From Pseudoxanthomonas sp. YR558 (GTDB lineage: Bacteria > Pseudomonadota > Gammaproteobacteria > Xanthomonadales > Xanthomonadaceae), in the NCBI RefSeq assembly GCF_900116385.1, contig NZ_FPCI01000001.1, forward strand, positions 1,364,001 through 1,428,000: DNA of 64,000 nt, written 5' to 3'. Within the stretch, counting starts at the first letter, position 1. Every line of letters starts with the position of its first letter. The notes under the pieces were generated by a model, which was not told the origin of the DNA, did not search any database, and worked only from the letters and a program-made list of their open reading frames with translations. This document shows positions 1 through 64,000 of this stretch, piece after piece. A program made the position numbers and the translations under genes.

Positions 1-140
1 ACCTGCACGATGCCTTCGTGGTCGCGCAGGTCGATGAAGCAGACACCGCCGAGATTGCGGGCGACGTCGGTCCAGCCGCACAGGGTCACGGTCTGGCCGA
101 TCATGGCCTCGTCGACGAGGCCGCAGAAATGGGTACGCAT
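1..140 (-). CDS. aspS: Aspartyl-tRNA synthetase, N-terminal fragment (cut by window edge)
   Basis: The first 46 codons of a reverse-strand gene are visible; the rest lies outside the window. The protein begins [11 protein letters not shown] and continues with GQTVTLCGW and [13 protein letters not shown]. This is the typical start of bacterial AspS, whose N-terminal OB-fold binds the tRNA anticodon. The enzyme charges tRNA-Asp with aspartate in the cytoplasm. The start codon is the ATG read at 140-138. The facing gene starts at 299, so the 158-bp gap must hold both promoters. An FmdB-type gene often precedes aspS in proteobacteria; here fmdB is 1.8 kb upstream on the same strand with two genes in between. 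The identification is firm, although only the OB-fold start can be seen. Confidence 0.93.
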
Positions 141-298
141 GGGGGCTCCACTGGGTTCGGACCGGGGCCGGGACATTCCGCGGCCGGGACAGGCCGGTCA
201 AGCCGCGTAGTTTACCCGGTCCCCCGCCCGCCGGCCCCACCCCTGCACGGGCTTAACGACCCCGGCGTATGCTGGCGCCTCCCTAGGAGGGTGCCACC

Positions 299-1198
299 AT
301 GAAGAAGCCGTTGTTGCAGTCCGTGCTCGTACTGTTGCTGGCCCTGGTGGCCGGCAGCGCCGTCGCCCAGGTCGGTACGCGGGCCTATGCGCCCGAGAAC
401 CTGCGCCAACTGTCCGTTCAGGACCAGACGCGCGTGATCAGCCTGGAGTACTCGGAACAATCCCGCGGTCGCCGCATCCCGGACGACCAGCTCCGCTTCT
501 ACCTCGACCAGGTCAACCGATCCAACTGGACCTTCAGCCGGATCAAGCAGGACATCGCGCAGTCGCTCGGCGGCAACAGCGGCGGGTGGAACCCGAATCC
601 GCCTTCCAACGGCAACACCATCCTGTGCGAGAGCAAGAGCGGCGATGCCAAGCGCTGCACGCCGCCGTGGCGTGGACAGTCGCGCCTGGTGCGGCAGCTC
701 TCCAACAGCCGCTGCGAAGAAGGCGCGACCTGGAGCTCCCAGGATGGCCTGATCACCGTGTGGAAGGGCTGCCGCGGCGAGTTCGCCCAAGGCGTGGCCG
801 CGGGTGGAACGATCCGCTGCGAAAGCACCGACGGCCGCGGCCGCACCTGCCGCACGCCGTGGAGCGGCCATTCGCGCCTGACCCGGCAGTTGTCGAGCGC
901 CGCCTGCGTCGAAGGTCGTAGCTGGCAGTCACAGCAGGGCCAGGTGTACGTCGGCAATGGCTGCCGCGCCGAGTTCGCGCCGCGGGTGGGCAGCGGTGGC
1001 GGTTCCAGCAACTACTCCGTGACCTGCAGCAGCGAAGACAACCGCCGCAAAACCTGCGCCTACGACCCGCGCCAGGGCCGGCCGATTCTGTTGCAGCAGA
1101 TCTCGAACACCAGCTGCCGTGAAGGGTACAGCTGGGGTTACACCGGTACGCAGGTGTGGGTGGACCGCGGCTGCCGCGGCCGCTTCGGACCGCGCTGA
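299..1198 (+). CDS. Exported DUF3011 protein with three cysteine-rich repeats
   Basis: A 299-residue protein with a Sec signal peptide (about residues 1-23, ending AVAQ), so it acts outside the cytoplasm. After a spacer (24-100) come three similar units of about 60 residues (107-166, 171-229, 240-299). Each has four cysteines in the same spacing (110/120/139/158, 174/184/203/222, 243/253/273/292) and closes with a GCR-x-F motif. This matches the DUF3011 family, common in Xanthomonadaceae and without a known biochemical role. The paired cysteines suggest two disulfides per unit, which is inference. The start is supported by an AGGAGG sequence about 8 bases before the ATG. It faces aspS divergently and runs convergently into the next reverse-strand gene. 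Confidence 0.85.
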   Translation: MKKPLLQSVLVLLLALVAGSAVAQVGTRAYAPENLRQLSVQDQTRVISLEYSEQSRGRRIPDDQLRFYLDQVNRSNWTFSRIKQDIAQSLGGNSGGWNPNPPSNGNTILCESKSGDAKRCTPPWRGQSRLVRQLSNSRCEEGATWSSQDGLITVWKGCRGEFAQGVAAGGTIRCESTDGRGRTCRTPWSGHSRLTRQLSSAACVEGRSWQSQQGQVYVGNGCRAEFAPRVGSGGGSSNYSVTCSSEDNRRKTCAYDPRQGRPILLQQISNTSCREGYSWGYTGTQVWVDRGCRGRFGPR

Positions 1199-1213
1199 GC
1201 CGCCGTTACCGAC

Positions 1214-1870
1214 TCAACCGCCGGCGCCCCAGGGTGCCGGCGGCAGTTCGACCGGCGTGGTGAGGTCGAATTCCACCCGGAACAACCGGCCGTTCGGCCG
1301 ACTCAATTCGTAGACGAAGGTCTTGCCGGGCACCAGCTCCATCGCCCAGGTATTCGTCACCGAGGCTGCCAGGCCTTCGCGCTGGAACATCGCGATCGAA
1401 TCCACGTCCACCGGGAACGCCTGCCGCTGCGTGCTACCCGGCTCGGCCGTGTCGCCGCCATACATCGTCACCGCATCCGGACTGCCGTCTTCGTGGCGGT
1501 GATCGTGCTTCAGCCTCACGCCGGTACCGGTGCGCGTCAGCACCCAGGTACGCGAGCGATCGTCGCCGACATGGAAGGGAATGCGGATCTCGCGCGTCGG
1601 GTCGTCGCAACCACGCACGTGCATGACCAGCGTCTTGCCCTCGAAAGGATCCGGAGTGGTCGACGCAGGTTGGTTGGCCGTGATGCGGCCGGCGTAGGCC
1701 TTGCCGCACAAAGGCCGCAGGTTGGCGAGAAACTGGGCGTGGGGCTCTGCAATGTAGTGGAGCGGTGGTGGCGGCCTGCCGAAGTCCTCCGAGGCGCCGT
1801 ACTCAGGCGCTTCAGCCTGGCAGCCAGTAGCGCAGAGCGCAGCCAGTACGAGAAACCCGGCGTTCGTCAT
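1214..1870 (-). CDS. Putative lipoprotein of unknown function
   Basis: A 218-residue protein whose N-terminus (MTNAGFLVLAALCATGCQAE) looks like a lipoprotein signal peptide, with the lipid-modified cysteine at about residue 17. The remainder has no motif I can name. It is polar, with two cysteines further in (about 54 and 89) and a C-terminus rich in proline and glycine. It lies on the reverse strand 45 bases after fmdB and could be co-transcribed with it. Its 3' end nearly meets the convergent DUF3011 gene, with a 15-base gap. The gene is real by codon use, length and signal sequence; the function is unknown. Confidence 0.75.
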   Translation of the reverse strand: MTNAGFLVLAALCATGCQAEAPEYGASEDFGRPPPPLHYIAEPHAQFLANLRPLCGKAYAGRITANQPASTTPDPFEGKTLVMHVRGCDDPTREIRIPFHVGDDRSRTWVLTRTGTGVRLKHDHRHEDGSPDAVTMYGGDTAEPGSTQRQAFPVDVDSIAMFQREGLAASVTNTWAMELVPGKTFVYELSRPNGRLFRVEFDLTTPVELPPAPWGAGG

Positions 1871-1915
1871 TGCATCCCCTCATGGCACGAAGGGATGCAC
1901 CTTACACCGCCGTCG

Positions 1916-2251
1916 TCAGGACGAGGATGCCGAGGTCGATCCTGCCGGTTTGGATTCGGTCTTCGCAGGTGCACTCTCGGTCTTCGCCGGCGCCGACTCA
2001 GCGGGCTTGGACTCGCTGGACGGCTTCGCGCCTTCGCCGCCATCGGCGAGGTTGCGCTTCTTGTCACCGTCCTTCTTGAAGTCGGTCTCGTACCAGCCGC
2101 TGCCCGCCAGACGGAACGACGGCGCTGTCAGCTGCCGTTTCACCGACGGTGCGCCGCAGGAAGGACAGGTATCGGGATCGGGATCGGACAGCTTCTGCAG
2201 GCGGTCGAAACTATGGCCGCACTCGGTGCATTCGAAGGCGTAGATGGGCAT
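1916..2251 (-). CDS. FmdB-family zinc ribbon protein
   Basis: A 111-residue protein with the FmdB/CxxC zinc ribbon at its N-terminus: MPIYAFEC followed by paired cysteines at residues 8/11 and 29/32, which would bind one zinc ion. The second half is a low-complexity tail of lysine, serine, alanine and glutamate, usual for this family. FmdB was named from a putative regulator of formamidase; its role in most bacteria is not known. The gene follows the ABC-F ATPase by 54 bases on the same strand. FmdB genes often sit just upstream of aspS; here two genes separate them. Confidence 0.9.
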   Translation of the reverse strand: MPIYAFECTECGHSFDRLQKLSDPDPDTCPSCGAPSVKRQLTAPSFRLAGSGWYETDFKKDGDKKRNLADGGEGAKPSSESKPAESAPAKTESAPAKTESKPAGSTSASSS

Positions 2252-2305
2252 GGCGGTTAAAAGGCGTCGTGACGAGAGGTGGTGTGGGGGTGAGGGCGGA
2301 CCGGA

Positions 2306-4156
2306 TCAAGCGTCGTCGTACAGCGCGGACCAGGCTTCCTCGGCCTTGGCCAGCTGCTGCTGCAACGCTTCGCGATCACGGCCCAGGCGTGCGGCGAGCT
2401 CCGCGTCCGCATAGCTCTTCGGATCCGCGAGTTGGGCGTCCACCTCGGCCAGCTTGGCTTCCAGCTCGGCGACCTTCGCTTCGGCGGCGGCCAGTTTCAC
2501 CGGATTGACCTTGCGTGCGGGCGCAGGGGCCGGCTTGGGCGCAGGCGCGGGTTCGCTGCGCAGCGGCTTGCTGCCCTGCGCCGAGGCGCGCGTGCGCAAC
2601 CAGGCGGCGTATTCGTCCAGGTCGCCATCGAAGGGCTCGACCACGCCATCGGCCACACGCCAGAACGTATCGCACACCAGGCCGATCAGATGGCGGTCGT
2701 GCGACACCATCACGATGGCACCGTCGAAATCGCTCAGCGCTTCGGCCAGTGCCTCGCGCATTTCCAGGTCGAGGTGGTTGGTGGGTTCGTCGAGCAGCAG
2801 CACGTTCGGCTGCTGCCAGGCGATCAGCGCCAACGCCAGGCGCGCGCGCTCGCCGCCCGAGAATCCGTCCACCGGCTCGAACGCGCGATCGCCGGGGAAA
2901 TTCCACTTACCGAGGAAATCACGGAACGACTGGTTGCTGCCATCGGGCGAGATGTCGCGGAAATGGTCCATCGGTGACTGGCCTTCATGCAGCGACTCCA
3001 CCGTGTGCTGCGCGAAGTAGCCGATGCGCAGATCCGGGTGCGCCATGCGGTCGCCCGCCATCGTCGGCAGCTCACCGACCAGGGTCTTCACCAGCGTGGT
3101 CTTGCCCGCGCCATTGGGACCGAGCAGGCCGATGCGCTGGCCCGCTTCGAGGCCGAAGCCGACATCATGGAGGATGACGGCGTCGCCGCCGTAACCGGCT
3201 TCGACATGGTTGAGGCGGATCAGCGAGAACGGCAGCTTGGCCGGTTCGGCGAACTCGATGCGGAACTCGCGCTCCGCGCGCACCGCCTCGGTGCCGGCCA
3301 GCTTGGCCAGCCGCTTCATGCGGCTCTGCGCCTGTGCGGCCTTCGAGGCCTTGGCCTTGAAGCGGTCGATGAAGCTCTGCAGGTGCGCGCGCTCGGCCTG
3401 TTCCTTCTCGTGCGCGATCTGCTGCTGGCGCAGCTGTTCCGCGCGCTGGCGTTCGAAGTCGGTGTAGCCGCCGGTGTACAGCTTCGCTCCGCCGCCATGC
3501 AGGTGGAGCGTGTGGGTCGCGACGTTGTCGAGGAACTCGCGGTCGTGCGAGATCAGCAGCAGCGTGCCGGGATACTTCAGCAGCCACTGCTCCAACCAGA
3601 GCACTGCGTCCATGTCGAGGTGGTTGGTGGGTTCGTCGAGCAGCAGCAGGTCGCTGGGCATCATCAGCGCGCGCGCCAGGTTCAGGCGCACGCGCCAGCC
3701 GCCGGAGAACGACGACACCGGGCGATGGTGCGTATCGGCCGGGAAGCCCAGGCCATGCAGCAGCTTGCCGGCACGCGCCTCGGCGTCGTACGCGCCGAGT
3801 TCGGCCATCTTCTGGTGCGCGTTGGCGACCGCCTCCCAGTCCTCGCGCGCGGTCGCATCGGCCTCGGCCTGCAGCACCGCCGCGACTTCGGTATCGCCGC
3901 CCAGCACGAACGACAGCGCAGGGTCGGGCAGCGACGGGGTCTCCTGCGCCACGCTGGCGATGCGTACCTTGCCGGGCAGATCGAGGTCGCCCTTGTCGGC
4001 TTCCAGCTCGCCCTGCACGGCGGCGAACAGGCTGGACTTGCCCGCACCATTACGCCCCACCACGCCCACGCGGTAGCCCGCGTGCAGGGTCAGGTCGACG
4101 TTGGACAGCAGCAGGCGCTCACCACGGCGGAGCGCGAAATTACGAAGGGCAATCAA
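2306..4156 (-). CDS. ABC-F family ATPase (YheS type)
   Basis: A 616-residue soluble protein with two ATP-binding cassettes and no membrane segments, which defines the ABC-F family. These proteins bind the ribosome E site and relieve stalled translation rather than transport solutes. Cassette 1 has Walker A GRNGAGKSS, signature SGGWRVRLNLA and Walker B LLLDEPTNHLD. Cassette 2 has GPNGAGKTT, SGGERARLALA and a second LLLDEPTNHLD. A basic linker joins them at about residues 235-300, and a C-terminal coiled coil (about 545-616) follows an alanine/proline-rich stretch. The ISHDREFLD motif and overall layout fit YheS better than Uup. It begins a reverse-strand run with fmdB and is divergent from the TonB receptor gene. 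Confidence 0.9.
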   Translation of the reverse strand: MIALRNFALRRGERLLLSNVDLTLHAGYRVGVVGRNGAGKSSLFAAVQGELEADKGDLDLPGKVRIASVAQETPSLPDPALSFVLGGDTEVAAVLQAEADATAREDWEAVANAHQKMAELGAYDAEARAGKLLHGLGFPADTHHRPVSSFSGGWRVRLNLARALMMPSDLLLLDEPTNHLDMDAVLWLEQWLLKYPGTLLLISHDREFLDNVATHTLHLHGGGAKLYTGGYTDFERQRAEQLRQQQIAHEKEQAERAHLQSFIDRFKAKASKAAQAQSRMKRLAKLAGTEAVRAEREFRIEFAEPAKLPFSLIRLNHVEAGYGGDAVILHDVGFGLEAGQRIGLLGPNGAGKTTLVKTLVGELPTMAGDRMAHPDLRIGYFAQHTVESLHEGQSPMDHFRDISPDGSNQSFRDFLGKWNFPGDRAFEPVDGFSGGERARLALALIAWQQPNVLLLDEPTNHLDLEMREALAEALSDFDGAIVMVSHDRHLIGLVCDTFWRVADGVVEPFDGDLDEYAAWLRTRASAQGSKPLRSEPAPAPKPAPAPARKVNPVKLAAAEAKVAELEAKLAEVDAQLADPKSYADAELAARLGRDREALQQQLAKAEEAWSALYDDA

Positions 4157-4236
4157 GAAACAACCTACGGGGATTTGGGGGAGAGCGGCCGCGTAGTTTA
4201 TCGATAGCGTCCCGACTCACAGTTGTTAATAAACCA

Positions 4237-4264
4237 TTGACATGCATGTCGGCGGCCTGATAAC
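4237..4264 (+). promoter_or_regulatory. Likely sigma-70 promoter of the TonB receptor gene
   Basis: A perfect TTGACA (4237-4242) is followed after 16 bases by GATAAC (4259-4264), which matches the -10 consensus at four of six positions. It lies about 100 bases upstream of the chosen receptor start. This AT-richer patch is unusual for the region. No Fur box or other known operator was seen next to it. Confidence 0.5.
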
Positions 4265-4362
4265 CAGAGTGTGTTACGCCTAAGTCCATGGTTTCAAAGG
4301 AAACTTTGCAAGCCCTGATCCATTTGCAGCCTCACTTCGCAGTCCTTCCCCGGAGCTCCCCC

Positions 4363-6762
4363 ATGACCCGCTCGCTGTCGCCCCTTGCTCTCGCCATCAG
4401 CCTGGCCCTGGTGGCCCCCGCCGTCCTGGCGCAGGAATCGGCCCCCACCGACGCCCGCACCCTCGATACCTTGATCGTCACCGGTACTCGCGTGTCCGAT
4501 CGCACGGTCGCCGAATCGCAGTCGCCCATCGACATCATCACGCCCGAGGCCCTGCAGGCCACCGGCACCACCGAGTTGGCCACCGCGCTCGCACGCGCCC
4601 TGCCCTCACTCAACTTCCCTCGGCCCGCCGTCACCGATGGCACCAGCGGCGTGCGCCCGGCGCAGCTGCGCGGCCTGTCGCCGGACCAGGTGCTGATCCT
4701 GGTCAATGGCAAGCGCCGCCATATCTCGGCGCTGGTCAACGTCAACGGCACGATCGGGCGCGGCTCCTCGGCCGTGGACCTCAACGCGATCCCGGTCTCG
4801 GCGATCGAGCGCGTCGAAGTGCTGCGCGACGGCGCCTCGGCACAGTACGGTTCCGACGCCATCGCCGGCGTGGTCAACGTGGTGCTCAAGGGCGCCGGCA
4901 AGGGCGGTTCGCTGGTGGCGGACGTGGGCGGGTATTCCGCGGGCGACGGACGCCAGTATCAGCTCTCCGGCGATACCGGCGTGTCCTTCGGCGAAGGTCG
5001 TGGGTTCGTGCATGTGGCCGGCCAGCTGACGACCCAGGACGAAACCAACCGCGCAGGCCCGTACCAGGGCACTGCGCCGAACACCGGCAACAACCCTGAC
5101 ATCGGCGAAGTGGCCTACGTCTACGGCGACCCCAAGGTCGATGCCGGCGCGGTGTCGGCCAATGCCGGCTTCGAATTCAGCGACAACGTGAGCGCCTACG
5201 CCACGGCGATTGCCAGCAACCGCGACATCACCTCGTTCGCGTTCTACCGCTCGCCCAATCACAGCAGCCAGGGCGCGCTGCTGGCACAGGTCTACCCCAA
5301 CGGCTACGTGCCGGAGATCAACCAGCTTTCGCAGGACCGCTCGCTGGTGGCTGGCGTCAAGGGCGACACCGAGAGCGGCTGGAAGTGGGACGTCAGCTAC
5401 AACTACGGCTACAACCACCTCAAGTTCTACACCCAGAACAGCATCAACTACAGTCTGGGCGCGACCAGTCCGCACCGCTTCTACGATGGCGCGCTGGAGT
5501 ACACCCAGAACGTGCTCAACGCCGACATCAGCAAGCCGCTTGAGATCGGCCTCGCCTACCCCGCCACGCTGTCCTTCGGTGCGGAATACCGCCGCGAGAA
5601 GTGGAACCAGTCCCCGGGTGAAGCGAACTCCTACACCAACGGCGGCGCGCAGGGCTTCGGCGGCTTCACCCCGTCGAACGCGGTGCATTCCGACCGCGAC
5701 AGCTACGCCGCCTACGTCGGCCTGGAAGCTGATCTGACCGAGAAGTTCTCCGCCGGCATCGCCGGCCGCTACGAGGACTACTCGGACTTCGGCAGCGAAG
5801 TGTCGGGCAAGCTGTCGGCGCGCTACGCCTTCAGCGACGCGGTTGCGTTGCGCGCCACCGTGGCCAGCGGCTTCCGCGCACCGGCATTGGCGCAGCAGTA
5901 CTACCAAGTGGTGACCTCGCAGTACAACGCGAGCCTGGACCGCTTCTTCGAGTCGGGCACCTTCCCCGCCACCAGCGCCGTCGCCCAGGCATTGGGCGCG
6001 GACCCGCTGACCGCCGAAACCTCGCTGTCGTACGGCCTGGGCCTGGTGCTGCAGCCGGTGGACCGCCTGTACGTCACCATCGACGCCTACCAGATCGATG
6101 TCGACGACCGCATCGTGCTGTCCTCGAACCTGATCCTCGGCAGCAATGCCGCCGCACAGGCGCTGCTCGCGAGCCTGGGCGTCAACGGCGTCACCAGCGC
6201 GCGCTACTTCACCAATGCGGCCGACACCCGCACGCGCGGCATCGACGTGATCGCGCAGTACACCATCCCGCTGGCCAACAGCAGCCTGAACCTCACCGCC
6301 GGCCACAACTACAACAAGACCGAGATTGAGCGCATCGCGCCGAATCCGCCGGAACTCACCGCCCTCGGCGCGAACCTCTGGCGCATCGGCCGCGACGAAC
6401 AGGGCCGCATCGAGGAAGGCTATCCGCGCAACAAGACCACGCTGACCGCAGCCTGGAACCTGGCGCGCTGGGACTTCAACGTGGGCGCCACGCGCTATGG
6501 CGAGTTCACCAGCCGGATCAGCGAAACCGGCAACTTCGCCAACGACCAGACCTACGGCGCGAAGTGGGTGTTCGATGCCTCGGCGCGCTTCCGCCCGACC
6601 GAGAACTGGGCCTTCACGCTGGGCGCGGACAACCTGTTGGACGAGTACCCCGACCGCACGATCTTCCCGAACGCCAACAGCGGCCAGTTCCCGTACAGCA
6701 GCCAGTCGCCGTTCGGCTTCAACGGGGCCTACGTGTACGGACGCGTCGCCTACACGTGGTGA
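4363..6762 (+). CDS. TonB-dependent outer-membrane receptor
   Basis: A receptor of 799 residues from the chosen ATG. The frame stays open upstream to 4288, but the start at 4363 gives a normal signal peptide (MTRSLSPLALAISLALVAPA, cleaved after VLAQ). The mature protein starts with TLIVTGTR, the usual lead into the plug domain. The plug carries SPIDIITPEAL, QLRGLSPDQVLILVNGKRRH and VEVLRDGASAQYGSDAIAGV. A 22-strand barrel follows and ends in YVYGRVAYTW, a terminal aromatic suited to BAM-mediated assembly. It imports an unknown ligand using TonB energy. It is a paralogue of the receptor at 18328. A third relative survives only as a 3' fragment at 8756. The substrate cannot be inferred from context. 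Confidence 0.9.
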   Translation: MTRSLSPLALAISLALVAPAVLAQESAPTDARTLDTLIVTGTRVSDRTVAESQSPIDIITPEALQATGTTELATALARALPSLNFPRPAVTDGTSGVRPAQLRGLSPDQVLILVNGKRRHISALVNVNGTIGRGSSAVDLNAIPVSAIERVEVLRDGASAQYGSDAIAGVVNVVLKGAGKGGSLVADVGGYSAGDGRQYQLSGDTGVSFGEGRGFVHVAGQLTTQDETNRAGPYQGTAPNTGNNPDIGEVAYVYGDPKVDAGAVSANAGFEFSDNVSAYATAIASNRDITSFAFYRSPNHSSQGALLAQVYPNGYVPEINQLSQDRSLVAGVKGDTESGWKWDVSYNYGYNHLKFYTQNSINYSLGATSPHRFYDGALEYTQNVLNADISKPLEIGLAYPATLSFGAEYRREKWNQSPGEANSYTNGGAQGFGGFTPSNAVHSDRDSYAAYVGLEADLTEKFSAGIAGRYEDYSDFGSEVSGKLSARYAFSDAVALRATVASGFRAPALAQQYYQVVTSQYNASLDRFFESGTFPATSAVAQALGADPLTAETSLSYGLGLVLQPVDRLYVTIDAYQIDVDDRIVLSSNLILGSNAAAQALLASLGVNGVTSARYFTNAADTRTRGIDVIAQYTIPLANSSLNLTAGHNYNKTEIERIAPNPPELTALGANLWRIGRDEQGRIEEGYPRNKTTLTAAWNLARWDFNVGATRYGEFTSRISETGNFANDQTYGAKWVFDASARFRPTENWAFTLGADNLLDEYPDRTIFPNANSGQFPYSSQSPFGFNGAYVYGRVAYTW

Positions 6763-6789
6763 ATCCCAGCCATCGTTCCGCTGCGCAAG

Positions 6790-6816
6790 AACCCCGGCAT
6801 CCGCCGGGGTTTTTCA
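6790..6816 (+). terminator. Rho-independent terminator after the TonB receptor gene
   Basis: A GC-rich stem (ACCCCGGC, loop, GCCGGGGT) is followed by a run of five Ts, 28 bases after the receptor stop codon. Confidence 0.85.
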
Positions 6817-6902
6817 TTTCATCACGACTCCAGCACCGAACCCTCTTTCGCAGCGATCTGCTCCCGCAATTGACTGCGACACTGGCAGTGTCAGATACGT
6901 TT

Positions 6903-7268
6903 TTAGCCGCCGCTCAAACCTTGCGGCGCCATAGCCTTGAGCTTGTGGCCGACCTCGACGATGGCGTCCAAGGCCGGCACTAGTTCTTGGCCGAGCGGCG
7001 TAAGGGCATATTCCACCGAAGGCGGATTCGTGGGCTGGATGGTGCGTGTGATGACACGACGGCTTTCAAGTTCACGGAGCCGTTGCGACAACACCTTGGC
7101 TGAAATCGGAGGGATATCGACGCGCAATTCGTTGAAGCGCCGTGGACCAGCGCGCAGATGCCAGATCACGTTCGGTGCCCAAGCTCCCGCAATGATCGCC
7201 ATGCACTCGGTCAGCGCGCAGGTCTGCGGTGGCGGCGCGCTTCGGTTCTTGCGGACTTTAAGGCTCAT
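6903..7268 (-). CDS. HxlR-family winged-helix transcriptional regulator
   Basis: A 121-residue protein of the HxlR/MarR-like family. It has the usual N-terminal cysteine stretch (CALTEC, residues 17-22), a helix-turn-helix in the middle (RRFNELRVDIPPISAKVLSQ) and a wing with EYALTPLGQEL. HxlR proteins are dimeric repressors or activators that often sense aldehydes, quinones or disulfide stress. It is divergent from a three-gene set (glutathione transferase, NTF2-like, tautomerase). The space between them holds an inverted repeat of GGTTACT type that is its probable operator. Base composition here is visibly less GC-rich than in the flanking genes, consistent with acquisition as a cassette. 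Confidence 0.92.
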   Translation of the reverse strand: MSLKVRKNRSAPPPQTCALTECMAIIAGAWAPNVIWHLRAGPRRFNELRVDIPPISAKVLSQRLRELESRRVITRTIQPTNPPSVEYALTPLGQELVPALDAIVEVGHKLKAMAPQGLSGG

Positions 7269-7276
7269 GAGTGCAC

Positions 7277-7340
7277 TAGGTTACTACGGGGAAACCTAAA
7301 TATTAAGTAACCTATCGAAATCTGGTTTACATGGGTTACT
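7277..7340. promoter_or_regulatory. Probable HxlR operator region
   Basis: Between hxlR and the divergent glutathione transferase gene lies a perfect inverted repeat, TAGGTTACT at 7277-7285 and AGTAACCTA at 7306-7314, separated by 20 bases. A further copy, GGGTTACT, is at 7333-7340. Such GTTAC/GTAAC half-sites are typical of HxlR-type operators. The position fits both autoregulation and control of the divergent operon. Binding itself is inference. Confidence 0.65.
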
Positions 7341-7384
7341 CCGCTCAATAGAGTCTGGCCACTCTCATCACCAAGGAAGCTGCC

Positions 7385-8014
7385 ATGCGGCTCTATTTCA
7401 AACCCGGCGCCTGCTCGCTGTCATCGCGGATAGTACTCACCGAGATCGGGCTGACCTACGACGCCAGCAGGGTTGATACCGAGGCCGGCTTGACCGAGAG
7501 CGGCGCCGACTACCGTGCCGTCAATCCCAAGGGTTATGTGCCGGCTCTCGAACTCGACGATGGTGTCGTCCTTTCCGAGAATCCGGCAATCCTTCAATTT
7601 CTCGCCGACACCCATCCCGAATCGCGTCTCGCACCTGCCTACGGCACTCTGGAGCGCGCGCGTCTACAGGAATGGCTCAACTTCACCTCATCCGAACTGC
7701 ACAAGGCGTTCGGACCTTATTTTCGGGGGCGCCCGCGCGAAAGGCCGGAAAGGGAAGAAGCCGAGCTTCGCCTTTCCCGGCGCGTAGGCGATGTGGAGCG
7801 CGGCCTTGCTGATGGCAGACAGTTCATCGTGGGCGACAGCTTCACGGTGGCGGACGCTTATTTGTTCGTCGTCCTGAACTGGTCGGGCTTCGTTGGGTTC
7901 GATCTAGCTCACTGGCCGCATGTCGCGGCGTATGTGGCTCGCATTGGGATCCGTCCGTCCGTTCGTGATGCCATGCGCCAGGAAGGACTTGTTACGGATG
8001 AGGTCGCGGCATGA
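7385..8014 (+). CDS. Glutathione S-transferase, beta-class type
   Basis: A 209-residue cytosolic protein. The N-terminal thioredoxin-like domain begins MRLYFKPGACSLSSRI, with the cysteine at residue 10 that is catalytic in beta-class enzymes. NPKGYVPAL and SENPAILQFLAD form the glutathione-binding site. The helical C-terminal domain (about 90-200) contains GDSFTVADAYLF. The family conjugates glutathione to electrophiles or reduces mixed disulfides. It is the first gene of an operon with an NTF2-like protein (4-base overlap, ATGA) and a tautomerase, facing an HxlR regulator. Together they suggest inducible detoxification of, or growth on, a reactive compound that cannot be named from sequence. 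Confidence 0.92.
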   Translation: MRLYFKPGACSLSSRIVLTEIGLTYDASRVDTEAGLTESGADYRAVNPKGYVPALELDDGVVLSENPAILQFLADTHPESRLAPAYGTLERARLQEWLNFTSSELHKAFGPYFRGRPRERPEREEAELRLSRRVGDVERGLADGRQFIVGDSFTVADAYLFVVLNWSGFVGFDLAHWPHVAAYVARIGIRPSVRDAMRQEGLVTDEVAA

Positions 8015-8388
8015 CCCAAGCCTTTAACGACATCTGCGACGTCCTTCAGAACTACTTCGACACACTCTATTTCTGCGATGTCGACAAGCTTAAGAGCGTC
8101 TTTCACCCCAAGGCGATCTATGCCACCGCCGACGAGACGCCGCTGCTTTATCGCACCATGGAAGAATATGTGCCGGTCGTCGCGGCCCGCCAGTCGCCGG
8201 CTTCGCGCAACGAGGTGCGGGGCGATCATATCGACGCCATTGATCTTGCGGGCGAGAACACCGCTATCGCCCGTGTGCGCTGTTCGATAGGCAACCGCGA
8301 CTTCGTCGATTTCCTCACCTTGGTACGCACAGAAGGCCAGTGGCGGATTATCGCCAAGGTCTTTCAGATCATCGAACGCCAGCCATAG
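8011..8388 (+). CDS. NTF2-like (SnoaL-fold) protein
   Basis: A 125-residue single-domain protein of the NTF2/SnoaL superfamily, a cone-shaped alpha+beta fold. It can be seen from the start with a long helix (FNDICDVLQNYFDTLYFCDV), the turn FHPKAIYATADE, and the late strands AIARVRCSIGN and DFLTLVRTEGQWRIIAKVFQ. Members are small enzymes (dehydratases, isomerases) or ligand-binding proteins. The start overlaps the stop of the glutathione transferase gene by four bases, so they are translationally coupled. The tautomerase gene follows after 12 bases. The specific reaction is unknown. Confidence 0.85.
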   Translation: MTQAFNDICDVLQNYFDTLYFCDVDKLKSVFHPKAIYATADETPLLYRTMEEYVPVVAARQSPASRNEVRGDHIDAIDLAGENTAIARVRCSIGNRDFVDFLTLVRTEGQWRIIAKVFQIIERQP

Positions 8389-8400
8389 GGAGCGAAAGAC

Positions 8401-8607
8401 ATGCCGTATGTGAGCATCAAGATCACGCGCGAAGGCGTGACGCCAGAACAGAAGGCCGAACTTATTAGGGGAGTGACCGACCTTCTGGTGAGCGTGCTGG
8501 ACAAAAGCCCGGCGACCACCTTCGTCGTCATCAATGAAGTCGATATGGAGGATTGGGGAGTTGGTGGCCTTCCCGTCGTGGAATATCGGAAAACCCTTGG
8601 CAAGTAA
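8401..8607 (+). CDS. 4-oxalocrotonate tautomerase-family protein
   Basis: A 68-residue protein beginning MPYVSIKITREGV. Once the initiator methionine is removed, proline becomes the N-terminal residue, the general base of the 4-oxalocrotonate tautomerase family. The rest (TPEQKAELIRGVTDLL, then FVVINEVDMEDWG) is the beta-alpha-beta unit that forms hexamers. The family interconverts enol and keto acids in degradation of aromatic compounds and related chemistry. It is the last gene of the HxlR-linked operon. About 150 bases downstream the DNA returns to a fragment of a TonB receptor gene. Confidence 0.9.
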   Translation: MPYVSIKITREGVTPEQKAELIRGVTDLLVSVLDKSPATTFVVINEVDMEDWGVGGLPVVEYRKTLGK

Positions 8608-8755
8608 TCGTGAGGCTTCGATGACTTTGCGACTGCTCTCACACAAACGCTTGGCGCGCCTGTTCCGCTTGTCCTGACACCAATGGCCAGTATCGCGGGC
8701 AGCGCTCTGGGTCACCGACGAGTAGCCGGATTCGTTCGCGGCCAGCAAAGCCGCC
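8608..8755. other. Junction DNA between cassette and receptor remnant
   Basis: No convincing gene. This is the right-hand junction of the cassette, between the tautomerase stop codon and the point where similarity to a TonB receptor C-terminus begins. I could not recognise transposase fragments or terminal repeats here. Confidence 0.5.
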
Positions 8756-8839
8756 CATATCTACCTACCCTACCCCACCAGCGCGCCGTTCGGCTTCAAC
8801 GGGGCCTACGTGTACGGCAGGATCGCGTACACCTGGTAA
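8756..8839 (+). pseudogene. 3' remnant of a second TonB-dependent receptor gene
   Basis: An open stretch of 27 codons plus stop, with no start of its own. Its translation ends PFGFNGAYVYGRIAYTW, against PFGFNGAYVYGRVAYTW at the end of the intact receptor at 4363-6762. The preceding residues LPYPTSA align with FPYSSQS. The two copies share 34 identical bases (6707-6740 and 8784-8817). The fragment is followed, like the intact gene, by a terminator. It is best read as what is left of a tandem paralogue after the four-gene cassette arrived or after a deletion. Confidence 0.85.
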
Positions 8840-8861
8840 CCGACTGCGCTGTCCGACACGA

Positions 8862-8892
8862 AACGCCCCGCCACGTGCGGGGCGTTTTCGTT
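8862..8892 (+). terminator. Rho-independent terminator after the receptor remnant
   Basis: The stem AACGCCCCGC, loop CACGT, GCGGGGCGTT is followed by TTCGTT. It now probably ends the cassette transcript, but it was presumably inherited from the lost receptor gene. Confidence 0.8.
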
Positions 8893-8995
8893 ATGGCGGG
8901 CCTCCACCGTCGCGACGACGCATCCGCTCCGGTTTGCGGCATGGCCGCCGCATCGGCGACACTCGACGGATCACGCCGAGGAACCGCGCCATTCG

Positions 8996-10684
8996 ATGCA
9001 CCATGACACCGACCTGATCAACATCATCGCGGTAGGCCTCGCCCTGGCCTTCGTGCTGGGCGCGCTTGCGCACAAACTGCGCTTCTCGCCGCTGGTCGGT
9101 TATCTCATCGCAGGCATCTTCGTCGGGCCGTTCACGCCGGGCTTCGTCGCCGACCAGGAATTGGCCAACCAGTTGTCGGAACTGGGCGTGATGCTGCTGA
9201 TGTTCGGCGTGGGCCTGCACTTCTCGCTGGAGGACCTGCTGGAGGTCAAGGCGATCGCCATTCCCGGCGCCATCGCGCAGATCGTGGTCGCGACCGGGCT
9301 GGGCTGGGCACTGGCGTGGGGCATGGGCTGGACACCCCTCAACGGGTTCGTGTTCGGCCTGGCCCTGTCGGTGGCGAGCACCGTGGTGCTGTTGCGCGCG
9401 ATGGAGGAGCGTCGCTTGCTCGAAACGAAGCGCGGCCGGATCGCGGTGGGCTGGCTGATCGTCGAAGACCTGGTGATGGTGCTGGCGCTGGTCATGCTAC
9501 CGGTGCTGGCCTCCACGTTCGGCCCGGAGAACGGTGGCGAGAAAGCGACCTTCGGTGGCTTCATCGTCGCGATCGCGTGGACGCTCATCAAGCTCGGCGC
9601 GTTCGTCGCCTTCATGCTGCTGGTGGGGCGGCGGGTGATCCCGTGGACGCTGGAGAAGATCGCCGCCACCGGTTCGCGCGAGCTATTCACCCTGTCCGTG
9701 CTGGCGATCGCGCTGGGCGTGGCGTTCGGCTCGGCCACGCTGTTCGGCGTGTCGTTCGCGCTGGGTGCCTTCTTCGCCGGCATGCTGCTCAACGAATCGG
9801 AGCTCAGCCACAAGGCCGCCAACGACTCGCTGCCGCTGCGCGACGCGTTCGCGGTGCTGTTCTTCGTCTCGGTGGGCATGCTCTTCAACCCCGCGATCCT
9901 GCTGGCGCATCCGTGGCAGGTGCTGGCCACGTTCGGGATCATCGTCATCGGCAAGTCGCTGGCGGCGTTCTTCATCGTGCGCGCGTTCAAACATCCGACC
10001 GGCACGGCGTTGACGATCTCGGTTAGCCTGGCGCAGATCGGCGAGTTCTCGTTCATTCTCGCCGCATTGGGCGTGTCGCTGAAGATCCTGCCGCCGGATG
10101 GCCGTGACCTGATCCTCGCCGGCTCGCTGCTGTCGATCATCGCCAACCCGTTCCTGTTCTCGTGGCTGGACCGCTGGCAGAAGAAACAGGAAGCCCTGGC
10201 GCCGCTGCCCGCCGAACCCGAAGCGCCGCCCGGCCCGTCGCTGGACGTCAACGACCACGCCATCATCATCGGCTACGGCCGCGTGGGCAGCGAACTGGCG
10301 CGCGTCCTGCGCGACCGTGGCGTGCCGTTGATCGTCATCGACGACAACGGCGACCATGTCGCGCGTGCGCACGATGCCGGCATTCCCGCGATCCGTGGCA
10401 GCGCCGCCGCCGACCGCGTGCTGGCCGAAGCGCATCCGGAGCGCGCGAAGATCGCCGTGCTGGCGATCCCGCAGCCGCTGGAAGCCGGCGAAGCACTGGC
10501 GAAGCTGCGCGCGATCAATCCCTCACTGACGCTGCTGGCGCGCGCCCACAGCGAGGGCGAAGTGAAGCACTTGCTGGAACACGGTGCCGACGGCGCGGTG
10601 CTCGCCGAACGCGAACTGGCGTTCTCGCTGGCGGAAATGGTCATGTCCACCCCGCCTTACCGCCCGCAGCGCCCCGCGGGCTGA
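8996..10684 (+). CDS. Kef-type monovalent cation:proton antiporter (CPA2, YbaL-like)
   Basis: A 562-residue protein. Residues 1-390 are a hydrophobic Na+/H+-exchanger domain with about 12-13 membrane segments (LVGYLIAGIFVGPFTPGF; GVGLHFSLEDLLEV; SLAQIGEFSFILAALGV). Residues about 415-540 form a cytoplasmic TrkA-N domain with the nucleotide-binding motif HAIIIGYGRVGSELARVL. It exchanges potassium or sodium for protons across the inner membrane and is gated by nucleotide. The TrkA-N domain without a TrkA-C domain resembles YbaL, while KefB/C are longer. An AGGAA sequence about 10 bases upstream supports the ATG. It is a single gene, convergent with the EAL-domain gene. Confidence 0.88.
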   Translation: MHHDTDLINIIAVGLALAFVLGALAHKLRFSPLVGYLIAGIFVGPFTPGFVADQELANQLSELGVMLLMFGVGLHFSLEDLLEVKAIAIPGAIAQIVVATGLGWALAWGMGWTPLNGFVFGLALSVASTVVLLRAMEERRLLETKRGRIAVGWLIVEDLVMVLALVMLPVLASTFGPENGGEKATFGGFIVAIAWTLIKLGAFVAFMLLVGRRVIPWTLEKIAATGSRELFTLSVLAIALGVAFGSATLFGVSFALGAFFAGMLLNESELSHKAANDSLPLRDAFAVLFFVSVGMLFNPAILLAHPWQVLATFGIIVIGKSLAAFFIVRAFKHPTGTALTISVSLAQIGEFSFILAALGVSLKILPPDGRDLILAGSLLSIIANPFLFSWLDRWQKKQEALAPLPAEPEAPPGPSLDVNDHAIIIGYGRVGSELARVLRDRGVPLIVIDDNGDHVARAHDAGIPAIRGSAAADRVLAEAHPERAKIAVLAIPQPLEAGEALAKLRAINPSLTLLARAHSEGEVKHLLEHGADGAVLAERELAFSLAEMVMSTPPYRPQRPAG

Positions 10685-10693
10685 TCCCGCGGG

Positions 10694-13021
10694 CTACTCC
10701 CCGGACGCGGCCGCCTCGGCCGTGGTTTCGGCGAGCACTTCGGACAACGGTCGCGGCGCGCCGTACAGATAGCCCTGCACGCGCTGCACGCCGATCTTGC
10801 GCAGGCAGTATTCGGTGTCTTCGTCTTCGACGAACTCGGCCACGGTCTCCGCACCGAATGCCCTCGCGACGGCCACCGATGCCTGCACCACCGCATAGTC
10901 CTTACCCAGCTGCGCCACGTTGCGTACGAACGAGCCGTCGATCTTGATGACGTCCACCGGCAGTTCGCGCAGCCGCGCGAAGCTCTGCATGCCGGTACCG
11001 AAGTCGTCGATGGCGATCCGGCAACCCAGCGCACGCAGGTCAGCCAGCAGGTGGCTGGCCGCCGCGGTGTTGGAAATGGCCGCGGTCTCGGTGACCTCGA
11101 AGCACAGCGCATTCATCGGCAACGGCGAGCCCGCCAGCAACGTGCGCAGTTCCACCTGGAAGCTCATCGAGGCCAGGCTCTGTCCGGTGAGATTGATCGC
11201 GATCTCCCGGCAGTGCGGCAGCGCCGACGGCGACTTGCGCAGCAAGCGGAACAGCGCGCGCACCACCGCCAGGTCGAGCTCGGCGCCACGACCCGCCGCC
11301 TCGAGCGGCGCCATGAAGCGGGCCGGCGACATGATCTCGCCGCGTTCGTCCAGCAACCGGCACAGCACCTCGCCGCTCAGCGCGCGCGGATCGGCGTCGC
11401 CGCCCGACGCCAGGTCGCGGATCGGCTGGAAGTACAGCACCACGCGTTCGTTGCGCAGGCTGGCTAGCGCTTCGGTGGCATCGTGCAACTGGCGGCGATG
11501 CGAACGCCGCATCTGGGTGTCGCCGACATCGCTATAGCGCGGGCGCAGTTCGCCATGGTGGCGCGCCTCGAAGGCGAGGTGCGACGCGGTGACCACGGCA
11601 TTGTCCACCACGCTCGCCTGGGTGCCGTTGAAGGCGGCCACGCCCAGATACGGCAGCAACCGGATGGGCTGGCCGCCCACATCGATTTCGGCGTGTTCGA
11701 CGCGCGCCATCACGCGTTCCCACAGATCGGGATCGCCGCCGGGCTTGGGCAGAAGCGCGAACTGGCCGGTGCCCACGTAATAGGTTTCGACCTGGTCCTC
11801 CAGCCGGCGAGCCACGGCGTTCATCGCTTGCGCCTGCGTATCCAGGCCGAAGCCCGCCACCAGCGTATCGGTCTGGTCGAGCAGCAGGTAGCCGAGCTCG
11901 GTGCGCGACAACGGCTTCGCCACGCGCTCACGCAGCGCCTTGAGGTTGGGCAGGCCGGTGATCTGGTCGCGCAAGGTTTCGGCCGACAGGCGCTCGGCCA
12001 ACTCGTAGCGGTCGCGATGGGTCAGCCACAGGTACATCATCGCCAGCAGCAGGATGTTCACTTCCAGCGTGATGTGCAGCAGGTTGAAGAAGCCCACCGC
12101 GCTGTTGGCGTACTCCGCCGTACCCGCCACCATCCCCACCAACAGCAACAGGGTCAACGACAGCGCTGCCATCGCCCAGCGCGACGACAGCCGCAGCATG
12201 CCCCAGCCGAGGACCAGCAACAGGGCGAAGCGGTAGTCCATCAGCACCAGCTCGGGTGCCGCCACGCCGGTGTTGAAGGCGCGGCGCACCAGCACCGCCG
12301 CCCACACACTGGCCGCAAGGCCCGCCCCCAATGCGATGGGCCATAACCAGTGCGAGGCCGCATCCATGCGCGGCGCGGGATGCCCGCGTTCACGCCACGC
12401 CACCACCAGCGGCAGCGTCACCACGGCCACGCCGAACTGCTTGGCGAAGAACATCTGGAAGACGGTGCTCACCGCCGCAGTGGAGGTGGAGACCGTGGCG
12501 ATGCTGAAACCCACCAACGCGAGCGCCAGCGGATACAGCAGCAGGCCGATCGCGGCGAAGCGAATCAGGTCGCGCCGTTGCACGCGCTGGCCCGGCTCGC
12601 GCGGCCACCCGGTCCAGTGGGCGCAGAGCAGGCTCCAGCCGAATGTGAAGAGGTAGCTGGCGGCACCCCAGGCCAATATCAGACTCGGCTGCCAGGCATC
12701 GAAATGGAGCTGGCGCACCGTCCAGCCCGCGAACGTCAGCAGGAAGCATCCGGCGACCACGCGGCGATCGCGCTCGAGCATGGCAATCGCGAGCAGCAGG
12801 CCGGCATGAAGGTGGATCAGCGATGCGTCGGACTGCTGTCCGAAAAAGTCGATGCGGTAGCTGACCGGCACCTGCTGCAGCAACAGGCACAGTCCGCCGA
12901 GCAACAGCACTCTCGTGCTGACGCCCAGGCCACGCGCCTGGCTGTCGGCGTGGTCACCCATGCATGCGGATCCTGTGTGTTGCCTCCCCCCGGCGCCGTG
13001 CATCCTGACACGGAAACGCAA
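10694..13021 (-). CDS. Membrane-bound EAL-domain protein with degenerate GGDEF (likely c-di-GMP phosphodiesterase)
   Basis: A 775-residue frame; the ATG at 12961 (MGDHADSQARG) is a likelier start and gives 755 residues. An N-terminal membrane region of about eight segments is followed by a GGDEF-like domain in which the signature is GTGQF, so cyclase activity is not expected. The C-terminal EAL domain has EVLCR in place of EALLR. It keeps INLTGQSL, FEVTETA, IDDFGTGMQSFARL, VIKIDGSF, the glutamate of AEFVEDE, and VQGYLYG, which include the metal-binding and catalytic residues of active phosphodiesterases. The signal sensed by the membrane part is unknown. It would lower cyclic di-GMP and affect biofilm, motility or virulence. 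Confidence 0.85.
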   Translation of the reverse strand: MRFRVRMHGAGGRQHTGSACMGDHADSQARGLGVSTRVLLLGGLCLLLQQVPVSYRIDFFGQQSDASLIHLHAGLLLAIAMLERDRRVVAGCFLLTFAGWTVRQLHFDAWQPSLILAWGAASYLFTFGWSLLCAHWTGWPREPGQRVQRRDLIRFAAIGLLLYPLALALVGFSIATVSTSTAAVSTVFQMFFAKQFGVAVVTLPLVVAWRERGHPAPRMDAASHWLWPIALGAGLAASVWAAVLVRRAFNTGVAAPELVLMDYRFALLLVLGWGMLRLSSRWAMAALSLTLLLLVGMVAGTAEYANSAVGFFNLLHITLEVNILLLAMMYLWLTHRDRYELAERLSAETLRDQITGLPNLKALRERVAKPLSRTELGYLLLDQTDTLVAGFGLDTQAQAMNAVARRLEDQVETYYVGTGQFALLPKPGGDPDLWERVMARVEHAEIDVGGQPIRLLPYLGVAAFNGTQASVVDNAVVTASHLAFEARHHGELRPRYSDVGDTQMRRSHRRQLHDATEALASLRNERVVLYFQPIRDLASGGDADPRALSGEVLCRLLDERGEIMSPARFMAPLEAAGRGAELDLAVVRALFRLLRKSPSALPHCREIAINLTGQSLASMSFQVELRTLLAGSPLPMNALCFEVTETAAISNTAAASHLLADLRALGCRIAIDDFGTGMQSFARLRELPVDVIKIDGSFVRNVAQLGKDYAVVQASVAVARAFGAETVAEFVEDEDTEYCLRKIGVQRVQGYLYGAPRPLSEVLAETTAEAAASGE

Positions 13022-13112
13022 GAGCGGGGAGTGCTGCAGCGCGCCGCAGCCACTTCACGCATTACCCAAGCAGGCCGGCGGACCGTTCGTCGGCCCACCG
13101 GTGATCACCGCT

Positions 13113-15701
13113 TCAGCGTGCTGCGCGATCGAACTGCAGATGTCCGCCCGCGGCATGCACACGCACGCTGTCGCCCGGGCCGAACTCGCCCGACAGGATC
13201 TTCTGCGCCAGCGGGTTCTCCAGCTGCGCCTGGATCGCGCGCTTCAACGGGCGCGCGCCATACACCGGGTCGAAGCCCACGTTGCCCAGCAGCATCAGCG
13301 CCGAGTCGTCCAGCTCCAGCACGATCTGGCGTTCGGCCAGGCGCTTGGCGAGGTAACGCGTCTGGATACGCGCGATCTCGCGGATCTGCGCCTTGTCGAG
13401 CGGATGGAACACGACGATGTCGTCCAGCCGGTTGATGAACTCGGGCCGGAAGTGCGCCTGCACCACGCCCATCACCGCCGCCTTCATCTGCGTGTAGCTC
13501 TCGGGCGTGTCGTCCGACAGCTCCTGGATCAGGCTGGAACCCAGGTTGGACGTCATCACGATGACCGTGTTGCGGAAGTCCACCGTGCGCCCCTGCCCGT
13601 CGGTCAGGCGACCGTCGTCCAGCACCTGCAGCAGGATGTTGAACACGTCCGGGTGCGCCTTCTCGACCTCATCCAGCAGGATCACGCTGTAGGGACGACG
13701 ACGCACGGCTTCCGTCAGGTAGCCACCCTCCTCGTAGCCTACGTAGCCCGGGGGTGCACCGACCAGGCGGCTCACCGCATGCTTCTCCATGAACTCGCTC
13801 ATGTCGATGCGGACCATCGCGTCGCTGCTGTCGAACAGGAACTCGGCCAGCGCTTTGCACAGTTCGGTCTTGCCCACGCCGGTCGGGCCGAGGAACAGGA
13901 ACGAGCCGCTCGGACGGTCGGGATCGGAAATGCCGGCGCGCGAACGGCGCACCGCGTCGGATACGACCTTGATCGCCTCTTCCTGGCCGATCACGCGGCC
14001 GCGCAGCGACTGCTCCATCTGCAGCAGCTTCTCGCGCTCGCCCTCCAGCATCTTGCTGACCGGGATGCCGGTCCAGCGGCTGACGACCTCCGCGATCTCC
14101 TCGTCGGTGACCTTGTCCTGCAGCAGGCGGAAGCCCTTCTGCTCGGCCTCCTGCGCGGCCGACAGCTGCTTCTCCAACTCCGGCAGCTGGCCGTACTGCA
14201 GCTCGCTCATGCGCGCATAGTCCTGCTTGCGCTGTGCGGCCTCGAGCTCCAGCTTCGCGCGCTCGATCTGCTCCTTGATCTTCGTCGCACCGGTCAGCGT
14301 GGCCTTCTCGGCCTTCCAGATTTCCTCGAGATCGTTGAACTCGCGCTGCAGCGATTCGATCTCGGTTTCCAGATCGGCCAGGCGCTGCTTCGACTGCGCG
14401 TCCTTCTCCTTCTTCAGCGCCTCGCGCTGGATCTTGAGCTGGATCAGCCGCCGCTCCATCCGGTCCATCTCCTCCGGCTTGGAGTCGATCTCCATGCGGA
14501 TGCGGCTGGCGGCCTCGTCCATCAGGTCGATGGCCTTGTCCGGCAGCTGGCGGTCGGCGATGTAGCGGTGGCTCAGCTGCGCGGCGGCGACGATGGCCGG
14601 GTCGGTGATCTCGACACCGTGGTGCACGGCGTACTTTTCCTTGAGGCCGCGCAGGATGGCGATCGTGTCCTCCACGCTCGGCTCGCCGACGAACACCTTC
14701 TGGAAGCGGCGCTCCAGCGCGGCGTCCTTCTCCACGTACTTGCGGTACTCGTCCAGCGTGGTCGCGCCGATGCAGTGCAGTTCGCCGCGCGCCAGCGCGG
14801 GCTTCAGCATGTTGCCGGCATCCATCGAGCCCTCGGCCTTGCCCGCGCCGACCATCGTATGCAGCTCGTCGATGAAGAGGATGATCTGGCCTTCGTTCTT
14901 GGCCAGGTCGTTCAGCACGCCCTTCAGGCGTTCCTCGAACTCGCCGCGGAACTTGGCACCGGCGATCAGTGCGCCCATGTCGAGCGACAGCACGCGCTTG
15001 CCGCGCAGGCCTTCCGGCACCTCGCCGTTGACGATGCGCTGGGCCAGGCCTTCGACGATGGCGGTCTTGCCGACGCCGGGCTCGCCGATCAGCACCGGGT
15101 TGTTCTTGGTGCGGCGCTGCAGGACCTGGATGGTGCGGCGGATTTCCTCGTCGCGGCCGATCACCGGGTCCAGCTTGCCGATCTCGGCGCGCTCCGTCAG
15201 GTCGATGGTGTACTTCTCCAGCGCCTGACGCTGGTCCTCGGCGTTCTCGGACTGCACCTTCTCGCCGCCCCGCAGGCGCTCGATGGCGGCGCGCAGTTTC
15301 TGCTTGTCGGCGCCGCTGGCCTTCAGCTCCTGGCCCGCGGCACCGCTGTCGTCCAGCGCGGCCAGCAGGAACCATTCGCTGGCGATGTAGGTATCGCCGC
15401 TGTCCTGCGCCAGCTTGTCGGTCACGTTGAGCAAGCGCGCCAGGTCGTTGCCGATGGACAAGTTGCCGGCCTGGCCGGTCACCTTGGGCAGCTTGTCGAG
15501 CGCTTCGCCCAGCCGCTCGCGCAGCACGGGCACGTTGACGCCGGCCTGCGACAGCAGCGGGCGCGTGCTGCCGCCCTGCTGCTCGAGCAGCGCGGTGAGC
15601 ACGTGCACCGGTTCGATCATGGTGTGGTCGCGGCCCACGGCCAGCGACTGCGCGTCGGCCAGCGCCTGCTGGAAACGCGAGGTAAGTTTGTCCATCCGCA
15701 T
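13113..15701 (-). CDS. clpB: ClpB disaggregase (Hsp100 chaperone)
   Basis: An 862-residue AAA+ chaperone that works with DnaK to pull apart aggregated proteins in the cytoplasm. In order it has an N-domain (about 1-145, [20 protein letters not shown]), the first ATPase module with [15 protein letters not shown] and [10 protein letters not shown], and the coiled-coil middle domain (about 405-525) that distinguishes ClpB from ClpA. The second ATPase module follows, with [18 protein letters not shown] and [15 protein letters not shown]. The length matches the family. A textbook heat-shock promoter lies 50-80 bases upstream (separate entry). The gene is monocistronic, between the EAL gene and a permease on the same strand. 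Confidence 0.97.
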
Positions 15702-15753
15702 CGGAAGAACCTCAGGGGAAGTGGGGGCCGGCGAACGCCAGCCGATGCTACCC

Positions 15754-15781
15754 AGATGCGGTTAAGCGCCGGTGTTTCAAG
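15754..15781 (-). promoter_or_regulatory. Sigma-32 heat-shock promoter of clpB
   Basis: Read on the reverse strand, CTTGAAA (15781-15775) is followed after 13 bases by CCGCATCT (15761-15754). These match the enterobacterial RpoH consensus CTTGAAA and CCCCATnT at all but one position. The distance to the clpB start (about 53 bases from the -10) is normal. Confidence 0.85.
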
Positions 15782-15803
15782 ACCTGCTGAGACCCGGATT
15801 CAC

Positions 15804-15867
15804 GTAGGGTGGGCCTTGGCCCACCGTCTGCGCGCCTTTCGAACCGGCGGGCCAAGGCCCGCCCTAC
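15804..15867. repeat. Inverted pair of GTAG-headed palindromes (REP doublet)
   Basis: Two 22-base imperfect palindromes face each other. One starts GTAGGGTGGGCC at 15804 (to 15825). Its near-copy occupies 15846-15867 in the opposite direction and ends CCGCCCTAC. Each can fold into a stem-loop. GTAG-headed REPs mobilised by RAYT tyrosine-type proteins are described in Stenotrophomonas and relatives. The same sequence recurs at 31347 and 31911. The TAG of the right copy is the stop codon of the permease gene. Confidence 0.85.
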
Positions 15868-17447
15868 GGCTTCTTCTGCAGGGACAGCAGACCCAGCAAC
15901 ACCGCCAGCGCGGCATACGCGCCCGCGAACTGCCACAGGATGGTCGCGCGCAGGCCTTCGACGTCCCACGGCAGGTAGATGCCGCCGCGCGGATCGACCG
16001 AGTGGATGATGCCGAACAACGTCAGCACCGCGCCGACCAGCAGCGCGACGACCGCACGGCCGTTGCGGCCGTCGATCATCGCCACCAGCGCGGTGGTCCA
16101 GATCATCGCGGTGATGATGAAGCCGTTGCCCAGGGTGACGATGGTGGCCAGGTCCGGCAGCCCGTGCCCGTCGACGCCTTCGTACAGGCCGGCGAAGTGG
16201 TCGGGCGCGATCCACGCCGGGTTGCCGAACTTGATCGTCAGCAGATACGCCACCGACGGCAGGAAGCCCAGCGCCACGGCGATGGCGTGCTTGCGCGGGG
16301 TTTCCGTGAACGCCTGCACGGTGATGTCCAGGCCCACGTAGACGATGATCGGCGCCAGCACCGCCACCGGCAGCCACTGCACTAGGCCCGACACGTAGCC
16401 GAGCACACCGCCGAGGCCGATGAAGATTCCCGTCAGCAGCGTGTAGCCCTTGCGCGCGCCCATGTGCTTGTACGCGGGCTGACCGATGTACGGCGTGGTC
16501 TGCGCGACGCCGCCGCAGACGCCGGCGACCAGCGTGGAGACCGCTTCGGCCAGCAGCACGTCGCGCGTGCGGTAGTCGTCGCCCGCGGCGCGCGCGCTCT
16601 CGCTGACGTTGATGCCGCCGACGACCATTAACAGGCCGAACGGCAATAGCAGCGGGAGATACGGCACGGTGTAGGCCAACCCATCGAGCCAGCCCAGCGT
16701 GGGCAGCGGCAGCGTCAGCGCGAGCGGCACCGCATCGGGCACCTTGAAGCCGGGCGCGCCCAGGCCGGCGAGACCCAGGCCGTAGTACAGCGCGGTGCCG
16801 ACGATGAAGGCCAGCAGCACGCCGGGCAGCTTCACCGGCAGCTTGCCCTTCGCCACCAGCACATACAGCAGCAGCCCGAAGGTGACGAAACCGACGATGG
16901 GCTGGCGCAGCGTTTCGATCAGCGGCAGGAAGCCGAGCAGCGTCAGCGCCGCGCCCCCGATCGACCCCAGCAGGCCTGCACGCGGCACCGCGCGCGTGAC
17001 CGCATCGCCGAAGAACGAGAGCACCAGCTTCAACACGCCCATCACCACCAGCGCGGCCATGCCGAGTTGCCAGGTGGCGGTGGCCGCGGCCTGCTCGTCC
17101 ATGCCCGCCTGCTTGAAGCCGATGAAGGCCGGGCCCAGCACCAGCAGCGCCATGCCGATGCTGGTCGGCGCATCCAGGCCCAGCGGCATCGCGGTGACGT
17201 CGTCGCGGCCGGTCTTCGTCGCCAGGCGATGCGCCATCCACGTGTAGATCAGGTTGCCGACCAGCACGCCCAGCGCGGTGCCCGGGAACATGCGGGTGAA
17301 CACCACCTCGGCCGGGAACTGGAAGATGCCGATCAGCGCGGCGGCGATGAAACCGAGGATGGACAGGTTGTCCACCACCAGGCCGAAGAAGCCATTGAGG
17401 TCGCCGGGTACGAACCAGCGGCGCACGGAAGAAGCCGATGCGGTCAT
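15864..17447 (-). CDS. NCS2-like (xanthine/uracil/adenine-type) permease
   Basis: A 527-residue inner-membrane protein with about 12-14 hydrophobic segments. It starts FVPGDLNGFFGLVVDNLSIL and carries the pattern MPLGLDAPTSIGMALL, VPRAGLLGSIGGAAL and NVSESARAAGDDYRTRDVLL. The fold and the conserved acidic/asparagine stretch in the middle resemble the nucleobase:cation symporter 2 family (AzgA side). The substrate is probably a purine or uracil, but the match is loose and could extend to SulP-like permeases. It is followed by clpB on the same strand with a REP doublet in the gap, so co-transcription is unlikely. Its stop codon TAG lies inside the REP. Confidence 0.7.
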   Translation of the reverse strand: MTASASSVRRWFVPGDLNGFFGLVVDNLSILGFIAAALIGIFQFPAEVVFTRMFPGTALGVLVGNLIYTWMAHRLATKTGRDDVTAMPLGLDAPTSIGMALLVLGPAFIGFKQAGMDEQAAATATWQLGMAALVVMGVLKLVLSFFGDAVTRAVPRAGLLGSIGGAALTLLGFLPLIETLRQPIVGFVTFGLLLYVLVAKGKLPVKLPGVLLAFIVGTALYYGLGLAGLGAPGFKVPDAVPLALTLPLPTLGWLDGLAYTVPYLPLLLPFGLLMVVGGINVSESARAAGDDYRTRDVLLAEAVSTLVAGVCGGVAQTTPYIGQPAYKHMGARKGYTLLTGIFIGLGGVLGYVSGLVQWLPVAVLAPIIVYVGLDITVQAFTETPRKHAIAVALGFLPSVAYLLTIKFGNPAWIAPDHFAGLYEGVDGHGLPDLATIVTLGNGFIITAMIWTTALVAMIDGRNGRAVVALLVGAVLTLFGIIHSVDPRGGIYLPWDVEGLRATILWQFAGAYAALAVLLGLLSLQKKP

Positions 17448-17520
17448 GGAGTCGGGAATCAGTGGGGAGGGCGGGAGACCGCCAGCATAAGCGCCCGCGC
17501 GACCGGCGGGCGCACCGGGT

Positions 17521-17997
17521 TCAGAACGATACGTCCACCGCGTGGCGCGACCACAGCACCGACTGGTGACCGGTCGCTTGCTTCCACGCCAGACGGATCG
17601 CCTCGATGTCGGCGCGGCGCTGCGGCGTGTCCTCGTGCAGTATCACCAGCACCTTGGTCTTCAGGCGGTTCGGTTCGCCCGCACCGCGGAACAGCCACTG
17701 GCCGTACGCGTCGAAGACGGTCAGGCCATCCGGGAAGCGCGTCGTCACTTCCTTGTCCAGGAAGGCGCGCCAGGTCTCCTCGGTGATCGCCTCCGCCTGC
17801 GGGCGATCGGCGGGACCTTCCTCCTTGCCCACGCCGAAGTACAGCTCGCTGCGTACCCAGCCCGCGGCCTGCGCGGGACGCAGGGCATCGCCCTGCAACG
17901 ACGATGTGGTCGCCGACGGTGCATCGGCACTGCGCACGCTGGCGCAGCCGGACACGGCGAGCAACGCGGTGGCCAGCAAGATACTTCTCAACAGCAT
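17521..17997 (-). CDS. DUF3574 lipoprotein
   Basis: A 158-residue protein from the ATG at 17997 (MLLRSILLATALLAVSGC), a lipoprotein signal with the modified cysteine at residue 18. An AGGAG sequence 8 bases upstream supports this start over the longer frame reaching 18072. The mature part has the DUF3574 hallmarks: SELYFGVGK, TEETWRAFLDKEVTTRFPDG, FDAYGQW and TKVLVILHED. The family has no assigned function; its fold recalls small ferredoxin-like secreted proteins. It lies upstream of the permease on the same strand (73-base gap) and is divergent from the second TonB receptor. Confidence 0.85.
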   Translation of the reverse strand: MLLRSILLATALLAVSGCASVRSADAPSATTSSLQGDALRPAQAAGWVRSELYFGVGKEEGPADRPQAEAITEETWRAFLDKEVTTRFPDGLTVFDAYGQWLFRGAGEPNRLKTKVLVILHEDTPQRRADIEAIRLAWKQATGHQSVLWSRHAVDVSF

Positions 17998-18327
17998 GGG
18001 GAACTCCTGTGGGGACGCGTACTGTCGGCGGACATCATCGCGCATCGAAATAACCGCTGGGAATGACGACATGGGATCACGCCATGGTCGACGACGGTCA
18101 TGAACGAGAACCGGCGCGGTATGGTGCGGTCACCCCGGCGCCGTCCACAGACCGGGAACGACGACCCCCACGACACCTCTTGTCCCGATGCCGATCGCAC
18201 GACCCGCAGCCGCCCGCGTCCCTCCTGGTCTCTCCCCCCGCGGGACCGGCGGCTGCGGCTGTCGTTGCCGCTGACCGCATCCGTCGTCTTCGCCTCTTTT
18301 CCGCAAGCCAGCCCCCCAGGAGTTTCC

Positions 18328-20760
18328 ATGCCCCGCCTGACCGTGGCGCCGCTCGGCGCCGCCATCGCGTTCGCGCTCGCCCTTCCCGCCTTTGCCCAAC
18401 AGGCGCCCGCCGATGGCACCACCGACCTCGATGCGGTGATCGTCACCGGCACTCGCGCCAGCGACCGCACGGCGCTGGAATCCACCTCGCCGATCGACGT
18501 GCTCACCGCCGAGGACATCCGCAAGGCCGGCGTGCTCAACGGCGAACTCGGCAGCGCGCTGCAGGCACTGCTGCCTTCGTTCAACTTCCCGCGCCAGTCC
18601 AACTCCGGCGGCGCCGACCATGTGCGCGCCGCGCAGCTGCGCGGCCTCGCACCGGACCAGGTGCTGGTGCTGGTCAACGGCAAGCGCCGCCACACCACCG
18701 CGCTGGTGACGACAGGCTCGAAGATCGGCCGCGGCACCACGCCGGTCGACTTCAACGCGATCCCGGTGAGCGCGATCAAGCGCATCGAAGTGCTGCGCGA
18801 CGGCGCGGGTGCGCAATATGGCTCGGACGCGGTGGCCGGCGTGGTCAACATCATCCTCGACGACGCCCCCGAAGGCGGCGCCTGGGAAGCGAGCTTCGGC
18901 CTGCACCACACCGACGTGGAGCCGATCGGCCAGACGCTCACCGATGGCCAGACCAGCTTCCTCTCGGGCAAGGTCGGCACCGCCGTCGGCGACGGCGGCT
19001 TCTTCCGCGTGGGTTTCGAACTGAAGAACCGCGAGGCCACCAACCGCGCCGGTTTCGACCAGGTGCCGCCGTGGGACCAGACGCCGGCGAACCTCGCCGT
19101 GCAGGGCCAGCGCAACTACCACCTGGGCGACGGCGCTTCGAAGGACCTCAACGCCTGGATCAACACCGGCATTCCGCTGGGCGAGGCGGCGGAGTTCTAC
19201 CTGTTCGGCACCTACAACAAGCGCGACACCGTCGGCGCGAACTACTTCCGCTATCCGGACGGCGTGTCGAACTGGCCGGAGGTCTATCCGAACGGCTACC
19301 GCCCCGTGTCGCTGGGCGAGAACCAGGACGTGGCTGCGGTCGGCGGCGTACGCGGGCAATGGGGCGACTGGACTTACGACGCCAGCCTCAACCGTGGCAG
19401 CAACAGCTTCACCTACCGCCTGCGCGATTCGCTCAATGCGTCGCTCGGCCCGACCAGCCCCACCCGCTTCAAGACCGGCGACTACGAGTCCACGCAGACG
19501 CTGGCGAACCTCGACCTGAGCCGCGGCTTCGATCGCGGCACCGCCAGCCACGACCTCGCGTTCGGTGCGGAATTCCGCCTCGAGGAATACGAAACCGGCG
19601 CCGGCGATCCCGCCAGCTATGCGGCCGGCCCGTACACCGACCGGCCGACGGGTTCGCAGGCCGGCGGTGGCCTGACGCCGCAGGACGTGGCCGACCTCGA
19701 CCGCGATGTCGCCAGCGTCTATGCCGCCCTGTCCAGCCGCTTCGGCGAGAAACTGACCACCGATGTCGCGGTGCGCTACGAGCACTACAGCGATTTCGGC
19801 GGCGAACTGACCGGCAAGCTGGCGGCCCGCTACGAATTCGCGCCGGCATTCGCATTGCGCGGCGCGCTGTCGAACAACTTCCGCGCGCCCTCGCTCGCCC
19901 AGATCGGCTACGAGTCCACCTCCACCGGCTACAACGCGGCCGGGCAGCTGACCCAGGGCCGCCTGCTGTCGGTCAACAATCCGATCGCGCGCGCCCTCGG
20001 CGCGCAGGACCTGGATCCGGAAAAGTCGATCAACGCCAGCCTCGGCTTCACCAGCCGGATCGGCGAGCACTTCGATCTGTCGCTGGACGTGTTCCATATC
20101 GAGATCGACGACCGCGTCGCGCTGTCGGAGAGCATCACCGGCGACGCGCTGACCGACTTCATCGATGCGGAATTCGGCGTGCCCGGCGTGCAGAGCGTCA
20201 GCTACTTCACCAACGCCGCCGATACCCGCACCCAGGGCGTGGAACTGGTGACGAACTGGCGACAGGCCCTGGCCGGCGGCAACCTGCTGCTGACCGGTAC
20301 CTACAGCTACGCGAAGACCGAGCTGAAGAACCTCGTCGCCACGCCCGCACAGTTGCTGGCGCTGGACCCGGATTACGTGTTGTTCGGCGTCGAAGAAAGC
20401 AACACGCTGACCGATGCCGCCCCGCGCACCCGCGCGCAGTTCACCGCGAACTGGGACAGCGAGCGCTGGAACCTGCTGGGCCGCGTGAGTCGTCACGGCA
20501 GCGCCAAGCGCGTGTTCAACTTCGGCGGAGGCTTCGAGCCCGAACAGACCTACGGCGCCGAGTGGCAGCTCGACGCGGAAGTCGAATACAAGGTCTCCTC
20601 GAAGTGGAGCGTGGCGCTCGGCGGCCTCAACCTGACCGATGAGTATCCGGACCTGTCGAACGAAGACATCTACTACTTCGGCAACCTGCCCTACGACGTG
20701 CTGTCGCCCATCGGCAGCAACGGCGCGTACTACTACACCCGGGTGCGCTACACCTTCTGA
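18328..20760 (+). CDS. TonB-dependent outer-membrane receptor (paralogue of the one at 4363)
   Basis: An 810-residue receptor from the ATG at 18328, which has AGGAG 6 bases upstream and gives a signal peptide (MPRLTVAPLGAAIAFALALP, cleaved near AFAQ). The frame is open back to 18100 but that part has no signal-peptide character. The plug begins DAVIVTGTRASDRTALES and contains AQLRGLAPDQVLVLVNGKRRH and IEVLRDGAGAQYGSDAVAGV. The barrel ends ANGTRVRYTF-like at YYYTRVRYTF. It is clearly paralogous to the receptor at 4363 over the whole plug. It stands alone on the forward strand inside a block of reverse-strand genes. The ligand is unknown. Confidence 0.9.
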   Translation: MPRLTVAPLGAAIAFALALPAFAQQAPADGTTDLDAVIVTGTRASDRTALESTSPIDVLTAEDIRKAGVLNGELGSALQALLPSFNFPRQSNSGGADHVRAAQLRGLAPDQVLVLVNGKRRHTTALVTTGSKIGRGTTPVDFNAIPVSAIKRIEVLRDGAGAQYGSDAVAGVVNIILDDAPEGGAWEASFGLHHTDVEPIGQTLTDGQTSFLSGKVGTAVGDGGFFRVGFELKNREATNRAGFDQVPPWDQTPANLAVQGQRNYHLGDGASKDLNAWINTGIPLGEAAEFYLFGTYNKRDTVGANYFRYPDGVSNWPEVYPNGYRPVSLGENQDVAAVGGVRGQWGDWTYDASLNRGSNSFTYRLRDSLNASLGPTSPTRFKTGDYESTQTLANLDLSRGFDRGTASHDLAFGAEFRLEEYETGAGDPASYAAGPYTDRPTGSQAGGGLTPQDVADLDRDVASVYAALSSRFGEKLTTDVAVRYEHYSDFGGELTGKLAARYEFAPAFALRGALSNNFRAPSLAQIGYESTSTGYNAAGQLTQGRLLSVNNPIARALGAQDLDPEKSINASLGFTSRIGEHFDLSLDVFHIEIDDRVALSESITGDALTDFIDAEFGVPGVQSVSYFTNAADTRTQGVELVTNWRQALAGGNLLLTGTYSYAKTELKNLVATPAQLLALDPDYVLFGVEESNTLTDAAPRTRAQFTANWDSERWNLLGRVSRHGSAKRVFNFGGGFEPEQTYGAEWQLDAEVEYKVSSKWSVALGGLNLTDEYPDLSNEDIYYFGNLPYDVLSPIGSNGAYYYTRVRYTF

Positions 20761-21029
20761 CATCCACATGCATCGCCGCCTCCGCAGGGGGCGGCCACCT
20801 ACTGATCGGACGGGCGCCGCGGCACGGGAACGGGCGGGCAACCGTCGCGCGGAGCGGCTGGCTGGCCAGCTGCGCGCCGGCGCCCGGACGGTCAGACCGC
20901 GCCTCGCTGTATCACAGCGCCGCCGAACAGGAACGCGTCGCCACGCGCCCGGATGGTGAACTGCGTGGACACCGCTTTGCAGCGAAGCATGAAGACCCTC
21001 GCGTGACGCAACGGGCCATCCCATACAAC

Positions 21030-21053
21030 GGTCGCGACTCACGTCGCTCCTAC
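21030..21053 (-). repeat. GTAG-headed palindrome (REP-like element)
   Basis: On the reverse strand it reads GTAGGAGCGACGTGAGTCGC and two further bases pairs into the stem, a palindrome with the GTAG head typical of Stenotrophomonas/Xanthomonas REPs. It is a different sequence class from the GTAGGGTGGGCC elements. Its TAG is the stop codon of the DCC-family gene. Confidence 0.75.
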
Positions 21054-21463
21054 AGGAAGCGTGCACGCTCCTCGTCGGTCGGCACATGGCACGTCGTCCT
21101 TCCGAACCAGCCATACCGGTTCCGCGCCACCCAGCGGTACAGCGGATCGCGCACGACGCGCGGCACCACCGCCATCGCGCCCGCCAGCCGCCACGCGCCG
21201 CCCAATCCCATCAGCACGCGACGGATCGCGTCGCTGTCGGTCCATGCCTGCGCGCCGTCCACCAGCAGGAACGATGCCGGATCGTCGGGATCGAGACCAT
21301 GCATCGCCAGCAGCGCGCGACCCGCGTCGGTCTGCATCGCGGCGAACCGGTAACGCCCGACGCGATCGTGCTTCAGCAGGAAGCGCACCCAGCCGTTGCA
21401 CAGCACGCAGACGCCATCGAAGACGATGACCGGGCCATCATCGGTGCGGCGCTCACCCGACAT
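21050..21463 (-). CDS. DCC-family (thiol-disulfide oxidoreductase-like) protein
   Basis: A 137-residue protein with the family signature near its start, VIVFDGVCVLCNGWVRFLLKHD, holding the CxxC pair at residues 19 and 22. The turn YRFAAMQTDAGRALL and the ending RYGWFGRTTCHVPTDEE are also typical (DUF393, YuxK). It is predicted to have a thioredoxin-like fold, though its redox partner is unknown. The start overlaps the end of the DUF4166 gene by 11 bases, which implies coupled translation. The stop codon falls within a GTAG palindrome. Confidence 0.88.
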   Translation of the reverse strand: MSGERRTDDGPVIVFDGVCVLCNGWVRFLLKHDRVGRYRFAAMQTDAGRALLAMHGLDPDDPASFLLVDGAQAWTDSDAIRRVLMGLGGAWRLAGAMAVVPRVVRDPLYRWVARNRYGWFGRTTCHVPTDEERARFL

Positions 21464-21986
21464 CGAGCCACCCGCGGTAGTGCACCAGCAAACCGGCAAG
21501 CGGCAACGACGCCCAGACGTCGAACCGGTAGCGCGCGTCCTCGGCCGATTCGCGCGCGCCCACACCGTCAAACCAGCGCGCCGGCAACGACACGCCCAAC
21601 ACGCGGACCCGCACGATCCGCCACGCGATGGCACCGTCCACGGCCTCGAGCGCGAAGCCGAACGTCGCCAGGCCCAACCGCTCGCACAGCACGTCACCGT
21701 CGCGCCACAGCCGCGACGGCATGGCGCGCCCGCCGATGAAGCGGGTCCAGCGTTCGTGGCCGGGCGACGCGTCGATCTCGACGCACAACGGGCCAGCGCC
21801 CGCGGGTGGCAGGTGCGTGGCAGCGGCAATGAGTCGGGACAGCACGCCGGATCCGCGTTCGACCCGCACCTCGCCTGCGAGGCGCTGCAGGCCCTGTGCC
21901 GCGTGCAGTGCGCGCACGGACGCCGGCAGCGCAGCGAACGCCGGCCCCAGCAATGCCGCGAACAGCGGGCTTACGGCTGCATCCAC
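21453..21986 (-). CDS. DUF4166 protein
   Basis: A 177-residue protein with no signal peptide. It has the DUF4166 pattern: an N-terminal LFAALLGPAFAALPASVRALH, a central GHERWTRFIGGRAMPSRLW, and a C-terminal FDVWASLPLAGLLVHYRGWLD. The family is usually found next to epimerase or DCC-type genes and has no known reaction. It overlaps the 3' end of pgeF by 16 bases and the 5' end of the DCC gene by 11, so pgeF, DUF4166 and DCC look like one transcript. Confidence 0.82.
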   Translation of the reverse strand: MDAAVSPLFAALLGPAFAALPASVRALHAAQGLQRLAGEVRVERGSGVLSRLIAAATHLPPAGAGPLCVEIDASPGHERWTRFIGGRAMPSRLWRDGDVLCERLGLATFGFALEAVDGAIAWRIVRVRVLGVSLPARWFDGVGARESAEDARYRFDVWASLPLAGLLVHYRGWLDVG

Positions 21987-22741
21987 GCCAGGGTGGCGAT
22001 ACGGCCACTGCGGCCGTCGCGGCGGTGGGAGAAGAAGCGGTCCGGTTCGCTGATCGTGCAGAGATCACCGCCGTGGATGTCATCGGCCGACAGGCCGCGC
22101 GCGACCAGGCGGCGGCGCGCGAGCGCGGGCAGATCGGCCAGCCAGTGACCGGGGCGCGTGGGCGCGAATGCCGCCGCGGCGTCGGCATCCTGGGTGACGA
22201 AGGCGTCGAAGACATTCTCGCCGACTTCGTAGCGCTGCGGTCCGGCCGCCGGGCCAATCCATGCGATCACGTCCGCGGGCGGGGTGCGCATCGCGGCGAG
22301 CGTCGCTTCGAGCATGCCCTTGGACAGGCCCGGCCAGCCTGCATGCGCGGCGGCGATCTCGCGGCCGTCCTTCGCCGCGAACACCACGGGCAGGCAATCG
22401 GCCGTCAGGATGGCGAGCACCACGCCGGGCACCGAGGTCACCAGCGCATCGGCGACGGGCTCCGGTGCGGCGGGGTCGGCAGGCGCGTCCACGCGCACGA
22501 CATCCGTGCCATGCACCTGCTTCAACCAGTGCGGCGCGGAAGGCAGCCCGGCCAGCTCGGCCAGTTGCGCGCGGTTGCGGGCCACCACCGCCGGGTCATC
22601 GCCATCGGCCGCGTACTTGTTGCCCAGGTTGAAGTGGTCGAACGGCGCCTGCGACATGCCCGCGCCATGGCGCTGCGTGGTGAAGGCGTGCACCCCCGCC
22701 GGTGCGGGCCAGTCGGCCGCGACGGCGGGTGCGCGATTCAC
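21971..22741 (-). CDS. pgeF: Peptidoglycan editing factor PgeF (multicopper-oxidase-like, YfiH)
   Basis: A 256-residue protein started at the GTG at 22741. It overlaps the rluD stop codon (GTGA), and the upstream part of the open frame is only rluD in another frame. PgeF removes wrongly incorporated amino acids (such as serine in place of alanine) from cell-wall precursors. Visible features are [56 protein letters not shown] and [19 protein letters not shown]. They include the conserved histidine/cysteine metal site. The order rluD-pgeF is conserved with enterobacteria. Confidence 0.93.
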
Positions 22742-23721
22742 TTGCGTTGCGCCTGGGTGTCCGCGCGCAGCGCCGCCAGCAGGGCCACCATGTCGGCCGG
22801 CACCGACGCGGTGACGCGCACCGGTTCGCCGCTGATCGGATGGGCGAACTCCAGCGTCTCGGCGTGCAGGGCCTGCCGGCGGAAGCCGCGCAGCACCGCC
22901 ACCAGGTCCTCGCTGGCACCCTTCGGCAGGCGCAGCGGCCCGCCGTACAGCGGATCGCCGACGATCGGGTACTTGATATGGGCCATGTGCACGCGGATCT
23001 GGTGGGTGCGGCCCGTCTCCAGGCGGCACTCCAGCGCGGTGTGCGCACGGAAGCGTTCGCGCAGGCGGTAGTGGGTGACGGCATCACGGCCATCGTCGCG
23101 CACGGCCATCTTCAGGCGGTCCCGCGGGTGGCGGTCGATCGGCGCATCGGCCGTGCCGCCGGAGACCATCGCGCCGACCACGATGGCGAGGTACTGGCGG
23201 TGCACGTCGCGCGAGGCGAGCTGGGCCACCAGCGAGGTGTGCGCCGGCAAGGTGCGCGCCACCACCATGACGCCGGAGGTGTCCTTGTCGAGCCGGTGCA
23301 CGATGCCCGCCCGCGGCAGCGCCGACAGCGAGGGGTCGCGGAACAGCAGCGCGTTGACCAGCGTGCCGTTCGGATTGCCGGCACCGGGGTGCACCACCAG
23401 ACCGGCGGGCTTGTCCAATACGAAGACGTGCTCGTCCTCGTACAGGATGTCCAGCGGGATGTCTTCCGGCTCGGCGTGGGTCTGGGTATCCAGCACCACG
23501 TCCAGGCTGGCGGTTTCACCGCCACGCACGGGGTCGCGCGGGCGCACGACCTGGCCGTCCAGCAGCGCATTGCCGGACTTGATCCACTCGGTCAGGCGCG
23601 AACGGGAAAACTCGGGGAACAGTTCCGCCAGGGCAGCATCGAAGCGGCGGCCGGCGGCGCTGGCGGGCACGATGGCCGTGCGGGGGGAGTCGGGGGTGTC
23701 GGGAGAGTCGGTGTCGGTCAT
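22738..23721 (-). CDS. rluD: 23S rRNA pseudouridine synthase RluD
   Basis: A 327-residue enzyme from the ATG at 23721. It converts uridines in helix 69 of 23S rRNA (1911, 1915 and 1917 in E. coli numbering) to pseudouridine, which helps ribosome assembly. An N-terminal S4 RNA-binding domain (about 25-85: [20 protein letters not shown]) precedes the catalytic domain with [16 protein letters not shown], whose aspartate is the nucleophile, and [18 protein letters not shown]. The frame is open further upstream, but that DNA belongs to the promoter side of divergent bamD. pgeF overlaps its end. Confidence 0.94.
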
Positions 23722-23839
23722 GCGGGGGAGCGTCCAGGGAAGCCTCGGCTTCGGTCCTATTGGCCGAATGTTCATGGCGAGGGCGGCGCCTAGGCTATCA
23801 TCGACGGCCTGTTTCCCTGCCGCGGCCTGCCGCCAGCCC

Positions 23840-24727
23840 ATGACCCAGCGTGCCCTTCCCCGCTCCGCCCGCCTCTCCGCACCTGCCCGCCTCGCCCTGC
23901 TGGCGCTGGTGATCGCCTTCACCGGGACCGGCTGCGGCAAGATCTTTAAGAAGAAGGAAGCACCTGAGAACCAGCCGGTCGAGGTGATGTACCAGGAAGC
24001 CCACCAGGCCATGAAGGTGAACAACTGGGACCGCGGCGTCGTCCGTTTCCGCCAGTTGATCGCGCAATACCCGTATGGCCCATACACCGAGCAGGCGCTG
24101 ATGGAAACCGCCTACGCCGAGTACAAGTCCGGCAAGCTCGACGACACGGTCACCACGATCGACCGCTTCATCCGCACCTATCCCACGCATCGCAACATTC
24201 CCTACATGTACTACCTGCGCGGGCTGGCCAACTCCAACCGCGACACGGTGTTCCTGCAGAGGGTCTGGCGCCTGGACGCCAGCCGCCGCGACCTGGCCAC
24301 GCCGATGCAGGGTTACAGCGACTTCAATACCGTCGCCGAGCGTTACCCGAACAGCCGCTACGCTGCCGATGCGCGCAACCGCATGGTCGAGCTGCGCAAT
24401 CAGTTCGCCCTGCATGAGCTGGACACGGCCATCTACTACCTGCGCCGCGACGCCTGGGTCTCCGCCGCCAGCCGTGCCAAGTACCTGCTGGAAACCTACC
24501 CGCAGAGCGCCTACCAGAACGACGCCGTCGCCGTGCTGGCCGAGGCGTATACCCAACTGGGCAATGAGGCGCTGGCCGCCGACGCCAAGCGCGTGCTGCA
24601 ACTCAACGACCCGCAGCACCCGTGGCTGACCGGCGATTTCCCGAAGTACCCGTGGATGGTCCGCCGCCTGAATCCGTTCGCCGGCGAGAAATCCAGCAAC
24701 ACCGTCGACAAGCGCAACAAGGACTGA
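23840..24727 (+). CDS. bamD: Outer-membrane assembly lipoprotein BamD
   Basis: A 295-residue lipoprotein. The N-terminus ([12 protein letters not shown], then [15 protein letters not shown]) carries a lipobox, and the rest is five tetratricopeptide-like repeats: [71 protein letters not shown] and [20 protein letters not shown]. BamD is the essential partner of BamA in the BAM complex that inserts beta-barrel proteins such as the TonB receptors in this window. It is divergent from rluD, as in E. coli. The start at 23840 is preferred because the longer frame reading in from rluD has no signal-peptide logic. Confidence 0.95.
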
Positions 24728-24748
24728 CCGCCTCGCGGTTGGGCACGA

Positions 24749-24777
24749 AAAAGGGCCGCAAGGCCCTTTTTCTTTTC
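24749..24777. terminator. Bidirectional terminator between bamD and nadE
   Basis: AAGGGCC, loop, GGCCCTT (24751-24768) is followed by TTTCTTTT on the forward strand and preceded by a run of As, which gives a T-run on the reverse strand. It therefore serves both convergent genes. Confidence 0.88.
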
Positions 24778-24796
24778 CTGCGGAACCGGCGTCCGG

Positions 24797-26434
24797 CTAC
24801 AGCGCGTACTTGTTCGTGATCGGATAGCGGCGCTCGCGGCCGAATGCGCGGCGCGAGACCTTCGGTCCGGGCGCGGCCTGGTGGCGCTTCCACTCGTTGA
24901 TGCGCACCAGCCGCAGCATGCGGTCCACGGTGGCGGCATCGAAGCCGGCGGCGACGATCTCGTCGCGCGACTGCTCCAGGTCCACGTAGCGGAACAGGAT
25001 CGCGTCCAGCACGTCGTACGGCGGCAGCGAGTCCTGGTCCTTCTGGTTTTCACGCAGCTCCGCGGACGGCGGACGGTCGATGACGGCCGGCGGGATCACC
25101 GGTGCGCCGCCCACCGTGTTGCGCCAGCGCGCCAGCGCGAACACCTCGGTCTTGTACAGGTCCTTGATCGGCGCATAGCCGCCGCACATGTCGCCGTAGA
25201 TCGTCGCGTAGCCCACCGCGTATTCGCTCTTGTTGCCGGTGGTCAGCAGCAGGCCGCCGAACTTGTTGCTCAGCGCCATTAGGATCACGCCCCTGCTGCG
25301 CGACTGCAGGTTCTCCTCGGTGGTGTCGGCAGGCTTGTCGCCGAAGATCGGGCCCAGCGCGTCGAGGAAGCCCTTGAACGGCGCTTCGATCGAGATCGCT
25401 TCCAGCCTCACGCCCATCGCCGCGCATTGCTCAGCGGCCAGGTCGTTGGACAGGCCGGCCGTGTAGCGCGACGGCAACCGCACCGCGGTGACGTTCTCCG
25501 CGCCCAGCGCGTCCACCGCCAGCGCCAGCACGATGGCCGAATCGATGCCGCCGGACAGGCCCAGCCACACCTTCGAGAACCCGTTCTTGCCGCAGTAGTC
25601 GCGGATGCCGCGCACGATCGCGCGCCACGCCAGCGCATCGCGGCTCTCGTCGCCGTCGTCCATCCACACCACCGGACTGAACGCACGCGTGGCCACGTCG
25701 AAGTCGACGACCAGCCACTGGTCGGTGAAGGCCGCCGCGGCCGGATGCACGGTGCCGTCGCCGTTGGCGACCACGGAGGCACCGTCGAACACCACCGCAT
25801 CCTGCCCGCCGACCACGTTGAGGTACGCCAGCGCCATGCCGGTCTCGCGCGTGCGCTCGGCGATCAGCGCATCGCGCTGCGCATGCTTGTCGCGGTCGAA
25901 CGGCGACGCATTGGGCACCAGCGTCAGCACGGCGCCCGCCTCGGCGGTGTCGGCCAGCGGCTCGGGGAACCAGAGGTCTTCGCAGATCACCAGGCCCAGC
26001 GACACGCCGTTCACCTCGAAGGTACAGGCGCCGCCATCCGGGTCCACGTCGAAGTAGCGGCGCTCGTCGAACACCGCGTAGTTGGGCAGTTCGCGCTTGC
26101 GGTAGGTGGCCTCGACCGCGCCGTCGCGTAGCACGCTGGCCGCGTTGTACACCACGCTGCCCGCGCTCTGCGGCCAGCCCACCACGGCGACGATGCCGTG
26201 CGTGGTCGCGGCGATCTCCCGCAACGCCGTTTCGCAGTCGGCCAGGAAGCGCGGCCGCAGCAGCAGGTCTTCCGGCGGATAGCCACTGACCGCCAACTCG
26301 GGGAACAGCACCACGTCGGCCCCGTACTCGTCGCGCGCCTCGGCGATCATGCGGCGGATGCTCTCGCTGTTCTGCGCGACCGCGCCGACCGGGAAATCGA
26401 ACTGCGCCATCGCGATGCGGAGGGTCTGGGTCAT
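24797..26434 (-). CDS. nadE: Glutamine-dependent NAD+ synthetase
   Basis: A 545-residue two-domain enzyme for the last step of NAD synthesis (deamido-NAD to NAD). The N-terminal nitrilase-like glutaminase (about 1-250) has the triad regions PELAVSGYPPEDLLLR (Glu), YRKRELPNYAVFDERRYF (Lys) and GLVICEDLWFPEP (Cys). It releases ammonia from glutamine. The C-terminal synthetase has the PP-loop LGLSGGIDSAIVLALAVD and the later TTGNKSEYAVGYATIYGDM. The length is typical for the glutamine-using form. It follows pckG on the reverse strand after a terminator, so it should have its own promoter in the 60 bases upstream. Confidence 0.95.
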   Translation of the reverse strand: MTQTLRIAMAQFDFPVGAVAQNSESIRRMIAEARDEYGADVVLFPELAVSGYPPEDLLLRPRFLADCETALREIAATTHGIVAVVGWPQSAGSVVYNAASVLRDGAVEATYRKRELPNYAVFDERRYFDVDPDGGACTFEVNGVSLGLVICEDLWFPEPLADTAEAGAVLTLVPNASPFDRDKHAQRDALIAERTRETGMALAYLNVVGGQDAVVFDGASVVANGDGTVHPAAAAFTDQWLVVDFDVATRAFSPVVWMDDGDESRDALAWRAIVRGIRDYCGKNGFSKVWLGLSGGIDSAIVLALAVDALGAENVTAVRLPSRYTAGLSNDLAAEQCAAMGVRLEAISIEAPFKGFLDALGPIFGDKPADTTEENLQSRSRGVILMALSNKFGGLLLTTGNKSEYAVGYATIYGDMCGGYAPIKDLYKTEVFALARWRNTVGGAPVIPPAVIDRPPSAELRENQKDQDSLPPYDVLDAILFRYVDLEQSRDEIVAAGFDAATVDRMLRLVRINEWKRHQAAPGPKVSRRAFGRERRYPITNKYAL

Positions 26435-26499
26435 GTCGGCCTTCGGTGGGAGCGAACCCGCCCATTATCCCAGACCCCGCGCACCGGGCGGGCGCGCAT

Positions 26500-26536
26500 A
26501 AAAAAGCCCCGCGGCGTCCGAGACGCGCGCGGGGCT
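26500..26536 (-). terminator. Rho-independent terminator after pckG
   Basis: On the reverse strand, AGCCCCGCGCG, loop, CGCGGGGCT is followed by six Ts. It sits 32 bases beyond the pckG stop codon and ahead of nadE. Confidence 0.88.
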
Positions 26537-26567
26537 GCGCAGGCAACAGGATGCGCGAGGCGGGGAA

Positions 26568-28358
<1,791 letters not shown>

Positions 28359-28543
28359 GCGCCACCCTCGAAAAGTCAGACCAAAATGATACCAATGTCT
28401 TGTCCCGCTGACGAGGAGAACGCGGGCGAGGTCGGCGGACGGTCAGCCGATGGCCGGGACGGGGTCGGCGAGTCACCACAGCCCGATGATGGACGCGCCG
28501 ATCTCACGCAGGAAAGAGAATTGCGGGAGCTGGGGCTCGGAGC

Positions 28544-28774
28544 CCCATCGATGGGGCTCGGAATGCCATCGATCGCTTTCGGCGGGCCATCGATCGGGCT
28601 CGGAATGCCATCGATCGCTTTCGGAGGGCCATCGATCGGGCTCAGAAAGCCATCGATCGCTTTCCGGAAGCCATCGATCGCGCTCGGAATGCCATCGATC
28701 GCTTTCCGGAAGCCATCAATGGAGCTCAGAGGGCCATCGATGGCATTCCGAGCCCGACGGTCGGCCCTCGGAGC
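28544..28774. repeat. Tandem array of 21-bp repeats
   Basis: Ten units of 21 bases (28544-28753) plus a degenerate eleventh. Each is built as GCCATCGATCG followed by ten variable bases; two unit types (ending about CTTTCGGAGG and GGCTCGGAAT) largely alternate, giving a 42-base super-period. The core ATCGAT is self-complementary. Because 21 is divisible by three, both strands remain open across the array, giving heptapeptide repeats in each frame, but no frame has a credible start and ribosome site of its own. It fills the gap between pckG and the upstream HTH gene (28359-28793). Confidence 0.88.
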
Positions 28775-28793
28775 CCGATCTCCGCCGCGCCGC

Positions 28794-29537
28794 TCAGGCC
28801 TCGCGCGAACGGCGGTACGGGTTGAACAGCTGCAGCAGCCAGGGTTTCTGCGCCAGCACCAGGCTGACACCCACCCGGTCTTCGGCCGGCAGGGTGGCGT
28901 CGCGGGCCAGCAGGGCGTCGAACTCGCGCGCCACTTCTTCCAGCCGCTGGCGCAGTTGCTTCACGCCGTCGATGCTCAGGCTGCCGCTGAGCAGCAGCAG
29001 CGCGTCCTGCTCGCCGTCGAAGGCGTCGGCGAAGTAATCCGACAGCAAGGTGTGGCGGAAGTAGCGCTCCATCGGCCCGTCCGCGCGCCAGCGGAAGTTG
29101 CGCGCGGTCAGCGCGCGGCCGCGGTTGCCCGGCATCAGCTCGATGATGCCCAGCCGGTCCAGCTTCACCAGCAATCCGGTCCACTGCGCCGGGGTGAAGC
29201 CGAAGTGGCCCATCACGTCATCCTCGCGCCAGCGGTTGAGGGTGAGGAACAGGGCGAGCAGCAGGGTGGGCTCGTCAACCAGCGCCTGCTCCTGCGCTTC
29301 GCTCAGCAAGGCCATCGCTTTGCGCCCGCGCGAGGCTTCGGCGCTGAGCTCGGCCAGGCCGACGTCGAGCACCTCGCAGATCTGCTCCAGCCGCTGCAGG
29401 CTCATCGCCCGCCGCGAGAACATGCGCTTGACCGCCGCTTCGCTCATCCGGATGCGGACGGCCAGCTCCCGATAGGTCAGGTTCTGCGCGCGCAGGCAAC
29501 GCTTCAGTGCATCAATTAGGTCCACCGAGACGGCCAT
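28794..29537 (-). CDS. XRE-type helix-turn-helix transcriptional regulator
   Basis: A 247-residue protein from the ATG at 29537 (MAVSVDLIDALKRCLR). The N-terminal HTH (about 8-62) reads QNLTYRELAVRIRMSEAAVK then FSRRAMSLQRLEQICEVLD, an XRE/lambda-repressor fold. The C-terminal part (about 90-240) has a second winged-helix-like stretch, VMGHFGFTPAQWTGLLVKLD, and KLDRLGIIELMPGNRGR. Xanthomonadaceae have many such stand-alone regulators with an unknown ligand. It is upstream of the 21-bp array and pckG on the same strand. Control of pckG is possible but not shown. It is divergent from the small hydrophobic protein gene at 29645. Confidence 0.85.
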   Translation of the reverse strand: MAVSVDLIDALKRCLRAQNLTYRELAVRIRMSEAAVKRMFSRRAMSLQRLEQICEVLDVGLAELSAEASRGRKAMALLSEAQEQALVDEPTLLLALFLTLNRWREDDVMGHFGFTPAQWTGLLVKLDRLGIIELMPGNRGRALTARNFRWRADGPMERYFRHTLLSDYFADAFDGEQDALLLLSGSLSIDGVKQLRQRLEEVAREFDALLARDATLPAEDRVGVSLVLAQKPWLLQLFNPYRRSREA

Positions 29538-29644
29538 CGGTAGCGCATTCCTATACCGGGTGATGCGTGGGAGCTTACCTCGTCGATGCCGGTTGAACCG
29601 TGCGCCGGCCGGGAGCAAGGCTGCGGCACCCCGGAGGACCCTGC

Positions 29645-30091
29645 ATGCCCCGCCTGATCGCCCGCTCGCTGACCCTCGCCCTGGCCACCGCCCTGTCCGG
29701 TGGCATGACCCTCCCCGCCCACGCGGCCCCGCAATCCGACGGCGCCAGCCGGATGTCGCAAGCCAGCCTGGAGGCCTCGATCGAAGTGCCGGTGGCGGTG
29801 ATCCACGCGCTCGGCCACGGCGCCTCCGCGGTGGTCACCGGTGTGGCGGTGGTGGCCGGCAGCGTGGCGGTGACGGTGTCGGTTGCGGCGGCGGGCGTGG
29901 TGGCCGGCGCGTCGTTCGTGGTCTACCTGAGTGTGGAGGCGATCCGGCGTTTGGGCATCGCGGTGGGCACGGCGATCAGCGTCGCCGTGGTGGCCACGGG
30001 ATGGATTCTCAGCGCGGCCGGCGAGGCGCTGTGCTTCATCGCCAACGACGCCGCGCGCCCGCACATCCACAGCCATCGCTACGGCGGATGA
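29645..30091 (+). CDS. Small exported hydrophobic protein of unknown function
   Basis: A 148-residue protein with a signal peptide (MPRLIARSLTLALATAL, cleaved after AHAA), then two to three long hydrophobic segments rich in alanine, valine and glycine (SAVVTGVAVVAGSVAVTVSV, VVAGASFVVYLSVEAI, IAVGTAISVAVVATGWILSA) and a histidine-rich end (HIHSHRYGG). GGAGG precedes the start by 7 bases. I do not recognise the family. It is followed after 7 bases by the DUF2145 gene, and then by another membrane protein, so the three probably form an envelope operon. Confidence 0.75.
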   Translation: MPRLIARSLTLALATALSGGMTLPAHAAPQSDGASRMSQASLEASIEVPVAVIHALGHGASAVVTGVAVVAGSVAVTVSVAAAGVVAGASFVVYLSVEAIRRLGIAVGTAISVAVVATGWILSAAGEALCFIANDAARPHIHSHRYGG

Positions 30092-30098
30092 TCGCGTG

Positions 30099-30914
30099 AT
30101 GCGCGCGTTTGCGACATGCCTCTTCGCCTTCGTCCTCGCGCTGCCAGGGACGGTACGCGCGGGCGATGCCTGCAAGCAACTGGAGATGCCGCCGCACAAG
30201 GTGGCGGACGCCGCGCGCACCGCGTTGCTGGCGGCGCGGCAACTCGACGAGGTGGATGCGCCGGTCGCGCTGATCGCACGCGTCGGCACCGACCTGTCGA
30301 AGCAGGGCCTGGTCTACAGCCACGCCGGTTTCGCGGTGCGCGACCACGCCGAAGGCCGGTGGACGGTGGTGCACCTGCTCAACGAATGCGGCAGCGATCG
30401 CTCGGGCCTGTATGCGCAGGGGTTGGTGAACTTCTTCGCCGACGACCTGGTGAACCAGGACCTGCGCATCGTCTGGTTCACGCCCGAGGTCGCCGACCGC
30501 CTGGCCACGCGGCTGCAGCAGATGCCACGCCACAGCCTGCACCACCCGCGCTACAACCTGATCGCGCGACCCGGCAGCGAGGACTACCAGAACTCCACCG
30601 CATGGATCGTGGAAGTGATGGCCGCCGCGCTCGCCGACCGCGGCATCTACGACCGCCGCAATGCCTACGCCTTCGCCCGCGGCGACGGCTTCGTGCCGGA
30701 CACGGTGCATATCGCCTATTCCAAGCGCGTACTGGGCGGGTTGTTCTCCGCCAACACCGACTTCACCGATCACTCCGTCGGCACGCGCCTGTCTGGCGAC
30801 TATCCCGTCGTCACCGTGCGCTCGATCTTCCGCTGGCTGGAGCGCAGCGGCTACGTGCGCGAGCAACGCGAATGGCGGAGCGGCGTGCGGCAGGCGGCGA
30901 TGGGGCCGGCGTAA
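30099..30914 (+). CDS. Exported DUF2145 protein
   Basis: A 271-residue protein from the ATG at 30099 with a signal peptide (MRAFATCLFAFVLALPGTVR, cleaved near AGDA). It carries the DUF2145 hallmarks: ALIARVGTDLSKQGLVYSHA then GFAVRDHAEGRW, VVHLLNECGSDRSGLYAQGL, and RHSLHHPRYNLIARPGSEDY. The combination of SHAG and a histidine/cysteine pair recalls permuted NlpC/P60 (YiiX-like) hydrolases, but that link is inference. It is the second gene of the three-gene envelope operon. The length is normal for the family. Function unknown. Confidence 0.85.
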   Translation: MRAFATCLFAFVLALPGTVRAGDACKQLEMPPHKVADAARTALLAARQLDEVDAPVALIARVGTDLSKQGLVYSHAGFAVRDHAEGRWTVVHLLNECGSDRSGLYAQGLVNFFADDLVNQDLRIVWFTPEVADRLATRLQQMPRHSLHHPRYNLIARPGSEDYQNSTAWIVEVMAAALADRGIYDRRNAYAFARGDGFVPDTVHIAYSKRVLGGLFSANTDFTDHSVGTRLSGDYPVVTVRSIFRWLERSGYVREQREWRSGVRQAAMGPA

Positions 30915-30936
30915 CCCCTTCCACGAGAAGACCGAC

Positions 30937-31350
30937 ATGTTCCTGACCCTGCTCGCCGTCACCCTGTTGCTGTCCGCCGCGGTCGCCTGGGGCGTCACGT
31001 GGATGTTCTCCAAACCGATCGAGCGCATCCTCACCCGCATCATCGCCGACGACATCAGCAAGGCGTGGCTGCGCTACATGCAGTTCGCCACGCTGGTGGT
31101 CGGCGTCTCGTCCGGCGTGCGCATCCACGAACTGGAGCGCTACATCACCGCGCCGCAGTGGATGGACAAGGACAAGGCGCGGATCATCGCGCTGACGACC
31201 GAACGCTGGGTGCTGGAGGTCTACCGCACGGTGATCGAAACGCTGCAGGGCATCGCCTGGATGCTGCTGGCGTTCTTCGCCGTAGCGCTGCTGGCGTATG
31301 TGATCGTGCGGCTGTCGGAACTGAAACGCGCGGCGCCTGCCACTTCGTAG
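30937..31350 (+). CDS. Inner-membrane protein of unknown function
   Basis: A 137-residue protein with one transmembrane segment at each end (MFLTLLAVTLLLSAAVAWGV and GIAWMLLAFFAVALLAYVIV). Between them is a soluble, charged middle (IERILTRIIADDISKAWLRY then ERYITAPQWMDKDKAR). I do not recognise the family. It follows the DUF2145 gene by 22 bases. Its stop codon TAG lies within a GTAG-headed palindrome, so the C-terminus may have been defined by insertion of that element. Confidence 0.75.
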   Translation: MFLTLLAVTLLLSAAVAWGVTWMFSKPIERILTRIIADDISKAWLRYMQFATLVVGVSSGVRIHELERYITAPQWMDKDKARIIALTTERWVLEVYRTVIETLQGIAWMLLAFFAVALLAYVIVRLSELKRAAPATS

Positions 31351-31368
31351 GGTGGGCCTTGGCCCACC
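31347..31368 (+). repeat. GTAG-headed palindrome, left copy
   Basis: Identical over 22 bases to the element at 15804 (begins GTAGGGTGGGCC, ends GGCCCACC). It overlaps the stop codon of the preceding gene and forms, with 31911-31932, an inverted pair around a lipoprotein gene. Confidence 0.85.
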
Positions 31369-31431
31369 ATCGACATGACGTGCGTCGCCGGCGCGACGCA
31401 CTGTCCCGAACGCTACGACTACAGGGTATCC

Positions 31432-31869
31432 ATGAGAATTCGATTCATTGCCTTACTGGCAACGTGCTTGTTGGCAGGCTGCTACATGGTCAGCTACGAA
31501 GACGTCAGCAATGATCCGAAGTACTCGATGTATGTCGGGACCGAATACCGCACCACATCGGACATGACGGTGTATCGGGTAAGCATGGACCGGAACTACG
31601 GTTCTTCGCCCAGCATCTACAAGATCGTCCAGCCGCCGGGATTCGATGGCCCCGAGGTGATCTCCAGGACGCGCTTTCCAGCGGGATCCACGCTGAAGAT
31701 CCTGACGATCCAGCGATGCAAGGATTGCTACCTGGATACCGAACCGCGCATGCACGCGACCGTACGCGTGACGTCGACCACGCAGTTCGACGATCTGGAA
31801 GTACGTGCTGATCTAGGCCTGCTGTCTTCGCACATGCAGACCATCGAGAACCTCGAGCCAAGCCACTGA
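31432..31869 (+). CDS. Putative lipoprotein between two REP elements
   Basis: A 145-residue protein with a lipoprotein signal (MRIRFIALLATCLLAGC, modified cysteine at 17). Its mature part contains YVGTEYRTTSDMTVYRVSMD and KILTIQRCKDCYLDTEPR, where a CxxC pair stands out. I do not recognise the family. Its codon use is less GC-biased than its neighbours (many AT-ending codons), and it sits inside an inverted pair of GTAG palindromes. Both facts hint at later acquisition. Confidence 0.72.
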   Translation: MRIRFIALLATCLLAGCYMVSYEDVSNDPKYSMYVGTEYRTTSDMTVYRVSMDRNYGSSPSIYKIVQPPGFDGPEVISRTRFPAGSTLKILTIQRCKDCYLDTEPRMHATVRVTSTTQFDDLEVRADLGLLSSHMQTIENLEPSH

Positions 31870-31910
31870 CGCGGGGCGTGACGCGATCCGTCATTCACAA
31901 GGCGGTGCGC

Positions 31911-31932
31911 GGCGGGCCAAGGCCCGCCCTAC
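31911..31932 (-). repeat. GTAG-headed palindrome, right copy
   Basis: A 22-base element in the opposite direction (forward strand GGCGGGCCAAGG to CCGCCCTAC), the same as 15846-15867. With the left copy at 31347 it reproduces the doublet arrangement of 15804-15867, but with 542 bases in between. Confidence 0.85.
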
Positions 31933-31938
31933 GACGCA

Positions 31939-32547
31939 TCAGGTCGGGATCAACGTCGAGATGACGTGTTCGAGGTAGGTCTCGAATTCTTCCGAGGTCA
32001 TGCGCGGCTGCTGCAACTGCAGCGACAGCTGCAGGAAGCCGACATAGGCCGCATAGGTCAGGCGCGCGCGGTGCATGGCGTCGCCGCGCTGCAGGCCTGC
32101 CTGGCGGAACATCGCGACCAGATATTCCAGGCGCCGCTGTGAGATGCGGTCGATGACCGGCTGCACGGACGGGTGGTCCAGCGCCTTCAACAACTCGCTG
32201 TAGATGATGTGCGGCTTCACTTCGTGGCCGACCAGCTGGAACAGCGCGCGCAGGCGTTCGCGGGGATCCGCGACCTGCTCCAGGCTGCCGAAGATGCTTT
32301 CCTGTTCCACGGCTTCCCAGCGTTCCAGCGCGGCCTGCAACAGCGCATCGCGTGACGGGAAGTGCCAGTAGAAGCTGCCCTTGGTGACACCGAGCCGGCG
32401 CGCCAGCGGTTCCACCGCCACCGCCGAGACGCCTTGCTCCGCGATCAGGTCGAGGGCGGCCTGCGCCCAGTCATCGGCGCTGAGGCGCGCGTTGCGGGTG
32501 GGCGTGGAGGAGGAGCTGTCGGGGCTGGGTGTGTTCATGTTCCGCAT
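31939..32547 (-). CDS. TetR-family transcriptional regulator
   Basis: A 202-residue repressor. After an N-terminal serine/proline-rich leader, the HTH (about 24-70) reads AALDLIAEQGVSAVAVEPLA, RRLGVTKGSFYWHFPSRDAL. The C-terminal ligand domain has a long helical bundle (RERLRALFQLVGHEVKPHII, YAAYVGFLQLSLQLQ). It is divergent from an alpha/beta hydrolase, fadE and a hotdog thioesterase-like gene. The likely role is a repressor of fatty-acid breakdown relieved by acyl-CoA; the ligand is inference. Inverted CCATAC/GTATGG repeats in the gap are candidate binding sites. Confidence 0.9.
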   Translation of the reverse strand: MRNMNTPSPDSSSSTPTRNARLSADDWAQAALDLIAEQGVSAVAVEPLARRLGVTKGSFYWHFPSRDALLQAALERWEAVEQESIFGSLEQVADPRERLRALFQLVGHEVKPHIIYSELLKALDHPSVQPVIDRISQRRLEYLVAMFRQAGLQRGDAMHRARLTYAAYVGFLQLSLQLQQPRMTSEEFETYLEHVISTLIPT

Positions 32548-32551
32548 TTAA

Positions 32552-32688
32552 CCATACGGCGCGGTGTGTAGCGGTATGTATGCTGCGACGCACAACAAAT
32601 AAAGCCAAATCAATCGGTTGCATGTGAAACCCGAATGCCCGAACCGATTGACTGCTCTAAATGCGAGAGCCCATACTAGCCCGTATGG
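32552..32688. promoter_or_regulatory. Divergent regulatory region with TetR-type operators
   Basis: Three symmetrical elements are visible. CCATAC at 32552-32557 pairs with GGTATG at 32573-32578. CAATCGGTT at 32611-32619 pairs perfectly with AACCGATTG at 32642-32650. CCATAC at 32671-32676 pairs with GTATGG at 32683-32688. The first and third share half-sites, as expected for one repressor binding next to its own gene and next to the divergent operon. The third overlaps the ATG at 32685. Confidence 0.65.
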
Positions 32689-33644
32689 TGACACACACCT
32701 CTCCTGTCTTCACAGCCTCTTCCAGCGTCACCGGCGCGGGATCGGATCGCGTGCTGAACGGACAAGGGGATGTCGCATTGGCGATCCGCCGCTTCCCATC
32801 GCCGCGCGCGCTGCAGGGGCACCCCGCACTTATCTATGCGCATGGCTTCGGCCAGACCCGCGGCGCGTGGAATCGCACTGGCGAACTGATGGCGGCGCAG
32901 GGATATGGCGGGCTCGCGTATGACGCGCGCGGCCACGGCGAGTCGGATCGAAACGCGGCCGACCTGCCCTACACCGGCGACCAGTTCGCCGACGACCTGA
33001 TCGTGGTGGCCGGCGAGCAGCCGGAACCACCGGTACTGGTCGGCGCGTCGATGGGCGGGCTGTTTGGGCTGATCGCCGAGTCGCGCTGGCCCGGCCTGTT
33101 CCGCGCCATGGTGCTGGTGGACATCACCCCGCGCTGGGAACACGCCGGCCTGCAGCGCATCCTCGCCTTCATGACCGCGTTCCCCGACGGCTTCGACTCG
33201 CTCGAGCAGGCCGCCGATGCCATCGCCGCGTACCAGCCGCAGCGGCGCACGCGGAAATCGCCCGACGACCTGCGCGAGCTGCTGCGCGAAGGCAACGACG
33301 GCCGCTGGCGCTGGCACTGGGACCCGCGCCTGGTCGACGAACTCGCGCGCGACAGCGCCCAGCACCAGGACGCCATCGCCGAGGCCGCGCGCCGCGTGCA
33401 GTGCCCGGTGCTGCTGATCAGCGGTGGGCGCAGCGACCTGGTCTCGGAGAAGACCGTCGAAGAATTCAAGGCGCTGGTGCCGCACGCGCGCCACGTGCAC
33501 CTGCCGCAGGCCACCCACATGGTGGCCGGCGACGACAACGACGCATTTACCGCCACCGTGCTGGAATACCTGGCAGGCCTGGCGGCCGCGCCGGGTAGTG
33601 CCGAATCCGATGTAACCGAATCCGTGTCCGGAGCAACCCCATGA
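32685..33644 (+). CDS. Alpha/beta hydrolase
   Basis: A 319-residue protein from the ATG at 32685 (MVTHTSPVFTAS); an ATG at 32661 is also in frame. The fold is shown by the oxyanion turn YAHGFGQTRGAW, the region DARGHGESDRN, the nucleophile elbow VGASMGGLFG (serine in GxSxG), the acid region LLISGGRSDLV and the catalytic histidine in QATHMVAGDDND. No signal peptide, so cytoplasmic; likely an esterase or thioesterase. It overlaps fadE by four bases (ATGA), so they are co-translated. The operator-like repeat over the start codon makes a leaderless message or a start further downstream worth considering. Confidence 0.85.
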   Translation: MVTHTSPVFTASSSVTGAGSDRVLNGQGDVALAIRRFPSPRALQGHPALIYAHGFGQTRGAWNRTGELMAAQGYGGLAYDARGHGESDRNAADLPYTGDQFADDLIVVAGEQPEPPVLVGASMGGLFGLIAESRWPGLFRAMVLVDITPRWEHAGLQRILAFMTAFPDGFDSLEQAADAIAAYQPQRRTRKSPDDLRELLREGNDGRWRWHWDPRLVDELARDSAQHQDAIAEAARRVQCPVLLISGGRSDLVSEKTVEEFKALVPHARHVHLPQATHMVAGDDNDAFTATVLEYLAGLAAAPGSAESDVTESVSGATP

Positions 33645-36118
33645 GCATCGCCATCCCCTTCCTCGCGTTCCTGCTGGCGGGCGCGTTCGCCGCCTACCAC
33701 CGGCTGCGGCTCGCCTACTGGGCCGCCATTACCGCCAGCCTGCTGGTGGCGTGCTGGCTGCTGGGCGCCAATCCCACCGCGACCCTGGTCGCCGCGCTGG
33801 TGGTGCTGGCGATCGCGGTGCCGCTGCTGATCCCGGCGATCCGCAAGCCGCTGATCACCGCGCCCGCGCTGGGCTTCCTGCGCCGCGCGCTGCCGCCGCT
33901 GTCGCAGACCGAGCGCATCGCGCTGGAAACCGGCTCGGTCGGTTTCGAAGGCGACCTGTTCACCGGGGACCCGGACTGGAACAAGTTGCTGGCCTACCCG
34001 AAGCCGCAGCTCACCGCCGAAGAACAGGCCTTCCTGGACGGCCCGGTGGAAGAGCTGTGCAAGATGACCAACGACTGGGAAATCACTCACATCCACGCCG
34101 ACCTGCCGCCGGAGCTGTGGGACTACATCAAGAAGAACAAGTTCTTCGGCATGATCATCCCGAAGCAGTACGGCGGCCTGGGCTTCTCTGCGTTGGCGCA
34201 CCACAAGGTGATCCAGAAGATCGCTTCGGTCAGCAGCGTGGTCAGCTCCACCGTCGGCGTGCCCAACTCGCTCGGCCCGGGTGAACTGCTCAACCACTAC
34301 GGCACGCAGGAACAGAAGGACTACTACCTGCCGCGCCTGGCGATCGGCCAGGAAGTGCCCTGCTTCGGCCTGACCGGTCCGTTCGCCGGTTCCGACGCGA
34401 CCTCGATCCCCGACTACGGCATCGTCTGCAAGGGCGAGTGGAACGGCGCGAACGTACTGGGCCTGCGCCTGACCTTCGACAAGCGCTACATCACCCTCGC
34501 GCCTGTCGCCACGATCATCGGCCTGGCGTTCCGCATGTACGACCCGGATGGCCTGCTCGGCGATACGCGCGACATCGGCATCACCCTGGCGCTGCTGCCG
34601 CGCGACACCCCCGGCGTCGACGTGGGCCGTCGCCACTTCCCGCTGAACTCGCCGTTCCAGAACGGCCCCATCCACGGCAAGGACGTGTTCATTCCGTTGA
34701 GCCAGCTGATTGGCGGCGTGGAGATGGCCGGCAAGGGCTGGAACATGCTCAACGAATGCCTGGCCGTGGGCCGTTCGATCACCCTGCCCTCCACCGCGAG
34801 CGGCGGGGCGAAGGCCGGCGCGCGCGTCACCGGTGCGTATGCGCGCATTCGCAAGCAGTTCGGCCTGTCGGTCGGCCGCTTCGAGGGCGTGGAAGAAGCC
34901 CTCGCCCGCATCGGCGGCAAGGCGTACGCGATCAGCGCGCTGTCGCAGGCCACCGCCGCCGCCGTGGACCGCGGCGACGTGCCGTCGGTGCCGTCGGCCA
35001 TCGCCAAGTACCACTGCACGAACATGGGCCGCGACATCGCCAAGGACGTGATGGACATCGTCGGCGGCAAGGGCATCATCCTCGGCCCGCGCAACTTCGC
35101 CGGCCGCGCATGGCAGGCCTCGCCGATCGCGATCACGGTGGAAGGCGCGAACATCATGACGCGCAGCCTGCTGATCTTCGGCCAGGGCTCGATCCTGTGC
35201 CACCCGTACATCATGAAGGAGATGCGCGCGGCGACCGACCCGGACACCAAGGCCGGCATCAACGCGCTGGACGCCGCGCTATACCCGCACATCGGCGGCG
35301 CGATCTCCAACGCCGTGCGTTCGTTCTGGTTCGGCGTCACCGGTTCGAAGATCGGCGCGGCGCCCGGCGATGCGTACACGAAGAAATTCTTCCGCAAGCT
35401 CGACCGCTATGCGGCCAACCTGGCGCTGCTCACCGACATCTCGCTGGGCGCGCTGGGCGGCAAGTTGAAGTTCAAGGAATCGCTGTCCGGCCGCCTCGGC
35501 GACGTGCTCAGCCACCTGTACATGATGGGCGCGGTGCTGAAGCGCCACCATGACGAAGGCACGCCGGAAGCCGACAAGCCGCTGCTGGCCTGGGCCTTCC
35601 ACAACAGTGCGTACGAGATCGAACTGGCGCTGTCGCAGGCGCTGCGCAATTTCCCGATCAAGCCGCTGGGCTGGCTGCTGTGGCCGGTGGTGTTCCCGTT
35701 CGGCCGCCGTGCCGTGGCCCCGGGCGACCGCCTGAGCCATCGCGTCGCCATGCTGCTGATGGCACCGAACGAAGCGCGCGATCGCTTGGGCCAGGGCGTG
35801 TTCCTGACCCCGTGCGAGAACAACCCCGGTGGCCGCATCGACAGTTACCTGGCCGCGGCCGTCGCCGCCGAGCCGGTGGAGCGCAAGTTCCTGAAGGCAC
35901 TGAAGACCAAGGACATCGAAGCCCTGGACTACAGCGCGCAGCTGGACGAAGGCGTGCGCGAGGGCTGGATCACCGTGGAAGAGCGCAAGCAGCTGGAAGA
36001 ACTGCGTGCGATCACGCTGGACACGATCACCGTGGACGACTTCGACGTGCACGAGCTGCGCGCCGCCAGCTACTACGACCTGCCGCAGACCCAACGGCAA
36101 CCGCGCGAAGCGGCCTGA
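33641..36118 (+). CDS. fadE: Acyl-CoA dehydrogenase (FadE type)
   Basis: An 825-residue FAD enzyme for the first oxidation of fatty-acid beta-oxidation. The length and the two N-terminal membrane segments (PFLAFLLAGAFAAY; ATLVAALVVLAIAVPLL) are those of FadE, not of the 380-residue mitochondrial-type dehydrogenases. Visible motifs are CFGLTGPFAGSDATSIPD, YVSNAHG-like substrate stretches around FRMYDPDGLLG, GGKGIILGPRNFAGRAWQ and YEIELALSQALRNF. It overlaps the alpha/beta hydrolase gene and is followed by a hotdog protein, a compact fatty-acid module under a TetR repressor. A strong hairpin lies just after it. Confidence 0.93.
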   Translation: MSIAIPFLAFLLAGAFAAYHRLRLAYWAAITASLLVACWLLGANPTATLVAALVVLAIAVPLLIPAIRKPLITAPALGFLRRALPPLSQTERIALETGSVGFEGDLFTGDPDWNKLLAYPKPQLTAEEQAFLDGPVEELCKMTNDWEITHIHADLPPELWDYIKKNKFFGMIIPKQYGGLGFSALAHHKVIQKIASVSSVVSSTVGVPNSLGPGELLNHYGTQEQKDYYLPRLAIGQEVPCFGLTGPFAGSDATSIPDYGIVCKGEWNGANVLGLRLTFDKRYITLAPVATIIGLAFRMYDPDGLLGDTRDIGITLALLPRDTPGVDVGRRHFPLNSPFQNGPIHGKDVFIPLSQLIGGVEMAGKGWNMLNECLAVGRSITLPSTASGGAKAGARVTGAYARIRKQFGLSVGRFEGVEEALARIGGKAYAISALSQATAAAVDRGDVPSVPSAIAKYHCTNMGRDIAKDVMDIVGGKGIILGPRNFAGRAWQASPIAITVEGANIMTRSLLIFGQGSILCHPYIMKEMRAATDPDTKAGINALDAALYPHIGGAISNAVRSFWFGVTGSKIGAAPGDAYTKKFFRKLDRYAANLALLTDISLGALGGKLKFKESLSGRLGDVLSHLYMMGAVLKRHHDEGTPEADKPLLAWAFHNSAYEIELALSQALRNFPIKPLGWLLWPVVFPFGRRAVAPGDRLSHRVAMLLMAPNEARDRLGQGVFLTPCENNPGGRIDSYLAAAVAAEPVERKFLKALKTKDIEALDYSAQLDEGVREGWITVEERKQLEELRAITLDTITVDDFDVHELRAASYYDLPQTQRQPREAA

Positions 36119-36135
36119 CGCCACCACGAAAGACA

Positions 36136-36166
36136 CGACGACGGCGGGCATGTCCCGCCGTCGTCG
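36136..36166 (+). other. Strong intercistronic hairpin after fadE
   Basis: A perfect 13-bp stem (CGACGACGGCGGG at 36136-36148 and its complement at 36154-36166) with loop CATGT, between fadE and the DUF4442 gene. There is no T-run, so it is not a usual terminator. It more likely protects the fadE message or lowers read-through. Confidence 0.7.
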
Positions 36167-36181
36167 CGACAGGAGCCCACG

Positions 36182-36661
36182 ATGAGCGCCGACGTCCTGA
36201 AGATCTACCGCAGCCTGAGCCGCAAACCCCTCGGCCATTGGCTGTTCTCGCGCCTGATCTGCTTCAAGGCGCCCTACTTCGGCAGCATCGGCCCACGCAT
36301 GGTGCGGCTGGAGCCCGGCCGCGGCGAAGCGACCATCCGCCATCGCCGTTCGGTCACCAACCACCTGGGTACCGTGCATGCGATCGCGCTGTGCAACCTG
36401 GCCGAATTCGTCGGTGGCCTCACCACCGACGTCAGCATCCCGCGTTCGATGCGCTGGATCCCCAAGGGCATGACCGTCGAATACCTGAAGAAGGCGGTGG
36501 GCACGATGCATGCGGTCGCCACGCCGGCGTTCGAACCGCGGGAATCGGCCGAGGGTTACGACCTGCCGATGGACGTGGTGGTCAGCAATCCGCAGGGCGA
36601 ACCGGTGTTCCGTGCGCGGATCGGCATGTGGGTGTCGCCGCGTCCGCAGAAGGACGGCTGA
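36182..36661 (+). CDS. DUF4442 hotdog-fold protein (PaaI-like thioesterase relative)
   Basis: A 159-residue protein without a signal peptide. It has the hotdog pattern of DUF4442: a basic N-terminal LKIYRSLSRKPLGHWLFSRL, then VRLEPGRGEATIRHRRSVTN, HLGTVHAIALCNLAEFVGGL and the strand PVFRARIGMWVSP. Related proteins bind or hydrolyse acyl-CoA. AGGAG lies 8 bases before the ATG. Its place after fadE supports a role in fatty-acid turnover, such as trimming acyl-CoA. The catalytic residue is not obvious. Confidence 0.85.
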   Translation: MSADVLKIYRSLSRKPLGHWLFSRLICFKAPYFGSIGPRMVRLEPGRGEATIRHRRSVTNHLGTVHAIALCNLAEFVGGLTTDVSIPRSMRWIPKGMTVEYLKKAVGTMHAVATPAFEPRESAEGYDLPMDVVVSNPQGEPVFRARIGMWVSPRPQKDG

Positions 36662-36662
36662 C

Positions 36663-37031
36663 ATGCTGGTCGCCGCGGCCACACTGATGATCCTGCTCGG
36701 CCTGGCGCATTCGGTGCTGGGCGAGCGCTACCTGCTCATCCGCCTGTTCCGTCGTCCCGACTTGCCCAAGCTGTTCGGAGGCACCGCGTTCACCACGCAG
36801 ACGCTGCGCTTCGCCTGGCACCTGACCACGGTGATCGCGTGGGGACTGGCGGCCGTGGTGCTGCAGATAGGGAGCCTGCCTGATGCCGACGGACGCCGCA
36901 TCGCCCTCATCCTCGCCGTCACGCTGTTGATCTCCGGCTTGCTGCCGTTGATCGTCACCCGCGGCCGTCACCTGTCGTGGCTGGTGCTGTTCGCGTCAGG
37001 TGGGTTGTTGCTGGCGTGGTCGATGCGCTGA
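36663..37031 (+). CDS. Small inner-membrane protein
   Basis: A 122-residue protein with four predicted membrane segments (MLVAAATLMILLGLAHSVLG; FAWHLTTVIAWGLAAVVLQI; IALILAVTLLISGLLPLIVT; LSWLVLFASGGLLLAWSM). It starts one base after the stop of the DUF4442 gene, so it is translationally coupled to it. I do not know the family; the pattern resembles small DUF proteins of unknown function common in this group. Confidence 0.8.
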   Translation: MLVAAATLMILLGLAHSVLGERYLLIRLFRRPDLPKLFGGTAFTTQTLRFAWHLTTVIAWGLAAVVLQIGSLPDADGRRIALILAVTLLISGLLPLIVTRGRHLSWLVLFASGGLLLAWSMR

Positions 37032-37074
37032 TCGCGCAACCTCAGCGTAGCGCGGGACAACGCCGGACCCCTGA

Positions 37075-37425
37075 CTAGAGGAACAACACCGCCGCCAATG
37101 CCGCGATCGCGGGCAGGCCCTGCACATAGAAGATGCGTCGGCTGACGCTCCATGCGCCGTAGAGCGCCGCGACGACCACGCACAGCAGGAAGAAGACCAC
37201 CACGTTCCATTGCGCGGTGAACAGCCCCCACAGCAGGCCGGCGGCGAGGAAGCCGTTGTAGAGCCCTTGGTTGGCCGCCAGCACGCGGGTGGTCTCGGCC
37301 TTCTCCGGCGTGTTGCGGAAGGTCTTCAGACCGGCGGGCTTGGTCCAGAGGAACATTTCCAGCACCAGGAACCAAGCGTGCAACACCGCCACCAGCACCA
37401 CCAACACCGCAGCGATCACGTCCAT
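37075..37425 (-). CDS. DUF1304 membrane protein
   Basis: A 116-residue protein with four hydrophobic segments. It has the DUF1304 signature VAVLHAWFLVLEMFLWTKP, then VLAANQGLYNGFLAAGLLWG, with the conserved NQG...YNGFLAAGL core. The family is found in many bacteria with no known role. It is convergent with the preceding gene and 50 bases from the next reverse-strand gene, the NTP/MFS-type transporter, to which it may be linked. Confidence 0.9.
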   Translation of the reverse strand: MDVIAAVLVVLVAVLHAWFLVLEMFLWTKPAGLKTFRNTPEKAETTRVLAANQGLYNGFLAAGLLWGLFTAQWNVVVFFLLCVVVAALYGAWSVSRRIFYVQGLPAIAALAAVLFL

Positions 37426-37475
37426 CCAGGCCTCCCGTCATGTACCGGGCAGCATAGCGGCATAGTGCAGCAACG

Positions 37476-38843
37476 TCAGGAGGCCTTCGCGGCCTGCGAT
37501 GTGTCGCTCGTCGCACGTTCCGAGGGCAACCTGGACTCTTCGCGCAACAACCGCCACGCACTGAACGTCATCGCGCTGGCGACCAGCAGGCCGGCGCCGA
37601 ACACGACGTTCGAACCGAACGCGGACAGGAACTTGTGCAGCCAGACGAAGCTCAGGTCGCCGCCGCGATAGATGACGGTGTCGATCGCCGCCCCCGCCTT
37701 GTAGCGCCACTCGCGGCCGACCCGCGTGTAGATGGTTTCGCGCGCCGGCTTGGCCAGCGAGAACTCGCTGGCGCGGGTGACCACCTGGACGATGGCGATC
37801 ATCATGGGCAGCGGCGAGGCCGCCAGGATCGAGAACCCGATGATGATCGCGCAGCCGGGGATCAGCAGCGCCGGCGCGATGCCGAAGCGCGACAGCAGGA
37901 AGCGCGTCAGCAGCAGCTGCACCACGAGGGTCAGCGAATTCACTGCGAGATCGAGCGTTGCGAAGTAGTCGGCGCGCTGCTCGGCCGAACTGAACATGGT
38001 GCGGGCGATGGCGTTCTGCTCGTTGTAGAGCAGCGTGCCCACGCCGACCCCCATGACCACCATCGCCGCCAGCCAGCGCAGCAGCGGCTCGCGCGCGATG
38101 AGCTTCAAGCCCGCCAGCACTTCGCCGCCCATGGGGATCTCGCCGCTGACCTGCTTGCGCATCGCCTCGCGGGCGACGGCCCACGTCCGGAGCTTGACGA
38201 TGCAGAACACGCAGACCGAGAACAGGAAGGCCGACACCAGCATCATGTTGGGGATGCCCACCCGCACCACCAGGGTCTTGGTCAGCACGGGGCCCAGGAA
38301 CGCCCCCATCGTGCCGGCCGCACCGATGTAGCCGTAGAACTTGCGCGCCTCGGCGTTGGTGAACACGTCGGCCATGAAACTCCAGAAGATGGCGACGGCG
38401 AACAGGTTGAACACCGTGATCCACAGGATGAAGGCCAATCCGCGACCCGCGATGCCGCTGTCGAACATCGCGTAGAACACCAGCAGCGTGGCGATGAAGA
38501 AGCCGTAGATGACCGGCAGGAAGACCCGCCGCGGGAAGCGGCTGACCAACCATCCGTACACCGGCTGCAGCACCAGCATGATCAGGAACACGGCGCTGAA
38601 AATGAACTGCAGGGTGAACTCGCCGAGCGCGACGCCCCGGTCTGCGAAGAAGGCGATCAGGGCGGGCGGGAAGACGGCCTCGATATCGCTCGACGCCGCC
38701 ATCGCCTCGCGCACCGGCCGCAGCACGTAATAGCCCGACAGCAGGCAGAAGAAGTAGACGAAAGCCCATAGCAACGGCGGCGATTCGGACATCGCCGTGC
38801 GGAACCGGCCGAACCGGGTGGTCGCGGAGGAAGACGGGTCCAT
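37476..38843 (-). CDS. Membrane transporter of the MFS / NTP-exchanger type
   Basis: A 455-residue protein with 12 predicted membrane segments. Its N-terminus, PPLLWAFVYFFCLLSGYYVL then RPVREAMA, and AGTMGAFLGPVLTKTLV resemble the Npt1/TlcA ATP:ADP exchanger superfamily, now often listed as MFS. In free-living Xanthomonadaceae such proteins are of unknown substrate and are not energy parasites. It is divergent from the GMC oxidoreductase gene across a 200-base gap. The DUF1304 gene follows on the same strand. Confidence 0.75.
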   Translation of the reverse strand: MDPSSSATTRFGRFRTAMSESPPLLWAFVYFFCLLSGYYVLRPVREAMAASSDIEAVFPPALIAFFADRGVALGEFTLQFIFSAVFLIMLVLQPVYGWLVSRFPRRVFLPVIYGFFIATLLVFYAMFDSGIAGRGLAFILWITVFNLFAVAIFWSFMADVFTNAEARKFYGYIGAAGTMGAFLGPVLTKTLVVRVGIPNMMLVSAFLFSVCVFCIVKLRTWAVAREAMRKQVSGEIPMGGEVLAGLKLIAREPLLRWLAAMVVMGVGVGTLLYNEQNAIARTMFSSAEQRADYFATLDLAVNSLTLVVQLLLTRFLLSRFGIAPALLIPGCAIIIGFSILAASPLPMMIAIVQVVTRASEFSLAKPARETIYTRVGREWRYKAGAAIDTVIYRGGDLSFVWLHKFLSAFGSNVVFGAGLLVASAMTFSAWRLLREESRLPSERATSDTSQAAKAS

Positions 38844-39049
38844 GGTCGGCGGCCTGCGATCGCGTCAACGGCGCGGGCAAGGCCCGCCTGTGGCGCGCAA
38901 GGTATCCGATGCACTGCAACATCGCCAGCGTTTTTGCCGATGACGCGCCATCCAGGCCCCACGCCGGCCGAAGGCCCCGCGCGAAGTCAGCGCGACAGAG
39001 CATTTGCTCTATCCCCCGCCGCTAGGTTCGGCCGGTCTTCGCCATTGGG

Positions 39050-40636
39050 TTGCACGTGTACGACTACATCATCGTGGGCGCCGGTTCCGCCGGCTGCGTG
39101 CTGGCCCACCGCCTGAGCGAAGACCCCGCCTGCCGCGTGCTGTTGCTCGAAGCCGGCCCGCGCGACTGGCACCCCTTCATCCACATGCCCGCCGGCCTGG
39201 CCAAGCTGGTCGGTCAGAAGGGCGTGAACTGGAGCTACGACACCGCGCCCGAACCGCACCTGGACAATCGCCGTCTGTGGTGGCCGCGCGGCAAGGTGCT
39301 GGGCGGCTCCAGTTCGATCAATGCCATGTGCTACATCCGCGGCGTGCCGCAGGATTACGACGACTGGTCCGACGCCGGCGCGCAGGGTTGGGATTGGGCC
39401 AGCGTGCTGCCGTACTTCCGCCGCTCGGAAAGGAACGGACGCGGCGGCGACGCACTGCATGGCGCCGACGGCCCGCTGTACGTCTCCGACCTGCGCTACA
39501 CCAATCCGCTGTCGGCCGCCTTCATCGAGGCCGGTGCTCAGGCCGGCTACGCGCGCAATGCCGACTTCAACGGTCCGGCCCAGGAAGGGTTCGGCCTCTA
39601 CCAGGTCACCCAGAAGAACGGCGCACGGTGTTCCTCGGCCGTGGCTTACCTGGACCCGGCGCGCGACCGACAGAACCTCGACATCGTCACCGGCGCGCTC
39701 GTCCGCCGCGTGTTGCTGGAGAAGGGACGCGCGATCGGCGTCGCGTATGCCCGCGGCGGGCACGAGGTCGTCGTGCGCTGCGAAGGCGAAGTGCTGCTGA
39801 GCGGCGGAGCGATCAACTCGCCGCAATTGCTGATGCTGTCCGGCGTCGGCCCCGCCGACCACCTGGCGTCGCATGGCATCACCGCACGGCATTCCCTGCC
39901 CGGCGTGGGCCGGAACCTGCAGGACCATTTGGACATCTGCACGCTGCAGCACAGTACACAACGCGTGACCTATGACCGCACCAGCGAGCTGAAGACCGCG
40001 TTCGATTATTTCCTGCGCGGGCATCGCGGCCCGGGCAGCAGCAACATCGCCGAGGCCGGCGCGTTCGTCCGTTCGCCGCTGGCGCCGGACAACCGGCCCG
40101 ACATCCAGATGCATTTCGTGCCGGCCATGCTGGACGACCATGGCCGCCACCGGCTCGAGGGCGATGGCTACACCGCGCATGCCTGCTTCCTGCGCCCCCG
40201 CAGCCGCGGCCGCATTCTGCTGGCCAGCGCGGACCCGCGTGCGGATGCGCGCATCGAAGCGAACTACCTGGGCGACCCGGAAGGGTTCGACCTGAAGATG
40301 ATGATCGAGTGCGCGAAGCTCTCCCGCGAACTGTTCGCGCAACCTGCTTTCGATGCCTATCGCGGTGCACCGATCCATCCCTCCCGCAGCGACCTCTCCG
40401 ACGCCGAACTGGTGGCCTTCATCCGCGCCAAGGCGGAGACGGTCTACCACCCGGTCGGCAGTTGCAGGATGGGCACGGACGAGGACGCGGTGGTGGACCC
40501 CACGCTACGCGTCCGTGGCCTGGAAGGCCTGCGCGTCATCGATGCCTCGGTGATGCCCACGCTGATCGGCGGCAACACCAACGCGCCCACCATCATGATC
40601 GCGGAGAAAGCGGCGGACATGATCCGCCAGCGCTGA
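39050..40636 (+). CDS. GMC-family FAD oxidoreductase (choline/alcohol dehydrogenase type)
   Basis: A 528-residue flavoenzyme. The N-terminal Rossmann motif YDYIIVGAGSAGCVLAHRLSE binds FAD. The two GMC signatures are visible, GKVLGGSSSINAMCYIRG and SGGAINSPQLLMLSGVGP, and the C-terminal active-site histidine region HPVGSCRMG with NTNAPTIMIAEKAADMI. It oxidises primary alcohols (choline, aliphatic or aromatic alcohols) and passes electrons to the respiratory chain or another acceptor. No betB/betI neighbour is present, so choline is not indicated. The start is TTG at 39050 or GTG at 39056; no ATG is near. It is convergent with the next gene (14-base gap). Confidence 0.9.
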   Translation: MHVYDYIIVGAGSAGCVLAHRLSEDPACRVLLLEAGPRDWHPFIHMPAGLAKLVGQKGVNWSYDTAPEPHLDNRRLWWPRGKVLGGSSSINAMCYIRGVPQDYDDWSDAGAQGWDWASVLPYFRRSERNGRGGDALHGADGPLYVSDLRYTNPLSAAFIEAGAQAGYARNADFNGPAQEGFGLYQVTQKNGARCSSAVAYLDPARDRQNLDIVTGALVRRVLLEKGRAIGVAYARGGHEVVVRCEGEVLLSGGAINSPQLLMLSGVGPADHLASHGITARHSLPGVGRNLQDHLDICTLQHSTQRVTYDRTSELKTAFDYFLRGHRGPGSSNIAEAGAFVRSPLAPDNRPDIQMHFVPAMLDDHGRHRLEGDGYTAHACFLRPRSRGRILLASADPRADARIEANYLGDPEGFDLKMMIECAKLSRELFAQPAFDAYRGAPIHPSRSDLSDAELVAFIRAKAETVYHPVGSCRMGTDEDAVVDPTLRVRGLEGLRVIDASVMPTLIGGNTNAPTIMIAEKAADMIRQR

Positions 40637-40650
40637 CCCGCCGCGCATGG

Positions 40651-42717
40651 TCACTCCATCCACGGATTGCGCATCGGGGGGATTTTCGTCGGGTCCTCGC
40701 CGGCTTGGATGCGGGCGACCTGATCCCTCAGCTGGCGCTCGACCTTGCGATCCAGCTTCACCCGCGTCTGTTCCAGCAGGCGGCGGTAGGCGCGCAACGC
40801 ATCGTCGCCCCGGCCCAACCGCAGGTAGGCGTTGCCCAGTTCGACACCCACGCCGACGTTCTGCGGACGTATGACGGCGACTTCCTCGAGGCGTCGCGCC
40901 ACCAGGGCGTAGTCCTGCCCATTCTCTTCGTACAGGTACTCCATCACCTTCACGCCGATACCCGACGCGCGCGTTTCGGGCCGCGTCAGCCGACCACGCC
41001 AGATACCGACGTAGCCCAGCTGCGCGACCTTGTCCATGTCCTTGAACACCTTCGCCGGGTCCCACTCGAACTGCGGCCACGGCAGCTCATCCACGACGGT
41101 GTACACGAACCAGCCCTCCCAGACGCCCGCGGCGTTGGTGTCGTCGAGATCCTCGACGAAACGGTGATACTCGAGGTGCGCGGCACGCCATTGGCGCTCC
41201 ATCACCCAGTAGTCGGGATACACCGGTTCGCCGGTCGCTGCGATGACGCGACGGTGGAAGTCGCGGATCTCGCCGAAGCGCTGGCCCAGGTCCACGCCCT
41301 CGTTGCGGAAGGCGCGGTAGCCGCCCGTCGTCCCTCCGACGAGTTCGTTGTGGTACTCCCACAGGCGCGGTTCGCGGATCGTCATGGCGAAGGCCGCCAC
41401 GAAGAGCGCGGCGACCACCCCCATCAACAGGCGCGATCGCCGCCGCCAGGCTTCCGCCACCGCACCGCCACCGAGCACGGCTGCGGCCGCCAGCAGCGGT
41501 GTCGCGTGACGCACGCCGCCCCAGGCCTGAGGCGAAACGGCGAGCGCGGCGAAATGCAGCACGCTGCCCGCCGCGAGCGCGGCCAGCATCCATCGTGGGG
41601 CCGGCGCGAGGGGCGCGCGCAGCGCCAACACAACACCCAGTAGCGCCAGCGCGGTCAATGCAAGGGGGATCTTTGCAGCAAGGATGGCAGGCCAGGTGAA
41701 CCACGGCGTGCGTCCTTCGAACACCTTGCCCCAGACAAGGTGCAGGGCGCCGCCGCGACCTTCGATGCCGGTGCGCACCGTGTCCGCCAGCCCCCAGAGA
41801 TAGGCGCGCGGCAACAGATGGAGTTCGTCAGAGAAGGCGATCACGCCGCGCAGCGCGGGCTTGGTGACTTCCGCGACCTTGGCGTCCATCGACAGGTTGA
41901 AGGCATCGCCGCCACTACTATCCGCGTGGAAACGGAAGCCGTACTGCGCCCACAGCAGGGCCACACCCAGCAGGATGGCCGCCAAGAGCTTCGCGCACCG
42001 TCGCAGGCCCTCGCGCCAGCCATTCGTTCGGATGCCCATACCCGCCGCCACGACGAGCACGCCGCCGACGCCCATCAGCCCGGCCAGCGCCGAGTGCTTC
42101 GCGCCCAGCGCCAATCCGACGGTGATGCCGAAGACGGCGACCCATCGCCATTGCCAGGTCGCCGCCAGCACCCCCGCGGCCACGATGACGAGCGAGAGCG
42201 TCAAGGCGAGGAGTCCGTCGGTCATGACGACGGGCAGATGCGCGCCGACGGTGGGCTCCAGCGCGAGGAACGCGAGCGTACCGACGGCCCATGCGATACC
42301 GGCGGCACGCCACAGCAGCAGGCCGAGCACGACGAGGAGCATGGCGTTCAAGCTCCACATCGCCATCCGGGCCCGTTGCTGCGTGCGTTCGGGATCGTTC
42401 TCTTCGAACATCGTCTGTTCGACCCACTCGCGCTCCTGCGCCTTTTCGCGCAGGCCCGGCTCGGGACCGACACGGAAATCCGTCGGCATCCACTGGCCGA
42501 CCCAAAGCTTGGCCAGCGGTGGATGTTCGGGATTGAGGTGCCGGTCGCCACCGCGCACGTAAACCGTGCCGGCGACGATGTGCCAAGGCTCGTCGACGGT
42601 GAAGCTGTCCAGGCGTGTGCCGTACCACGAGCGCACGACGGCCAGCGCCGCGAGCAGGACGATGAGGCTACCGATCAACAGCCGCTGGACGATCGAGGAC
42701 GGGACCGTACGACGCAT
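40651..42717 (-). CDS. Glycosyltransferase family 39-like membrane protein with TPR-like tail
   Basis: A 688-residue protein from the ATG at 42717, which has AGGAG 8 bases upstream (an ATG at 42762 is also in frame). The N-terminal part has many membrane segments and the family 39/83 signature DEPWHIVAGTVYV then HPPLAKLWVG: an acidic residue in the first periplasmic loop, as in enzymes that move sugars or mannose from lipid carriers to proteins or lipids. Residues about 610-680 look like a tetratricopeptide repeat (VGVGVELGNAYLRLGRGDDA). It follows the M48 protease on the same strand. The acceptor is unknown. Confidence 0.8.
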   Translation of the reverse strand: MRRTVPSSIVQRLLIGSLIVLLAALAVVRSWYGTRLDSFTVDEPWHIVAGTVYVRGGDRHLNPEHPPLAKLWVGQWMPTDFRVGPEPGLREKAQEREWVEQTMFEENDPERTQQRARMAMWSLNAMLLVVLGLLLWRAAGIAWAVGTLAFLALEPTVGAHLPVVMTDGLLALTLSLVIVAAGVLAATWQWRWVAVFGITVGLALGAKHSALAGLMGVGGVLVVAAGMGIRTNGWREGLRRCAKLLAAILLGVALLWAQYGFRFHADSSGGDAFNLSMDAKVAEVTKPALRGVIAFSDELHLLPRAYLWGLADTVRTGIEGRGGALHLVWGKVFEGRTPWFTWPAILAAKIPLALTALALLGVVLALRAPLAPAPRWMLAALAAGSVLHFAALAVSPQAWGGVRHATPLLAAAAVLGGGAVAEAWRRRSRLLMGVVAALFVAAFAMTIREPRLWEYHNELVGGTTGGYRAFRNEGVDLGQRFGEIRDFHRRVIAATGEPVYPDYWVMERQWRAAHLEYHRFVEDLDDTNAAGVWEGWFVYTVVDELPWPQFEWDPAKVFKDMDKVAQLGYVGIWRGRLTRPETRASGIGVKVMEYLYEENGQDYALVARRLEEVAVIRPQNVGVGVELGNAYLRLGRGDDALRAYRRLLEQTRVKLDRKVERQLRDQVARIQAGEDPTKIPPMRNPWME

Positions 42718-42859
42718 GGCGGGGCTCCTGGCATCCGGACGGACAACGAAGGAACAGCACACGACGGTGAGGCGCCCCGGCCTCGCCTGCAGCCAGCCTC
42801 ATTTGCAGCATGTTCCCGGGGCTCCGAATCCAACGGGAGCCCGCCGGACAATCGGCCAG

Positions 42860-44773
42860 TCAGCCCTTTTCGAGCATCGGCGGCAGCGGGCAATGCAGCA
42901 CGCCGCAGATCGTGCGCAGCAGCTCCGCTTCGGCCACGCGCACCTGGTTGTCATGGCTGACGGCCGCGGTCACGGCTTCCACCAACAACTGCTTGGCCAG
43001 CGGATCCAGCGCATCGAGCGGTTCCCAGACGTCATCCAGCGCCAACACGCCGTGCGTCGGCGGCGCATAGGGGAGGTGATCGCGCGGCAGCACGCGCTGC
43101 AACCCGGCCAGATACGCGTGTTGCGCCTTCATGGGCGTGTCGTGGCCCGCCTGCGCAACGACGGCGAGCAGGGTGGCGAGCGGCCCGCGCACATCGTGCG
43201 GCTTGCGGCGCCCGAAGGGCCGGGCCTGCGCAGGCGACAGCGCTTCGCGCACCTGTACCTGCAGCAACCGCGCCAAGCAGTATTCGAAGAGCGAGACCTT
43301 CCCGTCTGCGTGTACCGCGGCATCGACAGTGTCGATGAAGGCGTCCAGTTCCGGGCGTGGAAAACGCCGCAGCACCGGAAACGCCAGCGCCGCCAACGGC
43401 AGACGATGCGCAGGATGCAGGTCGCGCAGGTGCGTCTCGCGCAGCTGGATCACACGCGCGGCCATGGCTTCGCCCAGGCGTGCTTCGATCTCGAAGCGCT
43501 GCCGCGCCGCCACGCTGGCCGCATCATCGATCACCAGTGCCAACAGCAGCGGCATGACATGGTCGCGCTGCTTCGCCAGCAGCCGCAACGGCTCGGGCAG
43601 CGTCGCGGCGATGATGCGCGCGCGGCCGTAGTCGTCGGGCGTCGGCGTGGCGACCTGCGCGACCACCATCGGCGGCGTCAGCGGGAGCACGGCCGTTGCC
43701 GCCGGCAACGGCGGCGGTCCGCCCGGCACCACGCGCAGGGTCTGGTCTTCCAGCAGTCCATCGGGCGGCGCAACGGCCCAGCGACGCGCGAGTTCATCCA
43801 ACTGGTGCTGGCCGAACAGCGGATCCAGCAGGCGGATGCGCTGGAGCAGCGGGGGATGGGTGGCGAACAGGCGCGAATAGGCGCGGCCTTCGCCGAACAA
43901 CATGTGGCTCACTTCCTCCGCCTTGCCTTTGTCCTCCAGCGCGGAGCCGCTGCTCAACCCGGCGATCTTCTTCAGTGCGCCGGCGAGCCCGGCGGACTGA
44001 CGGGTGAACTGCACCGCGGACGCATCGGCGAGGAGCTCGCGCTGGCGGCTGACCCCGGCCTTGATCATTCGGCCGAAGAACAGTCCCACGAACCCGGCGA
44101 GGGCCGCCGCTCCCGCGATCGCGAATACCGGCAGGGCATCCTTCCCACGGCTGCCGCGTCCGTAGACGAGGATCCGCTGGCCGATGATGCCCAGCATCAT
44201 GATGCCGAACAGCACGCCCATCAGCCGGATGTTCAGGCGCATGTCGCCATTGAGGATGTGGCCGAACTCATGCGCGATGACGCCCTGTAACTCGTCGCGA
44301 TTGAGACGGTCCAGCGCGCCGCGGGTGACGGCCACCACCGCATCGGCGGGGGCGTAGCCGGCGGCGAACGCGTTGATGCCTGCCTCATGCTCCAGCACGA
44401 AGACCCTCGGCACGGGCACGCCGGAGGCGATCGCGATTTCTTCGACGACGTTGCGCAACCGGCGCAGCGACGGCTCCTGGGTGTCATCGGACACCTCGCT
44501 GCCGCCCATCTGCTGCGCGACCGCCTCGCCACCGGCGCGCAGGCTAGCCAGACGATACAGCGAGCCCAATCCAATCACCGCCAGCGTGGCCAGCGTCGAC
44601 ACGGCCATCAAACCGATCAGCGAGCCACTGCTCGCACCCTCGCTCTGCAGGCCCACGAGCAGCAGCACGATCAGATCGATGACCAGCACGATGCCGGCGA
44701 CGGCCAGCGCGAACAACACCACCATGCGGAACGAGCCGCGCCGCGCCGCGGCCTGGTGTTCGAAGAAGTTCAT
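42860..44773 (-). CDS. M48-family membrane metalloprotease (HtpX/Ste24-like)
   Basis: A 637-residue zinc protease. Two N-terminal membrane segments (VVLFALAVAGIVLVIDLIVL; GLMAVSTLATLAVIGLGSLY) precede the catalytic motif VIAHEFGHILNGD (HEFGH at residues 168-172), and a further membrane pair lies at about 180-235. The third zinc ligand is probably in the helix LLADASAVQFTRQ. The long C-terminal half (about 330-637) is an extension not found in HtpX, ending in a helical domain that resembles TerB-like folds. It is downstream of lemA, a pairing often seen. It probably clears damaged membrane proteins. Confidence 0.88.
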   Translation of the reverse strand: MNFFEHQAAARRGSFRMVVLFALAVAGIVLVIDLIVLLLVGLQSEGASSGSLIGLMAVSTLATLAVIGLGSLYRLASLRAGGEAVAQQMGGSEVSDDTQEPSLRRLRNVVEEIAIASGVPVPRVFVLEHEAGINAFAAGYAPADAVVAVTRGALDRLNRDELQGVIAHEFGHILNGDMRLNIRLMGVLFGIMMLGIIGQRILVYGRGSRGKDALPVFAIAGAAALAGFVGLFFGRMIKAGVSRQRELLADASAVQFTRQSAGLAGALKKIAGLSSGSALEDKGKAEEVSHMLFGEGRAYSRLFATHPPLLQRIRLLDPLFGQHQLDELARRWAVAPPDGLLEDQTLRVVPGGPPPLPAATAVLPLTPPMVVAQVATPTPDDYGRARIIAATLPEPLRLLAKQRDHVMPLLLALVIDDAASVAARQRFEIEARLGEAMAARVIQLRETHLRDLHPAHRLPLAALAFPVLRRFPRPELDAFIDTVDAAVHADGKVSLFEYCLARLLQVQVREALSPAQARPFGRRKPHDVRGPLATLLAVVAQAGHDTPMKAQHAYLAGLQRVLPRDHLPYAPPTHGVLALDDVWEPLDALDPLAKQLLVEAVTAAVSHDNQVRVAEAELLRTICGVLHCPLPPMLEKG

Positions 44774-44862
44774 GCACGCCCCTTCATGCCACGATCATCG
44801 CGGCGCAGGCCCCCAGCCGCGCCGTCCCCTCGAACCGCATGCGCGAGCACGCGGCACCCTGT

Positions 44863-45468
44863 TCAGAACTGCACTTTCGGTGCTTCGTGCACCTGTGCGG
44901 CTTTCTCCGCGGGTACATCCAATAGCGCCGCCGGTGCGAAGTTGAACGCGCCAGCCAACAGACTGGAGGGAAACACCTCGCGCCTGTTGTTGTACGCCAT
45001 CACCGCGTCGTTGTAGGCCTGCCGCGCGAACGCCACCTTGTTCTCGGTGGAGGTCAACTCTTCGGTCAGCTGCATCATGTTCTGGTTGGCCTTCAGGTCC
45101 GGGTAGGCCTCCGCCACGGCAAGCAGACGCCCCAATCCCGCATTCAGCTGACCCTGCGCGGCAGCCAGCTGCGCCATGGCCTCGGGATCGCCCGGGTTGG
45201 CCTTCGCCGCCGAAAGACCGGCTTGTGCGGCTGAACGCGCCGCCACGACAGCCTCCAGCGTCTCCCGTTCATGGCTCATGTAGCCCTTGGCGGTCTCCAC
45301 GAGGTTGGGGATCAGGTCGAAACGGCGCAGAAGTTGCACGTCGATCTGGGCGAATGCATTCCTGAACGCATTCCGGGCGGTCACCAGCCCGTTGTAGATG
45401 CCCACGCCCCACAGAACTGCGACGACCGCCACACCCACAATCAGAAGCAGGATGAACAACATGGACAT
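44863..45468 (-). CDS. LemA family protein
   Basis: A 201-residue protein from the ATG at 45468, with GGGAGAA upstream. One N-terminal membrane segment (MLFILLLIVGVAVVAVLWGV) is followed by the LemA helical bundle: YNGLVTARNAFRNAFAQIDV, QLLRRFDLIPNLVETAKGYM, HERETLEAVVAAR, and EELTSTENKVAFARQAYNDA. LemA proteins are membrane-anchored with a long helix pair in the periplasm or outside and are usually next to an M48 protease, as here. The role is unknown. It is divergent from the beta-lactamase-fold gene. Confidence 0.92.
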   Translation of the reverse strand: MSMLFILLLIVGVAVVAVLWGVGIYNGLVTARNAFRNAFAQIDVQLLRRFDLIPNLVETAKGYMSHERETLEAVVAARSAAQAGLSAAKANPGDPEAMAQLAAAQGQLNAGLGRLLAVAEAYPDLKANQNMMQLTEELTSTENKVAFARQAYNDAVMAYNNRREVFPSSLLAGAFNFAPAALLDVPAEKAAQVHEAPKVQF

Positions 45469-45547
45469 GGAACTTCTCCCTGTTTGTGCAATCGAAAAAA
45501 GCGGCGTTATGATCCCCTCGACAGAGCTTACGCAGGCGTCACGCACG

Positions 45548-46969
45548 ATGAAAGACAAGGCAAGCCGTCGGCGGCTGCGCTCCACCTTCCGGATCGGTCT
45601 GGTCGGTCTGCTGCTGCCGCTGACGCTGTCGTCGACGGCGCAGACCCCGTTGCGCTGGACGTCACCCGCGCGCGCCGACGCACCGGCGCCCACCACGGTG
45701 CCGACGACCGCGCATTACGGCTCGCCCACGCAGCCGCGCCCTTACCTCGCTTCGCTGTCGGACCAGAAGGTTCAGCCGCTGGCGGTCGGCTTCGATGTCG
45801 CCGCGTTCGAGACCATGGCCGAGCACCTGACGGTGGGCCAGCGTGTGCCCGGCCTGGCGATGGCGATCGTGCATAACGGCCGGGTGCTGAGCGCGCGCGG
45901 CTACGGCGTCACCGACGTGGCGGCACCGCAGCCGGTCGATGCGCACACCGTGTTCCGCCTGGCATCGCTGTCGAAGGCATTCGCCAGCACGCTGACGGGC
46001 CTAATGGTGCAGGACGGCTCGCTGCGCTGGGACAGCAAGGTCAGCCAGTACGTGCCCGGTTTCCAGCTCAGCGACGCGAATGCCACCTCGCACGTGACCG
46101 TGGCGGACGTGCTGAGCCACAGCGTCGGCCTGCAGGCGCACAACGCGTTCGATCGCGACATCGAAGCCAATGGCGAGTACTACGACGTCGCCCGCAAGCT
46201 CGCCTACGCGCCGCTGAAGTGCGCGCCCGGCGACTGCTATGCCTACCAGAACGTCGCCTTCAGCCTGATCGGCGACGTGGTGTTCGCCGCGTCGGGCACC
46301 TTCTACGACCAGGCCGTGGATCGCCGCATCTTCAAGCCGCTGGGCATGAACGACGCCAGCATGGGCTTGGCCGGCATCCAGGCGAGCACGCGCTGGGCAC
46401 GTCCGCACGTGCGCAGCCGCAATGGCTGGGTGTCGTCCACGCCGAAGCCGACCTACTACCGTTTGCCGCCTGCGGCCGGCGTCAATGCCAGCGCCAGCGA
46501 TCTGGCGCAGTGGTTGATCGCGCAGACCGGCCATCGTCCCGACGTGCTGCCGGCGCCGCTGCTGGCGACGCTGCACGCGCCCGTGGTGACCACGCCGGGC
46601 GAAATGCGCGGCGGTTGGCGTCGCGAGCGCGTCCATTCGGCCAGTTACGCACTGGGCTGGCGCGTGTTCGATTACGCGGGCCATGAAGTCGTGTTCCATG
46701 CCGGCGCCGTGCAAGGCTATCGCGGCCTGGTCGCACTGGTGCCTGGCCAGGATCTCGGCATCGCGCTGGTCTGGAACAGCGACAGCTCGCTGCCCTCGGG
46801 ACTGCTGCCGACCATCCTCGATCGCGCGATGGGCCTGCCCGGCCAGCCATGGGTCGAAACGCCGGCCGACTACGACCTTATGCTTGCGGAATCGCCGGGG
46901 GCATCGCCGACCGACGCGGCGAAGGACGGCGGCACCTCATCGCAGCGCGGCACGGCGTCGCCGCGCTGA
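45548..46969 (+). CDS. Serine hydrolase of the class C beta-lactamase fold
   Basis: A 473-residue exported protein from the ATG at 45548 (MKDKASRRRLRS then FRIGLVGLLLPLTLSSTAQ, a signal peptide); an ATG at 45509 is also in frame. The active-site motifs are SLSK (S140-K143, in RLASLSKAFAST), YQN (Y233-N235) and the third element HAGAVQG in place of KTG. This is the pattern of penicillin-binding-protein/esterase relatives (EstB, D-aminopeptidase, AmpH) rather than a strong AmpC. It could hydrolyse peptides, esters or beta-lactams. It is a single gene, divergent from lemA. Confidence 0.85.
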   Translation: MKDKASRRRLRSTFRIGLVGLLLPLTLSSTAQTPLRWTSPARADAPAPTTVPTTAHYGSPTQPRPYLASLSDQKVQPLAVGFDVAAFETMAEHLTVGQRVPGLAMAIVHNGRVLSARGYGVTDVAAPQPVDAHTVFRLASLSKAFASTLTGLMVQDGSLRWDSKVSQYVPGFQLSDANATSHVTVADVLSHSVGLQAHNAFDRDIEANGEYYDVARKLAYAPLKCAPGDCYAYQNVAFSLIGDVVFAASGTFYDQAVDRRIFKPLGMNDASMGLAGIQASTRWARPHVRSRNGWVSSTPKPTYYRLPPAAGVNASASDLAQWLIAQTGHRPDVLPAPLLATLHAPVVTTPGEMRGGWRRERVHSASYALGWRVFDYAGHEVVFHAGAVQGYRGLVALVPGQDLGIALVWNSDSSLPSGLLPTILDRAMGLPGQPWVETPADYDLMLAESPGASPTDAAKDGGTSSQRGTASPR

Positions 46970-47005
46970 TCGTCCCAGGTGGCCGCTAAGGCCACCTGCT
47001 GCCTC

Positions 47006-47539
47006 TCAGGGCTGCGCGCCCTCTTCCATCGCCTTGAGCTTGGCGAGGCCCTTCTCGTAGTCCGCACCGATCATCTTGTCGAACAGCAGGCCGAGCCAAC
47101 GCTTGAACGGGTTCATGCCGTGCTCGCTGTCGAATGCCCACGTGACCCGCGTGCCCTGCCCCTCAGGCGCCAACAGATAGCTCGCGTTCGCCTGGCTGCC
47201 ATCGAAGTCCAGCGCTACCACGATGCGATGGTGCGGCTCGCTGGCCGTGATTTCCTGGCTGCCGCTGCCGACGGAGCGGTTGCCCACCCAGCGCATCCTC
47301 GCCCCGACGCCGCGGGCGGGCCCTTCGAACGTGTACTTCGCCTGCGGGTCGTACTCGGCCCACGGCGACCAGGCATTGAAGCGTTCGAACGAATCCAGCG
47401 TGGCGAACACCTGCTCGGGACTGCGTGCGATCACGGTGCTGCGCTCGACATGCGTCGCCGACGGCAGCAGCAGGCCGCCGACGGTCAGTACCAACCCGAT
47501 GCCGACGATGACGGCCAGCACCCACTTGATGAACTTCAT
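47006..47539 (-). CDS. SRPBCC-family (polyketide cyclase-like) protein
   Basis: A 177-residue protein with one N-terminal membrane segment (MKFIKWVLAVIVGIGLVLTV). It continues as an SRPBCC helix-grip fold: VERSTVIARSPEQVFATLDS, FERFNAWSPWAEYDPQAKYT, EITASEPHHRIVVALDFDG and RVTWAFDSEHGMNPFKRWLG. Members bind hydrophobic ligands in a deep pocket; the N-terminal anchor places this one at the inner membrane. The ligand is unknown. It is convergent with the beta-lactamase-fold gene and downstream of the H1-like gene, with a terminator in between. Confidence 0.88.
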   Translation of the reverse strand: MKFIKWVLAVIVGIGLVLTVGGLLLPSATHVERSTVIARSPEQVFATLDSFERFNAWSPWAEYDPQAKYTFEGPARGVGARMRWVGNRSVGSGSQEITASEPHHRIVVALDFDGSQANASYLLAPEGQGTRVTWAFDSEHGMNPFKRWLGLLFDKMIGADYEKGLAKLKAMEEGAQP

Positions 47540-47586
47540 GCCTCTCTCCTGGGGAATCGCGAAGACGACAGCCTAGCCGGCCGCCC

Positions 47587-47625
47587 ATAAAAAAACTCTC
47601 CCCCCGCTGGGCACAGGGAGAGAGT
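47587..47625 (-). terminator. Rho-independent terminator after the H1-like gene
   Basis: On the reverse strand, CTCTCCC, loop, GGGAGAG is followed by seven Ts. It lies 30-65 bases beyond the stop codon of the H1-like gene. Confidence 0.85.
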
Positions 47626-47654
47626 CCATGGTGTTACGGCTAATCGGGGTTGGC

Positions 47655-48101
47655 TTAGATCAGCGGAGCCGGGGTTGCCGGCAGCGCGACCGGGGCCGCT
47701 TTCTTCTTGGACTTCTTGGCAGCCTTCTTGGCGGGCTTCTTGGCAGCCTTCTTCGCAGCCTTCTTGGCCGGCTTCTTGGCTACTTTCTTGGCGGCCTTCT
47801 TCGTGGCCTTCTTCGCGGTCTTCTTGGCAGCCTTCTTAGCAGGCTTCTTGGCGACCTTCTTGGCAGCCTTCTTCACGGACTTCTTGGCGGCCTTCTTCGC
47901 CGGCTTCTTGGCGACCTTCTTGGCTACCTTCTTAGCGGCCTTCTTGGCGACCTTCTTCACCGCCTTCTTGGCCTTGGCGACCTTCTTGGCGACCTTCTTG
48001 GCTGCCTTCTTCACGGTCTTCTTGGCAGCAGACTTCTTGGTGGCCTTCTTGGCGGCCTTTTTGGCGGCCGGCTTTTTCTTCGCAGCTTTCTTCGTTGCCA
48101 T
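47655..48101 (-). CDS. Histone H1-like lysine/alanine-rich protein (AlgP/HctB type)
   Basis: A 148-residue protein made almost wholly of KKAAKK-type units (MATKKAAKKKPAAKKAAKKA and on), ending KKKAAPVALPATPAPLI. This composition is that of eukaryotic H1 tails, Pseudomonas AlgP and chlamydial HctB, which bind DNA without sequence specificity. It probably condenses or coats the nucleoid. Start and AGGAG box are clear. The DNA of the gene is itself a degenerate array of short AAGAAGG-like units, so its length probably varies between strains. A 1-kb gene-poor region with regulatory-looking elements lies upstream. Confidence 0.88.
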   Translation of the reverse strand: MATKKAAKKKPAAKKAAKKATKKSAAKKTVKKAAKKVAKKVAKAKKAVKKVAKKAAKKVAKKVAKKPAKKAAKKSVKKAAKKVAKKPAKKAAKKTAKKATKKAAKKVAKKPAKKAAKKAAKKPAKKAAKKSKKKAAPVALPATPAPLI

Positions 48102-48283
48102 GTGATGGCTCCTCGTCAGTGAACTATGGATTTTTACGTCTGGTTACAGCACATCTGCCCGAAGGCAGGCCCAGCTGCAAGAAACGCCGCGGGAGTCGGA
48201 CCCGTCGGCAGCCGCCGCCGCGACACGCGCGGCGAAGCGGATTCCCCAGGGGACCGGGCGTGCGAAACCCGGCTCCCTACAAA

Positions 48284-48456
48284 TACGAAAACACCCGCGT
48301 CGCTCGGCGACGCGGGTGTCTTGGATTGGGTGCGTTGCGTTTTTCCGGGGGAAGCGAGGCCGGCGTCCACCCCGATCCGGGTGACGATGGTCTGTGTTGT
48401 CTCTCGCGCTGTCGTGTTGATTCGACTCACTCGCTTCCGCAGCATGCTCTGCTTGG
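48284..48456 (-). ncRNA. Candidate small RNA or attenuated leader upstream of the H1-like gene
   Basis: A promoter with perfect TTGACA (48490-48485) and, 17 bases later, TAGGTT (48467-48462) would start a transcript near 48455. It would end at a terminator hairpin (48319-48291) with TTTTCGTATTT behind it, giving about 170 bases. No frame inside it has a ribosome site, so it is either a stand-alone small RNA or a prematurely ended leader of the H1-like gene 180 bases further on. No known family was recognised. Confidence 0.45.
48291..48319 (-). terminator. Perfect 13-bp terminator hairpin
   Basis: ACACCCGCGTCGC and its exact complement with a three-base loop. On the reverse strand TTTTCGTATTTG follows; on the forward strand there is no T-run. 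It lies between the TTGACA promoter and the H1-like gene. Confidence 0.8.
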
Positions 48457-48461
48457 GGCGA

Positions 48462-48495
48462 AACCTAATCACGGTTTTTCAAGGTGTCAACACCT
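48462..48495 (-). promoter_or_regulatory. Sigma-70 promoter with overlapping inverted repeat
   Basis: TTGACA (48490-48485) and TAGGTT (48467-48462), 17 bases apart. The -35 box is inside the perfect inverted repeat AGGTGT-CA-ACACCT (48482-48495), a layout typical of repressor control. Confidence 0.55.
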
Positions 48496-49051
48496 GGCCG
48501 CAACTTTTTTTCATCCCGCCCACTGCATGCGTCGGCGGTGACCGGTGCCGACGCACCCTGCCGACTGCCGTCGATGTCGTCGCGCATCGCGCCTCGGAAA
48601 AGCACGCGTGAAAAAAACATCGGGAAAACGCGCATATTTTTTTGCGCGGTTCGCGAATCGGCGCTGACGGCATGCCTGCATGTTGCTCCCGCTCAACGCT
48701 CGGATCGACGCCCGAACGGCTTGAACGCAGGCTAAAAAAACTTCCTCGGGAGGCGTCGGATTCCGTGTCGCACAAGCCCGAATGCGCCGATTTGCGCAAA
48801 AATTTTCCCGCCTGTTGGCGATGCCTTCGCCACCTTGGACGCGCGAACAACACGCGCGCCGGCATGCACCGACATCCCGATCCACCGTCCACGACCATTG
48901 CGATCGAGGTGTACCGCGCGTTCCGTTTTGCCGTTCGTCGGTCACGGTCGGATGACCGCGTCGGGATTCCGACGTGTCGTTCTCGGGCTCTGCTCCCCGT
49001 GCCATCGGTCACGCGTCGAGCACGCGCCCGATCGCGGCGGCGGAAACGAAA
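48496..49051. other. Gene-poor stretch with long A and T tracts
   Basis: No supportable gene. The DNA contains several A7/T7 runs and the run AAAAATTTT (within about 48507-48810), rare in this GC-rich window. They could bend DNA, act as upstream promoter elements for the transcript starting near 48455, or bind a nucleoid protein. The many overlapping open frames show no family features. Confidence 0.5.
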
Positions 49052-49098
49052 CGGGGAGCCGGCGACGACGGATCCGCTCCGTCGCCATCGGCTCCCCG
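49052..49098 (-). terminator. Likely terminator after gcvH
   Basis: A long stem (GGGGAGCCG with CGGCTCCCC, and inner GCGACG with CGTCGC) lies about 26 bases after the gcvH stop codon. On the reverse strand it is followed by GTTTCGTTTCC. Confidence 0.7.
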
Positions 49099-49123
49099 CA
49101 GGGAGACAGCCTGTCGGGCTGAC

Positions 49124-49519
49124 TCAGTGGTCTTCGTCTTCGATCAGTTCGGCGTAGTCGTCGGGCGAGAGCAGCTCGTTGAGCTGTTCCGGCTCTTCGG
49201 CCTGGATCACGAAGATCCAGCCGTCGCCATAGGCGTCTTCGTTGATGGTCTCGGGCTTGTCGGCGAGCGAGGCGTTGACCTCGAGCACGGTGCCGGTCAC
49301 GGGGCTGTAGACGTCGGACGCCGCCTTGACCGACTCCACCACGGCGCTGGCGTTGCCGGCTTCGATGCGGTCGCCGACGTTGGGCAGTTCGACGTACACG
49401 AGGTCGCCCAGCAGGCCCTGCGCATGGTCGGAAATGCCGACGGTGACGCGGCCGCCACCTTCCAGGCGGGCCCATTCGTGGGACTTGAGGAACTTCAGAT
49501 CGCCAGGAATTTCGCTCAT
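49124..49519 (-). CDS. gcvH: Glycine cleavage system H protein
   Basis: A 131-residue carrier protein of the glycine cleavage system. A lipoyl arm attached to the lysine of [18 protein letters not shown] moves the aminomethyl group from the P protein to the T protein. The start [19 protein letters not shown] and length match the family. It lies 85 bases downstream of gcvT on the same strand. gcvP, the decarboxylase gene, is not in the window. Confidence 0.96.
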
Positions 49520-49604
49520 GGGGTACTCCGGAAAAGTGCGGTGGGTCGGGGAAGAGACGATAGTTTAGCGGAGGAATGCGCGGGTGAAGGAAGCGGCGCG
49601 CGGA

Positions 49605-50726
49605 TCACTCGATCACGCCCGGCTGCGGCTGGCCGTCGCGCACGAACGGGAACTTCACCACGCGCACCGGCACCTCGCGGCCACGGATATCGACGCGCAC
49701 GTTGCCCGCGGCGCCCAGCGGGATGTCGCCGGCGGGGACGCGCGCGAAAGCGATCGCCTTGCCTAGCGTCGGCGAGAAGGTGCCCGAGAGGATCTCGCCG
49801 TCGCCGTACGGCGTCAGCACCTTCTGGCCGTGGCGCAGCACGCCCTTCTCGTCCATCACCAGGCCGATCATCTGGCGCGGCGCACCGGCGGCCTTCTGCG
49901 CTTCGAGCGTGGCACGACCATTGAAGGTGCGCCCTTCGTCGAGCGCCACCGTCCAGGCCAGGGCGGCTTCGTAGGGCGAGACGGTTTCGTCCATGTCCTG
50001 GCCGTACAGGTTCATGCCGGCCTCCAGGCGCAGCGTGTCGCGCGCGCCCAGGCCGGCGGGCTTCACGCCGGCGTCGAGGAGCGCGTTCCAGAACGCCACC
50101 GCCTGCTCCTGCGGCAGGACGATCTCGTAGCCGTCCTCGCCCGTGTAGCCGGTGCGCGCCACGAACAACGGCGTGCCGGCTAGGCTGTTGGCCTCGGCGG
50201 CGGCGAAGCGCGTCAGCTTGCCGACCTTGGCGCGATCTTCCTCGCGCAGCAGGCCGTGCACGCGATCGCGCGCGGTCGGGCCCTGCACGGCGACCATGGC
50301 GAACTCGGGACGTTCGGTGACGGCAACGGCGAACGGAGCGGCCTGGGCGCCGATCCATGCGAGATCCTTCTCGCGGGTGGCGGCGTTGACCACCAGGCGG
50401 AAGAAGTCTTCGGCCATGTAATAGATGATGAGGTCGTCGATCACGCCGCCCGCCTCGTCGAGCATGGCGGTGTAGAGCGCCTTGCCCGGCTTCTGCAGCT
50501 TGTCGACGGAGTTGGCCACCAGGTGGCGAAGGAAGTCGCGCGTGCGGTCGCCGCGCAGGTCCACCACGGTCATGTGGCTGACGTCGAACATGCCGGCGTC
50601 GCGGCGCACCTGGTGATGCTCCTCGATCTGCGAGCCATAGTGGATCGGCATGTCCCAGCCGCCGAAGTCGACCATCTTGGCGCCGAGCGCGCGATGGGTG
50701 TCGTTGAGGATGGTCTTCTGGGTCAT
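49605..50726 (-). CDS. gcvT: Aminomethyltransferase (glycine cleavage T protein)
   Basis: A 373-residue enzyme from the ATG at 50726 ([20 protein letters not shown]), with AGGA upstream. It passes the one-carbon unit from the lipoyl arm of GcvH to tetrahydrofolate and releases ammonia. Visible features are [42 protein letters not shown] and [20 protein letters not shown] with [14 protein letters not shown]. The family length is normal. I looked for a glycine riboswitch in the 64 bases upstream and saw none. It forms one unit with gcvH. Confidence 0.96.
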
Positions 50727-50790
50727 GGCGGGTCCTGGGACAGGCAAAGAGGGCCATTATCCCAGAACGCACCAGCGCGGTGCGCCGCCG

Positions 50791-51312
50791 TCAGAGGCCT
50801 TCGTAGGCTGTGTTGATGCAGTCCACGGAGCCGGCTTTCAGCGGGGTGAAGCGTCCGGCAGGCAGTTCGATGCGACCGGCCCAGGCGACGTCGCGCAACC
50901 ATTCGCCATCATCGTCGTGCTGGCGCACCAGGGCCGCCACGCGTGCATCCGGCTGGCGGTCGATGCGGCAGTTGCCGAATTGCAGGTAGTAGTCCTGCCG
51001 CCCCTTCGGATACGGCTGCGCGTCGGTGATCTGCCAGCGCGCGCGATTGCCGTCGCGGCCCGCCATCTTGCCGGCCACGACGAAGCGTGGCACCGGCGCC
51101 GCTTCGGGATCGGCCGATGGCGCCGCCAGGACCGACACCGAGTAGTCGCATACGTGTTCGTACGCATTGGAATCGGACACGCAACTGCCGCCCATGTCCT
51201 CCAGCGCGTCGGGATAGGGTGGCACCGTCAGGCCGACAAGCTGCTGGCCGTCCACCGGCGCGGCCGGCAGCAGCATGCTCATCCACGCTGCCAGCGCCAC
51301 GCCTTGCCCCAT
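50791..51312 (-). CDS. Exported protein of unknown function
   Basis: A 173-residue protein with a short signal peptide (MGQGVALAAWMSMLLPAAP, cleaved near VDGQ). The mature part has four cysteines (GGSCVSDSN, EHVCDYSV, GNCRIDRQ, SVDCINTAY), probably two disulfides, and no motif I can name. It starts four bases after the stop of the nfeD gene and may be read with it. gcvT follows after 64 bases. Confidence 0.75.
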   Translation of the reverse strand: MGQGVALAAWMSMLLPAAPVDGQQLVGLTVPPYPDALEDMGGSCVSDSNAYEHVCDYSVSVLAAPSADPEAAPVPRFVVAGKMAGRDGNRARWQITDAQPYPKGRQDYYLQFGNCRIDRQPDARVAALVRQHDDDGEWLRDVAWAGRIELPAGRFTPLKAGSVDCINTAYEGL

Positions 51313-51316
51313 GCGA

Positions 51317-51748
51317 TCAGGCCTCCTGGACCTTCAGCGTCATCCCATCCACGGCCACCACCCGCACGCGGGTGCCGACCGGCAGGTCGGGGCCTTCCAC
51401 CGTCCAGAACGCATCGTCGATCTTGACCCGGCCGCGGCCGGCCGCGATCGCCTGGTCGAGCACGGCAACGTTACCGACCAGTTGCTCGGCGCGCCGGTTC
51501 AACAGCGGCTTGTCGCTCTGCCGTCCCTTGCCGCGGAACCACTTGCGGTAGACGGCCACGGAGATCAACGCCAACATCGAGAACAGCACCGCTTGCGCCA
51601 GCCAGCCGAGCCCCGGCGCCATCAGCACCACGACCGCCATGGCCACCGCGGCGAAACCGAACCACAGCATGAAGGCGCCTGGCGCCATCGCCTCCGCGGC
51701 GAACAGCACCAGCGCCCCGATCGCCCAGAACGCGAACTTGAAACTCAT
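51317..51748 (-). CDS. NfeD-family membrane protein
   Basis: A 143-residue short NfeD (NfeD1b type) from the ATG at 51748 with GGGAGG upstream. Three N-terminal membrane segments (FAFWAIGALVLFAAEAMAPG; MLWFGFAAVAMAVVVLMAPG; AVLFSMLALISVAVYRKWF) precede a C-terminal OB-fold (VGNVAVLDQAIAAGRGRVKI, WTVEGPDLPVGTRVRVVAVD). NfeD proteins act with a stomatin-like partner in membrane quality control; here the SPFH gene ends one base before this start. Confidence 0.92.
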   Translation of the reverse strand: MSFKFAFWAIGALVLFAAEAMAPGAFMLWFGFAAVAMAVVVLMAPGLGWLAQAVLFSMLALISVAVYRKWFRGKGRQSDKPLLNRRAEQLVGNVAVLDQAIAAGRGRVKIDDAFWTVEGPDLPVGTRVRVVAVDGMTLKVQEA

Positions 51749-51749
51749 G

Positions 51750-52715
51750 TCAGCCTCCCGGGACGCGCGGCGGACGGGACGGTGCAGCGGCCTGCTGCTT
51801 GTCCAGTGCGCCCTTCGCAAGCTCGGCGATGCCAGCGATCGAGCCGATGATGCCCGTAGCTTCCATCGGCATCAGCACGAACTTCTGGTTCGGCGCCGTC
51901 GCCAGCTCCTTGAAGGCCTCCACGTACTTCTGCGCGATGAAGTAGTTGATCGCCTGCACGTCGCCCTGCGCGATGGCATTGGAGACCAACTCGGTCGCCT
52001 TGGCTTCCGCCTCGGCCAGGCGCTCGCGGGCCTCGGCCTCGCGATAGGCGGCCTCACGCTTGCCCTCGGCCTCCAGGATGGCGCTCTGTTTATCGCCCTC
52101 GGCGCGCAGGATTTCCGACTGTCGCGCGCCTTCCGCCTCCAGGATCGAAGCGCGCTTGTCGCGCTCGGCCTTCATCTGCCGGGCCATCGCGTCTACCAGA
52201 TCGCGCGGCGGCTGGATGTCCTTGATCTCGATGCGGTTGACCTTCACGCCCCACGGGCTGGTCGCATGGTCCACCACGCCGAGCAGCTTGGCGTTGATCG
52301 TCTCGCGCTGGCTGAGCGACTCGTCCAGGTCCATCGAACCGATCACGGTACGGATGTTGGTCTGCACCAGGGCGATCATCGCCTGATCCAGGCTGGATAC
52401 TTCATAAGCCGCCTTGGCCGCGTCCAGCACCTGGAAGAACACCACGCCATCCACCTTCACCACCGCGTTGTCCTTGGTGATGACGTCCTGCGAGGGCACT
52501 TCGAACACCTGCTCCATCATGTTGACCTTGCGGCCGATGCTCTGCATGTACGGGATCAGGAAGTGCAGGCCGGGGGACATCGTGTGGGTGTACTTGCCGA
52601 AATGCTCCACCGTGAACTCGTAGCCCTGCGGCACCACGCGGACACCTTTAAAGAAGGTGACCACGATGAACAGCACCACCGCCGCGACCACCAATGTCGA
52701 AAGACCGAACTCCAT
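51750..52715 (-). CDS. SPFH/stomatin-like protein (QmcA type)
   Basis: A 321-residue protein anchored by one N-terminal membrane segment (LSTLVVAAVVLFIVVTFFKG). An SPFH/band-7 domain follows (VRVVPQGYEFTVEHFGKYTH, TKDNAVVKVDGVVFFQVLDA, VNRIEIKDIQPPRDLVDAMA), with a long alanine/glutamate coiled coil (AERDKRASILEAEGARQSEI and on). It forms oligomeric rings at membranes and regulates proteases. Order and one-base spacing with NfeD are as in E. coli qmcA-ybbK. It is divergent from the ECF sigma factor gene. Confidence 0.93.
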   Translation of the reverse strand: MEFGLSTLVVAAVVLFIVVTFFKGVRVVPQGYEFTVEHFGKYTHTMSPGLHFLIPYMQSIGRKVNMMEQVFEVPSQDVITKDNAVVKVDGVVFFQVLDAAKAAYEVSSLDQAMIALVQTNIRTVIGSMDLDESLSQRETINAKLLGVVDHATSPWGVKVNRIEIKDIQPPRDLVDAMARQMKAERDKRASILEAEGARQSEILRAEGDKQSAILEAEGKREAAYREAEARERLAEAEAKATELVSNAIAQGDVQAINYFIAQKYVEAFKELATAPNQKFVLMPMEATGIIGSIAGIAELAKGALDKQQAAAPSRPPRVPGG

Positions 52716-52788
52716 GCTGACCCCCTTCCTGTGATGTAGATCCGATTATAGGCATGGCCGGACCCGGCGACCGGAAGGAACTTTCCGG

Positions 52789-53415
52789 TTGCTGCGACGG
52801 TATTGCCCGCTGCGGCATCCCTATTCCCGACAGCCCCACGAAATCCTCCGCTTGAGCCGATCGCAGTTCGCCATCGACGTCCCCGACAGCCTGGTCGCCC
52901 GCGCGCGCTCGGGTTGCCGGGAGGCGTTCGAGCAGATCTACCGGCGCTTCGAACGCCCGGTGTTCACGCTGGCGCTCCGGATCTGCGGCGACCGGGAGGA
53001 AGCGGGCGACGTGCTGCAGGACACCATGCTGAAGCTCTTCCACCACCTTCCCGACTACCGCGGCGACTGCCCCTTCTGGGGCTGGCTGCGGCAGATCGCC
53101 GTCAACGAGGCGTTGCTGCGCCTGCGTCGGCAGAAGCGGCTGGTCGCCGAGATCTCGGTGGAGGAAGACGACCTGCCGCAGGACCAGGGACTACCCCCCG
53201 CGGCCGCGGCCGACGCGGCGCTGCTGCAGCGCGCGCTGGAAGCGCTACCCGCGGCGACCCGCAGCGTGTTGTGGCTCTACCACGCCGAGGGCTATACCCA
53301 CGAGGAGATCGCCGGGCTCATGCAGCGCACGCCGAGCTTCTCCAAATCGCAGGTCTCCCGCGGCACGCGCCGGCTGCGGGCGCTGTTGAACATCGAGGAC
53401 ACCGTCCATGCCTGA
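52789..53415 (+). CDS. ECF-type RNA polymerase sigma factor
   Basis: A 208-residue sigma-70 family factor. Region 2 is FEQIYRRFERPVFTLALRIC, GDREEAGDVLQDTMLKLFHH; region 4 has LEALPAATRSVLWLYHAEGY, THEEIAGLMQ and SKSQVSRGTRRLRALL. There is no ATG near the front. The TTG at 52789 has AAGGAA at 8-base spacing and is used here; a second TTG at 52852 would remove 21 residues of weak similarity. The next gene, a membrane protein that overlaps by eight bases, is probably its anti-sigma factor. Confidence 0.88.
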   Translation: MLRRYCPLRHPYSRQPHEILRLSRSQFAIDVPDSLVARARSGCREAFEQIYRRFERPVFTLALRICGDREEAGDVLQDTMLKLFHHLPDYRGDCPFWGWLRQIAVNEALLRLRRQKRLVAEISVEEDDLPQDQGLPPAAAADAALLQRALEALPAATRSVLWLYHAEGYTHEEIAGLMQRTPSFSKSQVSRGTRRLRALLNIEDTVHA

Positions 53416-54115
53416 TTCCCGTTCCCGCGAACCCGTGCCGCGCGATTGGGGCGATGCCTTCGGCGCCCTGCCGCTGGAGACGCCGCCTCACGGTGCGTGG
53501 CAGCGTGTCGCCGCTGCACTGCCGCCAGCGCGCGTGCCCGCACGTCCCGTGCGCTGGCGCCGTCCTGCCATCGCGCTGGCCGCCACGGCCTTCTTCGCCG
53601 CCGTGATCCCGTTGATGCACTGGCGGGGTGCAGAGACCTCGATACCGCCTTTGCAACGCGCGCCCGCGGTCGCGACCACGGCACCGGCGCTTCCGGACAT
53701 CCCGGCGCGATCCGCTGATGCCGAACCCGCCTCCGCCACACCCGTAGGTGTCTCCACGACGCAACGGATCGCTGACGCGCCGTCGGCGCGTCCAGCCGTT
53801 GCGCGCCCTCGTGCGCCGGCGCAACCCGCCCGTCTCGATGCGCTCTACACCGAATCCGCGCGCCTCGAAGCCGTGCTGGCGCAACTACCCGACAGCAGTA
53901 CCGGCAACGTGGCGGCCCTCACCGTCAGTGCCGACCTGCAGGACCAGGTCAGCCACATCGACCTGGCGCTCTCGCAACCCGCCCTGTCCGAGACCACGCG
54001 CACCGCGCTGTGGGAAGAACGCGTCGACACGCTGCGCCAGCTTACCGGCGTGGAAGCCACCCAACGCTGGCAGGTCGCCTTGAACGACACCGCCGCCGAT
54101 AGCGCCATCTACTGA
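53408..54115 (+). CDS. Probable anti-sigma factor (single-pass membrane protein)
   Basis: A 235-residue protein with a short cytoplasmic N-terminus (about 1-50, with RDWGDAFGALPLETPPHGAW then QRVAAALP), one membrane segment (RRPAIALAATAFFAAVIPLM) and a periplasmic part of about 160 residues rich in alanine, proline and serine with late helices. It overlaps the sigma factor gene by eight bases. This is the usual position and topology of an anti-sigma factor, but I see no clear anti-sigma zinc motif, so the role is inferred from context. Confidence 0.7.
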   Translation: MPDSRSREPVPRDWGDAFGALPLETPPHGAWQRVAAALPPARVPARPVRWRRPAIALAATAFFAAVIPLMHWRGAETSIPPLQRAPAVATTAPALPDIPARSADAEPASATPVGVSTTQRIADAPSARPAVARPRAPAQPARLDALYTESARLEAVLAQLPDSSTGNVAALTVSADLQDQVSHIDLALSQPALSETTRTALWEERVDTLRQLTGVEATQRWQVALNDTAADSAIY

Positions 54116-54143
54116 TCCAGAACACGCAACGAGGAGACCCACC

Positions 54144-55325
54144 ATGCTCAAGCCCCTATCCCGGTCGCTGCTGGCCCTTGCACTGATCGCGCCACTGCCC
54201 GCGCTGGCCCAACAGGGCGATGCAGCCAAACAGAAGGAACTGGACGCCGCCCGCGCGGACCTGCAACGCGCCGCGAAACGCGTCGCCGAACTTTCGCGGG
54301 ACGCCGGCGCCGTGCGCGCACCCGTCGACATCGATCACATCGTCGTGCGTCGGCCGCGGCTCGGCGTACTGCTCTCGGGCGATGACGCGGCAGGCGTGCG
54401 CATCACGGGCGTGACGCCGGAAAGCGGCGCGGCCAAGGCCGGCCTGAAGGCGGGCGATCGCTTGGTGCGGGTGGCGGGCGAGACGATCGGTGGCGCCACC
54501 GCCGACGCACGCGTGGCCGACGCGCGCACGCGGTTGGCCAGCCTAAAGGCAGATACGCCCGTGCGGGTCACCTATCAGCGCGACGGCAAAGTCCACGAGG
54601 CGAGCGTCACTCCTACGCAGGTATCGCCGCGCAGTGCGTTCGCCAGCCAAGGTCCGGGCGCCGTCTTCTTCAGCAGCCGCGAAGGTGGCATGCCATGGAT
54701 CGAGGGGGTGCCTCTGCCGATGGGCGAGATCAGCACCGTCATCGCGCCCGAGGTGCAGCTCGAGCTCCGCAAGCTCGGTCAGCTCGGCGACTGCAAGGGT
54801 GAGGACTGCCAGTTGCCTGCGCTCGCCCAGGCCTTCCGCTGGAGCAACCTCAACCTGGCGACCGTGGATGCGTCGCTGGGTCGCTACTTCGGCGCCGACA
54901 CCGGCGTGCTCGTCCTGTCCGTCGGCGAAGAGCTCGAAGGCCTGCAGTCAGGCGACGTGATCCGCAAGGTCGACGGCGCAACGGTCACCTCGCCCCGCGA
55001 CGTCACCCAGGCGCTGCGCGACAAGCCGGAAGACGCCAAGGTCGCGATCGAATACCTGCGGGATCGCCAGACCCGGACCAGCACCGTGACCGTACCGAAA
55101 GCCGCGGCGTTCCGTTTTCCCGCGACATCGCGTGTGGTCGTGAAGCCGCGTACGGCCGAGACCGCCGGCAAGGCGCCGAACGTCGTGGAGCGTCGGCGCG
55201 TGATGATCGTCGACCAGGACGGCAAGGTGCAGACCTTCGAAGACGACGGCGGCGACATGCCGCTGCCGCCCCCGCCGCCTGCTGCGCCCGTACCGCCATC
55301 CGGCAAGGGCAGCACGCTGCTCTGA
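54144..55325 (+). CDS. Exported PDZ-domain protein
   Basis: A 393-residue protein with a signal peptide (MLKPLSRSLLALALIAPLPA, cleaved after LAQQ). A short coiled coil (KQKELDAARADLQRAAKRVA) is followed by two PDZ domains: about 70-165 (RPRLGVLLSGDDAAGVRITG, PESGAAKAGLKAGDRLVRVA) and about 240-330 (GRYFGADTGVLVLSVGEELE, GLQSGDVIRKVDGATVTSPR). A proline-rich end closes it (PLPPPPPAAPVPPSG). There is no protease domain, so it is not DegP/MucD itself. It is the third gene of the sigma-factor operon and may sense or recruit misfolded envelope proteins. Confidence 0.88.
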   Translation: MLKPLSRSLLALALIAPLPALAQQGDAAKQKELDAARADLQRAAKRVAELSRDAGAVRAPVDIDHIVVRRPRLGVLLSGDDAAGVRITGVTPESGAAKAGLKAGDRLVRVAGETIGGATADARVADARTRLASLKADTPVRVTYQRDGKVHEASVTPTQVSPRSAFASQGPGAVFFSSREGGMPWIEGVPLPMGEISTVIAPEVQLELRKLGQLGDCKGEDCQLPALAQAFRWSNLNLATVDASLGRYFGADTGVLVLSVGEELEGLQSGDVIRKVDGATVTSPRDVTQALRDKPEDAKVAIEYLRDRQTRTSTVTVPKAAAFRFPATSRVVVKPRTAETAGKAPNVVERRRVMIVDQDGKVQTFEDDGGDMPLPPPPPAAPVPPSGKGSTLL

Positions 55326-55361
55326 CACGCATTACTAGAAGAGAAACCGATGAATCCCCTG

Positions 55362-55386
55362 CCCCCGCAACCGCGGGGGTCTTTTT
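55362..55386 (+). terminator. Rho-independent terminator after the sigma-factor operon
   Basis: CCCCCGC, loop AACC, GCGGGGG is followed by TCTTTTT, 37 bases after the stop of the PDZ gene. Confidence 0.88.
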
Positions 55387-55423
55387 CTACAAAGGCGGCA
55401 CGTCCCTGTGCCGGAGAGAACCT

Positions 55424-56383
55424 TCAGCGCGATTGCCCGGCCGCCGCGGCACGTTCTGCAGGTGCGGGCTCGACCCAGTCGGCGAACACCTTGGCGATGC
55501 TCGCATCCGCCACGGTCTTGCCTTCCTGCACGTCGCCGGCCTGGGTGAACAACGGAATGATCATCGCCATGCCGTCCACCTTGGTTTTCAGGTGGACACC
55601 GGGCGCGCGGGACAGGAATCGATCCCAATGCGCGCGCACCTTGGCCCAGTAGCCGGCCGTCGCCTGCCAGTAGTCGCGCGCGGGCTTGAAGTCGACCTCG
55701 GTGGTCTTGATGTAATCGTTGAAGCCGAACTCGCGTGCCAGTTCCACCTGCGTCCCGTCGGGTTTTCGCAGGACCTTGGTATTGAACTGCTCGTGGGTCC
55801 AGCCATTCGGCGTCAGCGTGTGGCGGTTGACCACCGACAGCGCGTTGTAGTCGCTGCGCTTGGTGTACTCGCGACGCGGCAGCGGCCGCCAGCTCAGATC
55901 GCTGGTCCAGGTTGTCACGCCATTGGCGTACTCCCAGCGGCCGGTACCGCAGTAGCGCGGCGCATCGCTGACCTCGTACACGCACTGCGTCCACGCACCG
56001 CGCGTGGCATCGGCAGGGATCGTGCGGACGCTCCAGGTCTGGTCGGCGCTGAACTCGAAGCGCGTGGATGCCTCGTAGGTCCAGTCCTGGCGCCAATGCT
56101 TGGTCACGTGGCCGCTCTTGGCGTCGACCAGGATGTGCTGGAGGACGATCCGGGTCGGCGAGTCCTCGACGACGATGACGGTCTCATCGCCGCCGCTGCG
56201 CATGGCCGCCTGGCGCTCGTAGCCCGGCTGCAGTAGGACGGTTTCGTCGAAAGCGAAGTCGACGGTGTAGTCGCCCTGCATCGCCAGGATCGACTGGTGG
56301 TCGCGGGCAGGGTCGGCGGCGAAGGCCTGGCCTGCGGCCAGCAACGAGGCGGTGAACAGCAGGGTGGCGACCGATGTTTTCAT
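55424..56383 (-). CDS. DUF6607 exported protein, linked to heme uptake
   Basis: A 319-residue protein from the ATG at 56383 (MKTSVATLLFTASLLAAGQA, signal peptide cleaved near FAAD). The mature part contains RDHQSILAMQGDYTVDFAFD, RIVLQHILVDAKSGHVTKHW, RQDWTYEASTRFEFSADQTW, WEYANGVTTWTSDLSWRPLP and FGFNDYIKTTEVDFKPARDY. This fits DUF6607, a tryptophan-rich family seen beside heme receptors. The function is unknown. It is the last gene of the reverse-strand heme operon and starts 12 bases after the hemin-transport-like gene. Confidence 0.8.
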   Translation of the reverse strand: MKTSVATLLFTASLLAAGQAFAADPARDHQSILAMQGDYTVDFAFDETVLLQPGYERQAAMRSGGDETVIVVEDSPTRIVLQHILVDAKSGHVTKHWRQDWTYEASTRFEFSADQTWSVRTIPADATRGAWTQCVYEVSDAPRYCGTGRWEYANGVTTWTSDLSWRPLPRREYTKRSDYNALSVVNRHTLTPNGWTHEQFNTKVLRKPDGTQVELAREFGFNDYIKTTEVDFKPARDYWQATAGYWAKVRAHWDRFLSRAPGVHLKTKVDGMAMIIPLFTQAGDVQEGKTVADASIAKVFADWVEPAPAERAAAAGQSR

Positions 56384-56394
56384 GGTGGCTTCTC

Positions 56395-57033
56395 TCATGT
56401 GAGTCTGATCAGCGGTACGACCTTGTCGCCCGCCTCCATTGGGGTTTCCCGATCCGCGTCCGGTAGGGACGCGTTGTAACGGGTCGACGATGCGCAGCAG
56501 CAGTCGTGCAGCCCGCTTTCCAGTTCCGCGCCTTCGGCATGCGCGATCCGACGCGCCGTGTTGACGCCCAGCACCGACATCAACGACAGGCTGGCCGCGA
56601 GCACGGGCAACGTGGCGGGTTGCGGCACCGCATGGAGTTGCAGCGCACAGGCGCGCCATTGCCCGCCGAGCAAGCGTCCCGCAAGCCGTTGCCACAAGCG
56701 GTCGGCCAGCCCGGCGGCTTCACCGTCGGTGCCCTGCGGCAACGACGCCACCAGGCGATCCCAGGCCACGAAATCGCTGTCAGGCAACAGGCACAAACGC
56801 CAGCAGCACCGTCCCTGCGCGTCGAAGAACAGCAATCGTTCGTCCAGGCCGTCGCTGCCCACGCCGGCGTGGGCTTCCACGCGTACCGCTTGTTGCCAGC
56901 CGGCCAGTTCGCTGCCGTGCTGCGTTCGATAGAGGCACAACACCGGTCCCAACGCCGCGAGTTGCGCGGCGCCCGGAAACGCATCCGCGGATGCGCCCGT
57001 GACGGAACCAGGGAGTGCCCGCAGCATCGGCAT
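56395..57033 (-). CDS. Hemin transport/heme-utilisation-like protein
   Basis: A 212-residue protein from the ATG at 57033, five bases after the receptor stop codon. Its features are LAALGPVLCLYRTQHGSELA, GWQQAVRVEAHAG, ERLLFFDAQGRCCWRLCLLP, DSDFVAWDRLVASLPQ and a cysteine cluster DCCCASSTRYNASL. The pattern recalls the small hemin-degrading/HemS-related proteins often found after heme receptors in Xanthomonadaceae, but the similarity is weak and the call rests mostly on position. There is no signal peptide, so cytoplasmic. Confidence 0.65.
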   Translation of the reverse strand: MPMLRALPGSVTGASADAFPGAAQLAALGPVLCLYRTQHGSELAGWQQAVRVEAHAGVGSDGLDERLLFFDAQGRCCWRLCLLPDSDFVAWDRLVASLPQGTDGEAAGLADRLWQRLAGRLLGGQWRACALQLHAVPQPATLPVLAASLSLMSVLGVNTARRIAHAEGAELESGLHDCCCASSTRYNASLPDADRETPMEAGDKVVPLIRLT

Positions 57034-57038
57034 AGCGG

Positions 57039-59276
57039 TTACCAGCTCACCGCTACGCTGGCCGACAACGTGCGACCCGGCGCGGTGTAGCGATCGAGCG
57101 TGGCGCTGCCGGTGGCAACGAGTGCCATGTCGCCCGCATCGATGTAGCGACGATCGGCCAGGTTGAAGACGCCGACGTTGAACTTCGCGCCAGGCGCGAA
57201 ATTCCAGTGCGCGTACAGGTCGAGCACGCCATAGCCCGCCTGGCGGTAGTAGTCCGGGTCCGACACGCGGCGCTTGCGGTCGACGAAACGGCCTGCCAGT
57301 TCCGCGCCCCACGACGAGGCGTCGTAGGCCAGGCCCAGCGTCGCGGTCAGCGGGTCCACGCTGTCCAGCGGCGTATCGGTGCTGCGGTCCTTGCCGCGCG
57401 ACCACGCGGCCGCACCGCGCAGCGACCAGCCCGCCCACGCATCGGACAACGCACCGATGTCCAGGCCCGCCTTAAGCTCCAGGCCATGGATCTGCGCCTC
57501 GGAAATGTTCTGCGACTGGTAGACCATCAGCCCGTCGTCGTTGTAGCCGATGGGCCGCATCGATTCGATGAAGTCGTCGTAGCGGTTGTAGTAGCCCGAG
57601 AAGCTGGCGTACGCCACTTCGCTAGCATAACGCACGCCCAGTTCGACGCCGTCGCTGGTTTCCGGCTTCAGGTCCGGGTTCGCGATGGCGGTGTAGCCGA
57701 ACTGCACGTTGGTGAAACCGATGTTGACGTCGTTGTAAGGCGGCGATCGGAAGCCGTGCGCATACCCGCCGAACAGCGACCACGCCGGTGCGAACGTCCA
57801 CACCATGCCGAGTTTGGGCGACACGCTGGTCTCGCGGATATCCGCCAACGCCACGCCCGGATTGTCGGCGTCGAAGATTGCATCGTGCTGCGGGTCGAGG
57901 CGATAGTGGTCCACGCGCAGACCCGGCACCAATCGGAACGCGCCGTCAGCGAAGCTGATCTCGTCCTGCACGTAGAGCGCGGCGGTGGTGGTCTTGCTTA
58001 CCGGGAAGTCGCGCACGGGGAACGTATCCGGCGACATGACCGGCGTGCTCACGCCGGTCAGCGGGAACGTGCGCAGGCCGTCGCGCTTCTGCCGCGTCTC
58101 GGTACGTGCGAGGTCCAGGCCATAAATCAGGTCGTGGCGAACAGAAGTACCGAACGCCTTGCGGAAGTTCGCCTGGAGACCATAGGTCCGCTGATCGAAA
58201 TTGAACTCGCGCTCGCGGATGTCGCGCAGCGTCGGCGCAGGCAGCGTCCGTTCCTCGCGTGTGTACTGGGTGGTTTCGCTGTCCTGGCGGTAGATCTGCC
58301 AGTCCAGACTGTCGGCGAATGCCGCCGAAAGGTTGTCCCACTCATGCGCGAAGGCGACGCGCGCACGCGTCTGGTGGTCGCGCGCGATCACGCGATCGTT
58401 GGTGGCGCGCGTCAGCGATTGATACCCCTGCTGGGTCAACAGATCGGTATCGGCATTGTCCTCGTTGCCTTCCACCGTCAGGCGGAACCGCTGCCCTTCG
58501 CTCGGCGCGAAGACCAGCTTCGTCAGCAGGCTGCGACCATCCCGTTCCTGCGGGTTCGGCAATGTGCGGTTGGCGCCGATACCGGCGACATCGCCCTGGT
58601 TTTCGGTTTCCTCGCCTTGCCGGTGGCCGACGCTAACCAGGCCGCTCAATCGGTCGCCACCGAACGCCGCAGTGGCGTTGCCGAACAAGCCGTTCCAGCT
58701 GCTGTCGTAGCCGAGGCGGAAGCCGAAGTACGCGTCCTTGCCGTCTTCGAGATAGTCCGAAGGATCCTTGGTGATGAACGATACGACGCCCCCGAGCGCA
58801 TCGGAACCGTATAGCGAGCTGGACGGTCCGCGCACGATCTCGACCTGCTTCAGCGTGTCCAGGTCGACGAAGTTGCGGTTCGCGTTGGAGAAGCTGCCGA
58901 TCGAGAAAGCGTCCGACACCGGAATGCCATCGGTCTGGATGCGTACGCGATTGCCTTCCAGGCCGCGGATGCGGAATCCGCCCAGGCCGAAGCGGCCGAA
59001 GCTGGAGGTGACGGTCACTCCGGGCTCGTAGCGCACCAGCCCCTTAATGTCGCGGACCAGGCGGTCGTCCAGTTCCTCGCGATCGATGACGCTGACCGTA
59101 TTCGGCACATCCGCGACGGCGCGCTCGCTGCGCGTGGCGGTAACCTGGATGCGCGCCAGTTCATTCGCATCGGCGCTGGAGGAAGAGGGCGAAGCCGCAT
59201 CGGCGGCGGGAGCGGCATGGGCATGGCCGGCAAGGGCCAGGCACACGGCCGCGGTGAGCAGCGTGGGACGCATCAT
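57039..59276 (-). CDS. TonB-dependent heme/hemoglobin receptor
   Basis: A 745-residue receptor from the ATG at 59276 (the frame is open to 59288). The signal peptide MMRPTLLTAAVCLALAGHA is cleaved after AHAA. The plug begins RIQVTATRSERAVADVPNTV and has SVIDREELDDRLVRDIKGLV, RYEPGVTV, GGFRIRGLEGNRVRIQTDGI and VEIVRGPSSSLYGSDALGG. This is the hemoglobin/transferrin/lactoferrin receptor subfamily. The barrel carries FRSPPYNDVNIGFTN, the FRAP-like heme site, and ends GRTLSASVAVSW. It brings heme into the periplasm. hemP precedes it and a Fur box lies upstream of both. Confidence 0.92.
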   Translation of the reverse strand: MMRPTLLTAAVCLALAGHAHAAPAADAASPSSSSADANELARIQVTATRSERAVADVPNTVSVIDREELDDRLVRDIKGLVRYEPGVTVTSSFGRFGLGGFRIRGLEGNRVRIQTDGIPVSDAFSIGSFSNANRNFVDLDTLKQVEIVRGPSSSLYGSDALGGVVSFITKDPSDYLEDGKDAYFGFRLGYDSSWNGLFGNATAAFGGDRLSGLVSVGHRQGEETENQGDVAGIGANRTLPNPQERDGRSLLTKLVFAPSEGQRFRLTVEGNEDNADTDLLTQQGYQSLTRATNDRVIARDHQTRARVAFAHEWDNLSAAFADSLDWQIYRQDSETTQYTREERTLPAPTLRDIREREFNFDQRTYGLQANFRKAFGTSVRHDLIYGLDLARTETRQKRDGLRTFPLTGVSTPVMSPDTFPVRDFPVSKTTTAALYVQDEISFADGAFRLVPGLRVDHYRLDPQHDAIFDADNPGVALADIRETSVSPKLGMVWTFAPAWSLFGGYAHGFRSPPYNDVNIGFTNVQFGYTAIANPDLKPETSDGVELGVRYASEVAYASFSGYYNRYDDFIESMRPIGYNDDGLMVYQSQNISEAQIHGLELKAGLDIGALSDAWAGWSLRGAAAWSRGKDRSTDTPLDSVDPLTATLGLAYDASSWGAELAGRFVDRKRRVSDPDYYRQAGYGVLDLYAHWNFAPGAKFNVGVFNLADRRYIDAGDMALVATGSATLDRYTAPGRTLSASVAVSW

Positions 59277-59417
59277 GGCGTACAGCATTCCTGTGGGTGG
59301 TGATCAGACCCGGAAGGCTGGCGGCCGGAGAATCCTTGGCTGGCGCCCGGTGGAGAGAGAGGGTGTTCCGCCGCGCTGTACTGCGGCGACGCATCGACAT
59401 AGCGACGATGCGTCGGT

Positions 59418-59624
59418 TTACTTGGTGAGGATCAGCTTGTCGTTGCTGGTGTGGCGCAAGCGGTACACGCGGTCGCCATGGCGGATCAACACTTCGCGCT
59501 GGCCCTTCAGCAGGGCGGCACTTTCGAGGATCTCCTCGGTGCGCGGCTCGCTGTTGGACAGGGAAAGGCGCTCGCGCAGCGCCAGCGAATCGGCCATGGG
59601 CAATGCAGTGACGTTCGAGATCAT
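59418..59624 (-). CDS. hemP: Hemin uptake protein HemP
   Basis: A 68-residue protein. The C-terminal half has the HemP/HmuP signature: EEILESAALLKGQREVLIRH, GDRVYRLRHTSNDKLILTK. The start at 59624 is preferred to the longer frame because the family is only 60-80 residues. HmuP in rhizobia is a co-activator of heme-receptor expression under iron limitation; HemP in Burkholderia is needed for hemin use. It is the first gene of the heme operon, about 140 bases before the receptor start, with a Fur box 30 bases upstream. Confidence 0.93.
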   Translation of the reverse strand: MISNVTALPMADSLALRERLSLSNSEPRTEEILESAALLKGQREVLIRHGDRVYRLRHTSNDKLILTK

Positions 59625-59653
59625 CGGGAAGCTCCGGGTGGAACGGAACTTGA

Positions 59654-59672
59654 TGATAATGATTCTTATTTG
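59654..59672. promoter_or_regulatory. Fur box upstream of hemP
   Basis: GATAATGATTCTTATTTGC matches the 19-base Fur consensus at 14 positions, with the left half (GATAATGAT) perfect. It lies 30 bases before hemP, where Fur with iron would block the promoter of the heme operon. Confidence 0.8.
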
Positions 59673-59704
59673 CGAGTCAACACTTTCGTAGCGTCGCCTG
59701 TCCG

Positions 59705-60676
59705 TCAGTCCGCCGCAGCCGTCAAGCGCGCCCAGACGGCCTCGTCGTAGCGGGTGGCCAGATCCAGCGCCGTCAGGTTCTCGCGTAGCTGTTCTGCCCG
59801 GCTCGCCCCCAGGATGACGGTCGACACATGCGGGTTCTGCAGGCACCACGCGATGGCGAGCGGCGCCGGCTTCTCGCCAAGTTCCGCCGCCACGGCAGCG
59901 TAGCGGGCGGCACGTTCCTGACGCCTGGCGCCTGCGGCGCCCAGGATCATCCGGCGTAGATCTTCGTGCCCCGTGCGTCCCAGGCGCGTATCGCCGGCGA
60001 TGTCGCCGCCGTACTTGCCCGTCAGCAGACCCGACGCCAAGGGCGACCAGGTCGTCGTACCCAGGCCCAACTCGGCGTAGAGCGGCGCGTACTCCAGTTC
60101 CACCCGCTGCCGGTGCAGCAGGTTGTACTGCGGCTGCTCCATCGTCGGCCCGTGCAGGTGGTGCTTGCGCGCGATCGCGGCGGCCTCGCGGATGCGCGCG
60201 GCCGGCCATTCCGACGTTCCCCAATACAGCACCTTGCCTTGCCGGATCAGCGTGTCCATCGCCCAGACGGTCTCCTCCACCGGCGTATCGGGATCCGGGC
60301 GGTGGCAGAAGAACAGATCCAGGTAGTCCACCTGCAATCGACGAAGCGCGTCATGGCAGGCCTCGGTGACATGTTTGCGGGAGAGGCCACGTTGGGTGGG
60401 GCGGGGATTCTCGACCGCCCCGAAGCACACCTTGCTGGACACGCAGAAACTATCCCGCGGCAGCGCCAGCGCGCGCAGCGCCTCGCCCATCACGCGTTCG
60501 GCGTCACCATGGCCGTAAACCTCGGCGTTGTCGAAGAAGTTGACCCCGTGGTCCCACGCCAGCGCGATCAGCTCGCCCGCCTCGCGAGCACCGACCTGCT
60601 GACCGAAGGTCAGCCAGGCGCCGAAGGACAGGGCTGAGACCTGGAGTCCCGACGTGCCGAGGCGGCGGTACTGCAT
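59705..60676 (-). CDS. Aldo/keto reductase (potassium-channel beta-subunit-like)
   Basis: A 323-residue NADPH-dependent oxidoreductase from the ATG at 60676 (MQYRRLGTSGLQVSALSFGA). It has the TIM-barrel active-site tetrad regions FFDNAEVYGHGDAERVMGEA (Asp, Tyr), CVSSKVCFG (Lys) and DYLDLFFCHRPDPDTPVEET (His). The cofactor end is VSTVILGASRAEQLRENLTA. The sequence pattern LLTGKYGGDI and YNLLHRQRVE puts it with the KvAP-beta/YghZ branch that reduces aldehydes such as methylglyoxal. It is a single gene between the heme operon and the riboswitch. Confidence 0.93.
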   Translation of the reverse strand: MQYRRLGTSGLQVSALSFGAWLTFGQQVGAREAGELIALAWDHGVNFFDNAEVYGHGDAERVMGEALRALALPRDSFCVSSKVCFGAVENPRPTQRGLSRKHVTEACHDALRRLQVDYLDLFFCHRPDPDTPVEETVWAMDTLIRQGKVLYWGTSEWPAARIREAAAIARKHHLHGPTMEQPQYNLLHRQRVELEYAPLYAELGLGTTTWSPLASGLLTGKYGGDIAGDTRLGRTGHEDLRRMILGAAGARRQERAARYAAVAAELGEKPAPLAIAWCLQNPHVSTVILGASRAEQLRENLTALDLATRYDEAVWARLTAAAD

Positions 60677-60788
60677 GGCGTTCTCCCGTGGCGGTTCGCC
60701 CCATCCTAGCGCCCGTCTCCGGCACCGGCACGGCGCCAAATGAGAATGGCTCCGCCGCCCCCGGCGAGCGCGCTTTAGAATGTGCACA

Positions 60789-60905
60789 CTTTCCTCCTCC
60801 GGGGAGTAGCCCACCCGTCCCGACGGGGTCCGCGCGTCAACACACTTGGTCGACGACCATGGTGCGCGGGACGAAGCGAAACGCTTCGCCGGGCAAGACC
60901 GAAGG
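60789..60905 (+). promoter_or_regulatory. yybP-ykoY manganese riboswitch
   Basis: The two conserved loops of the class are present and in order: GGGGAGTAG at 60801-60809 and GCAAGACC at 60893-60900. They are closed by P1 (CTTTC at 60789-60793 with GAAGG at 60901-60905). These loops dock and bind Mn2+ in known members. A -10-like TAGAAT at 60776-60781 would start transcription at P1. Just after the aptamer, CAGGCGT (60906-60912) can pair with ACGCCTG (60965-60971), next to the ribosome site GGAG of the transporter gene, a likely expression platform. Confidence 0.88.
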
Positions 60906-60986
60906 CAGGCGTCGCGCTAACCCGGGCCGGGCAGTGCGTCGTTTGCCTTCGCGTCCATCCGCGAACGCCTGGCCCCGGAGTCCTTG

Positions 60987-61559
60987 ATGTTGTCCCTGCA
61001 CGCCCTGCTGGTCTCCACCGGCACCGTCACCTTGGCCGAAATCGGCGACAAGACCCAGTTGCTGGCCCTGTTGCTGGCCGCGCGTTACCGCAAGCCGTGG
61101 CCGATCGCGCTGGGCATTCTGGCCGCGACCCTGGTCAATCACGCGATTTCCGCCTGGCTGGGCGCCGAACTGACCGACTGGCTGTCGCCCGAGGTGCTGC
61201 GCTGGGTGGTGGCGGGCAGCTTCCTGGCCGTGGCCCTGTGGACGCTCAAGCCGGACACGCTGGAGGACGAAGCCGACAACCTGCCGGCCCATGGCGCCTT
61301 CCTAGCGACGACGGTGGCCTTCTTCCTGGCCGAGATCGGCGACAAGACCCAGGTCGCAACGGTATTGCTGGCCACCAAGTACGTGCCGCTGTGGCAGGTG
61401 ATCGCCGGCACCACGATCGGCATGCTGCTGGCGAACCTGCCGGTGGTCTGGCTGGGCCACCGCTTCGCCGACAAACTGCCGCTGAAGCTGGCCCGCGGGC
61501 TGGCATCGGCCGTGTTCCTCGCCCTGGCCCTGTGGGTGGCTTTCCGCGGCATAGGCTGA
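60987..61559 (+). CDS. TMEM165/GDT1-family manganese exporter
   Basis: A 190-residue inner-membrane protein from the ATG at 60987. It has two copies of the family signature: TLAEIGDKTQLLALLLAARY near the front and FFLAEIGDKTQVATVLLATK in the second half, each with the E-x-G-D-(KR)-(TS) motif. Six to seven membrane segments in all. Bacterial members export Mn2+ (MneA of Vibrio/Xanthomonas type) and guard against manganese excess. The Mn2+ riboswitch directly upstream fits this role, and GGAG lies six bases before the ATG. Confidence 0.93.
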   Translation: MLSLHALLVSTGTVTLAEIGDKTQLLALLLAARYRKPWPIALGILAATLVNHAISAWLGAELTDWLSPEVLRWVVAGSFLAVALWTLKPDTLEDEADNLPAHGAFLATTVAFFLAEIGDKTQVATVLLATKYVPLWQVIAGTTIGMLLANLPVVWLGHRFADKLPLKLARGLASAVFLALALWVAFRGIG

Positions 61560-61629
61560 ACGGCCTGGGGCGGCCCCGGCGGCTGCTAGACTGCCCGGTC
61601 AGAACAACATGCAAGGTCTGGGGGAATAC

Positions 61630-62928
61630 ATGCTGGAAGTCTTGGGGCGGATCGGCTTCGGCCTGTTCGGTCTGGCGGTGCTCATCGGCATCGTCTGGCT
61701 GTTTTCCAACAACCGGAAGGCCATCGACTGGAAACTGGTCGCCACGGGCGTCACCCTGCAGATCGCTTTCGCCGCGCTCGTGCTGCTGGTGCCGGGCGGC
61801 CGCGAAGTGTTCGATGCGCTCGGCCACGGCTTCGTGAAGATCCTCAGTTTCGTTAACGCCGGCTCGAACTTCATCTTCGGCGGCCTGATGAACGTCGAGA
61901 CTTACGGCTTCATCTTCGCCTTCCAGGTGTTGCCCACCATCATCTTCTTCGCCGCCCTGATGGGCGTGCTGTACCACCTGGGCGTGATGCAATTCATCGT
62001 TCGGATCATGGCCTTGGCGATCACCAAGGTGATGAAGGTGTCCGGCGCCGAGACCACGAGCGTCTGCGCCAGCGTGTTCATCGGGCAGACCGAAGCGCCG
62101 CTGACGGTGCGCCCGTACATTCCGAAGATGACCGAGTCGGAGCTGATCACCATGATGATCGGCGGCATGGCCCATATCGCCGGTGGCGTGCTCGCGGCCT
62201 ACGTGGGCATGCTGGGCGGCGGCGATGCGGAGCAGCAGGCCTTCTACGCCAAGCACCTGCTGGCCGCGTCGATCATGGCCGCTCCGGCCACGCTGGTGGT
62301 GGCGAAACTGCTGATTCCCGAAACCGGCACGCCGCTGACCCGCGGCACGGTGAAGATGGAAGTCGAAAAGACTTCTAGCAACATCATCGATGCGGCCGCC
62401 GCCGGTGCGGGCGACGGCCTGCGGCTGGCACTGAACATCGGTGCGATGCTGTTGGCGTTCATCGCACTGATCGCGCTGCTGAACTGGCCGCTGACGTGGT
62501 TCGGCGAAGCCACCGGCCTGGCCGCCATCCTCGGCAAGCCGACCGACCTGGCCACGATCTTCGGCTACCTGCTGGCGCCCATCGCGTGGGTCATCGGCGT
62601 GCCGTGGCAGGATGCGACCACCGTGGGCTCGCTGATCGGCCAGAAGGTGGTCATCAACGAGTTCGTCGCCTACCTGCAGTTGGCGGACATCGTGAATGGC
62701 AAGGTGGCCGGCGTGTCGCTGTCCGACGAGGGCAAGCTGATCGCCACGTACGCGCTGTGCGGCTTCGCCAACTTCAGCTCGATCGCGATCCAGATCGGCG
62801 GCATCGGCGGCTTGGCGCCCGAGCGCCGCTCGGACTTGGCCCGGTTCGGCCTGCGCGCCGTGCTCGGCGGCACCATCGCCACGCTGATGACGGCCACCAT
62901 TGCCGGCGTGCTGTCGCACTTCGGTTGA
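61630..62928 (+). CDS. NupC-type concentrative nucleoside transporter
   Basis: A 432-residue protein from the ATG at 61630, which has GGGGGA five bases upstream (an ATG at 61609 is also in frame). About ten membrane segments carry the CNT pattern: the N-terminal gate, FIFAFQVLPTIIFFAALMGV, SGAETTSVCASVFIGQTEAP and LTVRPYIPKMTESELITMMI, IGGMAHIAGGVLAAYVGML, and NEFVAYLQLADIV with CGFANFSSIAIQIGGIGGLA. It uses a proton or sodium gradient to import nucleosides. The next gene is a ribokinase, so the two may serve salvage of ribose from nucleosides. Confidence 0.93.
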   Translation: MLEVLGRIGFGLFGLAVLIGIVWLFSNNRKAIDWKLVATGVTLQIAFAALVLLVPGGREVFDALGHGFVKILSFVNAGSNFIFGGLMNVETYGFIFAFQVLPTIIFFAALMGVLYHLGVMQFIVRIMALAITKVMKVSGAETTSVCASVFIGQTEAPLTVRPYIPKMTESELITMMIGGMAHIAGGVLAAYVGMLGGGDAEQQAFYAKHLLAASIMAAPATLVVAKLLIPETGTPLTRGTVKMEVEKTSSNIIDAAAAGAGDGLRLALNIGAMLLAFIALIALLNWPLTWFGEATGLAAILGKPTDLATIFGYLLAPIAWVIGVPWQDATTVGSLIGQKVVINEFVAYLQLADIVNGKVAGVSLSDEGKLIATYALCGFANFSSIAIQIGGIGGLAPERRSDLARFGLRAVLGGTIATLMTATIAGVLSHFG

Positions 62929-63025
62929 TCGGAGAACGGCGGCCGGCGGCCGCCCTTCCCCTTCCTTCTACGTTTCCTTTCCGTGACCGCGGCGTTGCCG
63001 CGGCCCGGACTTCAGGTATCGCGCC

Positions 63026-64000
63026 ATGAGTACGTCCTCGCCCTCCCCTGCCCGCGTGATTGTCGTGGGCTCGTTCAATGTCGACCACGTGTGGCGCTGC
63101 GATGCGTTGCCGGCGGCAGGCGCGACCATTGCCGGGCGGTACGCCAGCGGCCCCGGCGGCAAGGGCTTCAATCAGGCGATCGCGGCCGTGCGCGCGGGTG
63201 CGGAGACCACGTTCGTCTGCGCGCTGGGCGACGACGCCGGCGGTCGCCTTGCGCGCGACCTGGCCGCAGGCGACGGCTTGGATCTGCGCGCCCAGGCCAG
63301 CGATGAACCTACCGGCACCGCCGGCATCTACGTGGATACGCACGGCCGCAACACCATCGTCATTGGCGCAGGCGCCAATGCTGCGCTGTCCACGGACCAC
63401 GTGAATGCCCAGTCCGCTATCTTCGCCGTGGCCGGCGTCGTGCTCGCGCAACTCGAATCGCCGACGGACACGGTGCTCGCCGCGTTGCAGGCCGCCCGCC
63501 AGCAGGGCATCACCACAGTGCTCAATCCGGCGCCGGCCAATGCCGCCACCACGACCGAGCTGCTCGCGCATGCCGACGTCATCACCCCCAACGAAACCGA
63601 ATTCGCCGCCCTGCTCGCCCGCCACCTTGGTGAGCGGATCAGCGCCGACGATGTGGCCACGCTCGACGGCGTCACCCTGCACCAGCACTGCCGGCAGCTG
63701 TTCCCGCATGGCACGGTGGTCGTGACGCTGGGCGCGACCGGCGTCTACGTGTCCCACCCGGACGAAGCGCTGCGCGGCGACCCGCGACCGCACTACCGTG
63801 TTGCCGCCGAAGCCGCCGCGGTGGTCGACACCACTGGCGCGGGCGATGCCTTCAACGGTGCGTTGGCCGCATCGCTGGCGGAGAACAGCGTGCCGACCTT
63901 CGCCGATCACGTGCGCTTCGCCAATCGATTCGCCGCATTGTCGACCGAACGGCCCGGCGCGGCACTGGCCATGCCCCTGCGGGCCGATCTCCAGGCGCGT
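63026..64000 (+). CDS. rbsK: Ribokinase (PfkB family), cut by window edge
   Basis: 325 codons are visible and no stop codon, so the end lies beyond the window. It starts MSTSSPSPARVIVVGSFNVD and has the PfkB features: the GG-rich sugar-binding GRYASGPGGKGFNQAIAAVR (N-terminal signature), ANAALSTDHVNAQSAIF, LESPTDTVLAALQAAR, NPAPANAA, ITPNETEFAALL and the second signature VDTTGAGDAFNGALAASLAE, with the catalytic aspartate. It phosphorylates ribose to ribose-5-phosphate. It follows the nucleoside transporter by 97 bases. A related sugar kinase cannot be excluded. Confidence 0.9.
   Translation, partial: MSTSSPSPARVIVVGSFNVDHVWRCDALPAAGATIAGRYASGPGGKGFNQAIAAVRAGAETTFVCALGDDAGGRLARDLAAGDGLDLRAQASDEPTGTAGIYVDTHGRNTIVIGAGANAALSTDHVNAQSAIFAVAGVVLAQLESPTDTVLAALQAARQQGITTVLNPAPANAATTTELLAHADVITPNETEFAALLARHLGERISADDVATLDGVTLHQHCRQLFPHGTVVVTLGATGVYVSHPDEALRGDPRPHYRVAAEAAAVVDTTGAGDAFNGALAASLAENSVPTFADHVRFANRFAALSTERPGAALAMPLRADLQAR

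Follow-up and report, generated by a model that had tools for sequence, protein, structure and literature searches.

Tn4371-family ICEs are the closest described counterparts of the left edge of the insert analysed here. Passages of PMC2789088 describe the core TTTTTCAT for Tn4371-like ICEs and also mention members of the family without repeats, and an excerpt of PMC11448139 gives a member with different flanking repeats, GATTTTAAG. The edge of the insert is tied to this named mobile-element family by a 32-base scar, newly noticed here, which ordinary annotation would overlook. It lies beside a foreign detoxification cassette and the decayed end of a second receptor gene.

Gene content and control region

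In the window (the whole stretch of 64,000 nucleotides that was analysed) the genes are arranged in the order receptor 1, HxlR, GST, NTF2-like, tautomerase, receptor 3′ remnant and YbaL-type transporter gene. Receptor 1 is an intact TonB-dependent receptor on the forward strand (4363-6762) with Pfam matches to TonB_dep_Rec_b-barrel and Plug, and it shares 97.5% amino acid identity with the first receptor in G020, the closest relative by YbaL. The locus is anchored on the left by an ABC-F family ATPase gene (2306-4156, reverse strand), which has the same position in relatives, and on the right by the YbaL-family transporter gene (8996-10684, forward strand; NCBIfam NF007950, 711.8 bits, cut-off 700). 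Open reading frame translations and Pfam matches agree with the genes, strands and coordinates of an earlier, sequence-only reading.

Inspection by eye showed a terminator-like hairpin with a T run ending in TTTTTCAT downstream of receptor 1 (6787-6817, forward strand), and similar hairpins are present elsewhere in the genus and family. Another terminator-like hairpin on the YbaL side (8858-8893, forward strand), previously assigned to the remnant as its own terminator, is likewise visible by eye and resembles hairpins preceding YbaL in relatives, but is absent from the list of a pattern scan for terminators. The scan listed neither hairpin, which might be due to the T run being paired into the stem.

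The first cassette gene codes for an HxlR-family regulator on the reverse strand (6903-7268; Pfam HxlR, 85.2 bits, cut-off 20.8) with Cys17 and Cys22. It resembles HxlR, YodB and QsrR, which are among its solved relatives, in having a cysteine ahead of the matched HTH region, and differs from the redox HxlR models RrpB and RrpA in scoring far under their cut-offs. The divergent control region (7269-7384) contains GGTTAC at 7279, GTAACC at 7307 and GGTTAC at 7334; among eight aligned loci GGTTAC is exact in six and GTAACC in five, counted by eye. One promoter-like site was found there (7326-7354), compared with a mean of 0.6 in shuffles.

Three genes follow on the forward strand. The GstA-type glutathione transferase (7385-8014) resembles bacterial enzymes of this type in its family score above the cut-off (NCBIfam NF007831, 202.1 bits, cut-off 198), in Cys10 and His106, and in full-length matches to the solved relatives 2dsa, 3uap and 2gdr. 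We take 2dsa to be BphK of the biphenyl pathway; the GST of the cassette differs from it in having no linkage to biphenyl genes. The next protein (8011-8388; PF12893, 111.7 bits, cut-off 22.1) is called NTF2/SnoaL-like on the basis of PF12893, and its Azospirillum relatives are placed in the NTF2 family by PGAP. The tautomerase-family protein (8401-8607; PF01361, 70.5 bits) passes the cut-off of the 2-hydroxymuconate tautomerase family (TIGR00013, 78.4 bits, cut-off 56.9) and scores under the cut-offs of the narrower equivalog models listed.

Judged from these gene families, a role of the cassette in electrophile defence is plausible. The module would be a self-contained regulated unit, in which HxlR on the GGTTAC/GTAACC repeats would repress the operon until modified by an electrophile, the GST would conjugate glutathione to the compound, and the NTF2-like protein and the tautomerase would act on the compound or on a product. 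We infer all of this biochemistry from the protein families. An anti-phage role was rejected since the four proteins have no PADLOC match. Within the literature library searched, no paper combined four or more of the terms HxlR, glutathione S-transferase, tautomerase, nuclear transport factor 2 and operon, and none had HxlR, glutathione S-transferase and 4-oxalocrotonate tautomerase together. One paper there mentions Tn4371, terminator and TonB-dependent receptor, and two mention ICE, remnant, attL and TonB-dependent receptor; a scar like the one described below may thus already be on record.

Foreign origin of the cassette

Positions 6909-8617 are 84% identical to Azospirillum plasmid DNA, and the cassette DNA shows 84% identity to Azospirillum lipoferum and Chelatococcus caeni. 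The HxlR-gstA-NTF2-tautomerase module sits on large plasmids of Alphaproteobacteria, and all five loci found in a contig scan with the NTF2 protein are alphaproteobacterial by genus or name. The modules of Azospirillum, Chelatococcus, Tistrella and Sinorhizobium have the same four genes in the same order and on the same strands as the cassette; through most of the block their DNA is 69-84% identical to it, and the control region aligns as well. Their neighbours are unlike those of the window locus: sugar-acid genes in Azospirillum, where no ICE surrounds the module, and a chromate transporter gene in Sinorhizobium. The cassette was not found in 37 other genomes of the genus. A native operon of the bacterial family was considered and dropped, because the best match of the NTF2 protein there is 51%. 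Taken from these matches, the cassette is foreign DNA from a distant bacterial group.

The base composition is also different, as had been noticed from the sequence alone: the cassette has a GC content of 58.4%, whereas the mean for 1705-bp windows of the 64 kb is 67.2% (sd 2.25), those with the least GC falling on the cassette. A codon-similarity index is 0.54-0.64 for the cassette genes, 0.83 for the receptor and 0.81 for YbaL; it is less telling than the GC low, since 24 long open reading frames of the window span 0.39 to 0.87 (median 0.71). Low-index frames at 37438, 49516 and 61246 have no Pfam family and are probably not genes.

The ICE end at the left edge

The ICE target core TTTTTCAT (6810-6817, forward strand) is the end of the T run of the receptor 1 terminator, and the 24 bases after it (6818-6841, forward strand) match known integrase-side ends of Tn4371-family ICEs. 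Altogether, 30 of the 32 bases (6810-6841) are equal to the end in G001, G018 and a Cupriavidus plasmid. In all six elements with the same end, the integrase lies approximately 165 bp inside. Two observations on related integrases are a point against the ICE explanation: at three plasmid loci with integrases 88-92% identical the end is absent within 1.5 kb upstream, and two integrases of G004 are without it.

The 32-base match might have arisen by chance, or be common sequence for another reason, given that only 24 bases extend past the T run common in terminators and that two bases differ from the common ICE end. Against this, 100 Markov sequences of 64 kb searched on both strands gave a maximum of 22 of 32, only 3 of 38 genomes of the genus contain the exact 16-mer and all copies outside the window are ICE ends, and the end pattern had no match in 368 other genomes of the class sample. 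Chance is nearly excluded, and we regard this explanation as a whole as very improbable.

In G018, a 78-kb element is located at the same receptor terminator. It encodes integrase, TraG-type, TrbG-type and TrbI genes (Phage_integrase, TrbI, CagX, T4SS-DNA_transf) and has TTTTTTTGT on both sides; we class it as Tn4371-type since repeats of the core enclose an integrase gene and transfer genes. In the window, only one TTTTTCAT is present in 6701-9000, and comparison with the G018 far end revealed no far end near the cassette. The window's genome has no match to an intTn4371-related integrase at E 1e-80 or better, and the interval 6763-8995 contains the remnant besides the four genes of the cassette, with no maintenance or transfer genes.

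Between the ICE match and the alphaproteobacterial match, which starts 67 bases after the former ends at 6841, lies a stretch (6842-6908) with GACACTGGCAGTGTC at 6878-6892 that has no match to the ICE stretches compared, past the end itself. The scar and the cassette might be unrelated, if an ICE arrived and decayed and recombination afterwards brought the cassette, from plasmid DNA or another donor, into the decaying second receptor. This gap, the lack of a far end, the absence of the cassette from the eight ICE-region stretches compared (from G018 twice, G001) and the presence of the module on large plasmids all favour such a history. However, only 67 bases separate the two foreign pieces, and in most relatives the interval has neither; we consider two unrelated events unlikely, though the strongest of the competing explanations.

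The second-receptor remnant and the history of the locus

Two adjacent full receptors without a cassette, the arrangement named by the sequence-only reading as the deciding comparison, were found at 5 of 36 same-genus loci (G020, G017, G016, G009, G011), and a single receptor is present in many relatives. Species differ at this receptor locus in copy number, order and insertions. In the window, what is left of a second receptor is its decayed 3′ end at 8678-8839 (forward strand), with an in-frame TAG at 8723-8725. It had been described as a 28-codon remnant; a decayed receptor end it is, but a longer one with a premature stop. In tblastn, receptor residues 747-799 match 8678-8836 at 47%, and the remnant aligns without gaps to a relative's second-type receptor over about 8678-8839 (162 nt). 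Positions 8711-8839 are 73% identical to the second-type receptor of G009. In 8711-8783, 47 of 73 bases agree with the second-type receptor, the best partner of those compared, and 2000 shuffles reach at most 32. A mere attachment-site copy of receptor 1 was dropped as an explanation because the part before 8784 aligns to the second-type receptor, although the idea survives in part among the competing explanations. Read by eye, the frame contains no ATG, GTG or TTG from the TAG to the conserved tail, so the remnant is not a working short gene, the case that would have counted against the earlier view. A plasmid search for the origin of 8600-8790 gave no match; a 43-base match in G002 gave no lead on it.

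The remnant changes character at 8784, from poor conservation to a final 56 nt with 96% identity to receptor 1 of G020, compared with 79% to receptor 2 of the same relative. Because this end is closer to receptor 1, the tails appear to have swapped sequence as well. Within it, the 34 identical bases noticed earlier at the end of the intact receptor are part of a 54-nt repeat (6707-6760 and 8784-8837, 89%). The same switch might mark a single crossover in these 34 bases between a single-receptor ancestor, as in many relatives, and a circle of approximately 2.08 kb with receptor tail, ICE end and cassette, so that donor sequence now runs on into the resident tail. This would require a special circle of which there is no other sign, the closest relative has two receptors, and swapping between neighbouring tails also accounts for the switch; we judge it improbable.

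The reading that we favour as the most likely, with moderate confidence, is ICE entry followed by a collapse in which most of the second receptor was lost and the cassette stayed behind. It starts from what is directly observed: relatives have tandem receptors, the window has the remnant, a foreign cassette and an ICE end, and one relative has a Tn4371-type element at the same spot. The ancestral locus would have been ABC-F, receptor 1, receptor 2 and YbaL. A Tn4371-family ICE would have integrated at TTTTTCAT of the receptor 1 terminator, and the alphaproteobacterial module would have arrived as its cargo or inserted into it. The ICE backbone with its integrase and the greater part of receptor 2 would then have been lost by deletion, so that the cassette now stands between the ICE end and the decayed receptor 2 end, which is followed by the YbaL-side terminator. 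We go no further than proposing that the ICE may have carried the cassette, because no far end was found and no compared ICE stretch contains it; we likewise infer that one deletion removed ICE and receptor. The Azospirillum module outside an ICE speaks against this reading, as do the final 56 nt of the remnant with their likeness to receptor 1. Replacement of the second receptor by recombination, as first proposed, is borne out as to the foreign cassette and the decayed receptor end; as to a single recombination event, the integrase-side ICE end at the left edge points instead to insertion and deletion.

A broader and rather doubtful extension would make the receptor-YbaL interval a swap site: Tn4371-type ICEs would repeatedly enter receptor terminators and, on collapsing, exchange a receptor gene for metabolic cargo of foreign origin. 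The block of 2 kb would then be a stripped ICE residue with its cargo as a fixed, working chromosomal operon. The locus offers a readable case of a foreign, apparently self-regulated detoxification operon becoming fixed in the chromosome.

Compared with Tn4371 ICEs, the window interval lacks an integrase, a far end and genes for transfer or maintenance, and it is at most the residue of such an element. What it has in common with the family, as far as the passages of PMC2789088 describe it, is TTTTTCAT as core and the sequence of the integrase-side end: by a count made by eye, the primer published there for this end, TTTCATTTCACCATGACTCCAG, agrees with the window at 20 of its 22 positions.

Layout and foreign origin of the cassette

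The locus is flanked on the left by an ABC-F gene (2306-4156, minus strand) and on the right by a YbaL-family transporter gene (8996-10684, plus strand). An intact TonB-dependent receptor (receptor 1; 4363-6762, plus strand) is followed by the cassette, which comprises an HxlR gene (6903-7268, minus strand) and genes for a GST, an NTF2-like protein and a tautomerase, all in one direction (7385-8607, plus strand), and by a receptor fragment ending at 8839. At about 18340-20757 lies a further receptor that belongs to the family of receptor 1 and shares 42% identity with it. The gene content suggests a member of the Xanthomonas/Lysobacter group.

The cassette is foreign. Positions 6909-8617 share 84% DNA identity with plasmid AZO_p4 of Azospirillum lipoferum, 6907-8602 82% with Azospirillum sp. 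B510 and 6920-8597 84% with Chelatococcus caeni, and gene order and strands are identical in all three. Its lower GC content, reported in the sequence-only reading, was confirmed (58.4% versus 67.2%, sd 2.25); GC3 is 67-75% in the cassette and 87-91% in three flanking genes. A search for the insert DNA in the 37 other genomes of the genus, with up to eight candidates scored in each, gave no match longer than 102 nt. Among 394 other genomes of the family sample, the NTF2 protein was matched at E 1e-20 or better in eight, with a top identity of 51%. The gap between HxlR and GST can be aligned across eight loci (GGTTAC exact in six, GTAACC exact in five), thus the cassette seems to travel together with its control region. 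Promoter-like sites before GST were not above shuffle level (one versus 0.6 in shuffles).

The predicted role of the cassette is likely an inducible electrophile response. The GST contains Cys10 and His106 and has 2dsa, 3uap and 2gdr as closest solved structures, the tautomerase-family protein is closest to 2orm, and the NTF2-like protein has a single weak solved relative, 3fka. The regulator is kin of HxlR, YodB and QsrR.

The receptor locus in relatives and the remnant

Of the 37 other genomes in the genus, 36 were inspected at this locus (20, a further 15, and G018); G034 was excluded because its sole YbaL match is weak. The sequence-only reading had placed the cassette where a second receptor once stood, and tandem full receptors are indeed present in five of the 36 loci (G020, G017 and G016, and in reversed order G009 and G011), a count in which coverage of G024 extended to the receptor's end only and the G032 stretch showed neither a receptor nor a close ABC-F gene. 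The claim thus holds in a refined form. Judged by YbaL (99%) and the first receptor (97.5%), G020 is the nearest relative. The remaining receptor-bearing loci have a single receptor of either type, and G012 has an additional copy of a receptor tail. In G012 (stretch L161, YbaL on the plus strand) the tails end at 6035 and 6367, the second copy being 48 codons long and 332 bp past the intact receptor; the tail and the next 75 bp look identical between the copies, the full 332-bp units do not (186/332).

The distance from the last receptor to YbaL exceeds 1 kb in seven of 35 receptor-bearing loci (G018, G024, G004, G016, G035, G010 and G002), so this interval accepts insertions. Elsewhere at the locus, G006 has approximately 3.6 kb between the ABC-F gene and the receptor (L168 956-4539), and the other loci looked at differ. 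The receptor-YbaL interval holds other genes in G010 (L157 3441-4814) and G002 (L057 8392-10161); on visual inspection their products look like a subtilisin-like protease and an esterase-like protein.

The repeat between receptor 1 and the remnant proved real (6707-6760 and 8784-8837, 54 nt, 89%, with a run of 34 identical bases). With tblastn the remnant reaches 8678-8836 (receptor residues 747-799, 47%, TAG inside), and 162 nt of it can be aligned, gap-free, with the terminal part of the second-type receptor of G009. Outside the conserved tail, at 8711-8783, 47 of 73 bases are shared with G009, and 2000 segment shuffles gave a maximum of 32; G009 had been selected beforehand for its good match in a comparison of several loci. 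This ungapped alignment and the agreement beyond shuffles indicate that the remnant is a decayed paralogue end, as had been proposed, at a length that was given too short. Over its last 56 nt, the remnant shares 96% identity with the first G020 receptor, 79% with the second one of that genome and 88% with receptor 1. Receptor tails have exchanged sequence, therefore the tail by itself cannot identify the parent gene of the remnant.

The ICE end at the left edge

Past the hairpin of receptor 1, TTTTTCAT is followed by 24 bases that match the integrase-side end of Tn4371-family ICEs except at two positions (6810-6841; 30 of 32 bases, maximum of 22 in 100 Markov controls). PMC2789088 reports TTTTTCAT as the core of Tn4371-like ICEs and lists a primer directed at the integrase-side end. 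The exact 16-mer GACTCCAGCACCGAAC was found in three of 38 genus genomes (the window's, G001 and, in two copies, G018). In all six elements bearing it (two of G018, those of G001 and G255, and one plasmid each of Cupriavidus and Pseudomonas) the integrase gene starts 163-167 bp inside; the integrase match is split in two pieces in the last three. Against generality, three plasmid loci whose integrases are 88-92% identical lack the ICE end within 1.5 kb upstream, and the 16-mer is missing from G004 despite two integrase matches there. The ICE end pattern had no match in the class sample of 368 other genomes.

At this locus in G018, the ICE end lies directly at the receptor terminator and is followed by a Tn4371-type element that spans about 78 kb (C1:1331972 to about 1409956) between receptor and YbaL. 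It encodes an integrase, TraG-type, LysR, TrbG-type and TrbI proteins, and the same TTTTTTTGT is found at its far boundary. Its cargo includes copper or heavy-metal genes, and G018 has another element end at C1:806418. No Tn4371-type integrase was found at E 1e-80 in the window's genome, and nothing seen near the cassette resembles the far end of the G018 element. Between ICE end and cassette, at 6878-6892, lies GACACTGGCAGTGTC, with inverted 7-base arms separated by one base, possibly an operator remaining from a lost gene.

Proposed origin of the locus

The end states are observed, and we infer the path between them. Most likely, the locus started with tandem receptors, and an ICE would have inserted in the terminator of the first. 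The cassette would have arrived inside the ICE or along with it; it was absent from the ICE stretches of relatives examined. A collapse would then have deleted the backbone of the ICE together with the second receptor's body. The locus represents no novel type of system: a foreign operon stands at a receptor locus and adjoins an ICE scar.
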